A stretch of DNA of 64,000 bases from assembly GCA_011800155.1 (NCBI GenBank), contig CM022376.1, forward strand, positions 806,001 through 870,000, given 5' to 3'. Below the pieces are notes generated by a model, which saw only the letters and a list, made by a program, of their open reading frames with translations, ran no database searches and was not told the origin of the DNA. Of the stretch, positions 1-64,000 are shown piece after piece (position 1 is the first letter of the stretch; each line of letters begins with the position of its first letter). The position numbers were made by a program, and so were the translations under genes. Source of the stretch: Flammulina velutipes (Eukaryota; Basidiomycota; Agaricomycetes; Agaricales; Physalacriaceae).

Positions 1-1755
1 CGAAAAGAGGAGTTATATTAGCCTCCAAAGTCTACCTATAGAGAGTGAATGCTATCGTACCGGTACTCTCTTCAGGATAATTTTACCATCTCTCTGAACC
101 CGGCCATAGAAACGAAACGCTCCCCAAGCTTCATCATGATCAGCTAGCGTCTATAGTACATGTAATGAGTGACAGCTGGTCAATAGCCATTGAATCGATA
201 CCACGAACCTGACCCGTGATAATACAGTCCAGCGCTTGATCAGGGTGACGCCAGGCATCGCGCCCGGTAGCGTCGTGCGCATCGAGTCTGCGATCACAAT
301 TCTGTTCATAACAAAAACCCCCTCGCCAATCAGCGTCTTCATCTCAGCTGAAATGAAAATTCTCATTCATTCTCACCTTCGCATCAGGACCTTGAAAAGG
401 CCGGCGATCGGTATCCCAGTCAAGAGGATTTGCATCCATATGTTCAGGAAGCGTGGGGCTGAAGGAGAAGCGAACGTCTAGGGCACACTGCATCGGCTTT
501 TGGCTGACAAAATCCGCATCGTGCATATCAGGTGAGGGTGTCGAACCAGGATATTGAATAGACGGTGAGATCTGTGTGAATACTATCAGAGATGGGTTGG
601 AGCGATGGAAGCAAAACATGGTACCAAGTAAGCACCATCCCAGACGCCCGGAAGAGTTCTTTGGATGTATTCGTACACGCTTGGAAGCTCGGAATTGTGG
701 ATGAATAGACGGCGCAAACATGGATCACTGCATCTTGAGGAGTTGAGTGCGTCGGGAGCAGTTCGTGAGTCAGACGATCGCTGAATGTCTGCGAAGAGAG
801 GTGTCCGAAAGGCTACAACGGAGTTGTAGTCGTCTCTAGTGGGACCGGAACGTTGGCTCGCTATTGCTGCGGCTCTATTGGCGGGGAGATTTGGAGGTAG
901 CTGGAGAGTGTGGGTCTGCCTCAAGGCAAAGCAGAGTGTGACCACCGCAGACACGACTGGAGGACATTGAGGACGCTGCCTTTTGGAGTAGAACACAATT
1001 TCGGGGTCTAACCGTTCAGCCGCCGTAGTCTGGGTAAACACGTGCTGGAAACTATGAAGGCTTCCTTCGTTGATATCAAAACTCTACGAGACGATGTTGG
1101 TGCAAAAGCTTCTGAGTGTGCGTCGATAGCGTACCTGGTTCACCACAAGAGGTCGCAATATACGCAGAAGTTCTTCGCGCGCTTCTTCGGGTTTCTGTAT
1201 CACGTCCTCTGTCGATTTTGTTAGTACGTCCTGTCCAGGTCCCCGTCGGGAAAGATGCTCGCCTCTCGTTATCGTCAAGGCGAAGAGCCAAGTAGCAACA
1301 TTCCTACAATCCTCCCAACGTTCGCTACCGATCCGATTCTCCCACCGCCCCGTAGATCGTTGTAACAGCTTCTCAAGGAACCCATGTAGGCCAGCGGCCA
1401 CTAGAAGTGACGCATTTAACTGTCCTCCTTCCAACACAAGCCCAAACGCGGTCCACAGGTCTTGGTGGAGCGAATCGACGGTGAGGTCGCCGCGTCGAAT
1501 TCGCCGAAATAGACGGAGGCGCTGAACGAGCTCCGCAGCGACGGCAGAGTTTGGGGGGATGCCTTGGCTGATGAACGGTACGTCGAAAAGCTCGCGACAA
1601 ACGTTGGCGTAGACGAAGGCGTTCTGTGTGATGGCGAGCTTGTGATAGATGCTTCGACAGGTCAGCATCAGGTGCAGCAAATTCGTCAGCGGCGAGGAAC
1701 AGAGAAGAGCGATTTGCTCGAGGACGTCTGTCGGGAGTGAGGAGAGGGATGCCAT
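1..1755 (-). CDS. F-box protein with beta-rich C-terminal region (paralogue 1), truncated at the left edge
   Basis: Likely substrate-recognition subunit of an SCF ubiquitin ligase. The start is taken at 1753-1755, just before an F-box (LPTDVLEQIALL followed by LMLTCRSIYHKL). A longer in-frame upstream extension exists but precedes the conserved part. Exon 1 runs to about 1090. Downstream exons carry a GVWDGAY block (about 625-655), a second block ending in IITGQ (about 240), an intron with donor GTTCGT, and then ADHDEAWGAF plus FYGRV (about 85-150). The gene at 5629-7481 has the same order of blocks, so the pieces belong to one gene. The last intron seems to start near 80 and the rest lies outside the window. 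The C-terminal blocks recur in basidiomycete F-box proteins; the target is unknown. Exon borders are inferred. Confidence 0.72.
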
Positions 1756-2508
1756 TGCGGAGGGGATTGTTGGAAAGCTACTGCAGACAACACCCTCATT
1801 TATACTCCTGGAGGAAGCGCCAAAAGTAGGAATGTGAGTGTGGAAGCGTTTCTCGAAAAGAGATATTAGATCATACCGTGTCCTTGCTATCATCGAGTGT
1901 ACGGCGTCCCGCCGTTGTGCTGGTTCAGTTAAAAGGTTATTTCGTGTGCCTCGACTGAAACTGGGAGGCGAAAGAAACTCGGTTCGTTCAGACGCGTCAT
2001 TTTATCCAGCTCGACACGAGTAAGGTAAGCCGGAACACATCTGCAAATCAAAGGTTTCGCGATGTCGTCAGGTTAGGGAAACGGAAATACAAAGGACTTA
2101 CGAGATTCTTACGTCGCCACATCATCCGCTTCTGGTATATGTTTCTCGACAAGATCAGAGATCCCACGACCTGTAGATGCCGTTTCACATAACAGTTGCT
2201 GTAACGTTACATGCAGCCATCGACAATGAGTGTATCATGGGTCCCCATTTGCTATAAGGGACCATTGCAAGTAGCGGTCCGAGAAAGGCAGTCGCGTCAA
2301 CGGACAAGTGCCATGTGAGCGTTCATTTCCGATGACGGCGAGCTTGGACCGGCGACTTTGAGCAAACGTCTACCGTCGGTCTGCTCCCGTCGCGTTGCCC
2401 TCGGTACCTGGAGCAATCCTTCTCTCTTAATGCGATTTTCTCGACGAGATTATCAATTGATAGAGAAACACAAATTGTCTAATTGCACACGTTCCTTGAT
2501 TTAGATTT
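1756..2508. other. Intergenic stretch without a supported gene
   Basis: This holds the upstream region of F-box paralogue 1 and the 3' flank of the EF-1beta gene, both read on the minus strand. I see no coding pattern, repeat or RNA gene in it. Confidence 0.5.
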
Positions 2509-3617
2509 TTACAATTCTGTCGGTACCGTTCAATATACCAAGTGATAAATGGAACGCGGAACGTACTTTGCATAGCAGCAACATCGGTGCTTTGAACGTA
2601 GTCTTCAAACTCGGCAATCTTTTCCTGCAAGTCGTCCAGAGAGACGAGTTCATCCTCTGTGTGACTTTAGAAGCTATCTCACGAACTCTAAACCAACACT
2701 GACCGATAACGATGGTGATCTACGACGGCAGGAACTCATTGAGTAAAAGGAAATAGTTCGGACATAAAAGGAACAGACCTGGAGTTTCTTGATACCTAGA
2801 GAAATGGAGGTAAGAGAAATGAAAGGAGCGCGAAGGTGGGAACGAACCAAAGCCGATCGCGACAAGTTTGCTTGCTCCCCAGACCAGACCTTCCTGTTGA
2901 ATGGAGCGAACGGAGTCTTCAAGAGCCTTCATATCGGTCTCATCATCCCAGGGCTTGACGTCCAAAGTAACAACGGACTATGAAACATGAGACAATCGAT
3001 GGTTTGGATGAGGTTGAATACACACCTTGGCAATGGTCTTGGGCTTATTAGCCTTTTTAGCATTGTACGCAGCAACGCGCTCGGCCTTGACGCGTTCAGC
3101 CTCGGCGTCGTCAGCCTCATCGTCAGAGCCAAAGAGATCGACTTCATCGTCGTCCTCCTCTTCCTTAACGGCAGCAGCAGCAGCGGGGGCGGCCTTGCTA
3201 CCGGTGCCCAAGAAGGCTTCACCGGCAGTGCTGGATCCGGGGAGGGATGCCAATTCCGCGGAGAAGGACTTGATGTGGGTGTACCACCTAGCCACGTTGG
3301 GGAAGATATCACCAGCGTTGATAGCGTTAAAGACGAGGACATCGGCCTGGGAAGGAGTATAACTGCCAAAGAAAGATGTTTCAGCATAAGGTTGGACGGA
3401 GATGGAAGGAGATATGAAAAATGAGGTCAGAGAGCTAGGAAAAAGGTGTCTGCAGGATGAGCAGCGATGTCTAGTCGCCTCTAGGAAACACGGACCATAG
3501 CGATAGCATCATGAACTAATATCGATGTTGAATGGAGCATTATTTGAAAGTTACTGACCCTTCAACGTAAGAGCGGGAGGCCAGGTGCTGCTCGAGTTTG
3601 CTGAGATCGACGGACAT
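2509..3617 (-). CDS. EFB1: Translation elongation factor 1-beta (eEF1B alpha, guanine nucleotide exchange factor)
   Basis: Exchanges GDP for GTP on eEF1A in the cytosol. Exons (minus strand): 3559-3617, 3026-3362, 2848-2977, 2779-2795, 2704-2719, 2567-2656 and 2509-2516. They sum to 657 nt, giving 218 residues, the usual fungal size. The N-terminal GST-like part starts [20 protein letters not shown] and continues [14 protein letters not shown]. Next comes an acidic linker ([16 protein letters not shown]), then the catalytic exchange domain with [55 protein letters not shown] and the terminal DVAAMQKL. Two consecutive microexons (17 and 16 nt) encode part of the catalytic core, and the last coding exon is only 8 nt. 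Phases agree at every junction. Function is certain; the microexon borders are inferred from frame and motif. Confidence 0.93.
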
Positions 3618-5628
3618 GGTGGTGGTAAGAGAGAAAGATGAAGAGATGGATGCTGATCAGATTGCAAAAAATTGTCTGCCCACGTGGAACATGCACGTGC
3701 GCAGCTCAGGTTCGATCCTCGCGCGCGACGCGCCGTTCTTTACACCACCATCCTCGATACTGACGCTCGCATAACTACGCGTCGCAAGCCAAGAATATCT
3801 GGAAGACAATATCGTAACCATTTCATCAACGTGTTTCCCTGCCTTGCCTTACGGGTTCAAGAAATCTCCCGCCGCGTGCCCATGGATCTCTGCTGTCCTC
3901 GGTTGACTCTCTCTATTGTTTAATCTCCGTTTCAGTCATCTCGGGCCCATGTCTGCTATTCGACCGTTCTCGATATCATGGCGGTCTCCGACGCTCTATT
4001 CCCATTCCGAGCTACACGGGTGCCCAGCTTCAATTCCCTGCGCCTCATGTTCTTAGTGTGGAGATGTCTTGCTCAAGAGTTCACCGTAGCTTCCACTGAC
4101 CATGGAATGACCTGAAATGGCATTACTTCAGGCGATTTCAACAGGCTGGAATCCTATTTGGTCTTCAAATACTTCTTTTATTCGTCAAAGGCTTTGGTCG
4201 GATGTTTATCAGCATGACCAGGTTGCCAACTCGATGGCGGGACCATATTTCTTGATCTGGGTCGAACTCAATTTTGATTGAGATTCCTCGCACCGTTGGC
4301 TCCGTTCCTTCTATTTATCTTTGGAATGCGGACTAGCTCGACATATGGTGACATGGCAAGTCACTTGAATCTCTCAATATGTGCTTTGAGCTGATGTTTG
4401 ATTTTCTCCTTGCGCAGTGTTCGGATAACCTGACGTGCCTCTTTGATACTGGCATATTATACTTTCTCCGAAAACGCTTGATGATCTTTACATCCAGGAC
4501 CAGCCTGCGGCGCCGCCTTCTCACTCCCTATGACATCGAGAGGCTGACCGCTTGATATGTTGTTCTATATAAATACAGTGCGTACACGTATTATCATTTC
4601 GCATCGTCAATTTGTTCTAAATTCCCATGATTGTCAAGAACCTTTTTCAGGGGACCGGGTTGGTATATTATTTGAGATCTGAATCTCTATCCGTGTAGGG
4701 GATAAATTTCTCCATATGCTGTGGCCCTTATAGAAAAATTCAGAATGTCACTTGCGTCGGCTATGTCGCTCCGTAACCTCGGGATATCTTCAGGATGAAT
4801 TTGAGTTGCTTATGTATACTGTTTTACCACGCTCTGGGAGACCCAGCTCGAAGTCCTGAATGGTGTATCGTATGAATACGATGATACCCAAAGATTCGGT
4901 CAGGCGTTTCTCCGTTCGTGTTCCTCTCTTCTGCGAAGCTATGGTATGAATGGGCGTCTGGGAATAGGCCCATCGAGCCGGTTCCAGGAATGGGATAATT
5001 GCGCCATACAAACTATTGGTATGGGTGCGACTGAATACATAACATGTACATCAATAGTAGTATATAATGGCACACGTGAGCGTGGGTCCTCCGTGTAACC
5101 TGCCAGACCGTTTACAATACTTCAGTCTCGGTGGAGGCAAATACCGAGCTCGAACGCAGCAGGTAGAAATTGGCTCCGTCCACCATCTTCCCCATCAGTA
5201 TTTAGGATACTGGATTACTTTGTGTGATGAGAACTGAAGCCATGTCATATATATACCACGGCTACATACAGAAATTCTGCTCACGTCAATCCATTGGCGA
5301 ACAAGAACTAGAGTATATATAAATGTTGCGCTAGTACTTACTTAGACCGTGACTGGGGAGGAATTTCTCTGATACGCGGCGCACTGGTACGTTTAATCTC
5401 ATCTGACACCAAACGCATAGTAAATTAATCCTTAATTACAGATGAGTTGACGCACCGCCAATACTGTCATGATATAGAAGAAAAACATAGGCAAGCGTGT
5501 TGAAATCGAACTTGAAGTTGAGCTCAGTGCCTTGATACGTTAGCCGGCGGGTCGGTTAACCAACGGCAATTCAAGTTTTGCCGTGATAGCCGGGTACGGA
5601 CCTCTTGACTTCTTGAACTTCTACCACC
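3618..5628. other. 2-kb stretch with no supported gene
   Basis: This lies upstream of both EF-1beta (minus) and F-box paralogue 2 (plus). Short open frames occur, but none has a recognisable motif, and frames are interrupted on both strands. It includes the EF-1beta promoter side. A weak protein-like segment near 4130-4290 is broken by stops and could be a gene relic; I cannot assign it. Confidence 0.4.
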
Positions 5629-7481
5629 ATGTCGTCCTTGACTATGGCAAGCATGCCTCAGGAAATACTCGAACACATAGCGTATCTGTCTGGCACAGAC
5701 CGCTTCCTAGGCCCCCCAACTACTCTGTCCTCTCTTGTCGCCGTCAATCATGACTTTTATGAACGGCTGTCCCTATCGCGCAACAGAAATCTGTATGCAC
5801 GGATCTTTGCATTCAAATTTGATACCACAATAGCTATACGACGTTTCGGAGAGGATCTACTCACCCAAAAAGTTCTGGCGCAAGAACTCCAACGCAGGTT
5901 TACTATTCTGAAACGCATCCGTGCGCGTTCAGAATCTAACACAGATTCTTGTGATCCAGAAACGTTGGAGGGCTCTGAACGCCTTAGGGAAACGATATAC
6001 CACGCCTATCTACTCTTGCTGGAGAATTCTGGCAAAAACGAACAACAATTACGAGATTTCGCAGGTATCGGCCAATGGCTGCACGAATATTGGTTTACCA
6101 ACCACGGGTCATCTCTCGCGGTCCAATCCCTCAGTCACGACGATTGGCCTGGTAAAACAGAGGAGCAAACAATCGCTATGTGGCTGCTCTGTTTCATGCT
6201 TCAAGAAAGTATGTGCGTGTGGTGCAGCCTAACCTTTGATCCTGTTGATTTCTTATCCAAGTGGATTACAGTTCCGTCTCACTCTCGGGGAATGTTTTCT
6301 ATGTTCTTCAGATCTATGCTCTTGGTGCCCCAGAAGTACGTAACCTTCTCTAGCTTAAACCTGTGGCTAACAATGATAATCAGTATCAATTGGCTAGTCC
6401 TTCTTGGACGTCATTTATACCTTCTCCCCGAGCAAAGTCGGCCAAAACAATCACTCACTACTCAAAGGAGATCCATCTCACTACTCCTCCCCTCGCTTCT
6501 CCCGCGATTCTCAACCTGCTGACGATCGTTCAGCAAGCATCAACAGTCCAACTCCGCACTGATAAGATTTCCAAAGTTTGCGATAACTCGGAAGCGGAAT
6601 GGAATCGTTGCGTTATCCTCGGAGAAGGTTCATTTGGCCGCACGCTCACCCCCGCATTCACGCCGAAAAGGTGCTTGTCCAACTCAAATAGCTTCTTATA
6701 TGTACCTGACAATGCTCGCTCTACAGCCTCGAAGGTGCCTGGGAAGGAATCTTCACTGTCAGTTCAGGCGTCTATTCTTCATTGTCGTCATTTCTGACAT
6801 CCGGAACCGATAGTACATAGATTTCAGTGTCTACGCAACATTACTCAGTGGTGGGGCCCCGCCATCAGTGTTGAAGAACAGTCTCGTCGTGAAGCATCGA
6901 CAGACATGGATTTTGCGGGAACATCATTTGTTGGTCCAAGATCCTGGAGTGTCGGGGGAGCCAGATTCGCCTGTCTCTCCGGGTGATCCCTTACGATCCT
7001 ACTTTCCGCTTGGATGTCAAATTACCGAGGACGAGAGGGGAGTCGAGGTCTTTGACCCAAGTGCTAATAGACCGGTTCTTTACCGACGGGCGTCTGTTTG
7101 TCAAAATAGGACAATTCAGGATATTATCTTAACTGGCGAGGTACGTTTTCGAGCCTTATCCTACGTTGACTCTAACTCTGAGCTCACTACACGTGAAGGG
7201 GCATTCAGCGTGGGGTCAGTTCAGTCTCGTTGGGCGCGTGCGTCCCTCCGATGGATTCATTAATCTTGCAAAAGATTATGTGAGTATGGTATACTTTTAT
7301 TGGATCGTGTAAGCTGACTGTGAACCTTGAATAGGTCAATGGAGAGCGAGGAAAATGGATTTACCGCGGATATCTCATAGGAGGCGCTAATGGTCACCTT
7401 TCAGGGCGTTGGCGGGACAGTTTGAGCCCAGCGCCTCTCGCAGGCTACGAAGGCTGTTTTACTTTGTCTCGACGCGGATAA
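5629..7481 (+). CDS. F-box protein with beta-rich C-terminal region (paralogue 2)
   Basis: Second member of the family seen at 1-1755, in opposite orientation. It starts MSSLTMASMPQEILEHIAYL, an F-box beginning (residues about 8-50). Exon 1 ends near 6339, where donor GTAACC and an acceptor at 6383 give a phase-0 join to YQLASPSW. Later blocks appear in separate exons: SLEGAWEGIFTV (about 6715-6760), GDPLRSYFPLGCQI and DIILTGE (about 6980-7140), then HSAWGQFSLVGRVRPSDGF (about 7204-7250). An intron of about 54 bp follows DY near 7277. The last exon encodes GERGKWIYRGYLIGG and ends GCFTLSRRG with stop TAA at 7479-7481. Exon borders between 6490 and 7200 are approximate. Likely an SCF adaptor; substrate unknown. 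Confidence 0.72.
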
Positions 7482-9229
7482 TATTATCGATCCTTTCCAC
7501 TATCGAGGGCTGGCTGGAAGGTGGCAACACCTTTGCCACGTTTTCCATGGACCAAGGATCAGCAGGAGCGGGAGACGCTTTCAAGTTGTCCAGACTCCAG
7601 ATTCCAAATCGACTCAAAGGTGTCGTTTTCTGTGAGGATCTGCAAGTTGCCAAGACTCGTTGACGCAGTGCAAGCTCGTGTTGGAAACGTGTTAATCAAA
7701 CTGGAATCGGAACGCTGCACCGCGATGAAGATGAGATTAGCTGCTTTGGCTATCTCGTTACGAGGATCGTCGTGGCACTGTCGATCACTTCCGTTACCGG
7801 GTTCACGAAGGGCAGGTATTCGGAAGAAGGAGAGGTCTTTCTTTCCTCGTTCCCTCTGAAGTGTCAGTACATGCTACTCGGGGTTTATTCACTCGTGTTA
7901 ATGTGTGGTTATCGACGTCAGAGTGACTCTATACGGGTGGCCAGTCTGTTGATATCATCTCTTCGAAATGATCATATATAGAGCGACCGCTGAAGCTGAA
8001 GCTCCGCCTGACTGGTGGCTATGATTTGGACCCACGACGGCTGTTCTACGGGAATTCCTGTGATGCCTTTTTTGTGTCGTCGCTGACCTGGAATGTGAGC
8101 CGAGTTACTGCTATGACTCGAACCCTGACAGTGGGGACTGGTGTGGCGGACTCTGATGGGGCGGAAAAATTAAGTGCTATTACTATTAGGAGGGGATTAT
8201 TATGCCGGAGCGATATAGGGTACAGCAATCTATAGACTTGGAGGCGTGTTGGTGAGGAGAGAAACTATGGCTACAGTGACGGTCTAGGTAACGGTGCGCG
8301 AATTAAGGGAACTCTAGTGGGCGGTGGTAAGTTATGTGGAGGAAGACTGAGAGAAAGGAGTGTTCAGTGTTTCGTGTAGAGAGGGGTACGGTATGGCTCA
8401 CAGTGAGGTATCCATCGGAATGATAGTATTGTCTACCAGTGAGGAAGCCGACGTCAGACGTGTGCACGAGAGCAGAGTCGTTCGCAGAGGAAAAAAGGAG
8501 TGTGTAAGACCCAGTAATTGGGGCTGCAGCCTTTGCAGACGAGCAAGAACCAGAATCAGTGACCAGGCGTGAAGTCGTGCAGATATGAACCGGGGGAAGA
8601 AGGATGCACGTATAGGGTTTCGTGAACAGCGTCATAGATAAGTTCTGTCGATCTAGATGGCCAAAGGAGGGTAGAGTGAGAGTGTTAAATAATACGCCAC
8701 CGATCGGCTGACCTTCGTTGCAGAGTATCATTTGGTGCACAGGGGGCAAGTGGACACGTTAATGGTGGTGCGCGGAGGGGAGAGTCTGACGGGGCAGGCG
8801 GGATTATAGCAAGGAGCGTCTTTCGGAACTGATCGACCACAGTTGCGACAATTCGTAACTTGAATGGCACACATAAATGAATGAGAACCGAACTGAGGGA
8901 ATCCATAGCTTACCTTCCTCAGGATTTAAAGGAGACCTTCGTGGCGTTGGGAGACAGGCTGTGTGTGTCCAAAGGTGTATGTACCCGACGAACGACACCC
9001 AGGGCGAATCAAAACATGTCTAAAAACGAAAGACTCGTTAGGCGCCAGTACGCATCGATATAGCTTGAGCTCGGAAGCTTTCAACAGAGAGAACGCCGTA
9101 CATGAGGTTACTGCTAGAGTAAAGAACGAACGCGACTTGCCACACCCGAGCGTGATCTGTGATCGGTCGGCGTGACCATTGATCGAGTGGAACCTAACCC
9201 TGCCCTTCCCACACTTGGACCCACCAACG
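7482..9229. other. 1.7-kb stretch with no supported gene
   Basis: Several 60-150 codon open frames exist on both strands, but none carries a motif I recognise. The + strand is notably G/A-rich between about 7980 and 8350. No repeat or RNA gene is apparent. Confidence 0.4.
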
Positions 9230-10697
9230 ATGAGTGTTCCCGAACATGCTATGGCTTTCCTCAGTAACTCCGATTCTTCCCCCTCAATCCAGTACTCGAA
9301 GCTTACTTCTCTTTAGACACCTGGTTCTCAGAGCAGGCGATCACGTTCCCAATCGTGCAATACGACCATGCTGTCACTATCGATGCTCCTCCTGTCCCAG
9401 ACTATCTAGAACTACCAGACGAAGGTATACTTGATATTCCTCTGATCTATGCACGCTGCGCATGGACGAAGAGGCTGCAAGACATCATAGTGAGCCTTGT
9501 GCTCTGATGGCGCTCCGATCTCAATACCATCCTTTTACAGGAAACGCTCATCCATACCGTTGATTTTATGAGCATCAACTCCGCCTTGCTGGCTCCGACT
9601 CCCGATGGCGGATATGTTCTTGTACCGAAGGAGCCTGCAGAAAAATACTATCCCGTTGAGTGTCGCACCCGCCGACCCGTCATTGATGTTATGGAGGTCA
9701 AGACGACGCAGTGGCGGTCCGAGTCCATACGCCGCGGGGTGTGGCGCGGTCGCACAATAGGTGAGTTAAACCAACAAGGACGCACATACTCAACTCTGAT
9801 CAATGAAACAGAAATGGTGGTAGCCTGCAGTCACGGTTCCTCGAGGCAGGTCAAAGCTTTCGATGAGAACCTCGCAAGTTTAGCTGCGGCAGAGTTGGAC
9901 CTATTTTATCCTGTGCTTGGTCACCTCGTCCACAACGGTGACATTGTTGGACTTGTTTTGGAACCGCACGACGGGGAATACATCCAGGAATACGATAACG
10001 CTGCTGTGTGTCCCTCTCCTACCTCGTGCTACAAGCAATTGATTAACCCAACTTCATTAAGATCATCGATGTCTTCCAACAACTGGAAAGCAAAGACATG
10101 TTCTTCCAATGCAGCATAGACTTCAAATGCATGATGATCTCGCGCGAAGGGAAGATACGCCTCGTAGGATCTGGCCTCTACGTCCAGCCCTTCGCTGAAT
10201 TCTACCGCCCCTTCCCCCGCGAAGAGGTCCGAAGGCTCCACTGGAGCTACCTGGACGACTTACTCGACCAACTCACCCGTCACTCCGAAAACCTCCCCGG
10301 CACCGATTTTCTAGACTTCTACACGTTCGACAAACAACTACGCATCCTGACGTACATCCCATTGCCCGAGCAGCCGCTCGCTATAGAGATCACACTCACG
10401 CCTCGCCAGAGGGCGCAGTGGCAGAAGCATCGACGCGCTCAGCGTACCAGCGGTAGGAAACTTCTTTTGAGTGCCGCAGAGGAGGCTTCAACCTCTGAGT
10501 TGGATGTCCGTGCCAGAGACAGTGACGAAGATGCTCCCTTGTCGCATCGTCGCATCGGGATACGCGTTCGCACATTGCCACGCCAGTCTAACATGTACGA
10601 ACCTTACCAGAGGGGTCCTAAAATTGCGAGACTACGCTCGGTATGGGGCGAAGACTCTGATATCACCGCGGAAAGCTTGCCTTTGATCAAACAGTGA
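9230..10697 (+). CDS. Protein kinase-like fold protein, probable pseudokinase
   Basis: Exons inferred: first exon to 9489, then 9541-9760, 9812-10005 and 10062-10697. The introns are 51, 51 and 56 bp with good GT..AG borders and matching phase. The first exon is uncertain. The frame reading EAYFSLDTWFSEQ opens only after a stop at 9265-9267, while the likely ATG near 9230 is in another frame, so there is a short intron I cannot place or a frameshift. The C-lobe resembles basidiomycete kinase-like proteins but is degenerate. The HRD region reads CSIDFKCMMISREGK with no HRD, and the DFG position reads LVGSG, so catalysis is unlikely. The C-terminal tail of about 100 residues is basic and Ser/Arg-rich. 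An alternative is an unrelated uncharacterised protein. Confidence 0.5.
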
Positions 10698-11933
10698 CGC
10701 CACAATGTTCACACTATTTTGTCTGGTTTCAATCTTTCTTGAATTCTAAAATGCTCTACATATGCTTTACATTTACTTCTCGATACATGCTTTCGCTTTG
10801 CTCTTCGTTTACATAATCGCTTTCTCTCACTTGCATACACGCACATACATACTATGATCTCATCCTCATTGCATACACCTGTATCTATACATCTCCCACG
10901 TGTTCTCCTCGCTGTAGTTTTCCTTTGCTGTCAAATCATTATCTAATTACATGGAAGTCTGATTATCGTAATATCTCGCTTGTGCGCCACAAAATATATC
11001 CCGATTTGCATGGAGGTTGCAGTATTGATATCTTGCATGCCTGGCGGCTTTACTACGAGTCAGGCTGTGACGTCGATGGGCAACGCTATCGACGTCCTCG
11101 TTTTTTTGCCCGGAAAAGGAAATCGGTATGGCGCAATTCTCATGAGCGCAGTGGTCGTCCCCACTCTCAAGTGACTCAGGCTGATTCTGACAGCGCTAAT
11201 GCCTGTACATTGCCTCATGTTCCCTTCCAGTTGACTGAAAGTCCACTCACTCTCCTGCAACCTGCCAGTGGTAGAAATCTCTGAGAAGTACGATTTAAAG
11301 AGAGGAATATGATGTCCCTACTGAACGCGTCTCGCTTTTCCCATGACTTAAGAAATAAGGTTTTCAAACCGATGCGTTGTCCAGGTTTCTTAAGCGCCAC
11401 GAGAAGTGCCAAGAGCTTCCATTCTGCGAAATTAGCGCTGATTTCTCAGGATCGATAGTGACTTACAGCGCTGGATAATCAATGTTTTGTAGCCTGGCAT
11501 AGCTATAAAGATAACGCACAAATAAGCCGAGTCGTACGTACTGGAACGATCAAAGCGGCGATAAGGCTAACTGCAAGATAAGCTAGGCTGTAGGGGCGCT
11601 TGTGGATACACAAAAGAAGGAGGAGAAACTTGACAGGGCAGCAACGAAACGAGCTCAGCAAGCCACCAAGTGTGCGCTTCTTTTCGTACATCAATTGCCT
11701 GCTGAGAACTCTCACAGTAATATTGTCTCTCAACACTCCGACCATCTCTGAGATCTGAGAGCTACAGGAGTGCATGAAGGACAACGACGTGAGCGCGAGC
11801 GAACTTGATCGAAGCTTGAACATTTCCAGTGACGTGTTGTGGGTGCTTATGGGACCATGTTTCACAGCAGCGTCTAACAAAAGTACATTCATCGATGCGT
11901 TACAATCCTTCAATGCGAAAAACCCTCATTATT
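10698..11933. other. Intergenic stretch without a supported gene
   Basis: This is the 3' flank of both neighbours: the kinase-like gene (plus) and the BAP31-type gene (minus) converge here. The segment 10740-10930 is T/C- and AT-rich. No gene, repeat or RNA is supported. Confidence 0.45.
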
Positions 11934-12616
11934 CTAGTCGGCCTTCTTCCTCGGCACATCCTCTCCGGTAGCCTGATTGTATTTGTCGGCGAGACGATTG
12001 TACTCCTCGGCTTGAGACAACGCTTGCGAACGAAGAGCCTGGAGATCTTTCTTGGTAGATTCAAGCTCCTTCGACGACTGAAGGAAGGTCAGGGAGAGGA
12101 TAGAGAGATGAAAGAAAGTCGCGTACTGAATCGACCTTGGGAGCTGCTTTGTGGGTGATCAACTCCTCCTCTGCTTGGATCAAGGAGAGGACGATGGAGA
12201 ATGTGCGTGTTAAGACGAGGGAGAGGAAGAGAGTGAATCCCGTAAGATAGACGTTTCGTTGAGAGCTGCAGGGGTTTCATCAATAACACGTCAATACTGC
12301 GGCTTGACACGTACTAGAACTTTCGGGCGGCAAAGTTGCTCTCTGTGCGGACGTCATGAGCCGGTTGGCCACTCGCCTTTGCGGTCTCCGACTCGGCAGT
12401 GACACGCCACATGCGTTGAAGAGCGTCGAAGAAAAGGACGGCGACAAAGATGAAAGAAATCTTGATTCCATATGCGATTTTTGCCACTATTTTTGAGGTT
12501 GCGAGGAAGCTGAAGAGGTTCTTCTTGACTTTGTGAGGCAGCGGGGTGACTAGCACGCAGAACGTGAGCATCTCCGATGCGAGGAGCAAGAAAGTAAGGG
12601 AATAATAGATGGTCAT
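11934..12616 (-). CDS. BAP31/Yet-type endoplasmic reticulum membrane protein
   Basis: ER membrane chaperone or escort protein of the B-cell receptor-associated protein 31 family (yeast Yet1/Yet3). Exons: 12315-12616, 12127-12265 and 11934-12077, giving 194 residues. It starts MTIYYSLTFLLLASEMLTFC. Three hydrophobic helices follow (about residues 3-25, 43-65 and 103-122), with the family signatures KIAYGIKISFIF, DALQRMWRVT and SNFAARKFY. The C-terminal part is a coiled coil (SKELESTKKDLQALR...QAEEYNRLADKYN). The last four residues are KKAD, a dilysine (KKxx) ER-retrieval signal. The start is the ATG at 12614-12616, next to the first helix. It is divergent from UBP6 with 103 bp between start codons, so the pair is probably co-regulated. 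Confidence 0.9.
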
Positions 12617-12719
12617 GGTTGCAGGTAAAGAGACACGCCGCTTGACGTCAGTTATATACCGTGATGGGTCACAACACGTCACTTGCAGGAGAATTCGTGA
12701 CCAGTCACAACGACGCGTC
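12617..12719. promoter_or_regulatory. Shared divergent promoter of the BAP31-type gene and UBP6, with bZIP-type sites
   Basis: Only 103 bp separate the two start codons. Inside are a perfect palindromic CRE-type octamer TGACGTCA (12643-12650), and CACGTCA (12675-12681), whose complement TGACGTG is the core of unfolded-protein-response elements. An AT-rich TTATATA follows the octamer at 12652-12658. Both genes serve protein quality control (ER escort; proteasome), so a common bZIP input is plausible but inferred. Confidence 0.5.
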
Positions 12720-14420
12720 ATGAACGTGAACATCAAGCACGCTGGCAAGACGCACAACGTCGCGCTCGACGTCGAGCAGCCTCCCGCCGTCTTCAAGGAT
12801 GCCGTCTACCAGCTTACAGGCGTTCCAGTCGACAGGATGAAGATCATGGTCAAGGGTGGCGTCCTCAAGGTATCTACAGATCAGTCAGTGCAGATGGCGA
12901 TACTAACAGCGACCAAGGACGACTCTGACTGGAAGAAAATCAATCCCAAGGACGGCCAGACGTTCATGGTCATCGGTGCAGCAGGAGAACTCCCAAAGCC
13001 ACCAGAAAAGCCAATAACTTTCCTTGAAGGTGCGCTTTCAGAATTTGTGGCGGAATTTTCGCTGAATGTGGCGCAGACATGGAGGACTCTGAGCTGGCAG
13101 AGGCGCTGGCGATGCCCGTTGGACTCACAAAGTACGTCTCGCGTCGTCTACGTGAACTTTTGCTCATCGCAGTGCAGTCTTGGGAATACGTGCTACATGA
13201 ATGCCACCATCCAAGCGCTTCGCGTTATCCCTCCCATCCAAGAGGCATTAAACAAATCGACGCCCTCTACCGGCATAGTCACGCAGCTACGCGACCTCTA
13301 CAATTCCATGACCAAGACAACAGACGCCGTGTCTCCCATTACTTTTCTGACCGCACTGCGCCAAGCGCTGCCTCAGTTCGCCGAGCTCACTCGCAACGGG
13401 CACGGCTACGCCCAACAGGATGCAGAAGAGGCGTACTCACAGATCCTCAACTCCCTCCGACCCGTCGACGACGCCCATGATTCCAATAAAAAGTTTCTCG
13501 AACAGTGGATGATGGGCCAGATCTCACGCGAGACCAAGCTCGAGGGCGACGCCGAGCTCGAACCCCCGACCTACTCGTCGGAGAATATCCTCAAACTCGA
13601 ATGTCATATTTCTATCACCACCAACTACATGGCCACCGGCATCGCCAACTCACTCCAGACGACGCTTACCAAACACTCGCCCGCCCTCGGACACGACGCG
13701 TCTTACGTGCAGACCACTCGCCTCACTCGCCTGCCCGCCTTCTTGACCGTCCACATGGTCCGATTTGCATGGCGCGCCGACGTGAACAGAAAAGCAAAGA
13801 TCATGCGCAAAGTCAAATTCCCCCAGGTCTACGACGCATTGGATATCACTAGCGACGAGCTCAAGGAGAAGCTGAGACCAGTCAACCGGAGGCTGGTGGA
13901 GATTGAGAAGAGCAGAGGGGAGCGAAGGAAGGTCAGGCTGAGGAAGCGTGGCCTCGTAGGTGGTCCAGAGGCTGCCATGGACGTGGATGAGGTCGAGTCA
14001 GAGGAAGTACTACGCGCGAAGGAGCGAGAAGAGATCGAATCTCTTGTTGATCCCGCTCTCAAAGCTGACATAGGCGCGAGCTGGAGTGGACTCTACGATC
14101 TCGTCGCCATCGTCACCCACAAAGGTGCCGCTGCAGACTCGGGCCATTACATCGGATTCGCAAAGAAAAGCGCGTTCCACGACCCGACGTACGCAGATCG
14201 TAAGTCCGTTCTATTCTTTCCTCTTTCTGTCCTTACTCTGTTCCCAGCGAAAGCAGAAGTTGACATCAAGACACTTGATATTTTAGAGGCAGATGAGGAT
14301 TGGTACAAGTTTGACGATGACAAGGTATCGATATTCCCCAAGGACAAGCTTGGTACGCTTGATGGTGGTGGAGAAGATTCAGCCGCGTACGTTTTGGTGT
14401 ACAAGAGTCGTGTTGTATAG
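12720..14420 (+). CDS. UBP6: Ubiquitin carboxyl-terminal hydrolase 6 (Ubp6/USP14), proteasome-associated deubiquitinase
   Basis: Removes ubiquitin from substrates at the 26S proteasome. Exons: 12720-13029, 13077-13131, 13178-14199 and 14248-14420, in consistent phase, giving 519 residues (Ubp6/USP14 are about 500). The N-terminal ubiquitin-like domain (residues about 1-75) starts MNVNIKHAGKTHNVALDVEQ. The USP domain begins at MPVGLTNLGNTCYMNATIQA with catalytic Cys127. The family block GHGYAQQDAEEAYSQIL and the His box SGHYIGF (His445) follow, then DEDWYKFDDDKVS and the end YVLVYKSRVV. An internal charged insert (about residues 375-420) is highly basic then acidic. The start is the ATG at 12720, where homology begins; an upstream in-frame ATG at 12609 overlaps the neighbour's coding start and is unlikely. 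Confidence 0.94.
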   Translation: MNVNIKHAGKTHNVALDVEQPPAVFKDAVYQLTGVPVDRMKIMVKGGVLKVSTDQSVQMAILTATKDDSDWKKINPKDGQTFMVIGAAGELPKPPEKPITFLEGALSEFVAEFSLNVAQTWRTLSWQRRWRCPLDSQSTSRVVYVNFCSSQCSLGNTCYMNATIQALRVIPPIQEALNKSTPSTGIVTQLRDLYNSMTKTTDAVSPITFLTALRQALPQFAELTRNGHGYAQQDAEEAYSQILNSLRPVDDAHDSNKKFLEQWMMGQISRETKLEGDAELEPPTYSSENILKLECHISITTNYMATGIANSLQTTLTKHSPALGHDASYVQTTRLTRLPAFLTVHMVRFAWRADVNRKAKIMRKVKFPQVYDALDITSDELKEKLRPVNRRLVEIEKSRGERRKVRLRKRGLVGGPEAAMDVDEVESEEVLRAKEREEIESLVDPALKADIGASWSGLYDLVAIVTHKGAAADSGHYIGFAKKSAFHDPTYADRKSVLFFPLSVLTLFPAKAEVDIKTLDILEADEDWYKFDDDKVSIFPKDKLGTLDGGGEDSAAYVLVYKSRVV

Positions 14421-14606
14421 AATGCTACACTATTGATAAATGTTGTAAAACGGTCTTCAGGCTGGGAAACTTGACTGACGACAAATGTGGCTGCCGTAGA
14501 CGATTGTTGGTATCATTTTATCACGGTTGAGTGTACAACTCGTGTCTTGAAAATTCCATCGTGTTCCTTACAACCATGACCAGTACGTGGATGATTTGAG
14601 ACCTAC

Positions 14607-15726
14607 ATGCTATACGTAATAACCAAGTATCCAGCGTTGTCAGAAGCACAGTTCATAGCCTTACGCCAATCCCTTCGAACGGAAACACAACGTAAATGGT
14701 CCAATCATTTCCTCAAGGATCCAAACATACTGGTACATCGCGAAGACCCTTCGTCGATGTCACCGCGCTACATCGAGGTTTGGTTCAAAACACTAGTAGA
14801 CGGTGCACCCCTCTATGTTAAAATCATCGATATGCCCAACCAACTTTCAGGAAACATAATCCGCGGTACCGCCGCCCTACCAAAACTAGACACACACACC
14901 GAAATAACGGGAGACACCCTCAAACCCATACCTCCCCAACCACCTTTCGAGTCCGAGCCCCTCTCTGATATCATCCCAGAGGACGTCTCCCCCGACCTCG
15001 CCACCCTCCCCATCGTGGCGTTCGATCAAAAAACCCATTTCGCGAAATTCCCAAAGTTTAGACGTGAAGTCCAAAACCTCATCAAATGCCGGGGCGCCTC
15101 TCCTCATATTGTCGAAATTCTAGGACGAACGGAAGACGGCCGGATCGTGTTTCCCTACCTCTATCCCATGCTGGCGATGGCGACCATGGATATCACATAC
15201 GCCTTATACCGCTCCTGGGCTCTGCAATTCGCCGAAGCACTCTGCCACCTCCATTCCCTCTCCATCATCCACCGCGACGTCGCTTTTCGCAACGTGATGG
15301 TTTCGCGAGACCTGCAACGCTTGGTGCTCATCGACCTGGAGAGTTACTATGGGAGTAACGAGGCGCCAGAATTGTATCAACTATGGCGCGATGATCCTAA
15401 TGCGGATCCTGATACCCTCCCGTACACGGAGAAGACGGATGTATTTGAGTTCGGGTTGGTGTTGAAGAGTGTTTTTTTGGGCCGCGTGCAGCATCATTCG
15501 TGGGAGTGTGAGTTTGGGATGCCTGAGCCTTTTGACGAGATCGTCGCTCGGTGTATGGCGGATAAAGTTGAAGACCGACCTACGATGGCTGAAGTGAAGG
15601 AGATGATAGAGGGCGTTGAGATTCCCGGGAGGCTTTGTAAGTGTTTTGAGTTTTACCGTTGGAAACGATCTGCGGTGCTGATGGGCTGTGTTATTAGATG
15701 ATATTGTAGCCCCCAAGACAGAATAG
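14607..15726 (+). CDS. Protein kinase-like protein of the basidiomycete lineage
   Basis: Kinase fold with a recognisable C-lobe. The catalytic-loop equivalent is IIHRDVAFRNVMV (about residues 219-231), keeping the HRD aspartate and the Asn. The DFG position reads LIDLE, keeping the metal-binding Asp. It continues with YTEKTDVFEFGLVL (helix F region) and RCMADKVEDRPTMAEVKEMI (helix H/I region). The N-lobe has no clear glycine loop and the ATP-binding lysine is not obvious, so activity is uncertain. The open frame runs to 15701, but a consensus donor GTAAGT after RL and an acceptor at about 15699 would change the end to YDIVAPKTE with stop at 15724-15726. I prefer the spliced form because its end is less aberrant. 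It may be related to the pseudokinase at 9.2-10.7 kb. Confidence 0.7.
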
Positions 15727-15846
15727 AAGGTCAAAGCCAAAGATGTATCCGATCTCAAGCCCAATAAACACACAATTATCTATGAATGACTGCGCAGACA
15801 TTAAGATTCATTGCATCAACAGTAGAGGCCCATACTTGCTTTGAGT

Positions 15847-16891
15847 TTAAGTTGTCAAAACATTCCCGTTCCCATTCGCCAAGTTCTTCGCTTCATTGTA
15901 TTTCTTCACCGCCTCCTTCCCACCGTCCATCATCTTATTCACGCCAAACGACAACAGCTGGACGTCGCTGGTACCCATGAGAACATGGTACCCCGCCTCC
16001 AGCCTCGAAGGAACCTCGTCGTTACTCATGATGAACGACACCAAAGGCTTGCGATACTTCTTCGCTAGCACCTCGATCTTCTTTATCGCGACGTTCACTG
16101 CGGCTTCGTCACCGCCCATGTCGAACGTTAAATCCCCACGGCCAATCACTTCAAGTCTCAGTTAGTACTGCTAAGAGGAATGAAGGAGATGGAACGCACT
16201 GATGGCGTCTACGCCATTCATCTTCATCATCTCCTCGGCGTTTTCGACGCCTTTGAGACTCTCGATTTGGGGGATGACAGCAACGTGCTCGTTCGCCACC
16301 TGGAACCAGGTCTTACCCTCGGGAGCATCAGTTTGGCCATCTATAGGCAACACTAGATGTTCATCCATAGTTAGACTTCCCTCATTCTAACCACACAGAA
16401 AGCGGACGCACAAGCAAAGGGCGGGTATGACCGCTTTCCATGAGGAGGGAAACGCGCCGCGTCGATGGACTCTTGGACTTGTTCGGCCGTTTCGGTGTGG
16501 GGGACGATCACAGCCCCAGCGCCCGCGTCTATGGCCCAGGCGATCCACTCGTGGGTATGCGTCGGGACGCGGACGACGGGGATGATGCGGCCTTGGGAGT
16601 GGTACCGGATGATGGTTACCTTCAAGTTCAAGGCACGTGAGCGTGCTGGAGAGATTGACAATGATAGGAAGGAGGACGAACCATCTCGGAGAGGAGCGTC
16701 GGTGAGAACGGTGTATGCTCAGCATCGAGTGCGATCCAGTCCGACGTCGTAGCAGCCATGACTCGCGCTACATCTGGAGAAGGCAAAGCGGCCATAGACC
16801 CGAAGAGGACGGTGTTGTTGGCGACTGCATCGCGGAGAGCTTGTCGGAAGTTGGGCGATTGGCGGATGTGGACTGCGTTGTACTTTTGCAT
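15847..16891 (-). CDS. HpcH/HpaI aldolase family protein (copy 1)
   Basis: Member of the class II pyruvate-type aldolases (2,4-dihydroxyhept-2-ene-1,7-dioate aldolase group), which cleave or form C-C bonds with a divalent metal in the cytosol. It starts MQKYNAVHIRQSPNFRQALRDA; exon 1 is 16682-16891 (210 nt, the same as the paralogue). Further blocks: IIPVVRVPTHTHEWIAWAIDAGA, VIVPHTETAEQVQESIDAARFP, VANEHVAVIPQIESLKGVENAEEM (metal-ligand Glu expected in this region), then GRGDLTFDMG. It ends LANGNGNVLTT. There are four exons with intron positions matching the copy at 19838-20868, so they are duplicates. The true substrate is unknown. Confidence 0.88.
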
Positions 16892-17692
16892 TGTGGAGCT
16901 GTGATTGTTTCGAGGAAGGTGAATTTGGAGATAGGTGTTGTGCAGAATGTCTTTTTATTGAGAAACTTGGTTCGGTAGCTCGGTTGTTTGCCTTCTTTGG
17001 TTGCCGTCTTTTAGAGGGACGGTCGGCACCGATGCCTACCATCTCTTGAATCTGCGTAGCCAGTGCGTATTGAAGAAGGAACTGCTTAGTCATGCCGTGC
17101 GCTTGCGTAGCAGAGTCGGCGCTGACAATTGCAGGTACACAAGTAGTTCTGTTCTATGTGCTGCAATCGTGGTTAGAGAAGGATTGAATGATATGCTGCG
17201 AGATTTACAATCAGAAGGACACTTGGGCGTCTATGATACAACATTTGGTGGGAAATGGTTTGTCCTATAATATAGTTTGAAAACAGTCTTCTCGTAGTAT
17301 CCAAGAAAATTATTGTGCTTACTGTTGTATTGTGATTCATAACGGAGAGTACCTTAAACGAGCAATCTGTGATCTTGCAGAAGATAAGGTTGTCACTGAG
17401 CACTCTCTCTAAGCGAAAAAAGCACCTTCAGTGCGTCGCCAACGCAATGGGCGGTCACAGCTCATGCCGAAGTACAAGGGCCATACGTACGCGCCCAATA
17501 CATATCATTGTGTTGATTGAGTAATTAATACAATAACCAAGAAAGATGGCTCACCATAGTACTTACGCGGAAAATCACACCTGTGCTGAAGCTACCAGAG
17601 CCCATACTGCCTGACGTTCGAACTTCCGTGCATGTCCGTAAGAAGGATAGGTTGTATTAAAGCCTTAGATACAGTTGAACGTTCTATGAGCT
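16892..17692. other. Intergenic stretch between aldolase copy 1 and the RING-CH gene
   Basis: This includes the promoter of aldolase copy 1 and the 3' flank of the RING-CH gene. No coding signal, repeat or RNA gene is supported. Confidence 0.45.
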
Positions 17693-19110
17693 TCAAGCAT
17701 CGGAAGGAATAAGATCCAAATTCGACACATCGACATCAGTGAATGGTCTGTCCTTGACCTTTCTCGACTCTCGTTCCCGCTTGACGAGCCACCGGTACAG
17801 TAACTTTAAACAATCTCTGGCCTACAACGAACGCGCATGAGTTTGGTTCACAGTAGCAAAAACGAAAAAGACGCACCACAGCGAAAATCCCATAGCCCAA
17901 CGTATTTCGCCACCAAACGGGGTCAAGTTCCGCCCACGGTGAGATACCACCCCAAAAGGCACGTAGAATAGTCGACGAGCGTGCGCGAACTCCATCTGTG
18001 TTCATCCAATACAAAGGTACTGGCAAGGGCATCGTCTGCTTCCAAGTTGGCCGCACGCCGAGGAACCGTCGTAGGAGTGGTGCATGCAATGACAAGCGCA
18101 AGAGCAGGGAACCCATCTTGCTGGCAATAGACGGTATGAGGAGACCGTTTGCAATGTGGCGACCAATGCGACTTGGGGATTTAATCTCGACAGTTATGCC
18201 TGGGAGGCGATGGGGTTGTTCACCGGCGTCTAAAGGTTCGGGATTCATGACGATTCGGGGATCATCGTCGTATTCCTTGGGCTCCGGGGTGTCTAGGACG
18301 TAGCGCGACGTGCGCTCGAAGAAAGTGCGGTAGAAAGCGGAAACGAATGGGATAACAAGAACTGCTGTGAGTTGAGGTGACGGAGGCCAGATTGAAGACG
18401 GTGCTCGGATACTGTTCGTGCTGGGGAAGGCGGCCGCGTTGAGACTGGGTGTAAACGATATGCAGGCCAGAATTGTGTGAATAAGAGGTGAATAGTGCGA
18501 CAGCTGCGATATTACAAGATTGAGAGGGATTATCGGGAGTTGGATGTAGGCCATTAAGGGCCAGTTGGACGGGTCGTCCGTTAAAACATAATCGAACACT
18601 CTGTAGAAAGTCAGAAGGATGCCAATATTGACCGCTCAGAACGTACTCTTGCCCAAAGAACGTTCTGACGGCATACGCGCCGTAGCTCGTGCAGGTGATG
18701 TATACGCCCGCAGAGACAGAGGCAACGATGCTCACGAAACCCAGCGCCAAACACGCCGAGCCAACCTTTGGCAGCTGTCGACTCGCCCAAGAGAGCACCC
18801 GCAGCAAAAGCGGATTTCTGCTTTCGATTTCGTATAGCGTGCCACATTGCGGGCATTTGGCAGCATTCTCGGCGGCTTGTTCAGATCTTGTTTGGGCGGA
18901 CTGCAGCCATTCTAAAAGACAGGATTCGTGTGCAATAAGTGCGCAACGACAAGGATGTATCCAAACGCGAGGTGGATTGTCCGGTTCTGCACCAAATTAG
19001 TTGGGGAAAACGAGCACGGCAAGCTGCGCACCGTTGTAGAGCTCCTCGTCCCGACAAATGTAGCATAGCTTGACGCGCAGGTCGTCAATGGTCGGTACAT
19101 AGTCGCTCAT
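17693..19110 (-). CDS. RING-CH (MARCH-type) membrane E3 ubiquitin ligase
   Basis: Exons: 19032-19110, 18647-18986, 17877-18600 and 17693-17821, in consistent phase, giving 423 residues. The N-terminal RING-CH domain has the C4HC3 pattern Cys16, Cys19, Cys39, Cys41, His46, Cys49, Cys71, Cys74 (CYIC...HPCRCALIAHESC...CPQC), with the typical Trp53 between. Hydrophobic segments follow: about LACLALGFVSIVASVSAGVY, LMAYIQLPIIPLNLVI, and LTAVLVIPFVSAFY later, plus weaker ones. This is the layout of MARCH5-like membrane E3s that ubiquitinate mitochondrial or ER proteins. The C-terminal exon reads LLYRWLVKRERESRK and is basic. Membrane location is inferred; whether it is mitochondrial or ER cannot be told here. 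Confidence 0.85.
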
Positions 19111-19837
19111 CGCAACTCGTGGTGGTAGAAAGGCAAGCAATGTCGGCCCGCCGGTCCGAGATGTGGCGGCGCTTGCTCCACTACCACCACTATCTCTTCG
19201 ACTTCAAAACATGAATCTCACGCCGGCTAATCACAACATAACCTCTTGTATAGCGATTTGTTCACCAATGAGCTAACTACCATGGATGAACGCCGGTGAC
19301 GATAAGTACTTGGAGTCGGTCGACATTAATTCCTCGCGCCATGGCGTCCTGACTTCTGATGATTCATTGGTGATAGCCCATCTCATCGAGTAAGTTTCAA
19401 TGGCATTACAATTGCATCGCTTACAGAATATCATCAATCTACAGCCAGGTTTGCAGCATGTGGTTAACGTTTCATAGACCTAAATCCTGGGGGGAACAGT
19501 TAGCACCAAGAGCTCAGTCAAGGCGTGAAGCTTTATTCGACACCTTTGAACGCTCATCGACTAGCCTCGAGCGCTTCCAAGCATTCACCGATTTATTCGG
19601 TTTTCCACTTTATCATGCATCGGTCATTGACTCCTGCGTCTGCTTATCCTGGGTTTCGTACTGCCGAGGCTGACGCGTCGACGTTTCGGCAACCTGATGC
19701 TGATCTATGAGTCTTCTTGAGCTGATTAAACCAAGGCCACGCGTCGTACACCGCCCGGAAACGCTGCACTCCAGCTTTTTTGATAAAAGGCGCTCACAAT
19801 CCAACAGTAGCTCACCACCCTCATTCTCCTCCTCACA
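19111..19837. other. Divergent intergenic region between the RING-CH gene and aldolase copy 2
   Basis: Holds the promoters of the minus-strand RING-CH gene and the plus-strand aldolase copy 2. Short open frames here have no recognisable motif. Confidence 0.45.
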
Positions 19838-20868
19838 ATGCAGAAGTACAACGCCGTCCACATCCGTCAATCCCCCAATCTTCGCCAAGCCGTGCGCGAC
19901 GCTAAGAAGGATAACACTGCATTATTTGGCAGCTTTGTAGGACTACCATCGCCCGATGTCGCGAGAGTCATGGCTGCCACCAACACTGACTGGTTATGCC
20001 TCGATGCAGAACACACCCCATTCTCCCCTACGCTTTTGTCTGAGATGGTACGTCTCCCTTCTATGGACGTCATCATTATCAATGACGCCACATAATTAGG
20101 TATCAAACATTCGATACCAATCGCAAGGACGTGTCATCCCCATCGTGCGCGTACCTACTCATACGCATGAATGGATCGCCTGGGCGATAGACGCTGGCGC
20201 CGGCGGTGTGATCATCCCCCATACCGAAACGGGGGAACAAGTCCAAGAATCCATAAACGCTGCGCGTTTTCCTCCTCATGGAAAGCGCTCCTTCCCACCC
20301 TTTGCTCGTGCGTTCTTATACTTATTATACCACCAAAATCTCATATCATATCTCTAGTTCTCCCAATCGACGGACAAACCGACGCGCCAGAGGGAAAAAC
20401 CTGGTTCCAGGTGGCGAACGAACATGTCGCTGTCATTCCCCAGATTGAGAGCTTGAAAGGCGTGGAGAATGCGGAGGATATCATTAAGCATGAAGGTGTC
20501 GACGCCGTCAGTGAGTTGTGTTTTACGCCTCCCTCGAACGTGAGATCTCATGTTCTCTAGTGGTCGGACGCATGGACCTCACTCTTGACATGGGGATGGA
20601 CGAAGCTGCTGTTGACGCAGCTGTGAAACGCGTAGAGGCGCTCGCCAAAAAGTACAACAAGCCGCTACTGTCGTTCATCATGAGCCCCGACGAGATCCCC
20701 AGCAGGATAGATAATGGGTATCATATCCTGTTGACCGCCATCGACGTCTATCTGTTGACCGCCGGGACGAACGAGCTGATGGCCAAAGCAAAGGAAGCGG
20801 CGAAAGTGTATAACGAGAAACGATTGTTGAATGGGAATGGGAACGGGAAGGCCGATGCGACGCAGTAA
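19838..20868 (+). CDS. HpcH/HpaI aldolase family protein (copy 2)
   Basis: Exons: 19838-20047, 20100-20307, 20358-20510 and 20561-20868, in consistent phase, giving 292 residues. It begins MQKYNAVHIRQSPNLRQAVR and carries the same blocks as copy 1: IPIVRVPTHTHEWIAWAIDAG, VIIPHTETGEQVQESINAARFP, VANEHVAVIPQIESLKGV, GRMDLTLDMGMDEAAVDA and KPLLSFIMSPDEIPSR. It ends NGNGNGKADATQ. The copies diverge mainly in a short segment after RDA and in the last third, which suggests an old duplication with both kept under selection. Cytosolic metal-dependent aldolase by family; substrate unknown. Confidence 0.9.
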
Positions 20869-21355
20869 CCGTTCCATGTATTAATTCTAGAGTCTATAGA
20901 CATATAGAAGATTTCCGCAGTCATCTGAGCGCCACAATTCTTACTTCCGGGTGATTATTTATTCCATCAGCGCCACCCGACGCTTAACGCCACACTTGAG
21001 GGGGGCCTAGATCCTCGGAGTGCGCCTTGTGGGCATTAGTTTAGGGTGATCAGCCGGCAGCGCCTTGATCAAAACCACCGAAAACATCCATGTCCAGCTG
21101 TCGCCTGTGGCGTTGCGGCGATCGACCGTGTCCTCGTGCAACAATTTGTATACTTGGCGCTCTCCGGTCGAATCAGAATCGCGATTGCACGAGCTTTCGG
21201 TCTTCCTTCCACTTAGAAATCACAGGAAATCAGGCTGTGCATGGTTCTCAGGGCTCAATACGGCAAAAACGGACATAACGTCCTGCATTTAAAGTTTGGA
21301 TATAAGCCGCATGTGGAGACCTTCCACCATTTTTATGACTTTCCGTTGACCTCCC
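20869..21355. other. Intergenic stretch upstream of the DUF6534 gene
   Basis: This holds the 3' flank of aldolase copy 2 and the promoter of the DUF6534 gene. No gene or repeat is supported. Confidence 0.45.
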
Positions 21356-23498
21356 ATGTCCACCTCCACCGTTGACCATATTCCGCAGACCTTTGGAGCG
21401 GTTCTTCTTGGTGGATTCTTTTCATCCTGGTGTGTACTCTATTCTGCCAACCTAGAGACGTCAATTCGAACCTGCATAGGCTGTCTGGAGCCGTGTCGAT
21501 TCAGACATTCATCTACTACAAGCTATACCCCGCGGATTTCGTCTATTTAAAGCTGCTGGTGCGTGTCTCCTATCTACTCATCTCAACGCTTTGGCTAAAC
21601 GTACGCGCAGGCCGTCGCGACATGGTGCGTTCCCAATTCAGCTACCTCCCCCAATCTTTTGCCAACTCCCCATAGGGTCCTCGACCTCCTACATACGATC
21701 TTCATATGTGTGGCGACATGGGACTATCTCATCATCCACTATGGAGAGGGAACTAGAATCGACGTTATACCTTGGTGAGTGGCTAAAAATATTGAATCAC
21801 TCGTATTGGGTACTGATTGCAATCAAAGGAGCCTCGCAGTAAGTGTCCCAAAACGACAATTGGTTCCGCACACTGATTTCGAGTCCAATGGTAGCTCACC
21901 ATACAACTAACGGTAAGCTTCCCGCCCGTTCCTCGCACCTAAAGACCGACTTACCCAGCCTGTTACAGGCCGTCCTCACATTCCTTGTTCACATGTGTGT
22001 ATCAGCCACTTCATTACTCCGGCTTTCGTTGACCCTTCACCAGTTTCTATGCCCATCGTATCTTGATGTGTAGGTCACCCGCCTTCCGTCTTTTCAATTC
22101 ATACGAACACCGCTCACCCTATCTTCTACACAGTAAGCAAGCGTAATTGGTTCCTCACCGTCCCCATCGTACGTGAACTCTACATTCCCCCACCATAGAT
22201 GTCCTGACTTTCGCCTCAGCTCTTCCTCGCCCTTTTCAGACTAGGTCAGCTGTTCTGGTCTAACGAGTTACGGTGATACCTGACCATCATTCCCCCTCTC
22301 TACCAGCTTGCGCGACAGGTTAATCCGCTTAATCCTCCATGTACACCTCGAATGCTAACCATTAACGATCTAGTCACGACAGCGAAAATGTGAGATCGAG
22401 TGTTTATTTTCTTCTGAACCATCCAAACTAAATGCTCTTAATTAAAGGATTGCTCTCGGCTCATTTACAGCATTCAAGGCAGAGGTCGAGGTTCGTCTTC
22501 CATATTCCCTGTCTTTGAGCTCTGCCTGACCAATGAAACAATCTCCAGTGGATATTCACCCTAGGCTTAGCTCTATCGTCTGTTATCGATATCATAATCA
22601 CCGCGTCGCTTTTCCTCCTGTTACGGACCAACAAGAGTCACAATGGCACGGAAAGGTACTATAACTAGTACGCCACCATCTTTGAACGTGATGTGGCTTA
22701 CGACGATCTCTAGTTTAAACGCAATCATTAACGCTCTCATCCTGTACGCATTCGAAACTGGCTCATTAACTTGGTACGTCTCCTTTCACTCTCATAGGCC
22801 GTGGTATTCGTATCTAACCCCCTTTTGTAGTGCCGGAACGGTGGCATCTATGATATGTGTGCGTCCCCCTTCCCCACAAACCGCACACCAACCCTGGCTC
22901 ACGATTTCAAATTTCTCCAGTGGCTTGCGATGCCATCAAATCTAATCTTCATGGGTCTTCACTTCGTGATTGGAAAATGTATGCATCCCCATTTTCCAGA
23001 AGTCCTTACTCCTCACTGAATTTCCCAGTGTACGCCAACTCTTTGTTTGTAACGTAAGTCTTCTCTCTTCTTGCGATGCATCGCGATTTCTAATGCGGTC
23101 TCTTTTTTATTAGCCTCAATACCAGGAAGAATATACGATATGGCGGCCGGTCTTTCACATCGATGGAAAATGCTGTGGGTGGTGGGGGCGGCGGGGGCGG
23201 TCAACCAAACGGTGCCGTTCTTGTCATGTCCACCAGAAATCCTGACTTGACCGATCACTACGACGTATGTAACCTTCTCTCTCTCTTTAGATTTCGTTTT
23301 ACTAAACATTTGATGTAGCACTCTGACGTTGCATCTGTGGACCTCGGGAAGCCCACAGAGGTATGCACTTTGTTTTCACATCTTCCTACCGCGTCGCTAA
23401 ACAATATACAGCTGCAGATAAACGTCGAGCGCAGTGTACAATACACTTCGGACTTCGATAACGTACCGAAGGTTACTATTCACCGGCAGCGCTCGTGA
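21356..23498 (+). CDS. DUF6534 seven-helix membrane protein, extremely intron-rich
   Basis: Basidiomycete integral membrane family of unknown function. I reconstruct about 21 exons in 2.1 kb, each join keeping frame. It starts MSTSTVDHIPQTFGAVLLGG. Successive pieces are VSIQTFIYYKLYPADFVYLK, AVATW (14-nt exon), VLDLLHTIFICVATWDYLII, SLA (10-nt exon), LTIQLT (18-nt exon), AVLTFLVH, FYAHRILM, LSKRNWFLTVPI, LFLALFRLG, ACAT (12-nt exon), VTTAKM (16-nt exon), IALGSFTAFKAEVE, WIFTLGLALSSVIDIIITAS, LNAIINALILYAFETGSLT, AGTVASMIC, WLAMPSNLIFMGLHFVIGK, YANSLFVT and LNTRKNIRYGG. A polyglycine stretch and a polar tail end in VTIHRQRS with TGA at 23496-23498. The order of helices matches the family. Function unknown; possibly a sensor or transporter. 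Confidence 0.8.
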
Positions 23499-23667
23499 GC
23501 GGTAAAAGAAACACACTTGTAAACTATTATACGAGTTGTACGTTGTTTCGACTTCATTAGCCCGGAGAGCGAGTTAGAAACTGGCTTGCCCGGGGGTGGA
23601 GCTGCATTTCCGACGGGCAGAAGAGCAGCGATAGCGTTAGGAAGGCATATCCAACGAAGAAGCAATA

Positions 23668-25284
23668 TCATGAAATCTTTGCCGATGAACAATCCCATAA
23701 TTTCAATGACGCTTCTCGAGCCATAGGTCGCGGTCTCTCGCTTGCAATGGCGATACCAGTAGCTTCGTCAGAGTCACTTCCGCTGCTTTCTTCGTCCACT
23801 GGCATGAAGTGCCGTCCACCGCTCGTTGTCAACAATGTCGTCTCCCACGGATGGAATGATACACATGGCACCGAATCTATCTCAAATATGGTTATTGTCT
23901 TCCTGAGATGGAGGATATTACATACCTTGATGCCCCGAGAAGGTCAGCGTAGGAGTAACTATTGGATCTGGTAACGTCAAATCCCATGTATGTATCTCGC
24001 CCTCCTACGCACGCATCCCTCAGTCAAATTTTTAGCTAACAAGAGGACCCAATATACCTGATCCCCCATACTCATCCACCTGCCTGAAATATCGATGGAA
24101 AAGTGGTGCCGCTGGCTAGTCAATTTCTTCGCGTCTTTCTCGTTGGTATAATGAGAAAAAGGACCACTGTCTGGATTCCGAAGATCCCATGCATATATCC
24201 CTATACGTCGTCGGAACGTTGCATACACAACGTGTGGTGACATTGGGTTGAACATGACCTACCAAGCTGTGTTCAGCGTCTGATGACGGCTAGCAGATAT
24301 AAGGGAACCAATACCTGAGTAACTCCAGCAGGTCTATCTTGACCGAGTCCAAAGTAGAGAGATGGGACGTTGGTGTCAGTATCGTACACCACAACGTTCC
24401 ATGGTGCCGGAGTCAAGCTGCCCAACGCGATCATACTAGCGTTTGGCGCATGCGAGATGGACGAGATTAATCCTGGACACCCATGAGTTACATACTTACA
24501 AAGAAATGGGCCAGAGAAACTTGCCTTTGATTCCATCTCTACTCTTCTTAGCTGGCGATGTGGGGACACGTACGCCATCCTGCCCTGGTCGACCAACTTC
24601 GAATACCTCAAAGGCCGATTCGAAGCCGCAGAATAGCCTTTGAAGGTCAGAGAGTTAGCTCTCTATCAAATCAAGATGCAGCGACCACTAACCGGTCTCC
24701 AGCGGGAGAGAATGCTAGACTGTGAGGAGCTACTTGACGCTCTCGATGATCAACAATAGAGTATGATGCCCGGAGCTGCAGGTCGCGTTTAGACCTATAT
24801 TAAGATATGAAATATCATGAGGGACGTACTCTCCCATTTGTGGCGTCAAGGAGCTTCACAGGGCATTCTCGTACCGACGCAGCGAAACAATAGGTTGATG
24901 GTGTTTGCGACGATGCACTAGGGTACCATGCAAAGTCCAGAACTGGCCCCGATTGAGGGAGTTGCACCATATCCTTGTTGGAGACTATACTACAAAAAAG
25001 ACGCGTTAGATGTACGAAGTAACTGGAACTACCTTACCAAGTTTGAAGGGTATGATCTTCGCATTGCGCCAGTATAGACAATCCATCTGGACTCCTGCAA
25101 ATGGACTTAGAAGAGAGCTTAGAGATATAAACCACATAAATTGGCACCAGATGGCTTTCCGAGCAAAGTTATGAGACGAGTCCCCGGCCAAGCTTAGACT
25201 GCTTTTCAACGTCGGATCTTTGGAAAAACTATACGATGGAGGCGTCCAGGTGTACTCTGGATCATTGCTAGGTTTCTCTTCCAT
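23668..25284 (-). CDS. WD40 repeat protein of the WRAP53/Swt21 type
   Basis: WRAP53 (TCAB1) binds box H/ACA and telomerase RNA; yeast Swt21 is linked to splicing. It starts MEEKPSNDPEYTWTPPSYSF. A join at about 25086-25138 gives NFARKAIWSPDGLSILAQCE, the typical first WD repeat of this family. Later pieces are ISSISHAPNASMIALGSL, VVVYDTDTNVPSLYFGLGQD, VVYATFRRRIGIYAWDLRNP, FSIDISGRWMSMGDQ, GEIHTWDLTLPD (about 23965-24005) and PCVSFHPWETTLLTTSGGRH. It ends SLKLWDCSSAKIS. There are at least seven exons; internal borders between 24260 and 24990 were not all resolved. It is head-to-head with the DUF1365 gene, 48 bp between start codons, and converges on the DUF6534 gene (169 bp between stops). 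Confidence 0.75.
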
Positions 25285-25332
25285 GATGGTGTCTAACAGA
25301 GACTTCTCGGCAACTTCCGCCTCGCAACTTGA

Positions 25333-27027
25333 ATGTGGACGACCATCATCGAAAATGTCTACGCCCTCTATGTTGGTCTCCCTCTCGCCCTCTTAGTAAT
25401 CGTATACAACATCACTGGTCCAATAAAACACTCCGAAGGTTACCTTCTCCATAACCAAGTCACCCATGCTCGACTCTTGCCAGTAGAATCCAAACACGCG
25501 TTTACCTATCCCACTCTGTCCTTCTTGGTCTCTCTTGACGCGTTGGAAAAGGGGCGGCTGAACCTACTAGGTGGTCTTGTATTTGGCTATGGCGGGATAT
25601 GGGGACGCTTGCTCGGTATCCGACCAGACCCCTACTTGGTCCCCGGGAAAGAGACAATCAGGCTCAAGTTGGAAAATGTCCTTTCCAGACAAGGACTGCC
25701 TCCCGATAAACTACGCGACGTCTGGATGATGACTATGCCAAGCTATCTAGGCTTCGAGGGCATCAACCCTCTGACTGTCTACTTTTGCTACAAGCCAGAC
25801 AATATCCTTTGGTTAACTGTTCTAGAGGTAAGCGCTTCAAACGGGATCAAACACCATTCTCATCACTTTGTAAAGGTCCATAACACCTTTGGAGAAAACC
25901 ACGTATACGTCCTCGAGCTCGGAAAGAACGAAGATGAAAAACCAGCTTCGCCGTAAGACTTTTTCCATCCCTTTTCGCACATCCTCTTCTGACCAGAGTA
26001 TAGTTTCGACCACCAGTGGAGCTTCCGGCGCGCATTCCATGTATCACCTTTTAACGATCGTTCGGGATTCTACGTCGTGTCCATCCGACGTCCCAGCCAT
26101 GCTCCCTCTGAACATTCCAGCACCACGAGCTGCCCAATGCCCTCTGTCAGGGTGCACCTCCACCTCGATAACACCTCCAATCCAGATATCCCAGGAGAAC
26201 TAAAACTCACGGCTCTTCTACGACCCACGTCTTCCTCGCGTCTCTCCACCACATCTCTCCTAACATCCATCCTCGCAGCGCCGTTCGCCCTGTTGCTCTC
26301 CATGCCCCGTATAGTGTACCAAGCGTGGATCCTGCATTATCGAAAAAGCCTGAACGTATACATTCGGCCTGAGCCCAAACCAGCATGGGGCTCCTCAGCG
26401 GGAGGCGTAAAATGGCTGTCGGAGGGGATGTTCGAGACGTATGCGAAGAAAGTGAACGAACGGTTCCTCCGACGGAGGGTGGATGAGCTAGGGGTTGTGG
26501 TGAAGCTCGTACCGGGAGATTCGTCGTTGCCAGAGACGTTGATTACGCCTAGAAATGGCGAAGTGAAAGAGACGTTGACGATATCGTACCTGTCGTCGAA
26601 ATTCTTCACGGTACTCTTTTCGTCACCTTCTGCGGCGCATGCTCTTCTCATGGGCTCGGAGTCTGAAGGCCTTTTTACGGTATCTTCTGAGTCCCTGTTC
26701 AAGACGATTTACACGGGCCCGACCGTAGGGAGGACGAGGTGTAGACGTCAAAGGCTCCGTGCGAAGCCTATTCCATCATGCATCGAGCTTGTCATTCCGC
26801 CTCGACATCCGTTCGACGACGCAGCGCTGGCATCGGCCTGGTGGTCTTTCGCGGTGCTGTGGCTCTTGCAGGCTATGGACGATATAGAGGCATCCGTCTT
26901 CAGGCTGGTCAAGGCGAGAACAGTGCCGGGAAACGAACCATGGTATAGGGAACAATGGGAACGGGCAGCGTTTGTGGAGAAGAGACCTGTTTCTCATCCA
27001 ATGGGAAGTGTTAGACAAGAGTCATAG
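25333..27027 (+). CDS. DUF1365 family protein with a membrane-associated N-terminus
   Basis: Exons 25333-25827, 25876-25952 and 26004-27027, in consistent phase, giving 531 residues. DUF1365 is an uncharacterised family whose bacterial members sit beside cyclopropane-fatty-acid synthase genes, so a lipid-linked role is possible. Residues about 8-28 form a hydrophobic helix. Family blocks: HNQVTHARLLPVESKHAFTY, the region around MPSYLGFEGINPLTVYFCY, VHNTFGENHVYVLEL and FHVSPFNDRSGFYVVSI. A second hydrophobic segment is LTSILAAPFALLLSMPRIVY. The C-terminal segment (FDDAALASAWWSFAVLWLLQ onward) is also found as a broken copy at 30.4-30.65 kb and, inverted, near 37.5 kb. It ends HPMGSVRQES. Confidence 0.85.
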
Positions 27028-27220
27028 ATGTAACAGGAGTATGTAATTATAGTGAAGAGACTGGCATAGGGAAACCATTATTAGACGCATTCAGAGAATC
27101 TTCGAGATATGAGTACATAGCATGATAAAAGTAAAGACACATATTAGGGACAGTAAGTAGCTTCCTCCTCCTCTATCATCCTCATCGCCTCCCCCAATGA
27201 CCTCTCCGCCTCCTCGCACA

Positions 27221-28027
27221 TCACAGAGACGGTGACGACAACCGATAATCTGAATAATCCGACCGTATCGACTGCGATGAGTGGATTGCAGGCGGCTTAT
27301 CATCCTCCCCCATCACCTCACTAGTAATATGTAATACCATGCCCTTAGACTTGTAAGCCATGGAAGTGGGGTTGTCACCACCCTCCCGTACGGGAGACAT
27401 CTCCTGCGAAGAGCTATAAACCGGATTTTCAGCTTTGCTCGAGGAGCTGGGCGGCATTCCAGTGTCTTCGCCGAGGGGGCGACTCGGAGTGCGCGGAGTG
27501 CTGGCGACGGGGGTAGGGGAATAAGAACGGGAATGGGAGGGGGAGAGATCATCATCATCGTCGTAGGAAGAAAGTACGGAGTCCCCCGAGTGGTCGTACG
27601 GGTCAATATCATAGAAGGGTATCGCGCTATCATCGTAAGAAGAAGGAACCGCGTTATCCTCCTCCTCCTCTGGGTCGTCCTGCTCAACACGGATAGGCCT
27701 CTGTGTGGGACAACGTCGGTCGTCATCCTCATCGTCGCTGGAATCCATGTCACCGTCCAGTGGGACAAATTGAGAAGGTGGTGTCATGCAGGCGGAATGG
27801 GACAAATGGTACTGCCTCTCCTCCTGATAAGGATGCTGAATAAGTAAATGGGCGAGGGAATGGGGACTGGGGAATACCTTGTCGTTGGAGTGGCTATGCT
27901 TGGCGCCGTCCGCCTCCACATCGGGCACGCACGACTGGGTGTAAGGAGGTTGGGTACCCGGAGGCGAGTAGGCATCGTCCTCTTCTGTCATTGGAGGTGG
28001 GCTGGAGGGATAACCGACGAGAGGCAT
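27221..28027 (-). pseudogene. Ser/Asp-rich disordered protein, copy 1 (frameshifted and truncated)
   Basis: Related to the genes at 30849-31909 and 36333-37415. The shared start region is present (complement of about 28035-28067, reading MSKFKRPRRIQ then stop) but frameshifted relative to the MSFYKSKRSNP start of the intact copies. The remaining frame opens at MPLVGYPSSPPPMTEEDDAY. A middle part rich in acidic and Ser residues follows (STPRTPSRPLGEDTGMPP, YSSSQEMSPV, NPTSMAYKSKGM). The frame stops after RSDYSDYRLSSPSL, where the other copies continue about 100 residues. It may still be translated from the internal ATG. An intron near 27845-27905 is likely, as in the other copies. No known domain. 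Confidence 0.6.
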
Positions 28028-28302
28028 GTTGTCTTCACTGGATACGACGGGGTCGCTTGAACTTGGACATGGTTAATAGTGGATACATATTTAGAAAATG
28101 AAAGTGACCTTGGGTTCGATCGCACCAGGCGAAATTGGAAGTGCTAGAAAATAAGAAAGGTAGGGCCAGGTTGAAAGATACGCGCCTGGTACACTTCTTA
28201 TAAAGCTGAAGGATACCTTTCATCCTGACTGTCCTTTCATGAACGAAGTAGTTGGGTTTCCTTTCATGATTGCGACAAAACAAAGAGATGATTGACGGGG
28301 GG

Positions 28303-28380
28303 TTACACGATTCCCGCTTCTGCCGACCTGACTGTCTACTTATCTCTGTCTGAGACCAAGTCGATCATCACGGTAGCCCA
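28303..28380 (-). pseudogene. Broken copy of the 3' end of NDUFA6
   Basis: The segment starting GGTTACACGATTCCCG matches, with scattered changes, the last exon and preceding intron of NDUFA6 (32123-32200), including the TTA complement of its stop codon and the stretch ending in TCATCACGGT. No other part of NDUFA6 is present here. It sits in the same position relative to Ser-rich copy 1 as the real NDUFA6 end does relative to Ser-rich copy 2, so it marks a duplication breakpoint. Confidence 0.75.
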
Positions 28381-28619
28381 CTCACGCCCAAAGGACAATT
28401 GCATCGACTCACTCAATTCTGAGAGAAGAACAGACAAGCACTTCGCTAGTTATCTTCCACTGAAGGATATGCCGCGCAGAGCTCTGAAGAACATACACCC
28501 AAGTCTTCATATGGGACGACCCGCTTTGATTCCCTATGTACGCAACGCTGTTTGACTACCTATTGGATACCTGCCAAAGAGGTCAGTCAAGGAATGTCCA
28601 GTCATCCTGAGAGAACCAC

Positions 28620-30083
28620 CTACTCCGTTCTCTCGATCAAAACGGAGTCGAGAAGTGTATACTTCGGTGTGGATACCTTCACCTGAGGGCTGCCTCGCGA
28701 TTCTTGTATGCTCTCGATTACCAATGCGGGGGCGTTGGAGACAGGGTGGGGCTTTATAGACACATGAGCGCGTCCTAAGTACAATTACGATTAGAAACCC
28801 GTCAAACACTAAATAAAAAGCCTTACCTGCCTCAGAAGCGTCCCTCTTTCTCTTGAATTCCCCAAAGAAATTCGTCCTTACATTTATTCGAATCTTCATT
28901 TCATCCGTGACAACCCAGATCGTGATCCTATCTCTGTCCAAAGGCACCGCGAAGACCTGCGACATGTTATAAATGACGATAGAATCCTTTCGACCAACCC
29001 GTGGCGACTCGTTCGCCACTAAAGACAACCGTCTATGCAGTTCCTCCGTAACGAATCCATCATACACTGCTTTCGTAATGAACACCGCCAGGTCATGGTC
29101 TTCTGTCCACAGCGGAATCGACCAGGGGAGCCCATTCAGCCTCAATAGATCTCCATGATTGTGCAGATCCTCAAGACACTCAATGTTTGGAACAAGCTTG
29201 AACCGAATGCTTCGCTCGTACGCAGGTCGGTCCACGGGAGAATGTAAGTAGAGGAAACCTGTCGTACCCGCAGGAAAGGGCACATAACGACCCAATTTTG
29301 TCGTCTCGTAGACCGGCTTTCCAGTCAACGTCTTCGGACCGACAATAACAGGAACACGAGGGCACTTGAATCCTGACAAGTCTAGAAAGTCCGAGGCAGT
29401 GACTTGGGATAGGTCTAATGTCCGAACGGGAGGGCGGTCGTTGATGTAGGGCTGTTTCGCCTCGGGGTTGAATCCAATCAAAGGATCCTTCGGGCGCTCC
29501 CCGAAGCTGGGAAGGTCAAAATACGAGGGTATGTAGACCTTTGGGTGACTGGGAAGACCTCTTGCCCGGCTATAGATCCGATGAGACAATGAAATATATG
29601 TGCTTGGTGGGCCTACCGATTGCAGAACCAACGAATAATACTTTTTAGAGGCGCCTGAAGTCTCTGGGAAAGTTCGTAATACAAGGGTGAAGATGGGTTG
29701 GGGGAATTTTGGAAGACGGCCGCCAGTACTTGTAGCTGTGTCAAAGTTGGTCTCCACTTCTTCGATCGAGCACGGTCCGGCTGGGGAGAGGGATTAGATG
29801 AGCCCACGGCTTTCCCGCCGTGCTCTTGCTCTGGTGGAGGTACTGTCGTATCTGCGGACACGCGAAGGCTACTTGTATGAACAACGATCTCAACGCGGAG
29901 ATAAAACACGTACCTCTTTGCGGCTTTCAATTGGCGCATGCGTTTGAGAGCAGCCTTGGAGAGTGGCACAGGGAAAGGTCCTTTACGGTCAATTATGGTC
30001 TCCAACGTTTGACGTTCCTCCTGGGTTCGTGGCCATGAATGCGTCCGCAAAGAGCGCGTCGTCCACTGTAGAGCCTTGAACAT
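28620..30083 (-). CDS. Homeodomain protein, copy A
   Basis: Start MFKALQWTTRSLRTHSWPRT at 30081-30083. A first intron of about 45 bp follows LKAAK. The homeodomain reads WRPTLTQLQVLAAVFQNSP...SIIRWFCNR, then an intron that splits the codon after Asn51, then the next Arg. With Phe20 as anchor, W48, F49, N51, R52 and R53 fall at canonical positions, so DNA binding is likely. A C-terminal domain shared by all copies follows: RTLDLSQVTASDFLDLSG, FPAGTTGFLYLHSPVDRPAY, RSIRFKLVP, LRLNGLPWSIPLW and SQVFAVPLDRDRITIWVV. The last exon ends QVKVSTPKYTLLDSVLIERT-E with TAG where copy B has a Trp codon, so it is about six residues shorter. Likely nuclear regulator; targets unknown. Confidence 0.75.
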
Positions 30084-30339
30084 TAATCACTGAAGAGCGT
30101 CAGCATACTGGTAAGCAAGGAATCATTCGCTTTACTGAACATGGATGATGAAAGTTTCTGTGAAGAGCCTTCGGCAAATCCCGGGATCAATATTGTCCGG
30201 ACCGGGACCCTGTTCAGTGCATACTTCGTGGTAGTATGAGCTGAGGTATAGGAGCGATCTGGTCGAGAATAGAATGCCATAATGTGGGGAGTTTTAGGCG
30301 ATGTAGTCATACATCAAATATTGAGTAAACCTTGCAGCT

Positions 30340-30680
30340 ATCCCCACACTCAAGGCACCAGAGACTTCTCGCTGAGCTTGTTCCTCCATGCGTCGATCTT
30401 TTCGTTCCGCTTCGACATCCGCTCGACGATGCGGCGCCAGCGTCAGCGTGGCGGCCCTTTGCAATACTGTGGCTCTTGCAGGCCATGGTCAATAAAGAGA
30501 CGTGATCAGGACAACGACGGTGCCGTTGAACAAACCGTGCTATACGCAACAATGGTAACAGTTAGCATCTATAGAGAAGACACCTATTTCTCATCCGGTG
30601 GGAAGTGTCAGGCAAGAGTCATACATGTACAATGAGTGTGTAATTACAGTAGAGATAGGCGACGCAAACAATTATTAGGC
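30340..30680 (+). pseudogene. Broken copy of the 3' end of the DUF1365 gene
   Basis: Compared with 26780-27080, this segment retains the order of GTCATTCCGCCTCGACATCC-like sequence, GGCTCTTGCAGGC, ACGGTGCCG and TTTCTCATCC, and the end AAGTGT.AGRCAAGAGTCATA followed by similar 3' flank. It carries frameshifts and deletions, and the rest of the gene is absent. It lies just left of Ser-rich copy 2, as the real DUF1365 end lies left of Ser-rich copy 1. Confidence 0.8.
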
Positions 30681-30848
30681 ACAAGGGGTTAGAAAAAGAA
30701 ACCACGAGAAGGAAGAGTAAAGATAGAAATATAACGCATATCAGTAGTAGAGGAGCTCATTTGTACAGCTAAATAAAATGAAAAAAGAGAGAGAAAACTT
30801 CCTAATCTGACGATGCGTGAATCTGCTCCTCATGTACCTCCTCCAACC

Positions 30849-31909
30849 TCAAGATCTCCTTAAGCCTCTTTCACTCATCCTGTCCTCTTCCTCATCTTTC
30901 TCCGCTTCATCATCATCGTCGTCGTCGTCGTCGTCCCAATCACTGGGCTCTCTGCTGGTAGGACTCCTACTGCCTGGCTCGGATGTGCTGGGAGAATTCA
31001 TTTCGGTGTCGGCGTCATAACCACTGTTGTAGGAGGAGGAGGACGGTTGAGGAGATGAGCGAGGGGTTAAGTCCTCCTCGTCATCATTGTGCGACGAGGA
31101 CTGTGAGGAAGAAAAGTCCCGTGAGGACCGAGAGGACGTCGACTCCTCCTCAGATGGCGACGACTCCCGTTCATGCGAGTAATCCGTCCGTGTCGAGTCC
31201 TGTGATAAGCGGGCCAGAGGCGCATCATCGTCCCTCAGACTCAGTGGACCACCATCCTCTGCATCGAAGTCGTGACCCTCAGCGAGGAGCGCCATGGAAG
31301 TGGGGTTGTTACCACCTTGTGGTGGAGGAGGCGCTTCCTGCGAAGAGCTATAAGGGCTTTCTGCTCTGACCGGGGAGCTGAGCGGCATTTCTGTGTCTTC
31401 ATCGAAGGAACGAGCGCGAGGAGTGCTGGGGGTAGGGGTGAGGGAACGTGAGCGGGATTCCTGGGGAGGGTCATCGTCGTAAGATGAGGGTATGCCGTCG
31501 TGATTATCACCATAAGAAGAAGTAAGCGCGTTATCCTGCGGCTCATCGGTGTCATGGTCCTGCATAACGGGGATAGGAAGAGGCCTTTGCGTGCGACAAC
31601 GCTCATCATCGATGGTTTCCGTCTTATTGTCCGTTAGAGACGACTAATGGTAGTGTAGAATGAGTAAACGGGAACTGAAAAATGGGAGATGGTGCGTACC
31701 GTGTCGTCGGAGTGTGGGTCGTCGCTATACTCGTCGCCGTCTACCTCCATATCGGGTTCGCACGGGAAAGGTTGGGCGATATTCGAAGGTGGGTAGGTAT
31801 TGTCCTCTTCTGTCATTGGGGGCGGGCTGGAGGAATGGTCGATGAGAGGCGTGTTTTCTTTTCCTTCCGCCACGACGGGGTTGGAGCGCTTGGACTTGTA
31901 GAAGGACAT
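30849..31909 (-). CDS. Ser/Asp-rich disordered protein, copy 2
   Basis: Start MSFYKSKRSNPVVAEGKENT at 31907-31909. Exon 1 ends near 31703 before a short intron with GTACGC donor; exon 2 opens SSLTDNKTETIDDERC. The protein is low-complexity throughout: proline and acidic residues (SSPPPMTEED), SSYGD/SSYDDD motifs, TPSTPRARSFDEDTEMPLSS, long Ser runs, and a stretch of about nine Asp near the end (DWDDDDDDDDDEAEKDEEED). It ends RMSERGLRRS. No known domain and no signal peptide. SP/TP sites are frequent, so proline-directed phosphorylation is plausible. The conserved N-terminus contains KEN followed by TP, which could act as a degron; this is speculative. Confidence 0.6.
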
Positions 31910-32122
31910 GATTAATGTAGGGATGCGGGGTTGCTAAATGAAAGAGACGTCGGGGTTGGTCGCGTCAGGCGAGCTTGAGAGTGATAGAGAGTAGCAAAGA
32001 CAGGGATGAAAGATACGCGCCTGGTACGCTTTCTTATAAAGCTGAAGGATATCTTTCAGGTCGACTGTCCTTTCATGAACAAAGTAGTTGATGCGAAACA
32101 AAGAGTTGATTGACACTGAAGG

Positions 32123-32630
32123 TTACACGATTCCCGACGCTGCCGGCCTGACCGCCTGCTCGTCCCTTCCTGCTACCAAGTCAGTCATCACGGTCGTCGA
32201 GAACAACGATACCACTCACCCTCGTAGAACTTTTGCAAGAACGACTTTTGCGGCGGCTCATTCGACTTTAGAAGGATACCCATAACATGGTCAGGCAGCT
32301 TCCAGACATTCATGCATTCCTGGTAATCCTGCCTGGATTGGTGCAGCAGGATGTCGACGGCGCGCGAGTCAGTGACGTTCCGGTTTGTCTCGAACTTTTG
32401 GCGGATGGCGTGGCGCACGTACGCTGGCGAGACGGGCAAAGTGTACATGGCTACGATTTCTGGGGCCTGCATGTTCGAGTTAAAGGAGAAGAGCATTATG
32501 CATGCGGTGGACGTACGCCACGGTACCATTCGCGGTAAAGCTGGATGACTCGTCTACGCTGCTCGGCGGCGCTGCTGGATATCGTTGCAGGACGTGCAAG
32601 ACGCGACGGGATGGTGAACGCTGTCGCCAT
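32123..32630 (-). CDS. NDUFA6: NADH:ubiquinone oxidoreductase subunit NDUFA6/B14 (LYR family)
   Basis: Accessory subunit of mitochondrial complex I. It starts MATAFTIPSRLARPATISSS. The LYR-type motif is in RRRVIQLYREW. An intron then joins to APEIVAMYTLPVSPAYVRHA, followed by IRQKFETNRNVTDSRAVDIL, HQSRQDYQECMNVWKLPDHV and KSFLQKFYEG. A second intron (donor GTGAGT) leads to the last exon RDEQAVRPAASGIV with stop TAA (complement of 32123-32125). Length is about 130 residues, as expected. It is divergent from PDAP1 with 107 bp between starts. Its last exon has a broken duplicate at 28303-28380. Confidence 0.92.
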
Positions 32631-32737
32631 GATTGTTGGATGGTGATGGCAAGAGGCAAAGATGACGGCGGACGGACTTTGCCGCTCTCTCTATTACCGT
32701 CACCACCACCACCAACACTAACGAATATCTTGAAATT
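32631..32737. promoter_or_regulatory. Shared divergent promoter of NDUFA6 and PDAP1
   Basis: 107 bp lie between the two ATGs. It contains a run of CACCAC repeats (about 32699-32714). No further site is clear. Confidence 0.4.
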
Positions 32738-33564
32738 ATGGTTCGTGGAACAGGTGCGTACGCTTGTATTTGCTGGGCATCGTCGTTGACAACGCTCATT
32801 TGCAGGAAAGTTCAAGCAGAAGCGAGGCGGAGGCCGCAATTTTAGGTGCGCCCACAATCAGTTTCCATCTGCGCGACTGACGCTGGCTACAGCAAAGACA
32901 TGATCCTCGACGAGAACGGCACTGCTGTTTCTGCTGCACGGAAACGGTACGCTTCGCTTCGTGATCCCTACCATCCTGTAGCTCATCGTCACCAAGCGCC
33001 GAGGACGCTGCCAGCGACAATTCTGACAATTCCGAGGAAGAGTCAGCGGAAGAAGAGTCAGAAGAAGAAGAGGTCGATCCAACTAAAGACAAACCAGAAC
33101 TCAGCCGCACTGAGCGTCGAGAACTCAAGAAGAAACAAGCCGCCGAGAAACTCAAGGCTAACGGCGACGAGGACGAAGACGAGGATCTCATCAATCCCAA
33201 CCATGTCACGAAGAAACTGAAGATCTCTGACCTGGGCGCACCGCAGGAGCTGTCGCGCAAGGAGAGAGAGGCCAAGGATAAGCAGGATGCCAAGGATCGC
33301 TATTGGAAGGTATGAGCCACAAAATTATTATATTCTTTCCTAACAATTCCGTAGCTTCACGTCCAAGGCAAGACGGAGCAGGCAAAGACAGACCTTGCCC
33401 GTCTGGCAAAGATCAAGGCAGAGCGCGAGGCTGCACAGGCAAAGCGCAAGGCGGAGACTGAGGGTATGTCACTCCTACTCTATGTTACTCTGATGCTAAT
33501 TTTCTCTTTAGCAAAGGCGTCAGAGATAGCGGCAAAGACCAAGGCGCAGCAGGGCAGGAGATAA
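32738..33564 (+). CDS. PDAP1: Casein kinase substrate phosphoprotein PP28 / PDAP1 homologue
   Basis: Small, highly charged conserved eukaryotic protein; RNA or membrane association has been proposed for the family. Exons: 32738-32753 (16 nt), 32806-32845 (40 nt), then from 32893 to about 32947, about 32999-33309, about 33355-33462, and from about 33511 to 33564. It begins MVRGTGKFKQKRGGGRNF, continues SKDMILDENGTAVSAARKR, then has acidic repeats (EEESAEEESEEEEVDPTK). The conserved core reads INPNHVTKKLKISDLGAPQE, LSRKEREAKDKQDAKDRYWK and LHVQGKTEQAKTDLARLAKI. It ends KTKAQQGRR. The core GKTEQAK.DLARLA identifies the family. Later exon borders are approximate. Confidence 0.88.
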
Positions 33565-34323
33565 ACACAAGCTGGAGACATGTATTGATTATCTGTAATA
33601 CATATATTGTACTTTCCAACGTGTGCCACAAATTTTGGTGAGGTATTTACGCCACATAACCAGGGTTAGGGTCTGAAATACTTCCGATTGTGGCGCAAAT
33701 ATCGGATTCCCACAAATCACTTGGCTAATAATTTACATCGCTCCGCACGATCATGATGAGCATGATCAGAAACAAGCTGTTGAACTAGCTACGTACGCGT
33801 ATACTTCTCTGTTTAGGAAATTCTAGTTGTGCATTATGTATATAACTCCCTTCATGATAATGAACATATTCATACACTTCTTCAAGTTTTATATGCTTGC
33901 CCCTGACCTAAATCTCCCACCGGATGCGAAACGGGTCTCCCCTCGAGCTCTCTTCTCTCTACGCCCCATGTCCTCAATCCTGCCTCGAGGTCCAAATCTC
34001 CACTATCGTGAAATAGGACTAAGACTCATCATCTGTGCATAAACAGATTGCGTAGTAAAGAGTAGCCGCGAGTGTCCCTTTTATTTCTGTTAGAGGTTGG
34101 CTAATGCGATTCGTGAGCAAGTTAACTCGGGGCCAGGAAGGACATCCGGGATTTACCGAATGCTCTTAGACTTGACACTTCTTGACACTGACCAGTGAGG
34201 CTGGTGAAGCACAGTGCATTGACCCATAGGCTGACACCTGAACTTAGAGGTCTCTTCATCATCCTTGTTCAGTAAATCGAATGATTCCTTGTTAACCAGT
34301 ATGCTGACGCTCTTCAGTGATTA
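33565..34323. other. Intergenic stretch upstream of homeodomain copy B
   Basis: No gene is supported. From about 34225 the sequence resembles the region before homeodomain copies A and C (AGTAAA.CGAATGATTCCT near the start codon), so the block duplicated with these genes includes their promoter. A 20-bp word at 33664-33683 recurs at 51911-51930. Confidence 0.5.
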
Positions 34324-35820
34324 ATGTTCAAGGCTCTGAGGTGGACTACGCGCTCTTTGCGAACACATTCATGGCCACGAACCCAGGAGGAACGTCAAAG
34401 ATTGGAGGCCATAATCGACCGTAAAGTGCCGCTGTCTTTCCCTGTGCCATTCTCTGAACCGTCTCTCAAACGCATCCGCGCAGAGGAAAAGCGTCAATTG
34501 AAAGCCGCGAATACGTACATGTTTTACTTTGCGTTGAGATTATTTTGATTCACATCCCAGAAGTAGCCCTCCTCCGTGTGCAGATACGGGAGTGTCAATT
34601 CCTCCTCCGCACAACGCGAAAGTCGATTCTATACCCCAGCTGGACTCCGTTCAACAGAAGAGGTGGATCCCGACGTTTGCTCAGCTACAAGTCCTGTTAG
34701 CAGTCTTCCAAGAGTCCCCTCTCCCATCCTCAGCCTTATGTTATGAACTCTCCGAGAGGCTACAAGTTCCTCTGAAAAGTATTTTCCGTTGGTTCGTAAA
34801 TCGGTAAGTGCCATCGACCATGTACATTCCATCGCATCATAACATCAATAGTCGGTCAAGGGCAGGTCTTCATAGTTATCTACGGATTGGCAAACAGTCG
34901 TCCTTCGAACCTGAGGCTTTCGGGGAACGCCCGACAGAATCTGTGTCGAGCTTCACACCCCGGGCGACGCGCATTTCTGACCGGCCTCCCCTACGAACTT
35001 TGGACCTCTCTCAAGTCACAGCCTCGGACTTCATGGACTTGTCAGGAACTCAGTACCCTTATGTCCCAGTTATAGTCGGTTCGGAGACGTTGATTGGGAA
35101 GCCAGGCTATGACATGACGAAAGGGCGTCGTGTGGCCTTTCCTGCGGGAACGACAGGTTTCCTCTACGTGTATTCTCCTACGGGCCGACCTGCGTACGAA
35201 CGAAGTATCCGGTTCAAGCTCGTCCCAAGCATCGACTGTCTTGACGATCTGCACAACCGTAGTGATCTGTTGAGGCGGGATGGTCTCCCCTGGTCGATTC
35301 CGTTGTATGCAGAAGACGGTATGCAACGGGCGTTCGTTGCGAAAGCAGTGCACGATGGATTCATTACGGAGGACATGCATCGCCAGATCTCGTCGCTGGT
35401 CAACAAGTCGCCACGTGCTGGTTGGGTGGAATCTATCCTCATTCATGACATGTCGCAGGTCTTCGCGGTGCCTTTGGACAGAGGCAGTAAGATGACCATT
35501 TGGATTGTCACGGACGAGACGAAGATTCGGATAAATGTGAAGACAGAATTTCTAGAGAATTTTAAGAGAAAAAGGGATGGTTCTGACGCAGGTAAGGCTT
35601 CTCATCTTATTCAACAGTTGAGGGTTTTCTCATTATGACTGTAGCATGCGCTCATGTATCAATAAAGTCTCACCCTGTCTACAACGCTCCCGCTTTCGTG
35701 GTCGAGAGCATACAAGAATCGAAAGGCAGCCCTCAAGTAAAGGTGCCCACCCCGAAATATACACTTCTAAATGATGTTTTGATCAAGAGAACGGAGTGGG
35801 TGTTGCTTCTCTCGAAATGA
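34324..35820 (+). CDS. Homeodomain protein, copy B (intact)
   Basis: Exons 34324-34514, 34561-34803, 34852-35591 and 35645-35820, in consistent phase, giving 449 residues. N-terminal basic region MFKALRWTTRSLRTHSWPRT. The homeodomain (about residues 94-153) contains QLQVLLAVFQESPLPSS and SIFRWFVNR, with W141, F142, N144, R145 and R146 matching canonical W48, F49, N51, R52 and R53. An intron splits the codon of R145. The C-terminal domain carries RTLDLSQVTASDFMDLSG, FPAGTTGFLYVYSPTGRPAY, RSIRFKLVPSIDCLDDLH, LLRRDGLPWSIPLY and SQVFAVPLDR..KMTIWIV, then VKTEFLENFKRKRDGS and the end TEWVLLLSK. I do not recognise this domain by name. This copy is the best template for the family; it is probably a transcription regulator. 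Confidence 0.82.
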
Positions 35821-36332
35821 ACTGAAATTTTATGGCTGACCTCTTTGGCAGGTATAAGATTACCAAGCCAAGGGCTTCGAGTACATAGGAAATCAGAGCG
35901 GGTCATTTTATGTCCAGACGTGGGGGTATGCATTTCAGAGCATCTCTCTGTCCTGCACATCCATCAGTGGAGGATAACTAGCGATTTCTTGGACTGTCCT
36001 TCTAAATGTCGAGCGAGTTTTTGAGGGTGAGTGGTCTAGTCAAAGACTATGACCAATTTTGTTTGACGGACGGGCGTCAGGCTGGCATCATGTCACCCCC
36101 AGTCAATCAACCCTTTGTTTTGCCGTGACCATGAAAGGACACCCGACTCCTTTGTTCGTGAAAGGAACAGTCAGAATGAAAGACATTCATTTATTCGTCC
36201 AGCCTTATAAGAAAGTGTACGACGTGCGTATCTTTCAACCTGTCCCTCTCTTTCCAACTTTCAATCACTTTCAAGCTCGCCTGGCGCGAACGTCTCCTTC
36301 ATTTACTCAACCCAACATCTCCGTCATCAACC
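35821..36332. other. Intergenic stretch between homeodomain copy B and Ser-rich copy 3
   Basis: The left part resembles the 3' flank of homeodomain copy C (near 49730-49870). The right part, about 36120-36330, resembles, inverted, the upstream regions of Ser-rich copies 1 and 2 (CCTTTGTTCGTGAAAGGA, then TTATAAGAAAGTG). It therefore holds the Ser-rich gene promoter, with a TTATAAG TATA-like word at 36206-36212. Confidence 0.55.
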
Positions 36333-37415
36333 ATGTCTTTCTACAAGTCCAAGCGCTCCAACCCCGTCGCGGCAGAAGGCAAAGAGAACACGCCTCTCAT
36401 CGACCATTCCTCCAGCCCGCCTTCCATGACAAAAGAGGACGATGCCTATGTACCTTCCCAACCTCCTCTCACCCAGGCGCCCCTCCCGTGCGAACCCGAC
36501 ATGGAGGGGGAAGACAATGGCTACGAATCAGATTTCGACACGGTACGCACCAATCCCCAGTTGCCAGTTCCCATTTACTCATTCAGCACTACTATTACTT
36601 AGTCCTCTCCGGCAGAGGACGATTTGTACGACTTACCTTCATCTTACGCCGATGACATTCCTCAAGACTCTCCTTCCCACTCCCCCTCCCGTTCACGTTC
36701 CCCGACTCCCACCCTTAGCACTCCTCGAGCTCGCTCCTTCGACGAAGACACAGAAATGCCTCTCAGCTCTCCGATTAGAACCACTTGGAGCTCTTCGCAG
36801 GAAAGCACGTCTTCCAGTTCGAGCATGTCTTCCCAACCCCAGGGTGATGGCAATCCCACTTCAAGTTCCATGGCGTACCTCGCTAAGGGTCACGACTTCA
36901 CTGCGGAGGTTGACGGGGAGGATGTTCAGAGGAATGGTGATGCGCCTCTGACCCGCTCATCGCAGGAATCGATAAGGACGGATTATTCGCATGAACGGTT
37001 ATCGTCGCCGTCTTTGGAGGAGTCGACGTCCTCTCAGCCTTCACGGGACTTCTCTTCCTCGCTGTCATACCAGGAATCATCCTCGCAAGAGGAGACGCTT
37101 TCATCCTCATCGCACAATGACCAGGAGGACACAACTCCTCGCTCCTTTCCTCAACCCTCCTCCTCCTCCTCCTCCGCCGACACCGACATGAATTCTTCCA
37201 ACACACCCATGATGTCCGAGGCCGGGAGTAGGAGTCCTGCCAGCAGCGAGGAGGAGAGGAGGAGAGAGATGAGGGAGTGGTTCGGGTCCACGATGCATGA
37301 GGAGAGGTTGGAGGAGAACATGAGGTTGGAGGAAGATGAAGATGGTTACCCTTCGTCAGACCAGGAAGTTTTCTTCTATCCTTTTTTGATTTTCTTTGTA
37401 CAAGTGAGCTCTTGA
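36333..37415 (+). CDS. Ser/Asp-rich disordered protein, copy 3
   Basis: Exons 36333-36542 and 36603-37415, in consistent phase, giving 340 residues. It begins MSFYKSKRSNPVAAEGKENT, almost the same as copy 2. Exon 2 opens SSPAEDDLYDLPSSY. Then come SPSRSRSPTPTLSTPRARSF, DEDTEMPLSS, YSHERLSSPSLEESTSSQPS, Ser runs, and SEEERRREMREWFGSTMHEE, a short helix-prone stretch missing from copy 2. The C-terminal end is hydrophobic (VFFYPFLIFFVQVSS), possibly read into former non-coding sequence. No known domain. It lies in inverted orientation to copies 1 and 2, next to homeodomain copy C. Confidence 0.6.
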
Positions 37416-37800
37416 CCTACTACTGATATGTGTTGTACTTCTGTCTTTACTCTTCCTTCTCGTGGTTTCTGTTTCTAGCCCCTTGTACCTAATAATTGTT
37501 TGTGTTGCCTATCTCTATCAAATTGCACACTCATTGTACATCTATGACTCTTGCCTAACACCCGAGAAACAGGTCCCCACAGTTAGTTAGAATACATCGA
37601 TTTAAACTCCTCACATTATGGCATTCTATTCTCACCCAGATCGCTCCTATTCCAGTACCACGAAGAGGGGAGTATGCACTGTGAAGGACAATATTGATCC
37701 CGGGAGTTGCCGAATACTCTCAACATAAACTTTCATCATCCATGTTCAGTAAAGCGAATGATTCCTCCCTAACCAGTAGGCTGATGTTCTTCAGTGATCA
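37416..37800. other. Spacer with an inverted DUF1365 3' tail and the homeodomain copy C promoter
   Basis: From about 37480 to 37570 the complement matches the tail and 3' flank of the DUF1365 fragment at 30600-30680 (AATAATTGTTTG, ACACTCATTGTACAT and ATGACTCTTGCCT). From about 37615 it matches, inverted, the region 30090-30290 before homeodomain copy A (ATTATGGCATTCTATTCTC; GCGAATGATTCCT). Confidence 0.7.
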
Positions 37801-38267
37801 ATGCTCAAGGCTTTGAGATGGACTACGCGCTCTTTGCGGACTCATTCGTGGCCACGAACCCAGGAGGAACGACAAACGTTCGATGCCATAATGGACCGTA
37901 AAGTACCACTGTCTTTCCCTGCATCAGTCTCCAAGGCTGCTCTCAAACGCATACGTATGGAGGAAAGGCGCCAATTGAAAGCCGCGAAGACGTACGTGTT
38001 TTACTTCGTGTTGAAAACGTTTCAATTCACATCCTAGAAGTGGCCCTCCCGCGTCCGCAGATACGAGAGTGTCAACTCCACCTCCACCAGAGCAATCACA
38101 CGATGGGAACACCGTAGGTTCGCCTACTTCCATTCCCCAGCCGAGTTCTGTTCGACGGAAGAGGTGGATTCCGACACTTGCTCAGCTGCAAGTCCTGTTA
38201 GCAGTCTTCCAAGAGTCCCCTCTCCCCTCCTCATCCTTGCATCACGAACTTTCCGAGAGGCTGAAAG

Positions 38268-38488
38268 TGTAACGATTCCTACTTAACACGTTCCTTATGA
38301 CTCATATTTCCCCATCTCTATTTAGCATGTGATTATATTGATCATAGTTATATACCGCTCGATCTTTGCTCACGTAGATTAACTTTTTACCACCCACATC
38401 GCTTGTATCACTAAGTAGTCTTTAACAATAGTACCACCTGTTGTGCGAAGATCGAGTGAACTAAGCAAAGTGGGCCGTAACTCTTACA
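38268..38488 (+). repeat. 5' LTR (221 bp)
   Basis: Starts TGTAACGATTCC and ends AACTCTTACA. By eye it is identical to the 3' LTR at 48415-48635. A TTATATA word lies near 38347. Confidence 0.95.
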
Positions 38489-38865
38489 CTTTTTTTCGCA
38501 TCAGTATAAACATACTAGAACGCGAATAGACTACTTTTGAACGATACGATAAACGTATCATCGACCTCGCTGTAACACGAGGCAACCACGCTGTTTTAAT
38601 AAAACGCGTCATCTCGAGTCATCGAGAAAATCCTACGTCATTTTGATCGACGGTTCCGCTCAACATACCTCCGCGTGCAAACACGAGGCGAGGCGGACCG
38701 CCGCCCAACCCCAAGACATCACCGTATCAATACGCAAGGACTCGTAATAGATACGCCCACAATAACTCGTGGTTTACTGGTGTACTTAGCTTCGGGAACC
38801 CGGAATTAGGAACGCCTGAATTTACAAACCTATACACTCACCCGGCGCCACCAGTAGTACGAGCC
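38489..38865 (+). other. Retrotransposon leader between the 5' LTR and gag
   Basis: Untranslated leader. Directly after the LTR comes CTTTTTTTCGCATC, with no TGG as expected for pairing with a tRNA 3' CCA end. Short inverted repeats occur (GATACG..CGTATC near 38543-38560). Confidence 0.6.
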
Positions 38866-41800
38866 ATGGATAGTCATCCGGAAATCAAAGTTCCGCAGCC
38901 GCATAGGCCTCAATCTGCTGCAGTAGTTAGCGACCTCGAAGCGAAGGTAGAACAACAAGAAGAACTACCAGAAGAGAAGGCAACTCCGATACCCCCGCGC
39001 TATAAGCGTTCAACATCTATTAGAGCGTTATCTCGCCAATCACATAATATCAATACTGAAGACCTGAAAAAGGAAATCGAAAGATTGCAGAATATCGTAG
39101 AAAAGCGAGAACAGAAGAAGCCGTACAACCCGTTTGCGGGGTCCATACTATCAGCTAGCCCGGACAGACCAGTATCAAATCCATTTGCTACTCCAAAAGA
39201 CGAGAAACCGTGGACCAAGCCGAAGAGTGAAGCTCACAGCGTTAAAATGCCGCCGCCGGCACCAGGAGACAAACCAGGTGCCAATGACGCATGGTTAAGG
39301 TACATGAGTGATCAGCAGATCAAAGGAATGGTAAACACGGCGTACGCCAAAAAGAATCATGGCCCTCACACGGCAGAGGAAATACAGTTCATGATGAACG
39401 AACAACGGAAGTTCCGTGCCGTTGCTCATCAAGAATTGATCGCTCAACATGAGAAGGCGTTGCGGGAATTAGCAACGCAACATATTCATACTAATGGAAA
39501 AACGTACACGGTGATTCCACCATTAGCTATCAATCGTTATTTAGCAAGCAATATACAACGCGATGGCAGGATAAGGGAGGAACCAAAACACGTACTAAAC
39601 TCTATGTTGCCATTTGATCAGGAAGCAGGAGATTTCAGCGCGAATCTCCAAACGGCTCATTATTTTGAGAATGAGGAATTCCATCGACACGAGAGTGAAA
39701 CTCAGTCGAACTACATCCGACGGATGAACACAAAACGCGCTATAGAAGAATGGACATCAGTCAATTCATCTAAGACATTCCCAACAACAGGACCATTCAG
39801 TAAGGAAATGTTGGACGGGACCAGACATGCCATATTTGTAATGGGAATGAAGGAAGAACTTCGACGACGTGACTTAATAGTGTACGGTTGGTCGAAAATC
39901 CCGGAACAACAAGTCGATATTACCATCGCAGGTCTGGTGACTCACCATGACTGCCCGGGATTATCTGTAATGATAAGTCGTTACGAAGAAAATCCAGAGG
40001 AATATGTTTGGGTAAGAAAGCAATTTCCTCCACCCAATGATGGCGAGCGTCCGCCGTCAAAACATGGGAAAGAGGATAAGTCGATAAAAGACTCTCCAAA
40101 ACCCTCACATATACCAGGCGATCCCGATGACCCAGGTGACGATGATGGATCGGATAAAGGAGAAAAACCTCCTCACAAACCAGATGGAAAGAAGCCACCG
40201 CCACGTCAAACGCCTGGCAACGGGGGCGGTGGAGGAGATGACGGAAGCAGCGGTGGTAACGGAAGAGGCGCTAGTGATCCGGATCGACGACGGAAACGAT
40301 CGCCCAGATCAAAGGGAGCACAACCCCGTCCAGGTCAATTCCAGAGCGCGCGATTTCAATCGCAAGGCCCCAACGCACACTCGTCAGTTGAGGAATTCAA
40401 CTATAACCCACGTACCCGCTCTGACACGGAAGTAATGCTTCAAATCTTTAGTCGATACGAACGTATCATAAAGAAACACTTACTTTCTACACGAACAGGT
40501 CTGGACCCGAACGTTCAGAAAGCAACCATGCAAGGGTTGCATAAACCATCCAAGTATGACGGAACATCTGACATCGTTAAATTCGACGAATGGATTTTGT
40601 CTGTAGTATTATGGCTAAAAGCGGCGAATATATGCGGACCAGCATACTACATGGACGAAAACGGTGTTGAAGACGTCTCAAGTGTAGACGTTCAACGTAC
40701 CACTGCGTTAGGAACATTCCTGGATGGAGACGCGCGCGCGTGGTATCACGAGTCAGTTGAGAATGTTCAATGGAACCTTTTTGACGAAGATAATGAGCCC
40801 GAACAGCCTACCTTTTCACAAGTAATATCAAGTCTATATCGAAGGTTCATTCATGAATCATCATTATACGATCTAATCAAGAAGTTTGATCGTGTGGCGT
40901 ACCGTGTCGATGGAGGTATCCGTCAACTATTCGCAGATTTAACACGTTGGACCAGCATGATGCCATGTCCACCCGACGTCTATCGCTTCAAGCATAAATT
41001 AATGCTAGCAATCCCATCAGCAATTCGGAGCAAATTGAATCAAGACGGACTTACAGCAGAATCCGCATCCGTCAATGACATCATCCAACGTGCGCTGATA
41101 ATTGAGAAAGGAATACGCGCCGAACGCATATACGAACGGCAAGCTAAAGAAAGCAATCAGAACGTAAGATTTTCTAGCGAAGCTCGTCAAGCACCTGCAA
41201 ACAACACGGCAACACGCCGCTTCAAAAAGGTACAAGGCGAACGCCACAGTACCAGGCCGGACACAAGCCGTGAAAAGGACCGCTTGAACACAATGCAAGA
41301 TGGGAAACCAAAATTTACCCCAAGACCAGCCTATCGATCGGCCACTCCACCTCGCACTGGCGCCCGAAAGAGCAGATGTTGGGGATGCGGTAATGAAGAT
41401 CATTTCTCGAGCAATCCCAAATGTCCGAGATATGGGAAGCAACCACTTTATCCCAACGGGGAAAAACTATCTCGAATCAATGAGGAGGTCTCCGTTGACC
41501 AGAACACTGAGAAACCAGTAGATTGGGAATCTGCCGTCACCGCACAATCTAAAGAAGAGGACACGGGTGAAGAAGACCCGTGGGGAGGTAGTCAGTATGA
41601 GTCAGAAGACGAAAATGAAGCGCTAATGGCTCGTATGAACGAGACCGACCCATTCCCAGTGGTTGACGAAGACGAGTCGACGGATCGGGAAGACGAACCT
41701 TATGATGAACCCTTCGAAGACTCAGGAAATATCGCAGAACATGACGAATACACCATGGATTTTACTGAATACATGGGAGCAATAACTGAGGAGAAGGATA

Positions 41801-42477
41801 TCCAAACTTCGAGAACATATTATAGACCAAATATGGCAGAAATACCGAAAAAGCACGTACCTAAAGTACGTGCACGGCCACGACGAACTGCAGCGCAAAA
41901 TCGTTGTCTGCCGGCATACATCATTCTAAATGGATTGCCGGCGTTCACACTATTTGATAGTGGTAGTACGTCTGACGCGATAAGTCCTGATTTTGCGCGC
42001 ATTGCTAAGATTGATACGTTCCAATTAGCAAACCCAATACCATTGCAATTGGGAACGAAAGGCAGCCGTTCTAAGATAACTTTTGGCGCCGAAACCTCAT
42101 TCTTTTACGGGAATGAAAGAATCAAAGTAGAAGGAAACGACTACTTTGATATAACCAATATTGATAGGTACGATCTTATCATAGGTACAGTATTCATGAG
42201 AAAACACAAAATAGCGCTCGATTTCGAGCACGATACAATCAGAATACGAGGGGTCGCCGCTCCAACTCTCTCGGAGGGGGAGGAAGCCACAGAAATGGCT
42301 AGACGATACGCGAAACGCGTAACTACCGTGGGAAAGTCAAACGACGAAAGTGACATTGAGATTAAATCACGTCCCAATAAAGCCCCCAACGCTCAGCTAT
42401 CTGCGACGGTATCATCAGGAGCACGTCTCGCGGCAATGGCTACGGATATATCCGGTCATAATCTACCTACACAATGA
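38866..42477 (+). CDS. Retrotransposon Gag-protease polyprotein
   Basis: 1203 codons ending in TGA at 42475-42477. The first 550 residues or so are an unusual hydrophilic extension with a coiled-coil-prone part (TEDLKKEIERLQNIVEKREQ) and a Gly/Pro/Asp/Lys-rich linker (about residues 385-500). The capsid-like part (about 560-760) includes LGTFLDGDARAWYHESVE and SSLYRRFIHESSLYDLIKKF. A zinc knuckle CWGCGNEDHFSSNPKC follows near residue 838, with spacing CX2CX4HX6C, two residues longer than the classical CX2CX4HX4C. An acidic linker leads to an aspartic protease near residue 1028 (FTLFDSGSTSDAI) with the DSG active site. The pol ORF follows in the same frame after the stop. Confidence 0.9.
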   Translation: MDSHPEIKVPQPHRPQSAAVVSDLEAKVEQQEELPEEKATPIPPRYKRSTSIRALSRQSHNINTEDLKKEIERLQNIVEKREQKKPYNPFAGSILSASPDRPVSNPFATPKDEKPWTKPKSEAHSVKMPPPAPGDKPGANDAWLRYMSDQQIKGMVNTAYAKKNHGPHTAEEIQFMMNEQRKFRAVAHQELIAQHEKALRELATQHIHTNGKTYTVIPPLAINRYLASNIQRDGRIREEPKHVLNSMLPFDQEAGDFSANLQTAHYFENEEFHRHESETQSNYIRRMNTKRAIEEWTSVNSSKTFPTTGPFSKEMLDGTRHAIFVMGMKEELRRRDLIVYGWSKIPEQQVDITIAGLVTHHDCPGLSVMISRYEENPEEYVWVRKQFPPPNDGERPPSKHGKEDKSIKDSPKPSHIPGDPDDPGDDDGSDKGEKPPHKPDGKKPPPRQTPGNGGGGGDDGSSGGNGRGASDPDRRRKRSPRSKGAQPRPGQFQSARFQSQGPNAHSSVEEFNYNPRTRSDTEVMLQIFSRYERIIKKHLLSTRTGLDPNVQKATMQGLHKPSKYDGTSDIVKFDEWILSVVLWLKAANICGPAYYMDENGVEDVSSVDVQRTTALGTFLDGDARAWYHESVENVQWNLFDEDNEPEQPTFSQVISSLYRRFIHESSLYDLIKKFDRVAYRVDGGIRQLFADLTRWTSMMPCPPDVYRFKHKLMLAIPSAIRSKLNQDGLTAESASVNDIIQRALIIEKGIRAERIYERQAKESNQNVRFSSEARQAPANNTATRRFKKVQGERHSTRPDTSREKDRLNTMQDGKPKFTPRPAYRSATPPRTGARKSRCWGCGNEDHFSSNPKCPRYGKQPLYPNGEKLSRINEEVSVDQNTEKPVDWESAVTAQSKEEDTGEEDPWGGSQYESEDENEALMARMNETDPFPVVDEDESTDREDEPYDEPFEDSGNIAEHDEYTMDFTEYMGAITEEKDIQTSRTYYRPNMAEIPKKHVPKVRARPRRTAAQNRCLPAYIILNGLPAFTLFDSGSTSDAISPDFARIAKIDTFQLANPIPLQLGTKGSRSKITFGAETSFFYGNERIKVEGNDYFDITNIDRYDLIIGTVFMRKHKIALDFEHDTIRIRGVAAPTLSEGEEATEMARRYAKRVTTVGKSNDESDIEIKSRPNKAPNAQLSATVSSGARLAAMATDISGHNLPTQ

Positions 42478-42527
42478 CTAGATGGTCCCGAGCACAACAC
42501 CCCGCGAAAGGATCGTGCTTCGGTACC
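42475..42527 (+). promoter_or_regulatory. Candidate stop-codon readthrough signal (UGA-CUAG plus stem-loop)
   Basis: The gag stop is CAA-TGA-CTA-G. Six bases after it a stem can form between 42484-42495 (GGTCCCGAGCAC) and 42515-42527 (GTGCTTCGGTACC): 11 Watson-Crick pairs, one mismatch and one bulged base, with a loop of 19 nt. UGA followed by CUA and a nearby stem-loop is the layout of known type II readthrough sites in RNA viruses and some cellular genes. Gag and pol are in the same frame, as this mechanism requires. Confidence 0.65.
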
Positions 42528-45500
42528 ATGGAAAAATAACAAGAAAACACATATTGAAGATATTGAAGACGAAGAGGAGCCTCACAGTACGCGCCTAAAT
42601 CGTCAGCTACCAGTGCTATTAGCACCAGATGATTACTTTACTAAGGAAGAGTTAGATGAATTAGTGAAAGATGCGCATAAACTAGACCTATGCAAAGAAG
42701 AGAACCGTATCGCGGTAAACGAGCTCAATGACCTCGTAATGGAATACACAGCAGCATTCCAAGAACGAAAGGAAGCGATCGAGATCGAAACCGGTCCGAG
42801 CTCCGCATACGCCACGCTGCCAATGGAAACCATCAATGAACTTAAGGAAACATTAATGGCTACTACTGAGCAGTTCATATCTTTAGAAAATATCAATAAA
42901 GATCAATATTCGGAAGCTGACATTCCAAAGCTACGGACTAAATGGCTAGACTACTGCTCCGAAATCTTGCAAGGTACCCAAGAAGGGTTGCCCCCGCTAC
43001 GAGAAATTAACCACAAAATACCATTGATAGATGAATCAAAACGATACAACTACTATATGCCTAGATGTCCCGACTCTATGCGGGAACAGCTGATTGATCG
43101 TATAGGGACATACACCAAAGCCAAGTGGTGGGAACCATGTACATCGGACCAAGCGGCACCAATGCTTTGTGTACCAAAGAAGGATAACACCTTGCGCTGC
43201 ACCATTGATTGTCGTAAAAGAAACGAAAACACCATTAAGGACGTTACTCCATTCCCGGATCAAGATACTATCAGGTACGATGTGGCGCGCGCCAAATATA
43301 GATCTAAGATCGATCTATCGAACGCGTATGAGCAAGTACGCAATGTTACAGAAGACGTATGGAAAACCGCATTTGCTACCGTATTCGGAACGTTCGTTAG
43401 CAACGTAATGCAACAAGGAGACTGTAACGCGCCATCAACATTCCAACGTCTAATGACCGTCATATTCCAAGAGTGCCTGGGTCGATTCGTTCACGTATAT
43501 CTTGATGACATTTTTGTATTTAGTGATACGATAGACGATCATGAACGACACCTAAAGATAGTATTTGATAAACTTAAAGCAAATCAATTATACCTCAAAG
43601 CGTCTAAAGTACAATTGTATGCTGAGAAAATTGACTGCCTGGGACACATTATAGATAATGCTGGAGTCCACGCCGACATGGACAAACTAGCAAATATACG
43701 GGAATGGCGTGTACCTCGCAATTACAATGACATTCAGAAATTCTTAGGTGTGGTCAACTATGTGGCACACTATCTACCTGACGTTACCGCCTACACTACA
43801 CCACTTTCAGAAATCAATAAGAATGGTCAGCCGTTCTTTTGGAGACCAATCCACGACGCATGCTTCCAGTCTATCAAAGATCTGGCGTGTCGAACCCCAA
43901 TATTGCGTCCGATCGACGCCCGACTTGATGAACCAATTTGGGTAATATGTGACGCATCCATTACGGGAATAGGCGCCATGTACGGCCAAGGCCCAACATG
44001 GCAATCATGCCGTCCTGCCGGCTTCATGTCTAAAAAGTTTACAGACACTCAAAGAAACTACCGTGTATTTGAAACAGAAACATTGGCAATCCTAGAAGCA
44101 CTCCTCAAATGGGAGGATAAACTAGTAGGATATCGTATCCATGTGGTTACGGACCACAAAGCCTTAGAATTCTTCAAGACACAACGAAGACTATCCGCTC
44201 GACAGATGCGTTGGATGGAATACCTAGCGCGTTTTAATTGTGATATTACTTACATCAAAGGCATACACAATAAGGTAGCAGACGCACTATCGCGCTACTA
44301 TGAATCTGATACCCCTGAGGATAGATATGATATCGCTGAATACGCGAACGCCGATGTCCGATTAGATAGTGACGGAGAAGACCTTCCAATTGGGCGTCTG
44401 GATGAGTATGAGCGTATGCTTGTTAGACGCGAATCATCTCGATTACGAGAAATGAAGGAACGAAAAGAAGAACGCGACCTCGAAGCCACAGAGATGGAGC
44501 AAGCACGAGCCGAAAATAGTACAACGAACCCTGACACACCACCATACACAGCTCCCGAACCCACAGTGTTGGATGCAGTAGCAAGAGGTGACGACTTGGT
44601 TCAAATGCTAGAATCCACGCAAAGTGATTTCCAAGATCGCGTCAAGGAATACTACGGGAATGACCCACTACTGTCCAAAGTTTTGGAAAAACCTGAAGAC
44701 CATCCACGCTTCGAAGTCACAAGTGACGGATTGATATGGACTAATAATGTAGAAGGAGAAAAAGTACTATGTATACCCAAGAGTCCCAAGGGAAAATCAT
44801 CACTACGAGGTCTAGTACTCGAACAAGGCCACCTCACGGTAGGACACTTCGGACCCCAGAAAACGTCCTCATACATCCGGAGATGGTTTTGGTGGCCGAA
44901 GGTACACGGAATGGTACATGAATTCTGTAAAACGTGCCAAAAGTGCCATGAAGCAAAAGGGTCATACCAAGCACCATCCGGAAAACTTCATACACTACCG
45001 ATCCCAACGCGACCGTGGCAGTCCGTTTCGATGGATTTCATAGGACCGTTTCCAGAAGTAAAGAAACGAAATTACCTATGGGTAATAGTGTGCAGGTTAA
45101 CCTCACAAGTACATCTCATCCCTATACACACGACGAACACGGCAGCAGATTTATCACGGATTTATCTGCAAGAGATTGTCAGATTACACGGACTACCGGA
45201 GTCAATAGTATCTGACCGTGATTCTAAGTTCACCGCCGCATGGTGGCGGGAGCTGCATCGACTACTCGGAGTTAAGCTCCTTATGTCAACTTCCTACCAT
45301 CCTCAGACCGACGGACTTACTGAAAGGACGAACCGGAGCGTGGCGCAAATATTTCGATCAAGCATCCGTCCCGATCAAGGGGATTGGCTCGGCAAATGCC
45401 CGATCGTGGAATTTGCGATCAACTCAAGTATTAGTGAATCTACAGGATACGCACCATTCGAACTCACATACGGATACATACCGGCAATGATGAGAGAAGT

Positions 45501-46110
45501 ACGTTATTCTACTAAAGTTCCTCCAGGAGTACGTGCGTTTGCATCTCAAGCTATGAATAACCTTTATGATGCACATGATGCTATAATAGCAGCACGTGTT
45601 TTCCAAACACATTATTCCAACAAAAAACGAAGGAATGAAATGAACATACCTGAAGGATCAAAAGTTTACTTGTCCACAAAGAACCTTAGTGTCCCTAAGT
45701 CTCGAACGAGAAAACTGGCACCGAAATTCATTGGACCCTATAAGGTACTCGAAGCGCATCCCGAGACATCAGTTTACCGCCTCGAGTTGCCAAAGTCAAT
45801 GAAAGCCAAGAAAGACAAGTTCCACATCAGTCTTCTTAGGCCGTACCAAGAAAGTGACGAAATTCTATTTCCGGACCGTTCAAAACCAGAACCGTATGAT
45901 TTCGGTGCACCCGACGACGCTGAAGAAGTGATCGAAGAAATCATCGATCATGAGTGGCGATCAGGGAAGTTATTTCTGACAGTGCATTGGGCATTGGGTG
46001 ACAGAACACTAGAACCCATTAAAAAATGCAAAGGACTCAAGGCACTAGACGCGTACCTAGAACTTATGGGTACATCAGATCCTATGAGCCTCCCTAAAAC
46101 ACGACGGTGA
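42478..46110 (+). CDS. Retrotransposon Pol: reverse transcriptase, RNase H, integrase, chromodomain
   Basis: Continues the gag frame directly after the TGA. The first in-frame ATG is at 42739, 87 codons later, so readthrough is more likely than separate initiation. RT: LRCTIDCRKRNENT, SKIDLSNAYEQVR and the active site VYLDDIFVFSD (about 43495-43527). RNase H: WVICDASITGIGAMYGQG and VVTDHKALEFF. Integrase: zinc-binding part with GHLTVGHFG...CKTCQKC, then the catalytic Asp in VSMDFIGPFPE, the second Asp in SIVSDRDSKFTAAWW and the Glu in LTERTNRSV. A GPY/F-like module follows (KFIGPYKVLEA), then a chromodomain-like end (EEIIDHEWRSGKLFLTVHWA, DRTLEPIKKC) that may guide integration to chromatin. 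Confidence 0.93.
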   Translation, partial: LDGPEHNTPRKDRASVPWKNNKKTHIEDIEDEEEPHSTRLNRQLPVLLAPDDYFTKEELDELVKDAHKLDLCKEENRIAVNELNDLVMEYTAAFQERKEAIEIETGPSSAYATLPMETINELKETLMATTEQFISLENINKDQYSEADIPKLRTKWLDYCSEILQGTQEGLPPLREINHKIPLIDESKRYNYYMPRCPDSMREQLIDRIGTYTKAKWWEPCTSDQAAPMLCVPKKDNTLRCTIDCRKRNENTIKDVTPFPDQDTIRYDVARAKYRSKIDLSNAYEQVRNVTEDVWKTAFATVFGTFVSNVMQQGDCNAPSTFQRLMTVIFQECLGRFVHVYLDDIFVFSDTIDDHERHLKIVFDKLKANQLYLKASKVQLYAEKIDCLGHIIDNAGVHADMDKLANIREWRVPRNYNDIQKFLGVVNYVAHYLPDVTAYTTPLSEINKNGQPFFWRPIHDACFQSIKDLACRTPILRPIDARLDEPIWVICDASITGIGAMYGQGPTWQSCRPAGFMSKKFTDTQRNYRVFETETLAILEALLKWEDKLVGYRIHVVTDHKALEFFKTQRRLSARQMRWMEYLARFNCDITYIKGIHNKVADALSRYYESDTPEDRYDIAEYANADVRLDSDGEDLPIGRLDEYERMLVRRESSRLREMKERKEERDLEATEMEQARAENSTTNPDTPPYTAPEPTVLDAVARGDDLVQMLESTQSDFQDRVKEYYGNDPLLSKVLEKPEDHPRFEVTSDGLIWTNNVEGEKVLCIPKSPKGKSSLRGLVLEQGHLTVGHFGPQKTSSYIRRWFWWPKVHGMVHEFCKTCQKCHEAKGSYQAPSGKLHTLPIPTRPWQSVSMDFIGPFPEVKKRNYLWVIVCRLTSQVHLIPIHTTNTAADLSRIYLQEIVRLHGLPESIVSDRDSKFTAAWWRELHRLLGVKLLMSTSYHPQTDGLTERTNRSVAQIFRSSIRPDQGDWLGKCPIVEFAINSSISESTGYAPFELTYGYIPAMMREVRYSTKVPPGVRAFASQAMNNLYDAHDAIIAARVFQTHYSNKKRRNEMNIPEGSKVYLSTKNLSVPKSRTRKLAPKFIGPYKVLEAHPETSVYRLELPKSMKAKKDKFHISLLRPYQESDEILFPDRSKPEPYDFGAPDDAEEVIEEIIDHEWRSGKLFLTVHWALGDRTLEPIKKCKGLKALDAYLELMGTSDPMSLPKTRR

Positions 46111-46171
46111 CGCGAGGCGAATCCAAGCGTTGAGTACCATATGGGAAATATGATTTCCCCATTTAGGTATA

Positions 46172-48385
46172 ATGGTACGCCACGCCTCGAAGCAGCTCTT
46201 AACATGTATAAAAAGCGCTTATACAAGGCGTAAACCGTATCATACATCGCCTGAACTCAAATCTTCGACGCCTAAGCTTTATAACATGCATTACTACGGA
46301 TACCCCTACGGCTTCCCCATGCACGCGCTCCCAGGAATGATGCAGCAGCCAATGGCACAGCTAACGACGAGCAGCGCTGACGACCGCAATTACCACGTCA
46401 GCAACTCGCAAGAAAGCTACAAACCACCTTCTTTGGAGGGGGGGAACCCCATGACGTTCCAACATCATAGCAGTATGTTCGCTCCGCCGAGCACCCAATC
46501 CCAGACTAACAGGCGTACAGCAGCGCAGTTCCAACAGTTTCCCGGCTATATGCAAGCTCAAATGTACAACCCTGGCTTCACTAGTCAATACCCGGGATGG
46601 GGAGGTATGCACCCTGGAATGGCAATGCCCCCTCCAATGTTCCCGACGCACCAGCACTTCGTGCCGACGCAAACTCATCTCTCAGTCGATCAATTAGACG
46701 ACAGGCAAGTTAACATCACGCCGTCCAGCTTATTCCAAGCTGATGAAACATATAAATCCAGCGCGCATGACAACGCCGCCTCCCCCCAAGCCGTCCTCCA
46801 GGACGCACAACGGGAAGACATAGAAATGTCGGGATCCCCCGACTCAGTGGAGCTTATCATTGACAACTCGTCAATAGGTAAGAACCACCCTATGGACGTA
46901 GACCCCGAATCTTATGCATCCCATGTAGGCTTTTATAGCCAGGCCCAATCGAACCAGCGAGCAATTACTCGCAACTATGAGCCGGAACAAATAATCCAGC
47001 CTCGACCACGCGTCAAAACAGCACGCATCGCACCTATCATTGGACCAATTCGGGGCACTAGTCGATCTACTCGAGGACGTCCAACCGCTCCTTCTCAATG
47101 GAAACGTCCCCGAAAGGACACACCTCACCCCGTAGTGGGATTGCTGGAACCAGTGTCTATCCCCCTCGCTATGAAAGCCCAATCGTTCTTCGACCCCATG
47201 GTCCTCCCTCACCTTCCCGTCATTCTTGACGATACGTTCATACATGACGGACGAGCGCATGGCCGCTTCAACACCATATCAGACGTCGATAGTGTATTTA
47301 CCGACGCTCAGTCAACGGGAAATTTTACAGCATATCATGACTTCTCATTCGTACTAGTGGCGGCACAACACCTAAGCCACATACCTCCCTCTTCTGGCTT
47401 CGGCAGGGCAATTTCTGTCAGCGGGCGTAGGCACACCCCCTTGGCATTCAGGCGCGCTCTTCTTTTACAGAAACGCAACCCATTCCTGCTTGATTGGGCC
47501 AACCCTATACTTTCTGCGCCACACTCGGATGACGGCCTTTCGGGCAAGAACCTACCCCCGCTAAAACCCCTTCCATTTTCTACTTCCTCCACTCCACGAG
47601 GCGATCGTGCGGACTGGAAAACATTCATAGCTCACTGTATCACTTGTGGAACGGACCGAGCTTTACGCGGTACTAAACTAACTTTGGACCGCATCGACTA
47701 CCGCACCTTCCTCGGACTATTTATGGTCCGAAATACCTTTCCGTCATACGGTCGCGTCCATCATAAACCCGCCGTGGACCTGATACTCATCCTAGTGGCT
47801 ACTCTGATTGGCGCGCCCGAAATATACGGGGATCTCTTAGTCGCCGCTCGCCTGTCGGTAGCTCCTACTCTACAATACCAACTATTCCCCGAGGTGAATG
47901 TGACTAACGCGCGTCTGATTGACGTAGCCTCTCATATGGCCAACTGTGGCATCAACCTTCCTTTGATGCATTTTATTCGCCCATATGGACTTCATTTACT
48001 TCTTTGGTTCGTTGATCCCGTCAATGTTCCCTCATTCCATACCCGCGACATTGCCAAAAACGCGCTCACTCGGATTTCGATCGACTTCCTAGTACGGGGT
48101 CTCAATCCTAATTGGGATATCCGTGGCGCCCCCGACTCCCGACTTCCAGTTGGGTTCGCCAACATTCAGGAGGAGTTCCCTCACGATTGGGATCTGGTGA
48201 ATATGGCCGAGCATCGTCGCCGGAGGTCGTTAGGATACCCCATTTGTCTTGAGGAGGCTACTGTAAGTCCTGTGGATGGACCTACAGATCCTGTTGATGG
48301 ATCTATCCCGTCGCCTCCTCTTCCGACCCAATCCGACGATACCGACGCTAACATGGAAATTTCTCCGCCGATTGATTCCAATTAG
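46172..48385 (+). CDS. Retrotransposon ORF3, 737 codons, function unknown
   Basis: Lies between pol (61 bp after its stop) and the 3' LTR, same strand, different frame from pol. The first ATG is at 46172; a second at 46286 (MHYYGYPYGFPMHALPGMMQ) starts the characteristic sequence and may be the real start. Residues about 40-170 are rich in Met, Gln, Pro, Tyr and Gly, like prion-like domains. An acidic/Ser part follows, then a basic cluster with WKRPRKD (about residue 309), a possible nuclear signal. The last 350 residues look folded (HCITCGTDRALRGTKLTLDR, DYRTFLGLFMVRNTFPSYG, VDLILILVATLIGAPEIYGD, LMHFIRPYGLHLLLWFVDPV). There is no signal peptide or clear membrane anchor, so it does not look like an envelope. 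I do not recognise the family. Confidence 0.75.
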   Translation: MVRHASKQLLTCIKSAYTRRKPYHTSPELKSSTPKLYNMHYYGYPYGFPMHALPGMMQQPMAQLTTSSADDRNYHVSNSQESYKPPSLEGGNPMTFQHHSSMFAPPSTQSQTNRRTAAQFQQFPGYMQAQMYNPGFTSQYPGWGGMHPGMAMPPPMFPTHQHFVPTQTHLSVDQLDDRQVNITPSSLFQADETYKSSAHDNAASPQAVLQDAQREDIEMSGSPDSVELIIDNSSIGKNHPMDVDPESYASHVGFYSQAQSNQRAITRNYEPEQIIQPRPRVKTARIAPIIGPIRGTSRSTRGRPTAPSQWKRPRKDTPHPVVGLLEPVSIPLAMKAQSFFDPMVLPHLPVILDDTFIHDGRAHGRFNTISDVDSVFTDAQSTGNFTAYHDFSFVLVAAQHLSHIPPSSGFGRAISVSGRRHTPLAFRRALLLQKRNPFLLDWANPILSAPHSDDGLSGKNLPPLKPLPFSTSSTPRGDRADWKTFIAHCITCGTDRALRGTKLTLDRIDYRTFLGLFMVRNTFPSYGRVHHKPAVDLILILVATLIGAPEIYGDLLVAARLSVAPTLQYQLFPEVNVTNARLIDVASHMANCGINLPLMHFIRPYGLHLLLWFVDPVNVPSFHTRDIAKNALTRISIDFLVRGLNPNWDIRGAPDSRLPVGFANIQEEFPHDWDLVNMAEHRRRRSLGYPICLEEATVSPVDGPTDPVDGSIPSPPLPTQSDDTDANMEISPPIDSN

Positions 48386-48403
48386 ATCTGTGGCGCAGAT
48401 CTC

Positions 48404-48414
48404 TCCGGGGAGGG
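48404..48414 (+). other. Putative polypurine tract
   Basis: The bases just before the 3' LTR include GGGGAGGG (48407-48414), the expected position and composition for plus-strand priming. Confidence 0.6.
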
Positions 48415-48635
48415 TGTAACGATTCCTACTTAACACGTTCCTTATGACTCATATTTCCCCATCTCTATTTAGCATGTGATTATATTGATCATAGTTATAT
48501 ACCGCTCGATCTTTGCTCACGTAGATTAACTTTTTACCACCCACATCGCTTGTATCACTAAGTAGTCTTTAACAATAGTACCACCTGTTGTGCGAAGATC
48601 GAGTGAACTAAGCAAAGTGGGCCGTAACTCTTACA
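48415..48635 (+). repeat. 3' LTR (221 bp)
   Basis: Same 221-bp sequence as the 5' LTR, followed by the target duplication GAAAG at 48636-48640. Confidence 0.95.
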
Positions 48636-49687
48636 GAAAGTGCCTCTCAAAAGTATCGTCGGTTGGTTCAATCGGTAAGCGCAGTCTGAGCCTATATATT
48701 TCATCGTCTTATCAAATCAACAGTCGGACAAGAGCAGGTCCTAGTAGATGGACACGGATTAGCCAACGGCCGTCCTACGAATCTGAGGTCTTCCAGGAAC
48801 GCCCGAAGGATTCTTTGTTGAGCTTCACAACCCCGGGGACGCGCATTCATGATCGGCCTCCTATAAGGACATTAGACCTCTCTCAAGTCACTGCCTCGGA
48901 CTTTGTCGACCTGTCAGGAATTCAGCTCCCTTACGTGTCAGTTATTGTCGGTCCGAAGACGTTGACTGCGAAGCCGCTCTACGACAAGGTGAAAGGGCGT
49001 CGTCGTTTGCCCTTTCCTGCAGGAACGACAGGTTTCTTCTACCTGCACGCCCCGGTGGACCGGCCTGCGTATGAACGAAGTATTCGGTTCAAGCTCGTTC
49101 CAAGCATCGACTGCCTTGACGACCTGCACAGTCGTAGTGATCTGTTGAGGCGCGATGGTCTTCCCTGGTCGATTACGTTGTGTGCAGGAGACCGTATCCT
49201 ACAGGCATTCATCTCGAAAGCAGTGTACGATGGATTCATTCCGAAGGATATGCATAAACGGTTCTTGTCGCTGGTCAACAATTCGCCACATTTTGGTCGG
49301 CAGACTATTGTCATTCATAACATGTCGGAGGTCTTCGCGGTGCCTTTGGACAGAGATAGGATAACGATTTGGGTTATCACGGACGAGACGAAGATCCAAA
49401 TCACCGTGAAAACGAAATTTCTCGAAGGATTCAAGAAAAAGAAGGATGGTTCTGACGCAGGTAACGGTTCCTATCTTATTCACATCTCGAGTTTTCTCAT
49501 TGTGACCGTAGCATGCGCTCTTGTATCAATAAAGCCCCACCCTGTCTACGACGTCCCCGCATTTGTGGTCGAGAGCGTACAAGAATCGAAAGGCAGCCCT
49601 CAGGTGAAGGTGCCCACCCCGAAATATACAGTTCTAAGTTCTGTTTTGTTGGAGAGAATTGAGTGGGTGTTGTTTCTCTCAACATGA

Positions 49688-50367
49688 ATTGAGATTTCTT
49701 GGCTGATCTCTTTGGCAGGTACTCGAGGAAGAAGCGGAATGGTTTGCGTACGTTCTAGGAAATCGAAGCGGGGTCGTCTCGTGTCGAGACCTGTAGCATC
49801 GTCTTCTAAGCATCTAACTGTCTGGTCATTATCTCTATTCATATTTAATTCTTGTATGGAGTATGACTAGCGAGCCACTGTCTCTCGCGATATCTCCACG
49901 ATACTTTGTCCGTACAACAAATATGTCTAGTTGTATGGTGAACGTATATCACATTTCATGGAAGACTTTGTGGTCAGCGCCAGTCAGCAAGCGCCGTGTT
50001 CACTCCCTAGTGCTCACGAATCAACGCCCAACGGTGAAGCTCACGCTTGAACCTATGAAGTACGGGATCATTCCAAAACTTCAATGTCTTCGTTGACGCT
50101 CAGGTTATAAACTCAGTGAGTGCGCCTTTGCCGCTACTCGTGCGAGCGTGCCACATAGGAGCTGTAATATCGTTCGCCACTGTATTATACATAACGTCAC
50201 TACAGTGAATAGTAAACACAGCTAATAAGTCGGTACATTTCTGTGACAGTATTGGGCCAGAGGGTCCAAGTCGCGACATCGCTTTACCCATTCCATGTCC
50301 GACTACGGGTAGTCATACCTAGCAAAAACATGAACAAAGAAATCCCAAGTCTTTTCGCGAGAAAGAC
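49688..50367. other. Convergent spacer between homeodomain copies C and D
   Basis: 3' flanks of two convergent homeodomain genes. The left 180 bp resemble the flank after copy B. No gene is supported. Confidence 0.5.
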
Positions 50368-51796
50368 CTACTGCGTTTTCTTGATCAAAACGGCTTCCAA
50401 GAGTGTGAAAGTCGGCTTATGGACCTTCATCTGCGGGCTACCTTTCGATCTTTGTACGCTCTCGACCACGAATGCGAGGTCTTCATAGACGGGGTGGGTA
50501 GTCATCGAGACAAGAGCACATCCTACACTTGGAATTAGGAGGAAGAATTCAAATCCAGGTCAACAAGCCATACCAGTCTCAGAACCATCCTTCTGTCTCT
50601 TGAATTCCCCCAGGAAATCTGTCTTCACATCCAGTCGAGTCTTCATATCATCCGTGACGACCCAAACCGTCATCCTCTTTCTATCCAGCGGCACCGCAAA
50701 GACCTGCGACATGCCATATACGACAACAGACGACTTTCGACCAGCACGCGGTGACCCATTGATGATCGATGTAACCCGCTTGAACATATCCTGCGTAACG
50801 AACCCATCTTCCACTGCTTTCGCAACGAAGGGCCGTTGGTCCTGGTCTCCAACCCACAACGGAATTGACCAAGGTAGCCCGTTCAGCTTCATCAGGTCTC
50901 CATGCTCGTGCAGATCCCCGAGGAAGCTGGTGTTCGGAACGTGCTTGAACCGAATGCTTCCCTCATACGCAGGCCGGCCAGCAGGAGCGTGAAAGTAGAA
51001 GAACCCTGTCGTGCCCGGAGGAAAGGCCACAGAAGAACCATTGACCGTATCGTATGTCGGCACACCAGTAATCGATTCCGAGCCAACCATGACGGCCAAA
51101 TGGGGTCCCCGAATTCCTGACAAGTCGACAAAGTCCGACGCAGTGACTTGAGAGAGGTCCAATGTCCGTATGGGAGGCCGATCAGATATGCGTTTCGCAC
51201 GGGTAGTGCATGTGAAGCTCAGCAAAGAATCCTTCGGACGCTCCCAAAAGTCCTCAACGGCGGATGAGCGCTTCGCAACCCGTGTGAATGTGCTCGAAAC
51301 ACCTTTCTTTGCTTTCCGTCGACTATTACTCCCATGAGACCGTGAAGTGTACATGCTTGAAGAAGCTTACCGGTTCATGAACCAGAGGGGAATGCTTTTT
51401 GGTGGCGCTCGCAGTCTGATGGCAAGCTCGTGATACGCGGAAGATGTGTTATATGGGGATTCTTGGAAGATGGACTCTAGCACTTGCAGCTGCGCAAGGG
51501 TTGGTATCCATTTGGACGACTTTTTCGGTGCAAGAGTCTCCGACGACAATGAGGTCGGAGGGTCACTTTCGGAATGTAAATAACAATCTCGAAGCGAAGA
51601 AAAACACGTACTTATTTTCAGGACTTGTCTTCTTAGATTCAAGGCTAGCCTCGGCGCGCATACGTTTTACGGTAGCGATGGGGAGAGGCGCAGGAAGAGT
51701 TTGCTCTGTACGCCGGATTATAGACTCCAAGGACTGAGTTCGTGACCGTGTATGTCTCGAAAGAGAACGCGTGTTCCATCGCAGAGCCCTTAGCAT
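50368..51796 (-). CDS. Homeodomain protein, copy D (most diverged)
   Basis: Starts MLRALRWNTRSLSRHTRSRT at 51794-51796. An intron follows near 51610. The homeodomain reads KWIPTLAQLQVLESIFQESP...SIPLWFMNR, with canonical W48, F49, N51 and R52, and an intron at the same codon as in copies B and C. The C-terminal domain: RTLDLSQVTASDFVDLSG, FPPGTTGFFYFHAPAGRPAY, LMKLNGLPWSIPLWVGD and SQVFAVPLDRKRMTVWVV. The frame reads through a last intron to 50560, but the homologous splice leads to an exon reading GCALVSMTTHPVYEDLAFVV and ending VLIKKTQ with TAG (complement of 50368-50370). This copy lacks the WVLLLSK tail of copy B. Likely DNA-binding regulator. Confidence 0.78.
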
Positions 51797-52046
51797 TAAT
51801 CACTATAAAAATGTCAAGATATTGCCTCGCAAAGGACGGAATACGCACTCTACTGAACAATGAAGGTGAACATGAAGGTTTCTAACAAGAGGCATGTGGG
51901 TTCATCCTAAGGTTAGGGTCTAAAATACTTGTGAATAGTTTCTCAATTTCAGCTCTTACTCTCATCTTCTGAATTGGCACAGGTATAGTACAGGCGAGCT
52001 CGCTGTCTTCAACGTCGCTGAGAGCCTTCACAGATGCCAACACCGC

Positions 52047-54080
52047 ATGCAAAGACTGCTATTCAAACGACGAGCAGCAGCATGCACCACCAGAACGTAC
52101 TCTTCCGCCTATGTTGAGCCTCCTCGACGACTCATCGCGCCTGTACGCATCGTCCAAGCACTCCAGGAGACGACTGGAAGCCCTCTTTGGCGATGGATTG
52201 ACGTTATCCACGCTCGCCGACGTGTCGCCCTCCACGAATCCCTCGCAGCGAACAAAGTATCCTTCAGCGAATACGCAAAGTACACACGCGCCGTAAAGGC
52301 GAAGGACATTTCAGCCTCCATCTCAGCCCTCAAGGAGCGCCAGGAAACAGTATTTCCAGCATGGCTACTCTTGTTCGCTGTCGCGTACAAGGTCAAGACG
52401 CCTCTGCACGCCAACGGACCGCTAGTCGAACTTGTTCGCTCCCATCTATCTTCCATACCCTCGGAATACCGTCCCGGCCTTCTTATCCTTTCTGCCTTTC
52501 ATCTGGCGCGCTTCAATCTCGTCGCACCCCTCCGCTTCATCGTCGATGAATTCCTGCTCGCCGTATCCTCCACTCCAACCCACCAATCCACTTTCTACAA
52601 CCTCTTCCTCAAATCCCTCGCTGGGAACCGTGTAGAGTGGGGTGATAACGCGAAGCTCGTCCTGGCGGTGCTGGAGGCCATGGAGGCGCGTAACGCAAAG
52701 CTCTGGCCGTTGACTTATCACCAGCTTCTCAACGACCGCCAAGTCACGCTAGAACTCACTGTGTATCTCCGAGATCGGATGATTCGAGAGGGTGTTGTCC
52801 CAAATGCCACACACTTTGAGGACTATGTTCGCATTTTCGCGAACAACGGGGCTATTGACGTCGGGCGGTACAAGAGCGAAGTAGCTGAATTTATAAACCG
52901 CGATCCTTCCGATGAGCATGCCCCGTCAGCCTTTCAATTCCTCCTTCACCTCACCAAGCATTCTCCGCCTCCACCCCGAGACCTCAAACATACCCCGCTT
53001 GGATTCCTTCCATCTATGCCCGACCGAGAGTGGAATTCTGCTTTTGCTACCCTCACCAAAGCGAACCGGCGACATATTCCCTCCCAGGGCGTACTATCTC
53101 TCTACCGCAAAGCCCGGCGCGAGCGCAAAATCGAGTCGATATACTCGCTGACGACCCTCATCCGGGCTCTAGTCGCGCGCAAGCACCTACAGGCTGCGAA
53201 ATGGCACTGGGACCGGATGCTCAAGCTGGGTTTCATCCTGGACACGAAGGCGTTAACGGTGGGGTTGCAGTTGTTCACGGCGTTCGGGCGGCCTGATCGT
53301 GCGTTTGAGCTTTTGGAGAGGTGGGCGGGGAGGGTGGACGTTCCGCTGCCGGCGCCGTATAGTCTGCATAAGCCTGTGGCGCTCACGACGGTGTCGATGA
53401 ACGAGTTCATGAAGGCGCTGCATTCTGTGAGGAGACCGGATGGGGTGTTTTTGATGTGGGATTGGATGGAGGGGTTGTATGGGATGTATCCGGATGAGGG
53501 GACGTTTTGTGTGCTTCTGAGGAGCGCGAGGATGGCGTTGAGGATGGATGATACGCCGAGGGGAGCGTTGGCGCAGATCCTGGGGACACGTCTATTCTCG
53601 AGTAAGGCGGGGAGGAGTAGGAAGGAGGTGGTTGAGATGATTGGGGGTGTGTTGGGTGGGAAGTATAAGCCGTTGGGCGTGTGGAAGGATCCGGTGGGGC
53701 GGGCGAGAGAAGTCTTTTGGAGGGCGATGGATGGGGAGGATGGGTTGAATGTCGTGTTGACGACGACGAGTTGTTATGAGTATGCCCTGCTGGCTGGGTT
53801 GGCTGGGCTGGAGGAGGAACTTCCTGCTGTGTTGAAGGCGATGAGGGCGAGGGGCATGGAGGTCGGGAAGGAGAAAGGGAGGAGGAAGAGGGAGGAAGAG
53901 GACATGTTGCCGATGGTGTTGGCGTTTTGGCACGATGCCTGTGCAGCGAATCCCAGTAAGAGGGGGAGGTGGAAGGGTATGGTGGATTGGTTGGTTGATT
54001 GGCTTGGGGAGGAGGCGTTACCAACGAGGGAGGAGATCAAAGTCTGGAAGCAGAACATTGCGATTATGAAGGAGTATTGA
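52047..54080 (+). CDS. Large PPR-like mitochondrial protein
   Basis: Single exon of 677 residues. The N-terminus is a mitochondrial targeting type: MQRLLFKRRAAACTTRTYSS, basic, no acids, then YVEPPRRL. The rest is helical and fits loosely spaced pentatricopeptide repeats, for example YSLTTLIRALVARKHLQAAK followed by WDRMLKLGFILDTKALTVGL and FGRPDRAFELLERWAG. These resemble fungal PPR proteins acting in mitochondrial RNA stability or translation. No catalytic motif. The C-terminal fifth is rich in Arg/Glu/Lys (MEVGKEKGRRKREEED). A second ATG at 52034 is out of frame. The specific RNA target cannot be told. Confidence 0.7.
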   Translation: MQRLLFKRRAAACTTRTYSSAYVEPPRRLIAPVRIVQALQETTGSPLWRWIDVIHARRRVALHESLAANKVSFSEYAKYTRAVKAKDISASISALKERQETVFPAWLLLFAVAYKVKTPLHANGPLVELVRSHLSSIPSEYRPGLLILSAFHLARFNLVAPLRFIVDEFLLAVSSTPTHQSTFYNLFLKSLAGNRVEWGDNAKLVLAVLEAMEARNAKLWPLTYHQLLNDRQVTLELTVYLRDRMIREGVVPNATHFEDYVRIFANNGAIDVGRYKSEVAEFINRDPSDEHAPSAFQFLLHLTKHSPPPPRDLKHTPLGFLPSMPDREWNSAFATLTKANRRHIPSQGVLSLYRKARRERKIESIYSLTTLIRALVARKHLQAAKWHWDRMLKLGFILDTKALTVGLQLFTAFGRPDRAFELLERWAGRVDVPLPAPYSLHKPVALTTVSMNEFMKALHSVRRPDGVFLMWDWMEGLYGMYPDEGTFCVLLRSARMALRMDDTPRGALAQILGTRLFSSKAGRSRKEVVEMIGGVLGGKYKPLGVWKDPVGRAREVFWRAMDGEDGLNVVLTTTSCYEYALLAGLAGLEEELPAVLKAMRARGMEVGKEKGRRKREEEDMLPMVLAFWHDACAANPSKRGRWKGMVDWLVDWLGEEALPTREEIKVWKQNIAIMKEY

Positions 54081-54390
54081 GAATTGCAGAAAAGTATACT
54101 TACACTCTTTATTCAGGTCGATGGTTGTGGGTAATTGTAGAAGTTGTAAATGGGCCATATTCTAATAGACATGACTTGGACTTGATATGGTTCTCATATA
54201 ATACACTACTCATAATACTCAATGCATTCTATGTCTTAAGTTCTGGGATGTTGGAACAGGTATTGAGGGTGTATGTTTCATCAATGGTTATTCACACCCT
54301 GGTGAATTCATTATGTTGTAGCTTCACAACTTCATTTATTTCTCGTGGTCCGGGCCACACAATCAAGTTAAGCCGTGTGTCTTAAATGTG
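54081..54390. other. Spacer between the PPR gene and tRNA-Ala
   Basis: 310 bp, AT-rich. It holds the 3' flank of the PPR-like gene. Nothing else is seen. Confidence 0.5.
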
Positions 54391-54465
54391 GGGCACATGG
54401 TGTAGTTGGTTTATCACGCCCGCTTAGCATGCGGGAGGTGTTGGGTTCAATTCCCAATGTGTCCA
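54391..54465 (+). tRNA. tRNA-Ala (anticodon AGC)
   Basis: Acceptor stem GGGCACA pairs with TGTGTCC (one G-U), discriminator A. The anticodon stem CCCGC/GCGGG is perfect with a 7-base loop containing AGC. T arm TTGGG-TTCAATT-CCCAA. The internal promoter boxes are visible: A box TGGTGTAGTTGG and B box GGTTCAATTCC. No intron. Total 75 nt. Confidence 0.96.
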
Positions 54466-54488
54466 TTTGAAAATAGTGGAAAGGTATC

Positions 54489-54493
54489 TTTTT
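54489..54493 (+). terminator. RNA polymerase III terminator
   Basis: Run of five T 24 bp after the tRNA end. It lies only 9 bp from the stop codon of the convergent PL14 gene. Confidence 0.65.
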
Positions 54494-54501
54494 ACTGTTC
54501 C

Positions 54502-55807
54502 CTATTGAGTATACAAAGGCGTCTGAAAGTCTGCTGTACCCGTCGCAGCTTCCGTACCATAATAAGTCTATGAGCAGGCAGCTGTTAGCTAGTCATGAAA
54601 GAGTCACTCGCCACAAACTGACCTTCATATTCCTGAAATACGCAAACCCGCCCTTACTAGCCCATTCCTCTGTGTGTCCGCCAAAGAACGTCGAGAAGAA
54701 GATACTCGTGATGTCCACTGCCGAATCTGTGGTGAAGATGAAAAAGTCGTGCGTGAATATCTCCTTGTCGTCTACGTGAACCGCGAGGATGCCGTTTGCC
54801 TCCGTTGATGTAGAGCTTGGGTCGGAGTTGAGCACGACGACGAGGGATATCTTTTGCCATCTTCAAAGTATGAGACTTGGATGAATGATTAGTGGGAGGA
54901 CGTACTGCCCGATAGTGAACTTCCAGCTCCCACGGCTCACCGAAAATCCATAAGACGCGGCGGTTTCTTTGATACCATCTTTGGATTCGAAGCCTTTGTA
55001 GCCCGGGTTGTATGTATAGACTGTTCATGTCAACGAACGTTCAGCTGAGAATGGATTGGGATAAGCTCACGTTCACCGTCACCGTCAGCGCGCCACATAA
55101 CTGTGTGATGATCAGGTTATAATTCAAAAGAAAGATATGAAAGCGAACCTCTTACGGAGAAACACTTGTCGCTGAATTGACCACCCGCGCACGCCTCTCC
55201 TATGCGCCCACCGAATAGGCCAAGTAGCTTCCCACCTAGTTATCAGAGATTGAGTTGGGATCAATTATTGTTTCGCAAAGCACACCTTTCACAAAGTCCC
55301 AGTCTTATATCGTACTAGTAAGCATCATGTCCATCCCAAATCAACAATCCTTCTGACCTTCACTGAAAGCCACCTTCACTCAGACCAATCAGTAAAGTTT
55401 ACCCATGGCCAGACATACGAAATGCCCACCTCATATGTGAACATCGCCCTCTGCACCCCCTCACCGAAGGGGTTCAAATAAGTACTCGTCACGCCTCCCG
55501 ATCCCGCAGGTCCCTCAGCATACGTCCCCTTCTTATACTCCACCCTCAAAACCTTCTCCTTATTCGCCGACTCGTACGGATCGTCCACAAACGCCAGATT
55601 ACCTGACGTGCCCTCGACGTATCCCCAGTTTTCCTCTATCCATTTCTGGGCAGCGGTAGCGGATGGGATTGCCGTCGACGGGAGGGTGAGGGACGCGAGA
55701 CTGGCTGGCTTGAGTGAGTAGCTGGCCGCCACCGGGTCCGATTCAGCCGCTCGCGTTTGAGAGACCAGTATGCTCAGGAGGACGGAGAGGGTAAGGAGAG
55801 TTAGCAT
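54502..55807 (-). CDS. Secreted polysaccharide lyase, PL14-type (copy 1)
   Basis: Starts MLTLLTLSVLLSILVSQTRA, a signal peptide. The mature part begins ESDPVAASYSLKPAS. Then come ATAAQKWIEENWGYV, LRVEYKKGTYAEGPAGSGGV, TSTYLNPFGEG and RAMFTYEV; an intron follows with a join to AFSEG. Further exons encode the FVKGGKLLGLFGG-type block, VMWRADGDGE, YNPGYKGFESKDGIKE, SYGFSVSRGSWKFTIGQ, WQKISLVVVLNSD, DITSIFFSTFFGGHTEEW and FAYFRNMK. The final exon reads TYYGTEAATG and ends TPLYTQ with TAG (complement of 54502-54504). This is the PL14 fold (glucuronan/alginate lyase group): beta-elimination of uronate polymers outside the cell. About six exons; substrate not certain. Confidence 0.8.
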
Positions 55808-56318
55808 GGCGGGGATGGAGATGGACTCGGAGGAGGTGGGTATGTCTTTTTGAAGGCATGGCGCTCCAGGTTACCGGTCGAAAGGCAATCTTACGCTGAG
55901 CGCTGTTTGATGGTCACCCCAAAGTTTGCCTCGCCAGCGATCTCAACTCAATGAAGAAGACGGTAACACAGAAGTGGGGAGGAGGCGCGTATTCGTCAAC
56001 CACAAGTTCTATTAAATGCTTGAGGCAGAAATGTCAATTGCCCAGGTGAATGGATATTCGAAGAAGCGCACCCTCTCTCAAAGTTTCCCGTACCGAGATT
56101 GGCCGGAATGATTCGAGAAATCATGACGCCGCCATCAAGAAAATCGATATTGACCAACAATTCGTTCATGACGTGTAACGGGCAACCATGAGATCTGAGA
56201 TTCTCGTCCAGACGAGACTGATAATGCGTGATGATGATCCTTTTGGTGGCCATGTTTTATTGCATCTTGTACGCGTACAACCAAGGGCATAGATACTTGG
56301 ATGATACATTTGCTGAAA
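55808..56318. other. Spacer between the two PL14 genes
   Basis: Promoter of PL14 copy 1 and 3' flank of copy 2. A short open frame here has no motif. Confidence 0.45.
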
Positions 56319-57640
56319 TCAGGCAGGGTACGTAGGGACCTCCAAATCCGCCGAAACAGTGGCAGCTGCAGTGCCATAATACGACTATCACCAAGTGTCA
56401 GTTATAAGTTATCAATCCTGATCTAAGATCCCACCTTCATATTCCTGAAATACGCGAAACCTCCTTCACTAGCGTACTGCTCCGAGCTCCCGCCAAAGAA
56501 CGTCGAAAAGAAGATGCTCGAGATATCCACGGTCGGCTTGGTAGTGAAGATGAAATAATAATGAGTGAAAATATGTTTGTCGTTCACATAGACTGCGAGT
56601 CCGCCGTTCGCTTCGGTGGAGGAAGAGTTTGGGTCGGAGTTTGTAATGACGACGAGGGATATCTTCTGCCAACTACGGGGTGGACATGAGAATACGGAGA
56701 GACGAGGCGAACATGAGCTGCGTACTTTCCAACAGTGAAACGCCAGCTGCCGCGATTGACTGAGTATCCATAGGAGGAGCTGCTGGAAATGATATCGCTC
56801 TTGGATTCGAACCCTTGGTAACTTGGGACGTATGCGTAGACTGCAAAAGTTGAGTGACAGGTAGTTGAGATGTGAGAGATGCCTCACTTTCACCATCACC
56901 ATCAGCACGCCAGACAACTATCAGGGAATTAGCGTGGAATCGGACACTGCGGGGTACATACTTCTTGTCGAGAAACAAGCATCGGTGTAGAGGCCGCCAG
57001 AGCAGTGCTCCCCGACTCGTCCGCCGAATAGACCAAGGAGTTTTCCCCCTAGTATTGCGAGGGTTAGCCGGACATTATTTCCAGACCGAATACAACCCGT
57101 CTACCTTTTACGAAATCCCAACCTTTGAGCATCGCGCTTTAGTATCCTTGGCAAGCAACTGAACCGAAAATATGACGGACCTTCACTGAAAGCAACCTGT
57201 ATCGCAAGAGATCAGTCACGCCATGAACATGGATTTTCAGAACCCACCTCGTATGTGAACATAGCTCTCTTTACACCGCTCCCGAACGGATTCAAGTACA
57301 TCCCCACGCCACCCTCCCCGACGTCGCTCCCAGCATACGAGCCGACGGGATATTCCACCCTCAGAACCCGCTCCTTATTCGCCGTGTCGTACGGATCCTT
57401 GACAAAAGCGATGTAGTTCGACTTTCCTGTGACATGTCCCCAGTTGGTCTCTATCCACTTCTGAGCAGCAGTGGCCGACGGAATTGCTGTCGAAGGGAGG
57501 GTGAAGGACGCGATGCTTGCGGGCTTCAAAGTATATGTCGCTGCCACTGGGTCAGCGGTCGTCGCAGCAAATACTTGGGAGACCAGGAGAACAACGATGG
57601 AGGCGAAAGTAAGCATGGTGAAGATGGAGATCAAGAACAT
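56319..57640 (-). CDS. Secreted polysaccharide lyase, PL14-type (copy 2)
   Basis: Tandem paralogue of the preceding gene, same strand. Start MFLISIFTMLTFASIVVLLV at 57638-57640 (or the Met 8 codons later), a signal peptide ending near VFAATTA. It is followed by DPVAATYTLKPASIASFTLP, QKWIETNWGHV, GEGGVGMYLNPFGSGVK and RAMFTYEV. Later blocks include TNSDPNSSSTEANGGLAVYV, TKPTVDISSIFFSTFFGGSS and GGFAYFRNMK. The last exon is SYYGTAAATVSADLEVPTYP with TGA (complement of 56319-56321). Its exon layout resembles copy 1. An extracellular lyase of uronate polysaccharides is inferred from family. Confidence 0.8.
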
Positions 57641-58152
57641 GTCGAGGCTTTTTAACCCCACTGCGGGTTCTATGGGATGACGCCCATGTTTGGAATTTGA
57701 CAGATGAACAAGCAGAGAGAGAGCAGCGCAGCGTTGAACTGTCACTTCGAGACAGCTTGTTTCTTCCTCTTTTCGCTTACCCTGACCGAGAAAGCGTGGT
57801 CACTGTGGCGGATGGCGGAGATGATTTTCCGGAAGGTGCTGTATTTCCGTTCTGTATCGAGGTGGACTTGAACAGTGGGGCCGGCTTGGGGGAAACGCAG
57901 GACGAGTAGAGCTCAAGATAGCTTTTATGCAACGAATGTCTAGGTCGTTATCATGGACGTTGGAATGAACGATCGAAACACAACGACCGGCACCCGGGCC
58001 GGGACTAGCCGGGGAACGCTTTCTTCTCTCCTTCTCTCAGGTTTGTAACCTTTTTGCTTTCGAACGCGTTAAATTCCATTGATACTATTACAGGTTGTTC
58101 TAAAGTCTCGTGCACTCCTGACTTTCATCACTAGACATGTCCATTCGCATAA
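57641..58152. other. Spacer between PL14 copy 2 and the ABC transporter
   Basis: Promoter of PL14 copy 2 and 3' flank of the ABC gene. An open frame at 57697-57909 lacks recognisable features. Confidence 0.45.
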
Positions 58153-60724
58153 CTACGCCTCTTGACTCCGATACAGAGATTCATACTCTCCTCCCAGCCT
58201 AACAAGCTCTTCATGGGTCCCGGATTCGCAAATCCTACCCTCTTTCATGTATCTAACGTGGTTCTATCAGCTTCGCTAACTCCAACGGGCGTGTAGACTC
58301 ACATTATACGATCGGCTGCCTTGGTCAAGAGTCCAAAACGGTGAGTGACGCAGATCATTGTTAATCCTTTACGCCTCTGAAGCATGTTCTGAAGGACGTG
58401 CCGCTCTCCTTGTGCGTCTAGTGCGGACGTCGGCTCATCCAGAATAACCAAATCGACTGACGGGCTCAGAGCGTCCATCTTCAAAAAGGCTCTTGACCTA
58501 CACGCCAGCGGTTCTCAATAAGTGTCGGCAAAGACAAACCTCGACGCGACTTACAAAGCTAAACGCTGCTGCTCTCCTCCCGATAATTTATTCTCCTTTC
58601 TCGCCTCATCGAACTTCTTCTGAAAGAACTCTGGCACCTCCTGGGGAATGTACCAGAAATTGCTGAACGGTGTACTCGGCGTGCTGTAAGCGTCGAGCTT
58701 CTCTAGGTGCAGCCCGCTCTGCTCTGCCGCAGTCTCTATCGCTTGACGCTCTTCAGGCTCTACGATGCCAAATCCGATATTCTCTGCAGGAGAAAGAGGA
58801 AAGAGCGTCGTGGTTTGCTTGACGACGACGGTGCATGCACGAATGCTGGACGGGTTCCATGAGCCGATGGCGCAGTCGTTGACGAACACTTCCCCGGAGG
58901 TTGGGTGCTCAACGCCGGCGATTAGTTTGAGGAGCGTGGATTTGCCGCTGCCATTCTTCCCAACGATGACGACGAGCTCTCCGGGATCTATGACTAGGTT
59001 GATGCTCTCCAAAACTGGTCTCTTAGGCTTCTCTTCAGGTTGCTCGAAGTTGGGGTACGAGAATGAAACGTTTCTGGATCCGATTCAGTCTTCTCGCCCT
59101 AGGAGTGGAAAGTAATTGGACATACCGCATTTCTATGTATCTTCCTAGGCCCGCCTCCGATGGGGTATAGATCATCTTGTCTGCGTCCTTAGTCTTCTTC
59201 CTCTCCAAAAGTGTGAAGATCGTTCTGACGCGTTGGCAGCTCTGCAGGAATGGGCCATGGAAACTGTGGTTTGTGAGGGTGAAAACAGTGTCAAGTGAAT
59301 TTGAACACGTTTGGATCATCGCGATTGACGATACGGAGGATATGGAAGGACGGGTATAGGCGTGGAACGCGGAATATATCTGCTCAAGGGTTAAATTTTG
59401 CCTCACAAAGGTTGAGTTTTCAACGGATGCTCACGACGGGTAGCTTGGACAGGAGGAGGAGGCATAGGTGCCGTATTTGGAGGGAGGGAGTGCGTAGTTC
59501 CTCTTCCATTTGGATGAACATGGGATCCTCATCCGGAAGTGTGACCACTGCTTCGGATGACTGCTTATACTCTGATATGATTTCCTGGTAAGATGTGACT
59601 TCATCGAGTTGTTTTATTCACTCACGTTGTAGTATGTGTTTGCCCAGGTTATTTGACGCCACCTCTTCCTGATATATTTCATTTGTCATCGCCTTCATCG
59701 CCTCTTTCCGGTTGTAATCCCTGTTTCTTGAGTACCAGAATCGTGCTATATCGCGGCGTTGATCAGTGTTCGGATACCCTGGCGATTTGAACGACGTACG
59801 TGATTCGCTCTCTATGTTTGCCTGAAAATAATAGTTCGCCAGCGGCCCAGAGAACGAAATGATCACTAGCGTGGCGTCGTGCAATTCCGTTGCTGTATGG
59901 AGGAACAGCGCTATTTGGCAGAGTAAAGCGTTTAGGTTCGAAATGAAGCTGATGATGCTAGTAAAAGAGTCCAACAGTGTTTCTGGTGTTGTCGAGCCGT
60001 CAACTATGTAGCCTGTGAGTTGTATACATATACGAATCCGAGAATTGATACTCACATTCCCTGAAGGCTCCCGTAGAATCGTCAAGCCGTGCTTTCAGGG
60101 AAATTTAATGCAGTGTAAAGGAGGTTACTTTGCGCACAGACCTTGGAGGGATAGAAATTCTAGATGAGACATCATTTGGCGATGGAAGGAGGGCATGAAC
60201 ATATGTCTTATAATATCGTCAGATGGGGCTTATGAGGCCCAAAGGAAAACGTACGATATACGTGTAATGATCTCAGACGACACGAGCCAAACGAGGAATG
60301 CGCATAGGGTATACAAAGTTGTATCGTTTCCAAATTGTGGCGGAGTGGCGGTGTCATGACGGCGCGCCTCAATCTGACATATCTTGTCATTAAAGGGAGG
60401 GTGTCGAGTCACGGTACGTACTTCTTGCAGCACTCGACTTGAGAGATACATGGTGATTGTATGGCTGTAGGTCCAAGACATCCACAACTTGGAGAGGACG
60501 AAGACAAGAAATAGGGATGGGTTGACGTTGAACAGCTCCGTAGAAAGTCTAAGGAATGCAGGTGCGCTTTCCCAGACTTTCTGCCACGTCGAGGAGGCAC
60601 TGCTCTTTGTAGGTAGCAGGCGATGCGCACGCCACACTCCGGCGTCGAAGCTCTCGACGTTCTGATTAGGCATTCTAGTGTGTGGAGAATTCTTTGGGAC
60701 TGAAAGAGACGACGGGGCGTTCAT
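58153..60724 (-). CDS. ABC half-transporter (membrane domain plus one nucleotide-binding domain)
   Basis: Exporter-like protein hydrolysing ATP to move a substrate across a membrane. Start chosen at [12 protein letters not shown] (60722-60724). The N-terminal half has hydrophobic stretches ([53 protein letters not shown]) and [15 protein letters not shown]. The nucleotide-binding domain carries Walker [16 protein letters not shown]-loop region [13 protein letters not shown], signature [11 protein letters not shown], Walker [13 protein letters not shown] and the His switch CVTHRF. It ends [20 protein letters not shown] and [10 protein letters not shown]. At least eight exons, not all resolved. 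The membrane part is weaker than classical six-helix domains, so the subfamily is open. Confidence 0.78.
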
Positions 60725-61297
60725 GGAGGAGAGGATGAAGGTGGGAAAGGAAGAACAAGGAGCACCGACCGGGGCCTTTGTGTACAGCACTTTTATAAGC
60801 GATGCTTGTTCCACTCCTAAAAACAGCAATAACTATGACTCATAGTGTGAGAACTGCGCGAAGATAATTAGATGTGAAGATGATTAAGAAGCGGTTTGAC
60901 TGGCCCGCCACTGGTACACACACACCTGTTTTGGATCTGGAGGCTGTGGCTGATTTACGGAGGTTATAAGAAGGATGAATATCAAGCTAACGAGAGCGTA
61001 TGCATCAGCGATACACCCAGGACATACCTAAAGGCCTGTTAGTTAACGTGCGCGGTAGGACAAAGTTGTCGGACGACCAAAGATGATTATTGCCAAAGTC
61101 AAACAAAGATACAATTCAGATTCAATCTGCGAGTATATAATGAGTACGCCGACATGTAATGTAGCGCCATAGAAGTGTACTGTGAGTCCACTGCGCCACT
61201 AAACAAACACAGTCAAACAGCGGAGCTTTGCGCGGACTTTGAATTTTTCTTTCAGACGCGACTTGGCTGCCGACCACGACGACCTCTGAGTGAAAAT
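60725..61297. other. Divergent spacer between the ABC transporter and the SR-type gene
   Basis: Holds both promoters. No gene, RNA or repeat is supported. Confidence 0.45.
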
Positions 61298-62203
61298 ATG
61301 CCTCGTATTCTGTTTGTTAGCGGATTTCATCCCAATGCTAGAGCACGCGATCTTGCGTACGAATTTGAGCGGTACGTGCGCGTTTTTGAGTGGCGTCAAT
61401 AGGAAAAAAAAGTCATGTTGTATCACTTTAGATTTGGACCTTTGATACGCTGCGACGTTCCCGCCCCGCGCAATCCCAATGCCAACACGAACCCGTAAGT
61501 CACTATCATCCCTCCGACGCGACGACGGCGAAACGAAACGATCTCGACGCTCGATTTTCCCTCTGTTCAAATGAATCAAACACCGTCGCTCAACCCACCC
61601 GAACACTCGCAGTTACGCCTTTGTCGAATTTCGAAGCAACCGCGATGCCGAGGATGCCTACTACGAAATGTATGCCGCCGCTGCTCCCTGCGTCTTTGCT
61701 CTTCCTTACATGAACTCGTCAGGCATGGCCGGATGTTTGAAGGCTATCGATTGAGTATTCAGGTCAGTTCTACGGCTTTTGCGCCCACCTTTATGTGCTA
61801 ACATACGTTCCAGTGGGCCAAAAATCCTCCTTCTGCTGTTTGGCGCTACGATCGACGTGCTGCTGGTGCTCCCCCTGCTCCTGCGCCTGCATCTGCCGCC
61901 ACACTCGAGCCCCGTCGAGGCGACCGTGAACGCGACCGCGACCGCCGATCTCGCAGCCCTCCCCGTCGCCGTGACGACAAAGTGGTGGAAAGAGAGAGAG
62001 ACCGAGGCGAGAGACGGCGAAGGAGCAGAAGTCCTCTCGAGAGGCGGCGAAGCCCTACGCCTGAGCGCCACAGGGCTAGGACGCCCCCTCTGGAGCCAAA
62101 ATATGCGGATCCCAAGTATGTTGATGATCGTGATCGCGACCGCGACCGTGAGCGCGAACGCGAACGCGCTCTTACCCCTCCTCCGTATGATCGTGCTCAT
62201 TAA
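61298..62203 (+). CDS. SR-type splicing factor (RRM plus Arg/Ser-rich tail)
   Basis: Nuclear RNA-binding protein of pre-mRNA splicing. Start MPRILFVSGFHPNARARDLA at 61298. The RRM is spread over short exons: RNP2-like LFVSGF, then a join to FGPLIRCDVPAPRNPNANTN, RNP1-like YAFVEFRSNRDAEDAY, then HGRMFEGYRLSIQWAKNPPS. The tail has Ala/Pro then RRGDRERDRDRRSRSPPRRR, further RS/RD/RE repeats and SPTPERHRARTPPLEP, ending TPPPYDRAH with TAA at 62201-62203. Five exons; introns of about 50-60 bp. RS/RD repeats are expected to be phosphorylated by SR kinases. It resembles fungal SR proteins such as fission yeast Srp2, but the orthologue is not fixed. Confidence 0.85.
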
Positions 62204-62706
62204 TTTGTGTACTTACTTACTTTTTCGACTTTCTTGTACCTAGTAGCTGAAGCATGCCAATTTTAATGGCGTTTATTTCGATTTTTGCAGTGCTGCTCGC
62301 GAACTAAAAACATAGTTTCCTAAGGTGGCACCGACCAGGAGCAACGGCCTTTCGTTGCGCAGGATACCTTCAGGCGGGTCACGTCGGTAGTTAATGGGTC
62401 GCCGCGTGCTGGGCGAAAGTTGTCTGTTGTCGTCTTTCAGCCCTTGCTGTCGTCCCAGGTGTACAGAGTCTGCCAAATGTGTCGCAGCAGCTTTTTAGGA
62501 CGCCAACGTAGAAGCAATACCCGGAGAGAGCCGAGGACGTAAATGAAACGGCGAACGCCCACGCCCACAATCCTCTGTCTCTGCCTCTCCCTCTCATTGC
62601 ACAGCCAAGCCACCAAGGCAATTAGGTCTCTTCCATTTTGTTATCAGAATATTTCTGACGGAGTCATCTTTTTCCAGCCACTTTTGCCTACGCCACGTTT
62701 TCAACA
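62204..62706. other. Spacer upstream of the right-edge gene
   Basis: 3' flank of the SR-type gene and promoter of the next. The open frames seen here lack recognisable motifs. Confidence 0.4.
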
Positions 62707-64000
62707 ATGGCCATTCATTGGTCTGGCGGGCGACTGATAACGTTCCTCGACAAATCAGATTCCTCGGTTCCAGCTCTTGTATCTCAATTGATCAATGTCA
62801 GTATCGCCAACACCTTTTGCTTTCAGGATATTCATCCTGGCATATTTCAAGGAAATATCTCCTCAAGTATCGGCGGCGTACCAAAGCTTCCATCCAGATA
62901 CAGGGACGACGGCTGAAAATGCAGACATCTATGACTTGGGTCGTTCGTTATCCAGTGCGTTACGCAACTGTGAAGCGAACGGAAATCAACGATTCATCCC
63001 ATCGCTTATTACCACGATGCTTGGAGCGATGATGAAGAACTTCTGGCCTGCCTCGGTTGTCCTGTAAGTTCTTTGGCTAGCTCTAAACTCTATCAAACCT
63101 CATCTCATGCAGAGACGATCCGTTGGTGGCCCTACCAAGGCACCCAGTGGAGGGTTATGACCCACTATTACGATTCTCGATCTACAGAAGGCCTAGACTC
63201 GTTCTCTTTGCACACGTCGAAGAGCCGAGTGGCTCGGACGATGAAAGTAGTGATGACGATGAAGAGGAGGAAGAAGAGGAGGAGGAGGAGGAGGAGGAGG
63301 AGGAGGAGGAGGAGGAAGGGGAAGGGGAATCGTCGGACACGGACGACGCTCCCTCTTATTCTTCTTCGCGGAGAATGACAGCGTCAGAATTTTGCGCAGA
63401 TTTCCGGGGGGATTCCAAAGCATCCGAAGAAATCGACGCAGGCCCTGGATACGCAGACAGTGTCGCGCCACTTTCTGAAGTCGGCGACCTTGAAGACACA
63501 GACGATGATAGCTATCTTCAATGGAGCATACTCACTGGGGCATTTGCTGACTTATACCTCATGGGTGTCATTTGCATTGGGACGGACGATACAGTTTGGG
63601 GAACGATGGCAAGTATGCTGTATCAAAGACGGTCGTGGGGCGTCTCCCAACCGGTGTTCAGCCTTTTACTTGATGGGGAACTTTCGACGGTGGTTTCCCC
63701 AATAGTTTCTTGGCTGTCCGATGATACGCATCCGACTGATCTGGTTGGCCGTTCTTGTTCATTAGTTGCATGCCTTACTCATCCCGCTTCAGCCGAATGT
63801 CCTTGCCACATGCCTCTCCCGCTATGATCTCTCCGTCCCGGATCAGTCACTCGCATTCTCTCGTCTTCTACGACGGCTCAATAACCACGTCACGGCAATG
63901 CAAACACTCTTTGAACGCGTAGTTCAAAGTTGGTACTTGGAAGGCGCTGGACCACCACTCTACTCCTGGCGAGCGGACACATTTTCGAATTCCCAGATTG
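62707..64000 (+). CDS. Acidic protein with a poly-Glu run, unrecognised, truncated at the right edge
   Basis: A likely start is MAIHWSGGRLITFLDKSDSS at 62707. Exons then read ILAYFKEISPQVSAAYQSFH, SLITTMLGAMMKNFWPASVV (about 62830-63062) and, after an intron near 63065-63115, RHPVEGYDPLLRFSIYRRPR. A Ser/Asp/Glu region contains a run of about 18 Glu (63259-63315), then TASEFCADFRG, SYLQWSILTGAFADLYLMGV and FSLLLDGELSTVVSPIVSWL. After about 63760 another frame is open to the end (SRYDLSVPDQSLAFSRLLRR, QSWYLEGAGPPLYSWRADT), so one more splice is needed. No known domain; borders uncertain. Confidence 0.5.

Follow-up and report, generated by a model that had tools for sequence, protein, structure and literature searches.

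Comparison with related sequences indicates that the main claim of a first-pass annotation of this DNA is very probably right: the TGA codon at position 42475, which closes the gag-protease frame of a Ty3/Gypsy retrotransposon, would be a programmed leaky stop. Strong support for readthrough of this UGA, placed between gag-protease and pol, comes from TGA-CTA at the junction of 8 of 10 distinct elements and TGA-CGG in one more, from the zero frame kept across the stop in all nine elements that have it, and from coding constraint ahead of the first in-frame ATG in most of the pairs compared. We propose that the majority of ribosomes would stop at the TGA and release Gag-protease (Gag-PR), and that a minority would decode UGA-CUA via a near-cognate tRNA, with an amino acid inserted there, and continue to Gag-PR-RT-RH-IN. 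The core of the signal would be a hexamer maintained by selection, UGA-CUA or, in one relative, UGA-CGG, and a hairpin 3' of the hexamer in the window element may raise the level of readthrough. With the stop placed after it, the protease would be produced in the same amounts as Gag, and rationing would be restricted to reverse transcriptase (RT), RNase H and integrase. The element probably makes its reverse transcriptase only via passage past this weak UGA-CUA stop.

The element and its junction

The window, i.e. the whole stretch of 64,000 nucleotides of Flammulina velutipes DNA analysed, contains a 10.4-kb Ty3/Gypsy element at 38268-48635, with LTRs identical over 221 bp and a 5-bp target duplication. 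Its features are listed in window positions.

38263..38267, no strand: 5' copy of the target-site duplication GAAAG, 5 bp
38268..38488, + strand: 5' LTR, TG...CA, 221 bp
38866..42477, + strand: ORF1, gag-protease, from the first ATG (stop-to-stop frame 38647-42477)
41377..41424, + strand: CX2CX4HX6C motif within Gag, presumably zinc-knuckle-like (sequence motif)
41908..42240, + strand: protease region, borders approximate (motif, likeness to relatives, weak Pfam RVP_2)
42475..42477, + strand: TGA, proposed leaky stop codon, in frame between ORF1 and ORF2
42478..42480, + strand: CTA, context codon of the proposed readthrough signal (conservation among relatives)
42482..42529, + strand: possible RNA hairpin, 13 bp, one mismatch, one bulge (RNA fold)
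42478..46110, + strand: ORF2, pol, in the frame of ORF1 (first in-frame ATG 42739)
43171..43653, + strand: reverse transcriptase (PF00078)
43927..44235, + strand: RNase H (PF17917)
44797..45303, + strand: integrase zinc-binding and core domains (PF17921, PF00665)
45655..45846, + strand: Tf2-1-like SH3 domain (PF24626)
46154..48385, + strand: ORF3, 743 aa stop-to-stop, no assigned function (ORF list)
48407..48414, + strand: purine tract GGGGAGGG preceding the 3' LTR (sequence)
48415..48635, + strand: 3' LTR, identical to the 5' LTR, 221 bp
48636..48640, no strand: 3' copy of the target-site duplication GAAAG, 5 bp

The LTR ends TG..CA and the short target duplication are those of Ty3/Gypsy elements, as is the domain order PR-RT-RH-INT, in which the protease rests on a motif and a weak Pfam match. 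The active-site motif DSGS was found at 41956-41967, and Pfam RVP_2 matched residues 1088-1142 of ORF1 with an E of 0.0053, below the curated cut-off. The identical 221-bp LTRs together with the 5-bp GAAAG duplication suggest that the insertion is recent. The usual tRNA primer site is not evident 3' of the 5' LTR, because the sequence at 38489-38510 (CTTTTTTTCGCATC) does not start with TGG.

A second copy of the element (L043) is located on contig C8 of the 38.1-Mb genome and shows 0 differences within 100 nt either side of the stop. Among the first 60 differences listed between the two copies over some 9 kb, 25 are packed in 283 bp of gag (39684-39966), and this patch looks as if it was derived from another element through recombination; the ungapped count is 476 in all, and the rest of these differences probably follow a register shift. 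A long ORF downstream of pol was present in all elements compared. For ORF3 of the window copy there was no match in Pfam or NCBIfam and no protein-database homologue at E 0.001, and the ORF evolves very fast, being only about 23% identical between the window element and L033 over 350 residues, vs 68% for pol.

The gag-protease frame of the window element terminates with CAA-TGA-CTA-G, the TGA at 42475-42477, and the RT-RNase H-integrase frame runs on in frame, with 87 codons lacking ATG until codon 88 (42739), the first in-frame ATG of ORF2. This arrangement had been described in the first-pass annotation and was confirmed. Within the window, 20 of 2390 TGA triplets on both strands are followed by CTA, and the occurrence of the TGA-CTA hexamer at the junction is far beyond chance. 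Gammaretroviral type III sites use UAG as the stop; the junction here reads TGA-CTAG.

Conservation of the stop in this genome

Searching the genome itself with ORF2 gave at least 60 matches. Junctions were read for all matches that extended to them with at least about 51% identity, which comprised 12 loci, the window element and L033-L043. L014 and L016, of similar likeness, carry just the 3' half of pol and no junction, and were left out, as were a gag-only match on contig C1 and the more distant ORF2 matches. TGA-CTA was found in 10 of the 12 loci (window, L033, L035, L036, L037, L038, L040, L041, L042 and L043), TGA-CGG in one (L034) and no stop at the site in one (L039). After merging of near-copies (L043 into the window element, L040 into L038) there remained 10 distinct elements with pol 47-88% identical; eight have TGA-CTA, one TGA-CGG and one no stop at the junction. 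The UGA of type II readthrough sites is thus present in 9/10, and the 3'-adjacent codon is CTA (8) or CGG (1) in all nine, the zero frame being kept across the stop in 9/9. The codon before the TGA is variable (CAA, CAG, GAA, GAT, AAT, AAC), with CAA in the window element and GAA in three of nine (L034, L035, L036). A DSG motif lies in frame upstream of the TGA in seven of nine elements, the protease being broken in L033 and L037; in both, the broken region is next to diverged tandem repeats with about 155-bp spacing. L040 has 1.6-kb repeats, 98% identical, 8.4 kb apart.

As a control we followed the codon use elsewhere in pol. Among 204 invariant columns other than Met and Trp, the same codon was used by all eight CTA elements in just three. 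None of the 21 invariant leucines in the ORF2 alignment of these elements had a single codon (0/21), the commonest codon being shared by at most 4/8, and CTA makes up 13-31% of the leucine codons in these pol genes. The terminators of pol in the eight elements with untruncated pol were TGA (3), TAA (3) and TAG (2), and CT came next in 0/8; this count excludes L040, L041 and L042, whose pol frames are cut short and end TAA-CTAGTT, TAG-AGCTTC and TAA-GGTAGG respectively, so that the CT next to the stop in L040 belongs to an excluded row. Since codons and terminators of pol vary, the identity of the stop and of the next codon is held at the junction and not elsewhere. These comparisons indicate that the conservation of TGA-CTA is due to selection and not leftover ancestry.

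In a tree of RT sequences whose outgroup was six sequences from a more distant lineage, this genome's TGA elements form two groups (window/L033/L034, and L035/L036 with L037/L038/L041/L042), among which database proteins from other fungi are interspersed. L039 is nested inside the clade as sister to L035/L036, some deep nodes of the tree being weakly supported. As these sisters bear the stop, its absence from L039 looks like a loss; L039 has another in-frame stop inside the protease and may be decaying. The first-pass annotation had held that copies without the stop at this site would speak against readthrough: one such copy exists, L039, and the stop is kept in nine of the 10 distinct elements. 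A single-ORF element on its way to decay, with a stop that arose by random nonsense mutation, is already contradicted as an explanation and has a negligible probability: one open frame of 3082-3289 aa does hold the protease and pol matches in four elements from a more distant Ty3 lineage of the same genome, but the stop lies at the same domain border in 9/10 distinct elements, which belong to two deep groups, and in several of them the frames on either side are long and open.

Hairpins, separate initiation and splicing

In the minimum-energy RNA fold of the window element, 42482-42486 pairs with 42525-42529, and 42488-42495 with 42515-42518 and 42520-42523, giving 13 pairs with one mismatch and one bulge, beginning 4 nt past the TGA. 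The first-pass annotation had drawn a stem of 11 pairs starting 6 nt after the TGA; it exists in the fold, but the folded stem is longer and nearer to the stop. Over 42440-42560 the fold reached -25 kcal/mol (z -1.71), with 11 of 200 shuffles equally good, and the stem is moderately beyond chance.

It could be asked whether the hairpin is essential to the signal, as in a full type II cassette. The 60 nt after TGA-CTA in the window element had a z of -2.66, lower than in any of the 55 windows taken from its own pol gene as controls (rank p 0.018; 0.105 at 90 nt), and L037 has a strong hairpin directly 3' of the hexamer (60-nt rank p 0.016). The hairpins of L033 and L035 lie further downstream (60-nt p 0.13 and 0.074), and at this length the folding of L034, L036, L038, L041 and L042 was ordinary (p 0.63-0.98); none of the nine elements reached a p of 0.05 at 90 nt. 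Against shuffles alone, the nine sites combined gave a Stouffer z of -2.4 at 60 nt and -4.2 at 90 nt; in most of these genes, though, the control windows lie below zero too. Against the control windows, Fisher p was 0.059 at 60 nt and 0.056 at 90 nt for the nine elements, and 0.018 and 0.052 without the close relatives L036 and L041. Across 203 nt around the stop the second copy has the same sequence as the window element, and in the other relatives the stem region does not align. L035 and L036 both have CGTCC...GGACG arms near the stop, with a strongly different intervening loop; these arms could reflect RNA or protein constraint. Position and strength of the hairpins thus vary between elements, five of nine being ordinary at 60 nt, and the proposal that the signal includes a conserved stem-loop was not supported. 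We consider an essential hairpin unlikely: UGA-CUA is the conserved signal, and the hairpin is possibly a local enhancer at most.

Another possibility is that pol is translated separately, with ribosomes reinitiating past the stop or starting there internally or at a non-AUG codon. Such a start could lie at the first in-frame ATG, which the nine elements have 11-90 codons past the stop (the window element at codon 88, L033 at 90, the remaining seven at 11-52); the position of this ATG differs between elements, though, and an ATG in another frame comes earlier in 8/9. Coding constraint moreover precedes the first in-frame ATG in most pairs. Between the window element and L033, the 84 pre-ATG codons gave a pN/pS of 0.47, vs 1.00 +- 0.11 with codons unpaired, and an alignment score of 156 in frame 0, vs 22.5 and 63 in the other frames; frame 0 was far above the other frames in all three pairs tried. 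The pre-ATG pN/pS was 0.58 for window/L034, 0.61 for L033/L034, 0.47 for L037/L038 and 0.32 for L037/L041, and constraint was weak in two of the seven pairs, L038/L042 (0.82) and L035/L036 (0.81, just 10 codons), all values being rough because synonymous sites are near saturation in several pairs. The in-frame extension, as in type II readthrough, is accordingly under selection in five of seven pairs (0.32-0.61), the other two being at about 0.8. Separate translation of pol would require neither frame 0 nor CTA, and we regard it as highly improbable.

An intron over the stop, spliced from part of the transcripts, would give a fused Gag-PR-Pol mRNA. Splicing is considered in passages of the report on Tca2 (PMC2194720), and the databases contain gene models of related fungal elements in which the protease region is joined to pol (P0035, P0089, P0136, P0143), presumably through annotated introns. 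When any GT was allowed as donor, a frame-keeping GT..YAG pair was present in 7/9 junctions, in 3/9 with a branch-site-like motif. Candidates with a branch site were overall no commoner than at random positions. With a GTRNGH donor, a YAG acceptor, a length of 40-150 nt and the frame kept, candidates were found in 0/9 junctions, vs a mean of 0.23-0.37 at 200 random pol positions in each of three elements; an intron removing the stop, which the first-pass annotation had named as a refuting condition, did not appear within these limits. A scan with wider limits gave one GTRNGH candidate, in L041; it checked 300 nt upstream for stops, a stretch in which some elements are broken, and could miss candidates. 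Splicing would also leave the conservation of TGA-CTA unexplained, and we find it hardly credible as the route to pol.

Comparison with known systems and other fungi

The statement in the first-pass annotation that most Ty3/Gypsy elements use a frameshift or a single ORF is right in general, but elements of the stop type have already been published from fission yeast (PMC10085805). According to passages of that work, Tosmo1-3, Tcry1 and Tj1 carry a conserved GAA-TGA-CT (CTA or CTG) between Gag and Pol, from which readthrough was inferred, and excerpts of another report state that removal of the Tj1 stop virtually abolished transposition (PMC4600332). The elements studied here share with them the in-frame conserved TGA followed by CTA. 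They differ in the position of the stop, which in these accounts lies between Gag and protease and here between protease and RT, and in the preceding codon, always GAA there and GAA in 3/9 here. The readthrough mechanism is thus already known for fungal Ty3 elements; what differs here is the position of the stop after the protease.

Ustilago maydis is a basidiomycete. In this fungus UGA-CUA suffices for readthrough, and such readthrough is described for fungal metabolic genes, among them U. maydis tpi1 (PMC4207609); the hexamer is the same, and the product there is peroxisomal enzyme isoforms, here a polyprotein. Type II sites are defined, in excerpts of PMC11166343, by UGA followed by 'generally CGG or CUA', many with a stem-loop about 6-12 nt on. 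The present junctions resemble such viral sites in UGA with CUA or CGG and in a possible stem-loop, and differ from them in the carrier, an LTR retrotransposon, in a stem-loop that is not conserved, and in the spacer (4 nt in the window element vs about 6-12). Tca2 of Candida albicans is likewise a retrotransposon with an in-frame UGA before pol; unlike the window element it has an 8-nt spacer and a potential pseudoknot, and passages on it state that its flanks gave no readthrough support in S. cerevisiae (PMC2194720). A review of fungal LTR elements contains neither the word 'readthrough' nor 'frameshift' (PMC3248453).

With regard to dosage, a review links the mode of retroviral protease production with the activity of the enzyme and describes the avian protease as equimolar with Gag, in the sections drawn on here (PMC3185560). 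By analogy with the alpharetrovirus MAV, the protease output proposed here would equal the Gag level. The route into pol would be a different one, as stop readthrough is proposed here. Alpharetroviruses frameshift into pol.

A search for DNA of relatives outside this genome, covering viral contigs with protein and alignment and genome contigs with alignment, gave no loci. Fungi named in the database matches shown for pol and protease include Mycena, Trametes, Phanerochaete, Phlebia, Marasmius and Lentinula, which are Agaricomycetes. The protein search with the protease region returned 45 proteins, within a length window in which very long single-ORF proteins cannot appear and with some entries being gene models; 26/45 end 65-120 residues past the start of the protease landmark, 1/45 ends inside the protease, 1/45 runs past the junction and 17/45 had no landmark match and were unscored, at least three of these (P0143, P0151, P0167) ending in pol-like sequence. 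Among the best 120 of 2267 pol matches, subject to the same length bias, one (P0089) had a strict protease motif and two (P0035, P0105) were protease-like on reading. Because of the gene models and the length window, the protein ends support but do not prove that a stop after the protease is widespread in related fungal elements; the stop codon itself is not visible in proteins. In the open literature, judged by titles and abstract openings and with most subscription papers outside it, we found no description of a layout with UGA after the protease in Agaricomycetes.

We consider it somewhat probable that a large Agaricomycete branch of Ty3/Gypsy elements has kept the layout of protease followed by UGA-CUA or UGA-CGG through saturating divergence. 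In this branch only RT and integrase would be rationed through readthrough; the hexamer would be the ancestral switch, and the hairpins would come and go as element-specific tuners. Gene models of fungi may split or mis-splice such elements, which should be kept in mind as a warning. Within this one genome, diverged sites with UGA-CUA or UGA-CGG, with and without hairpins, occur together with a stopless relative, and this natural series lets one ask what the minimum is for a readthrough signal and what determines the doses of Gag, protease and RT.
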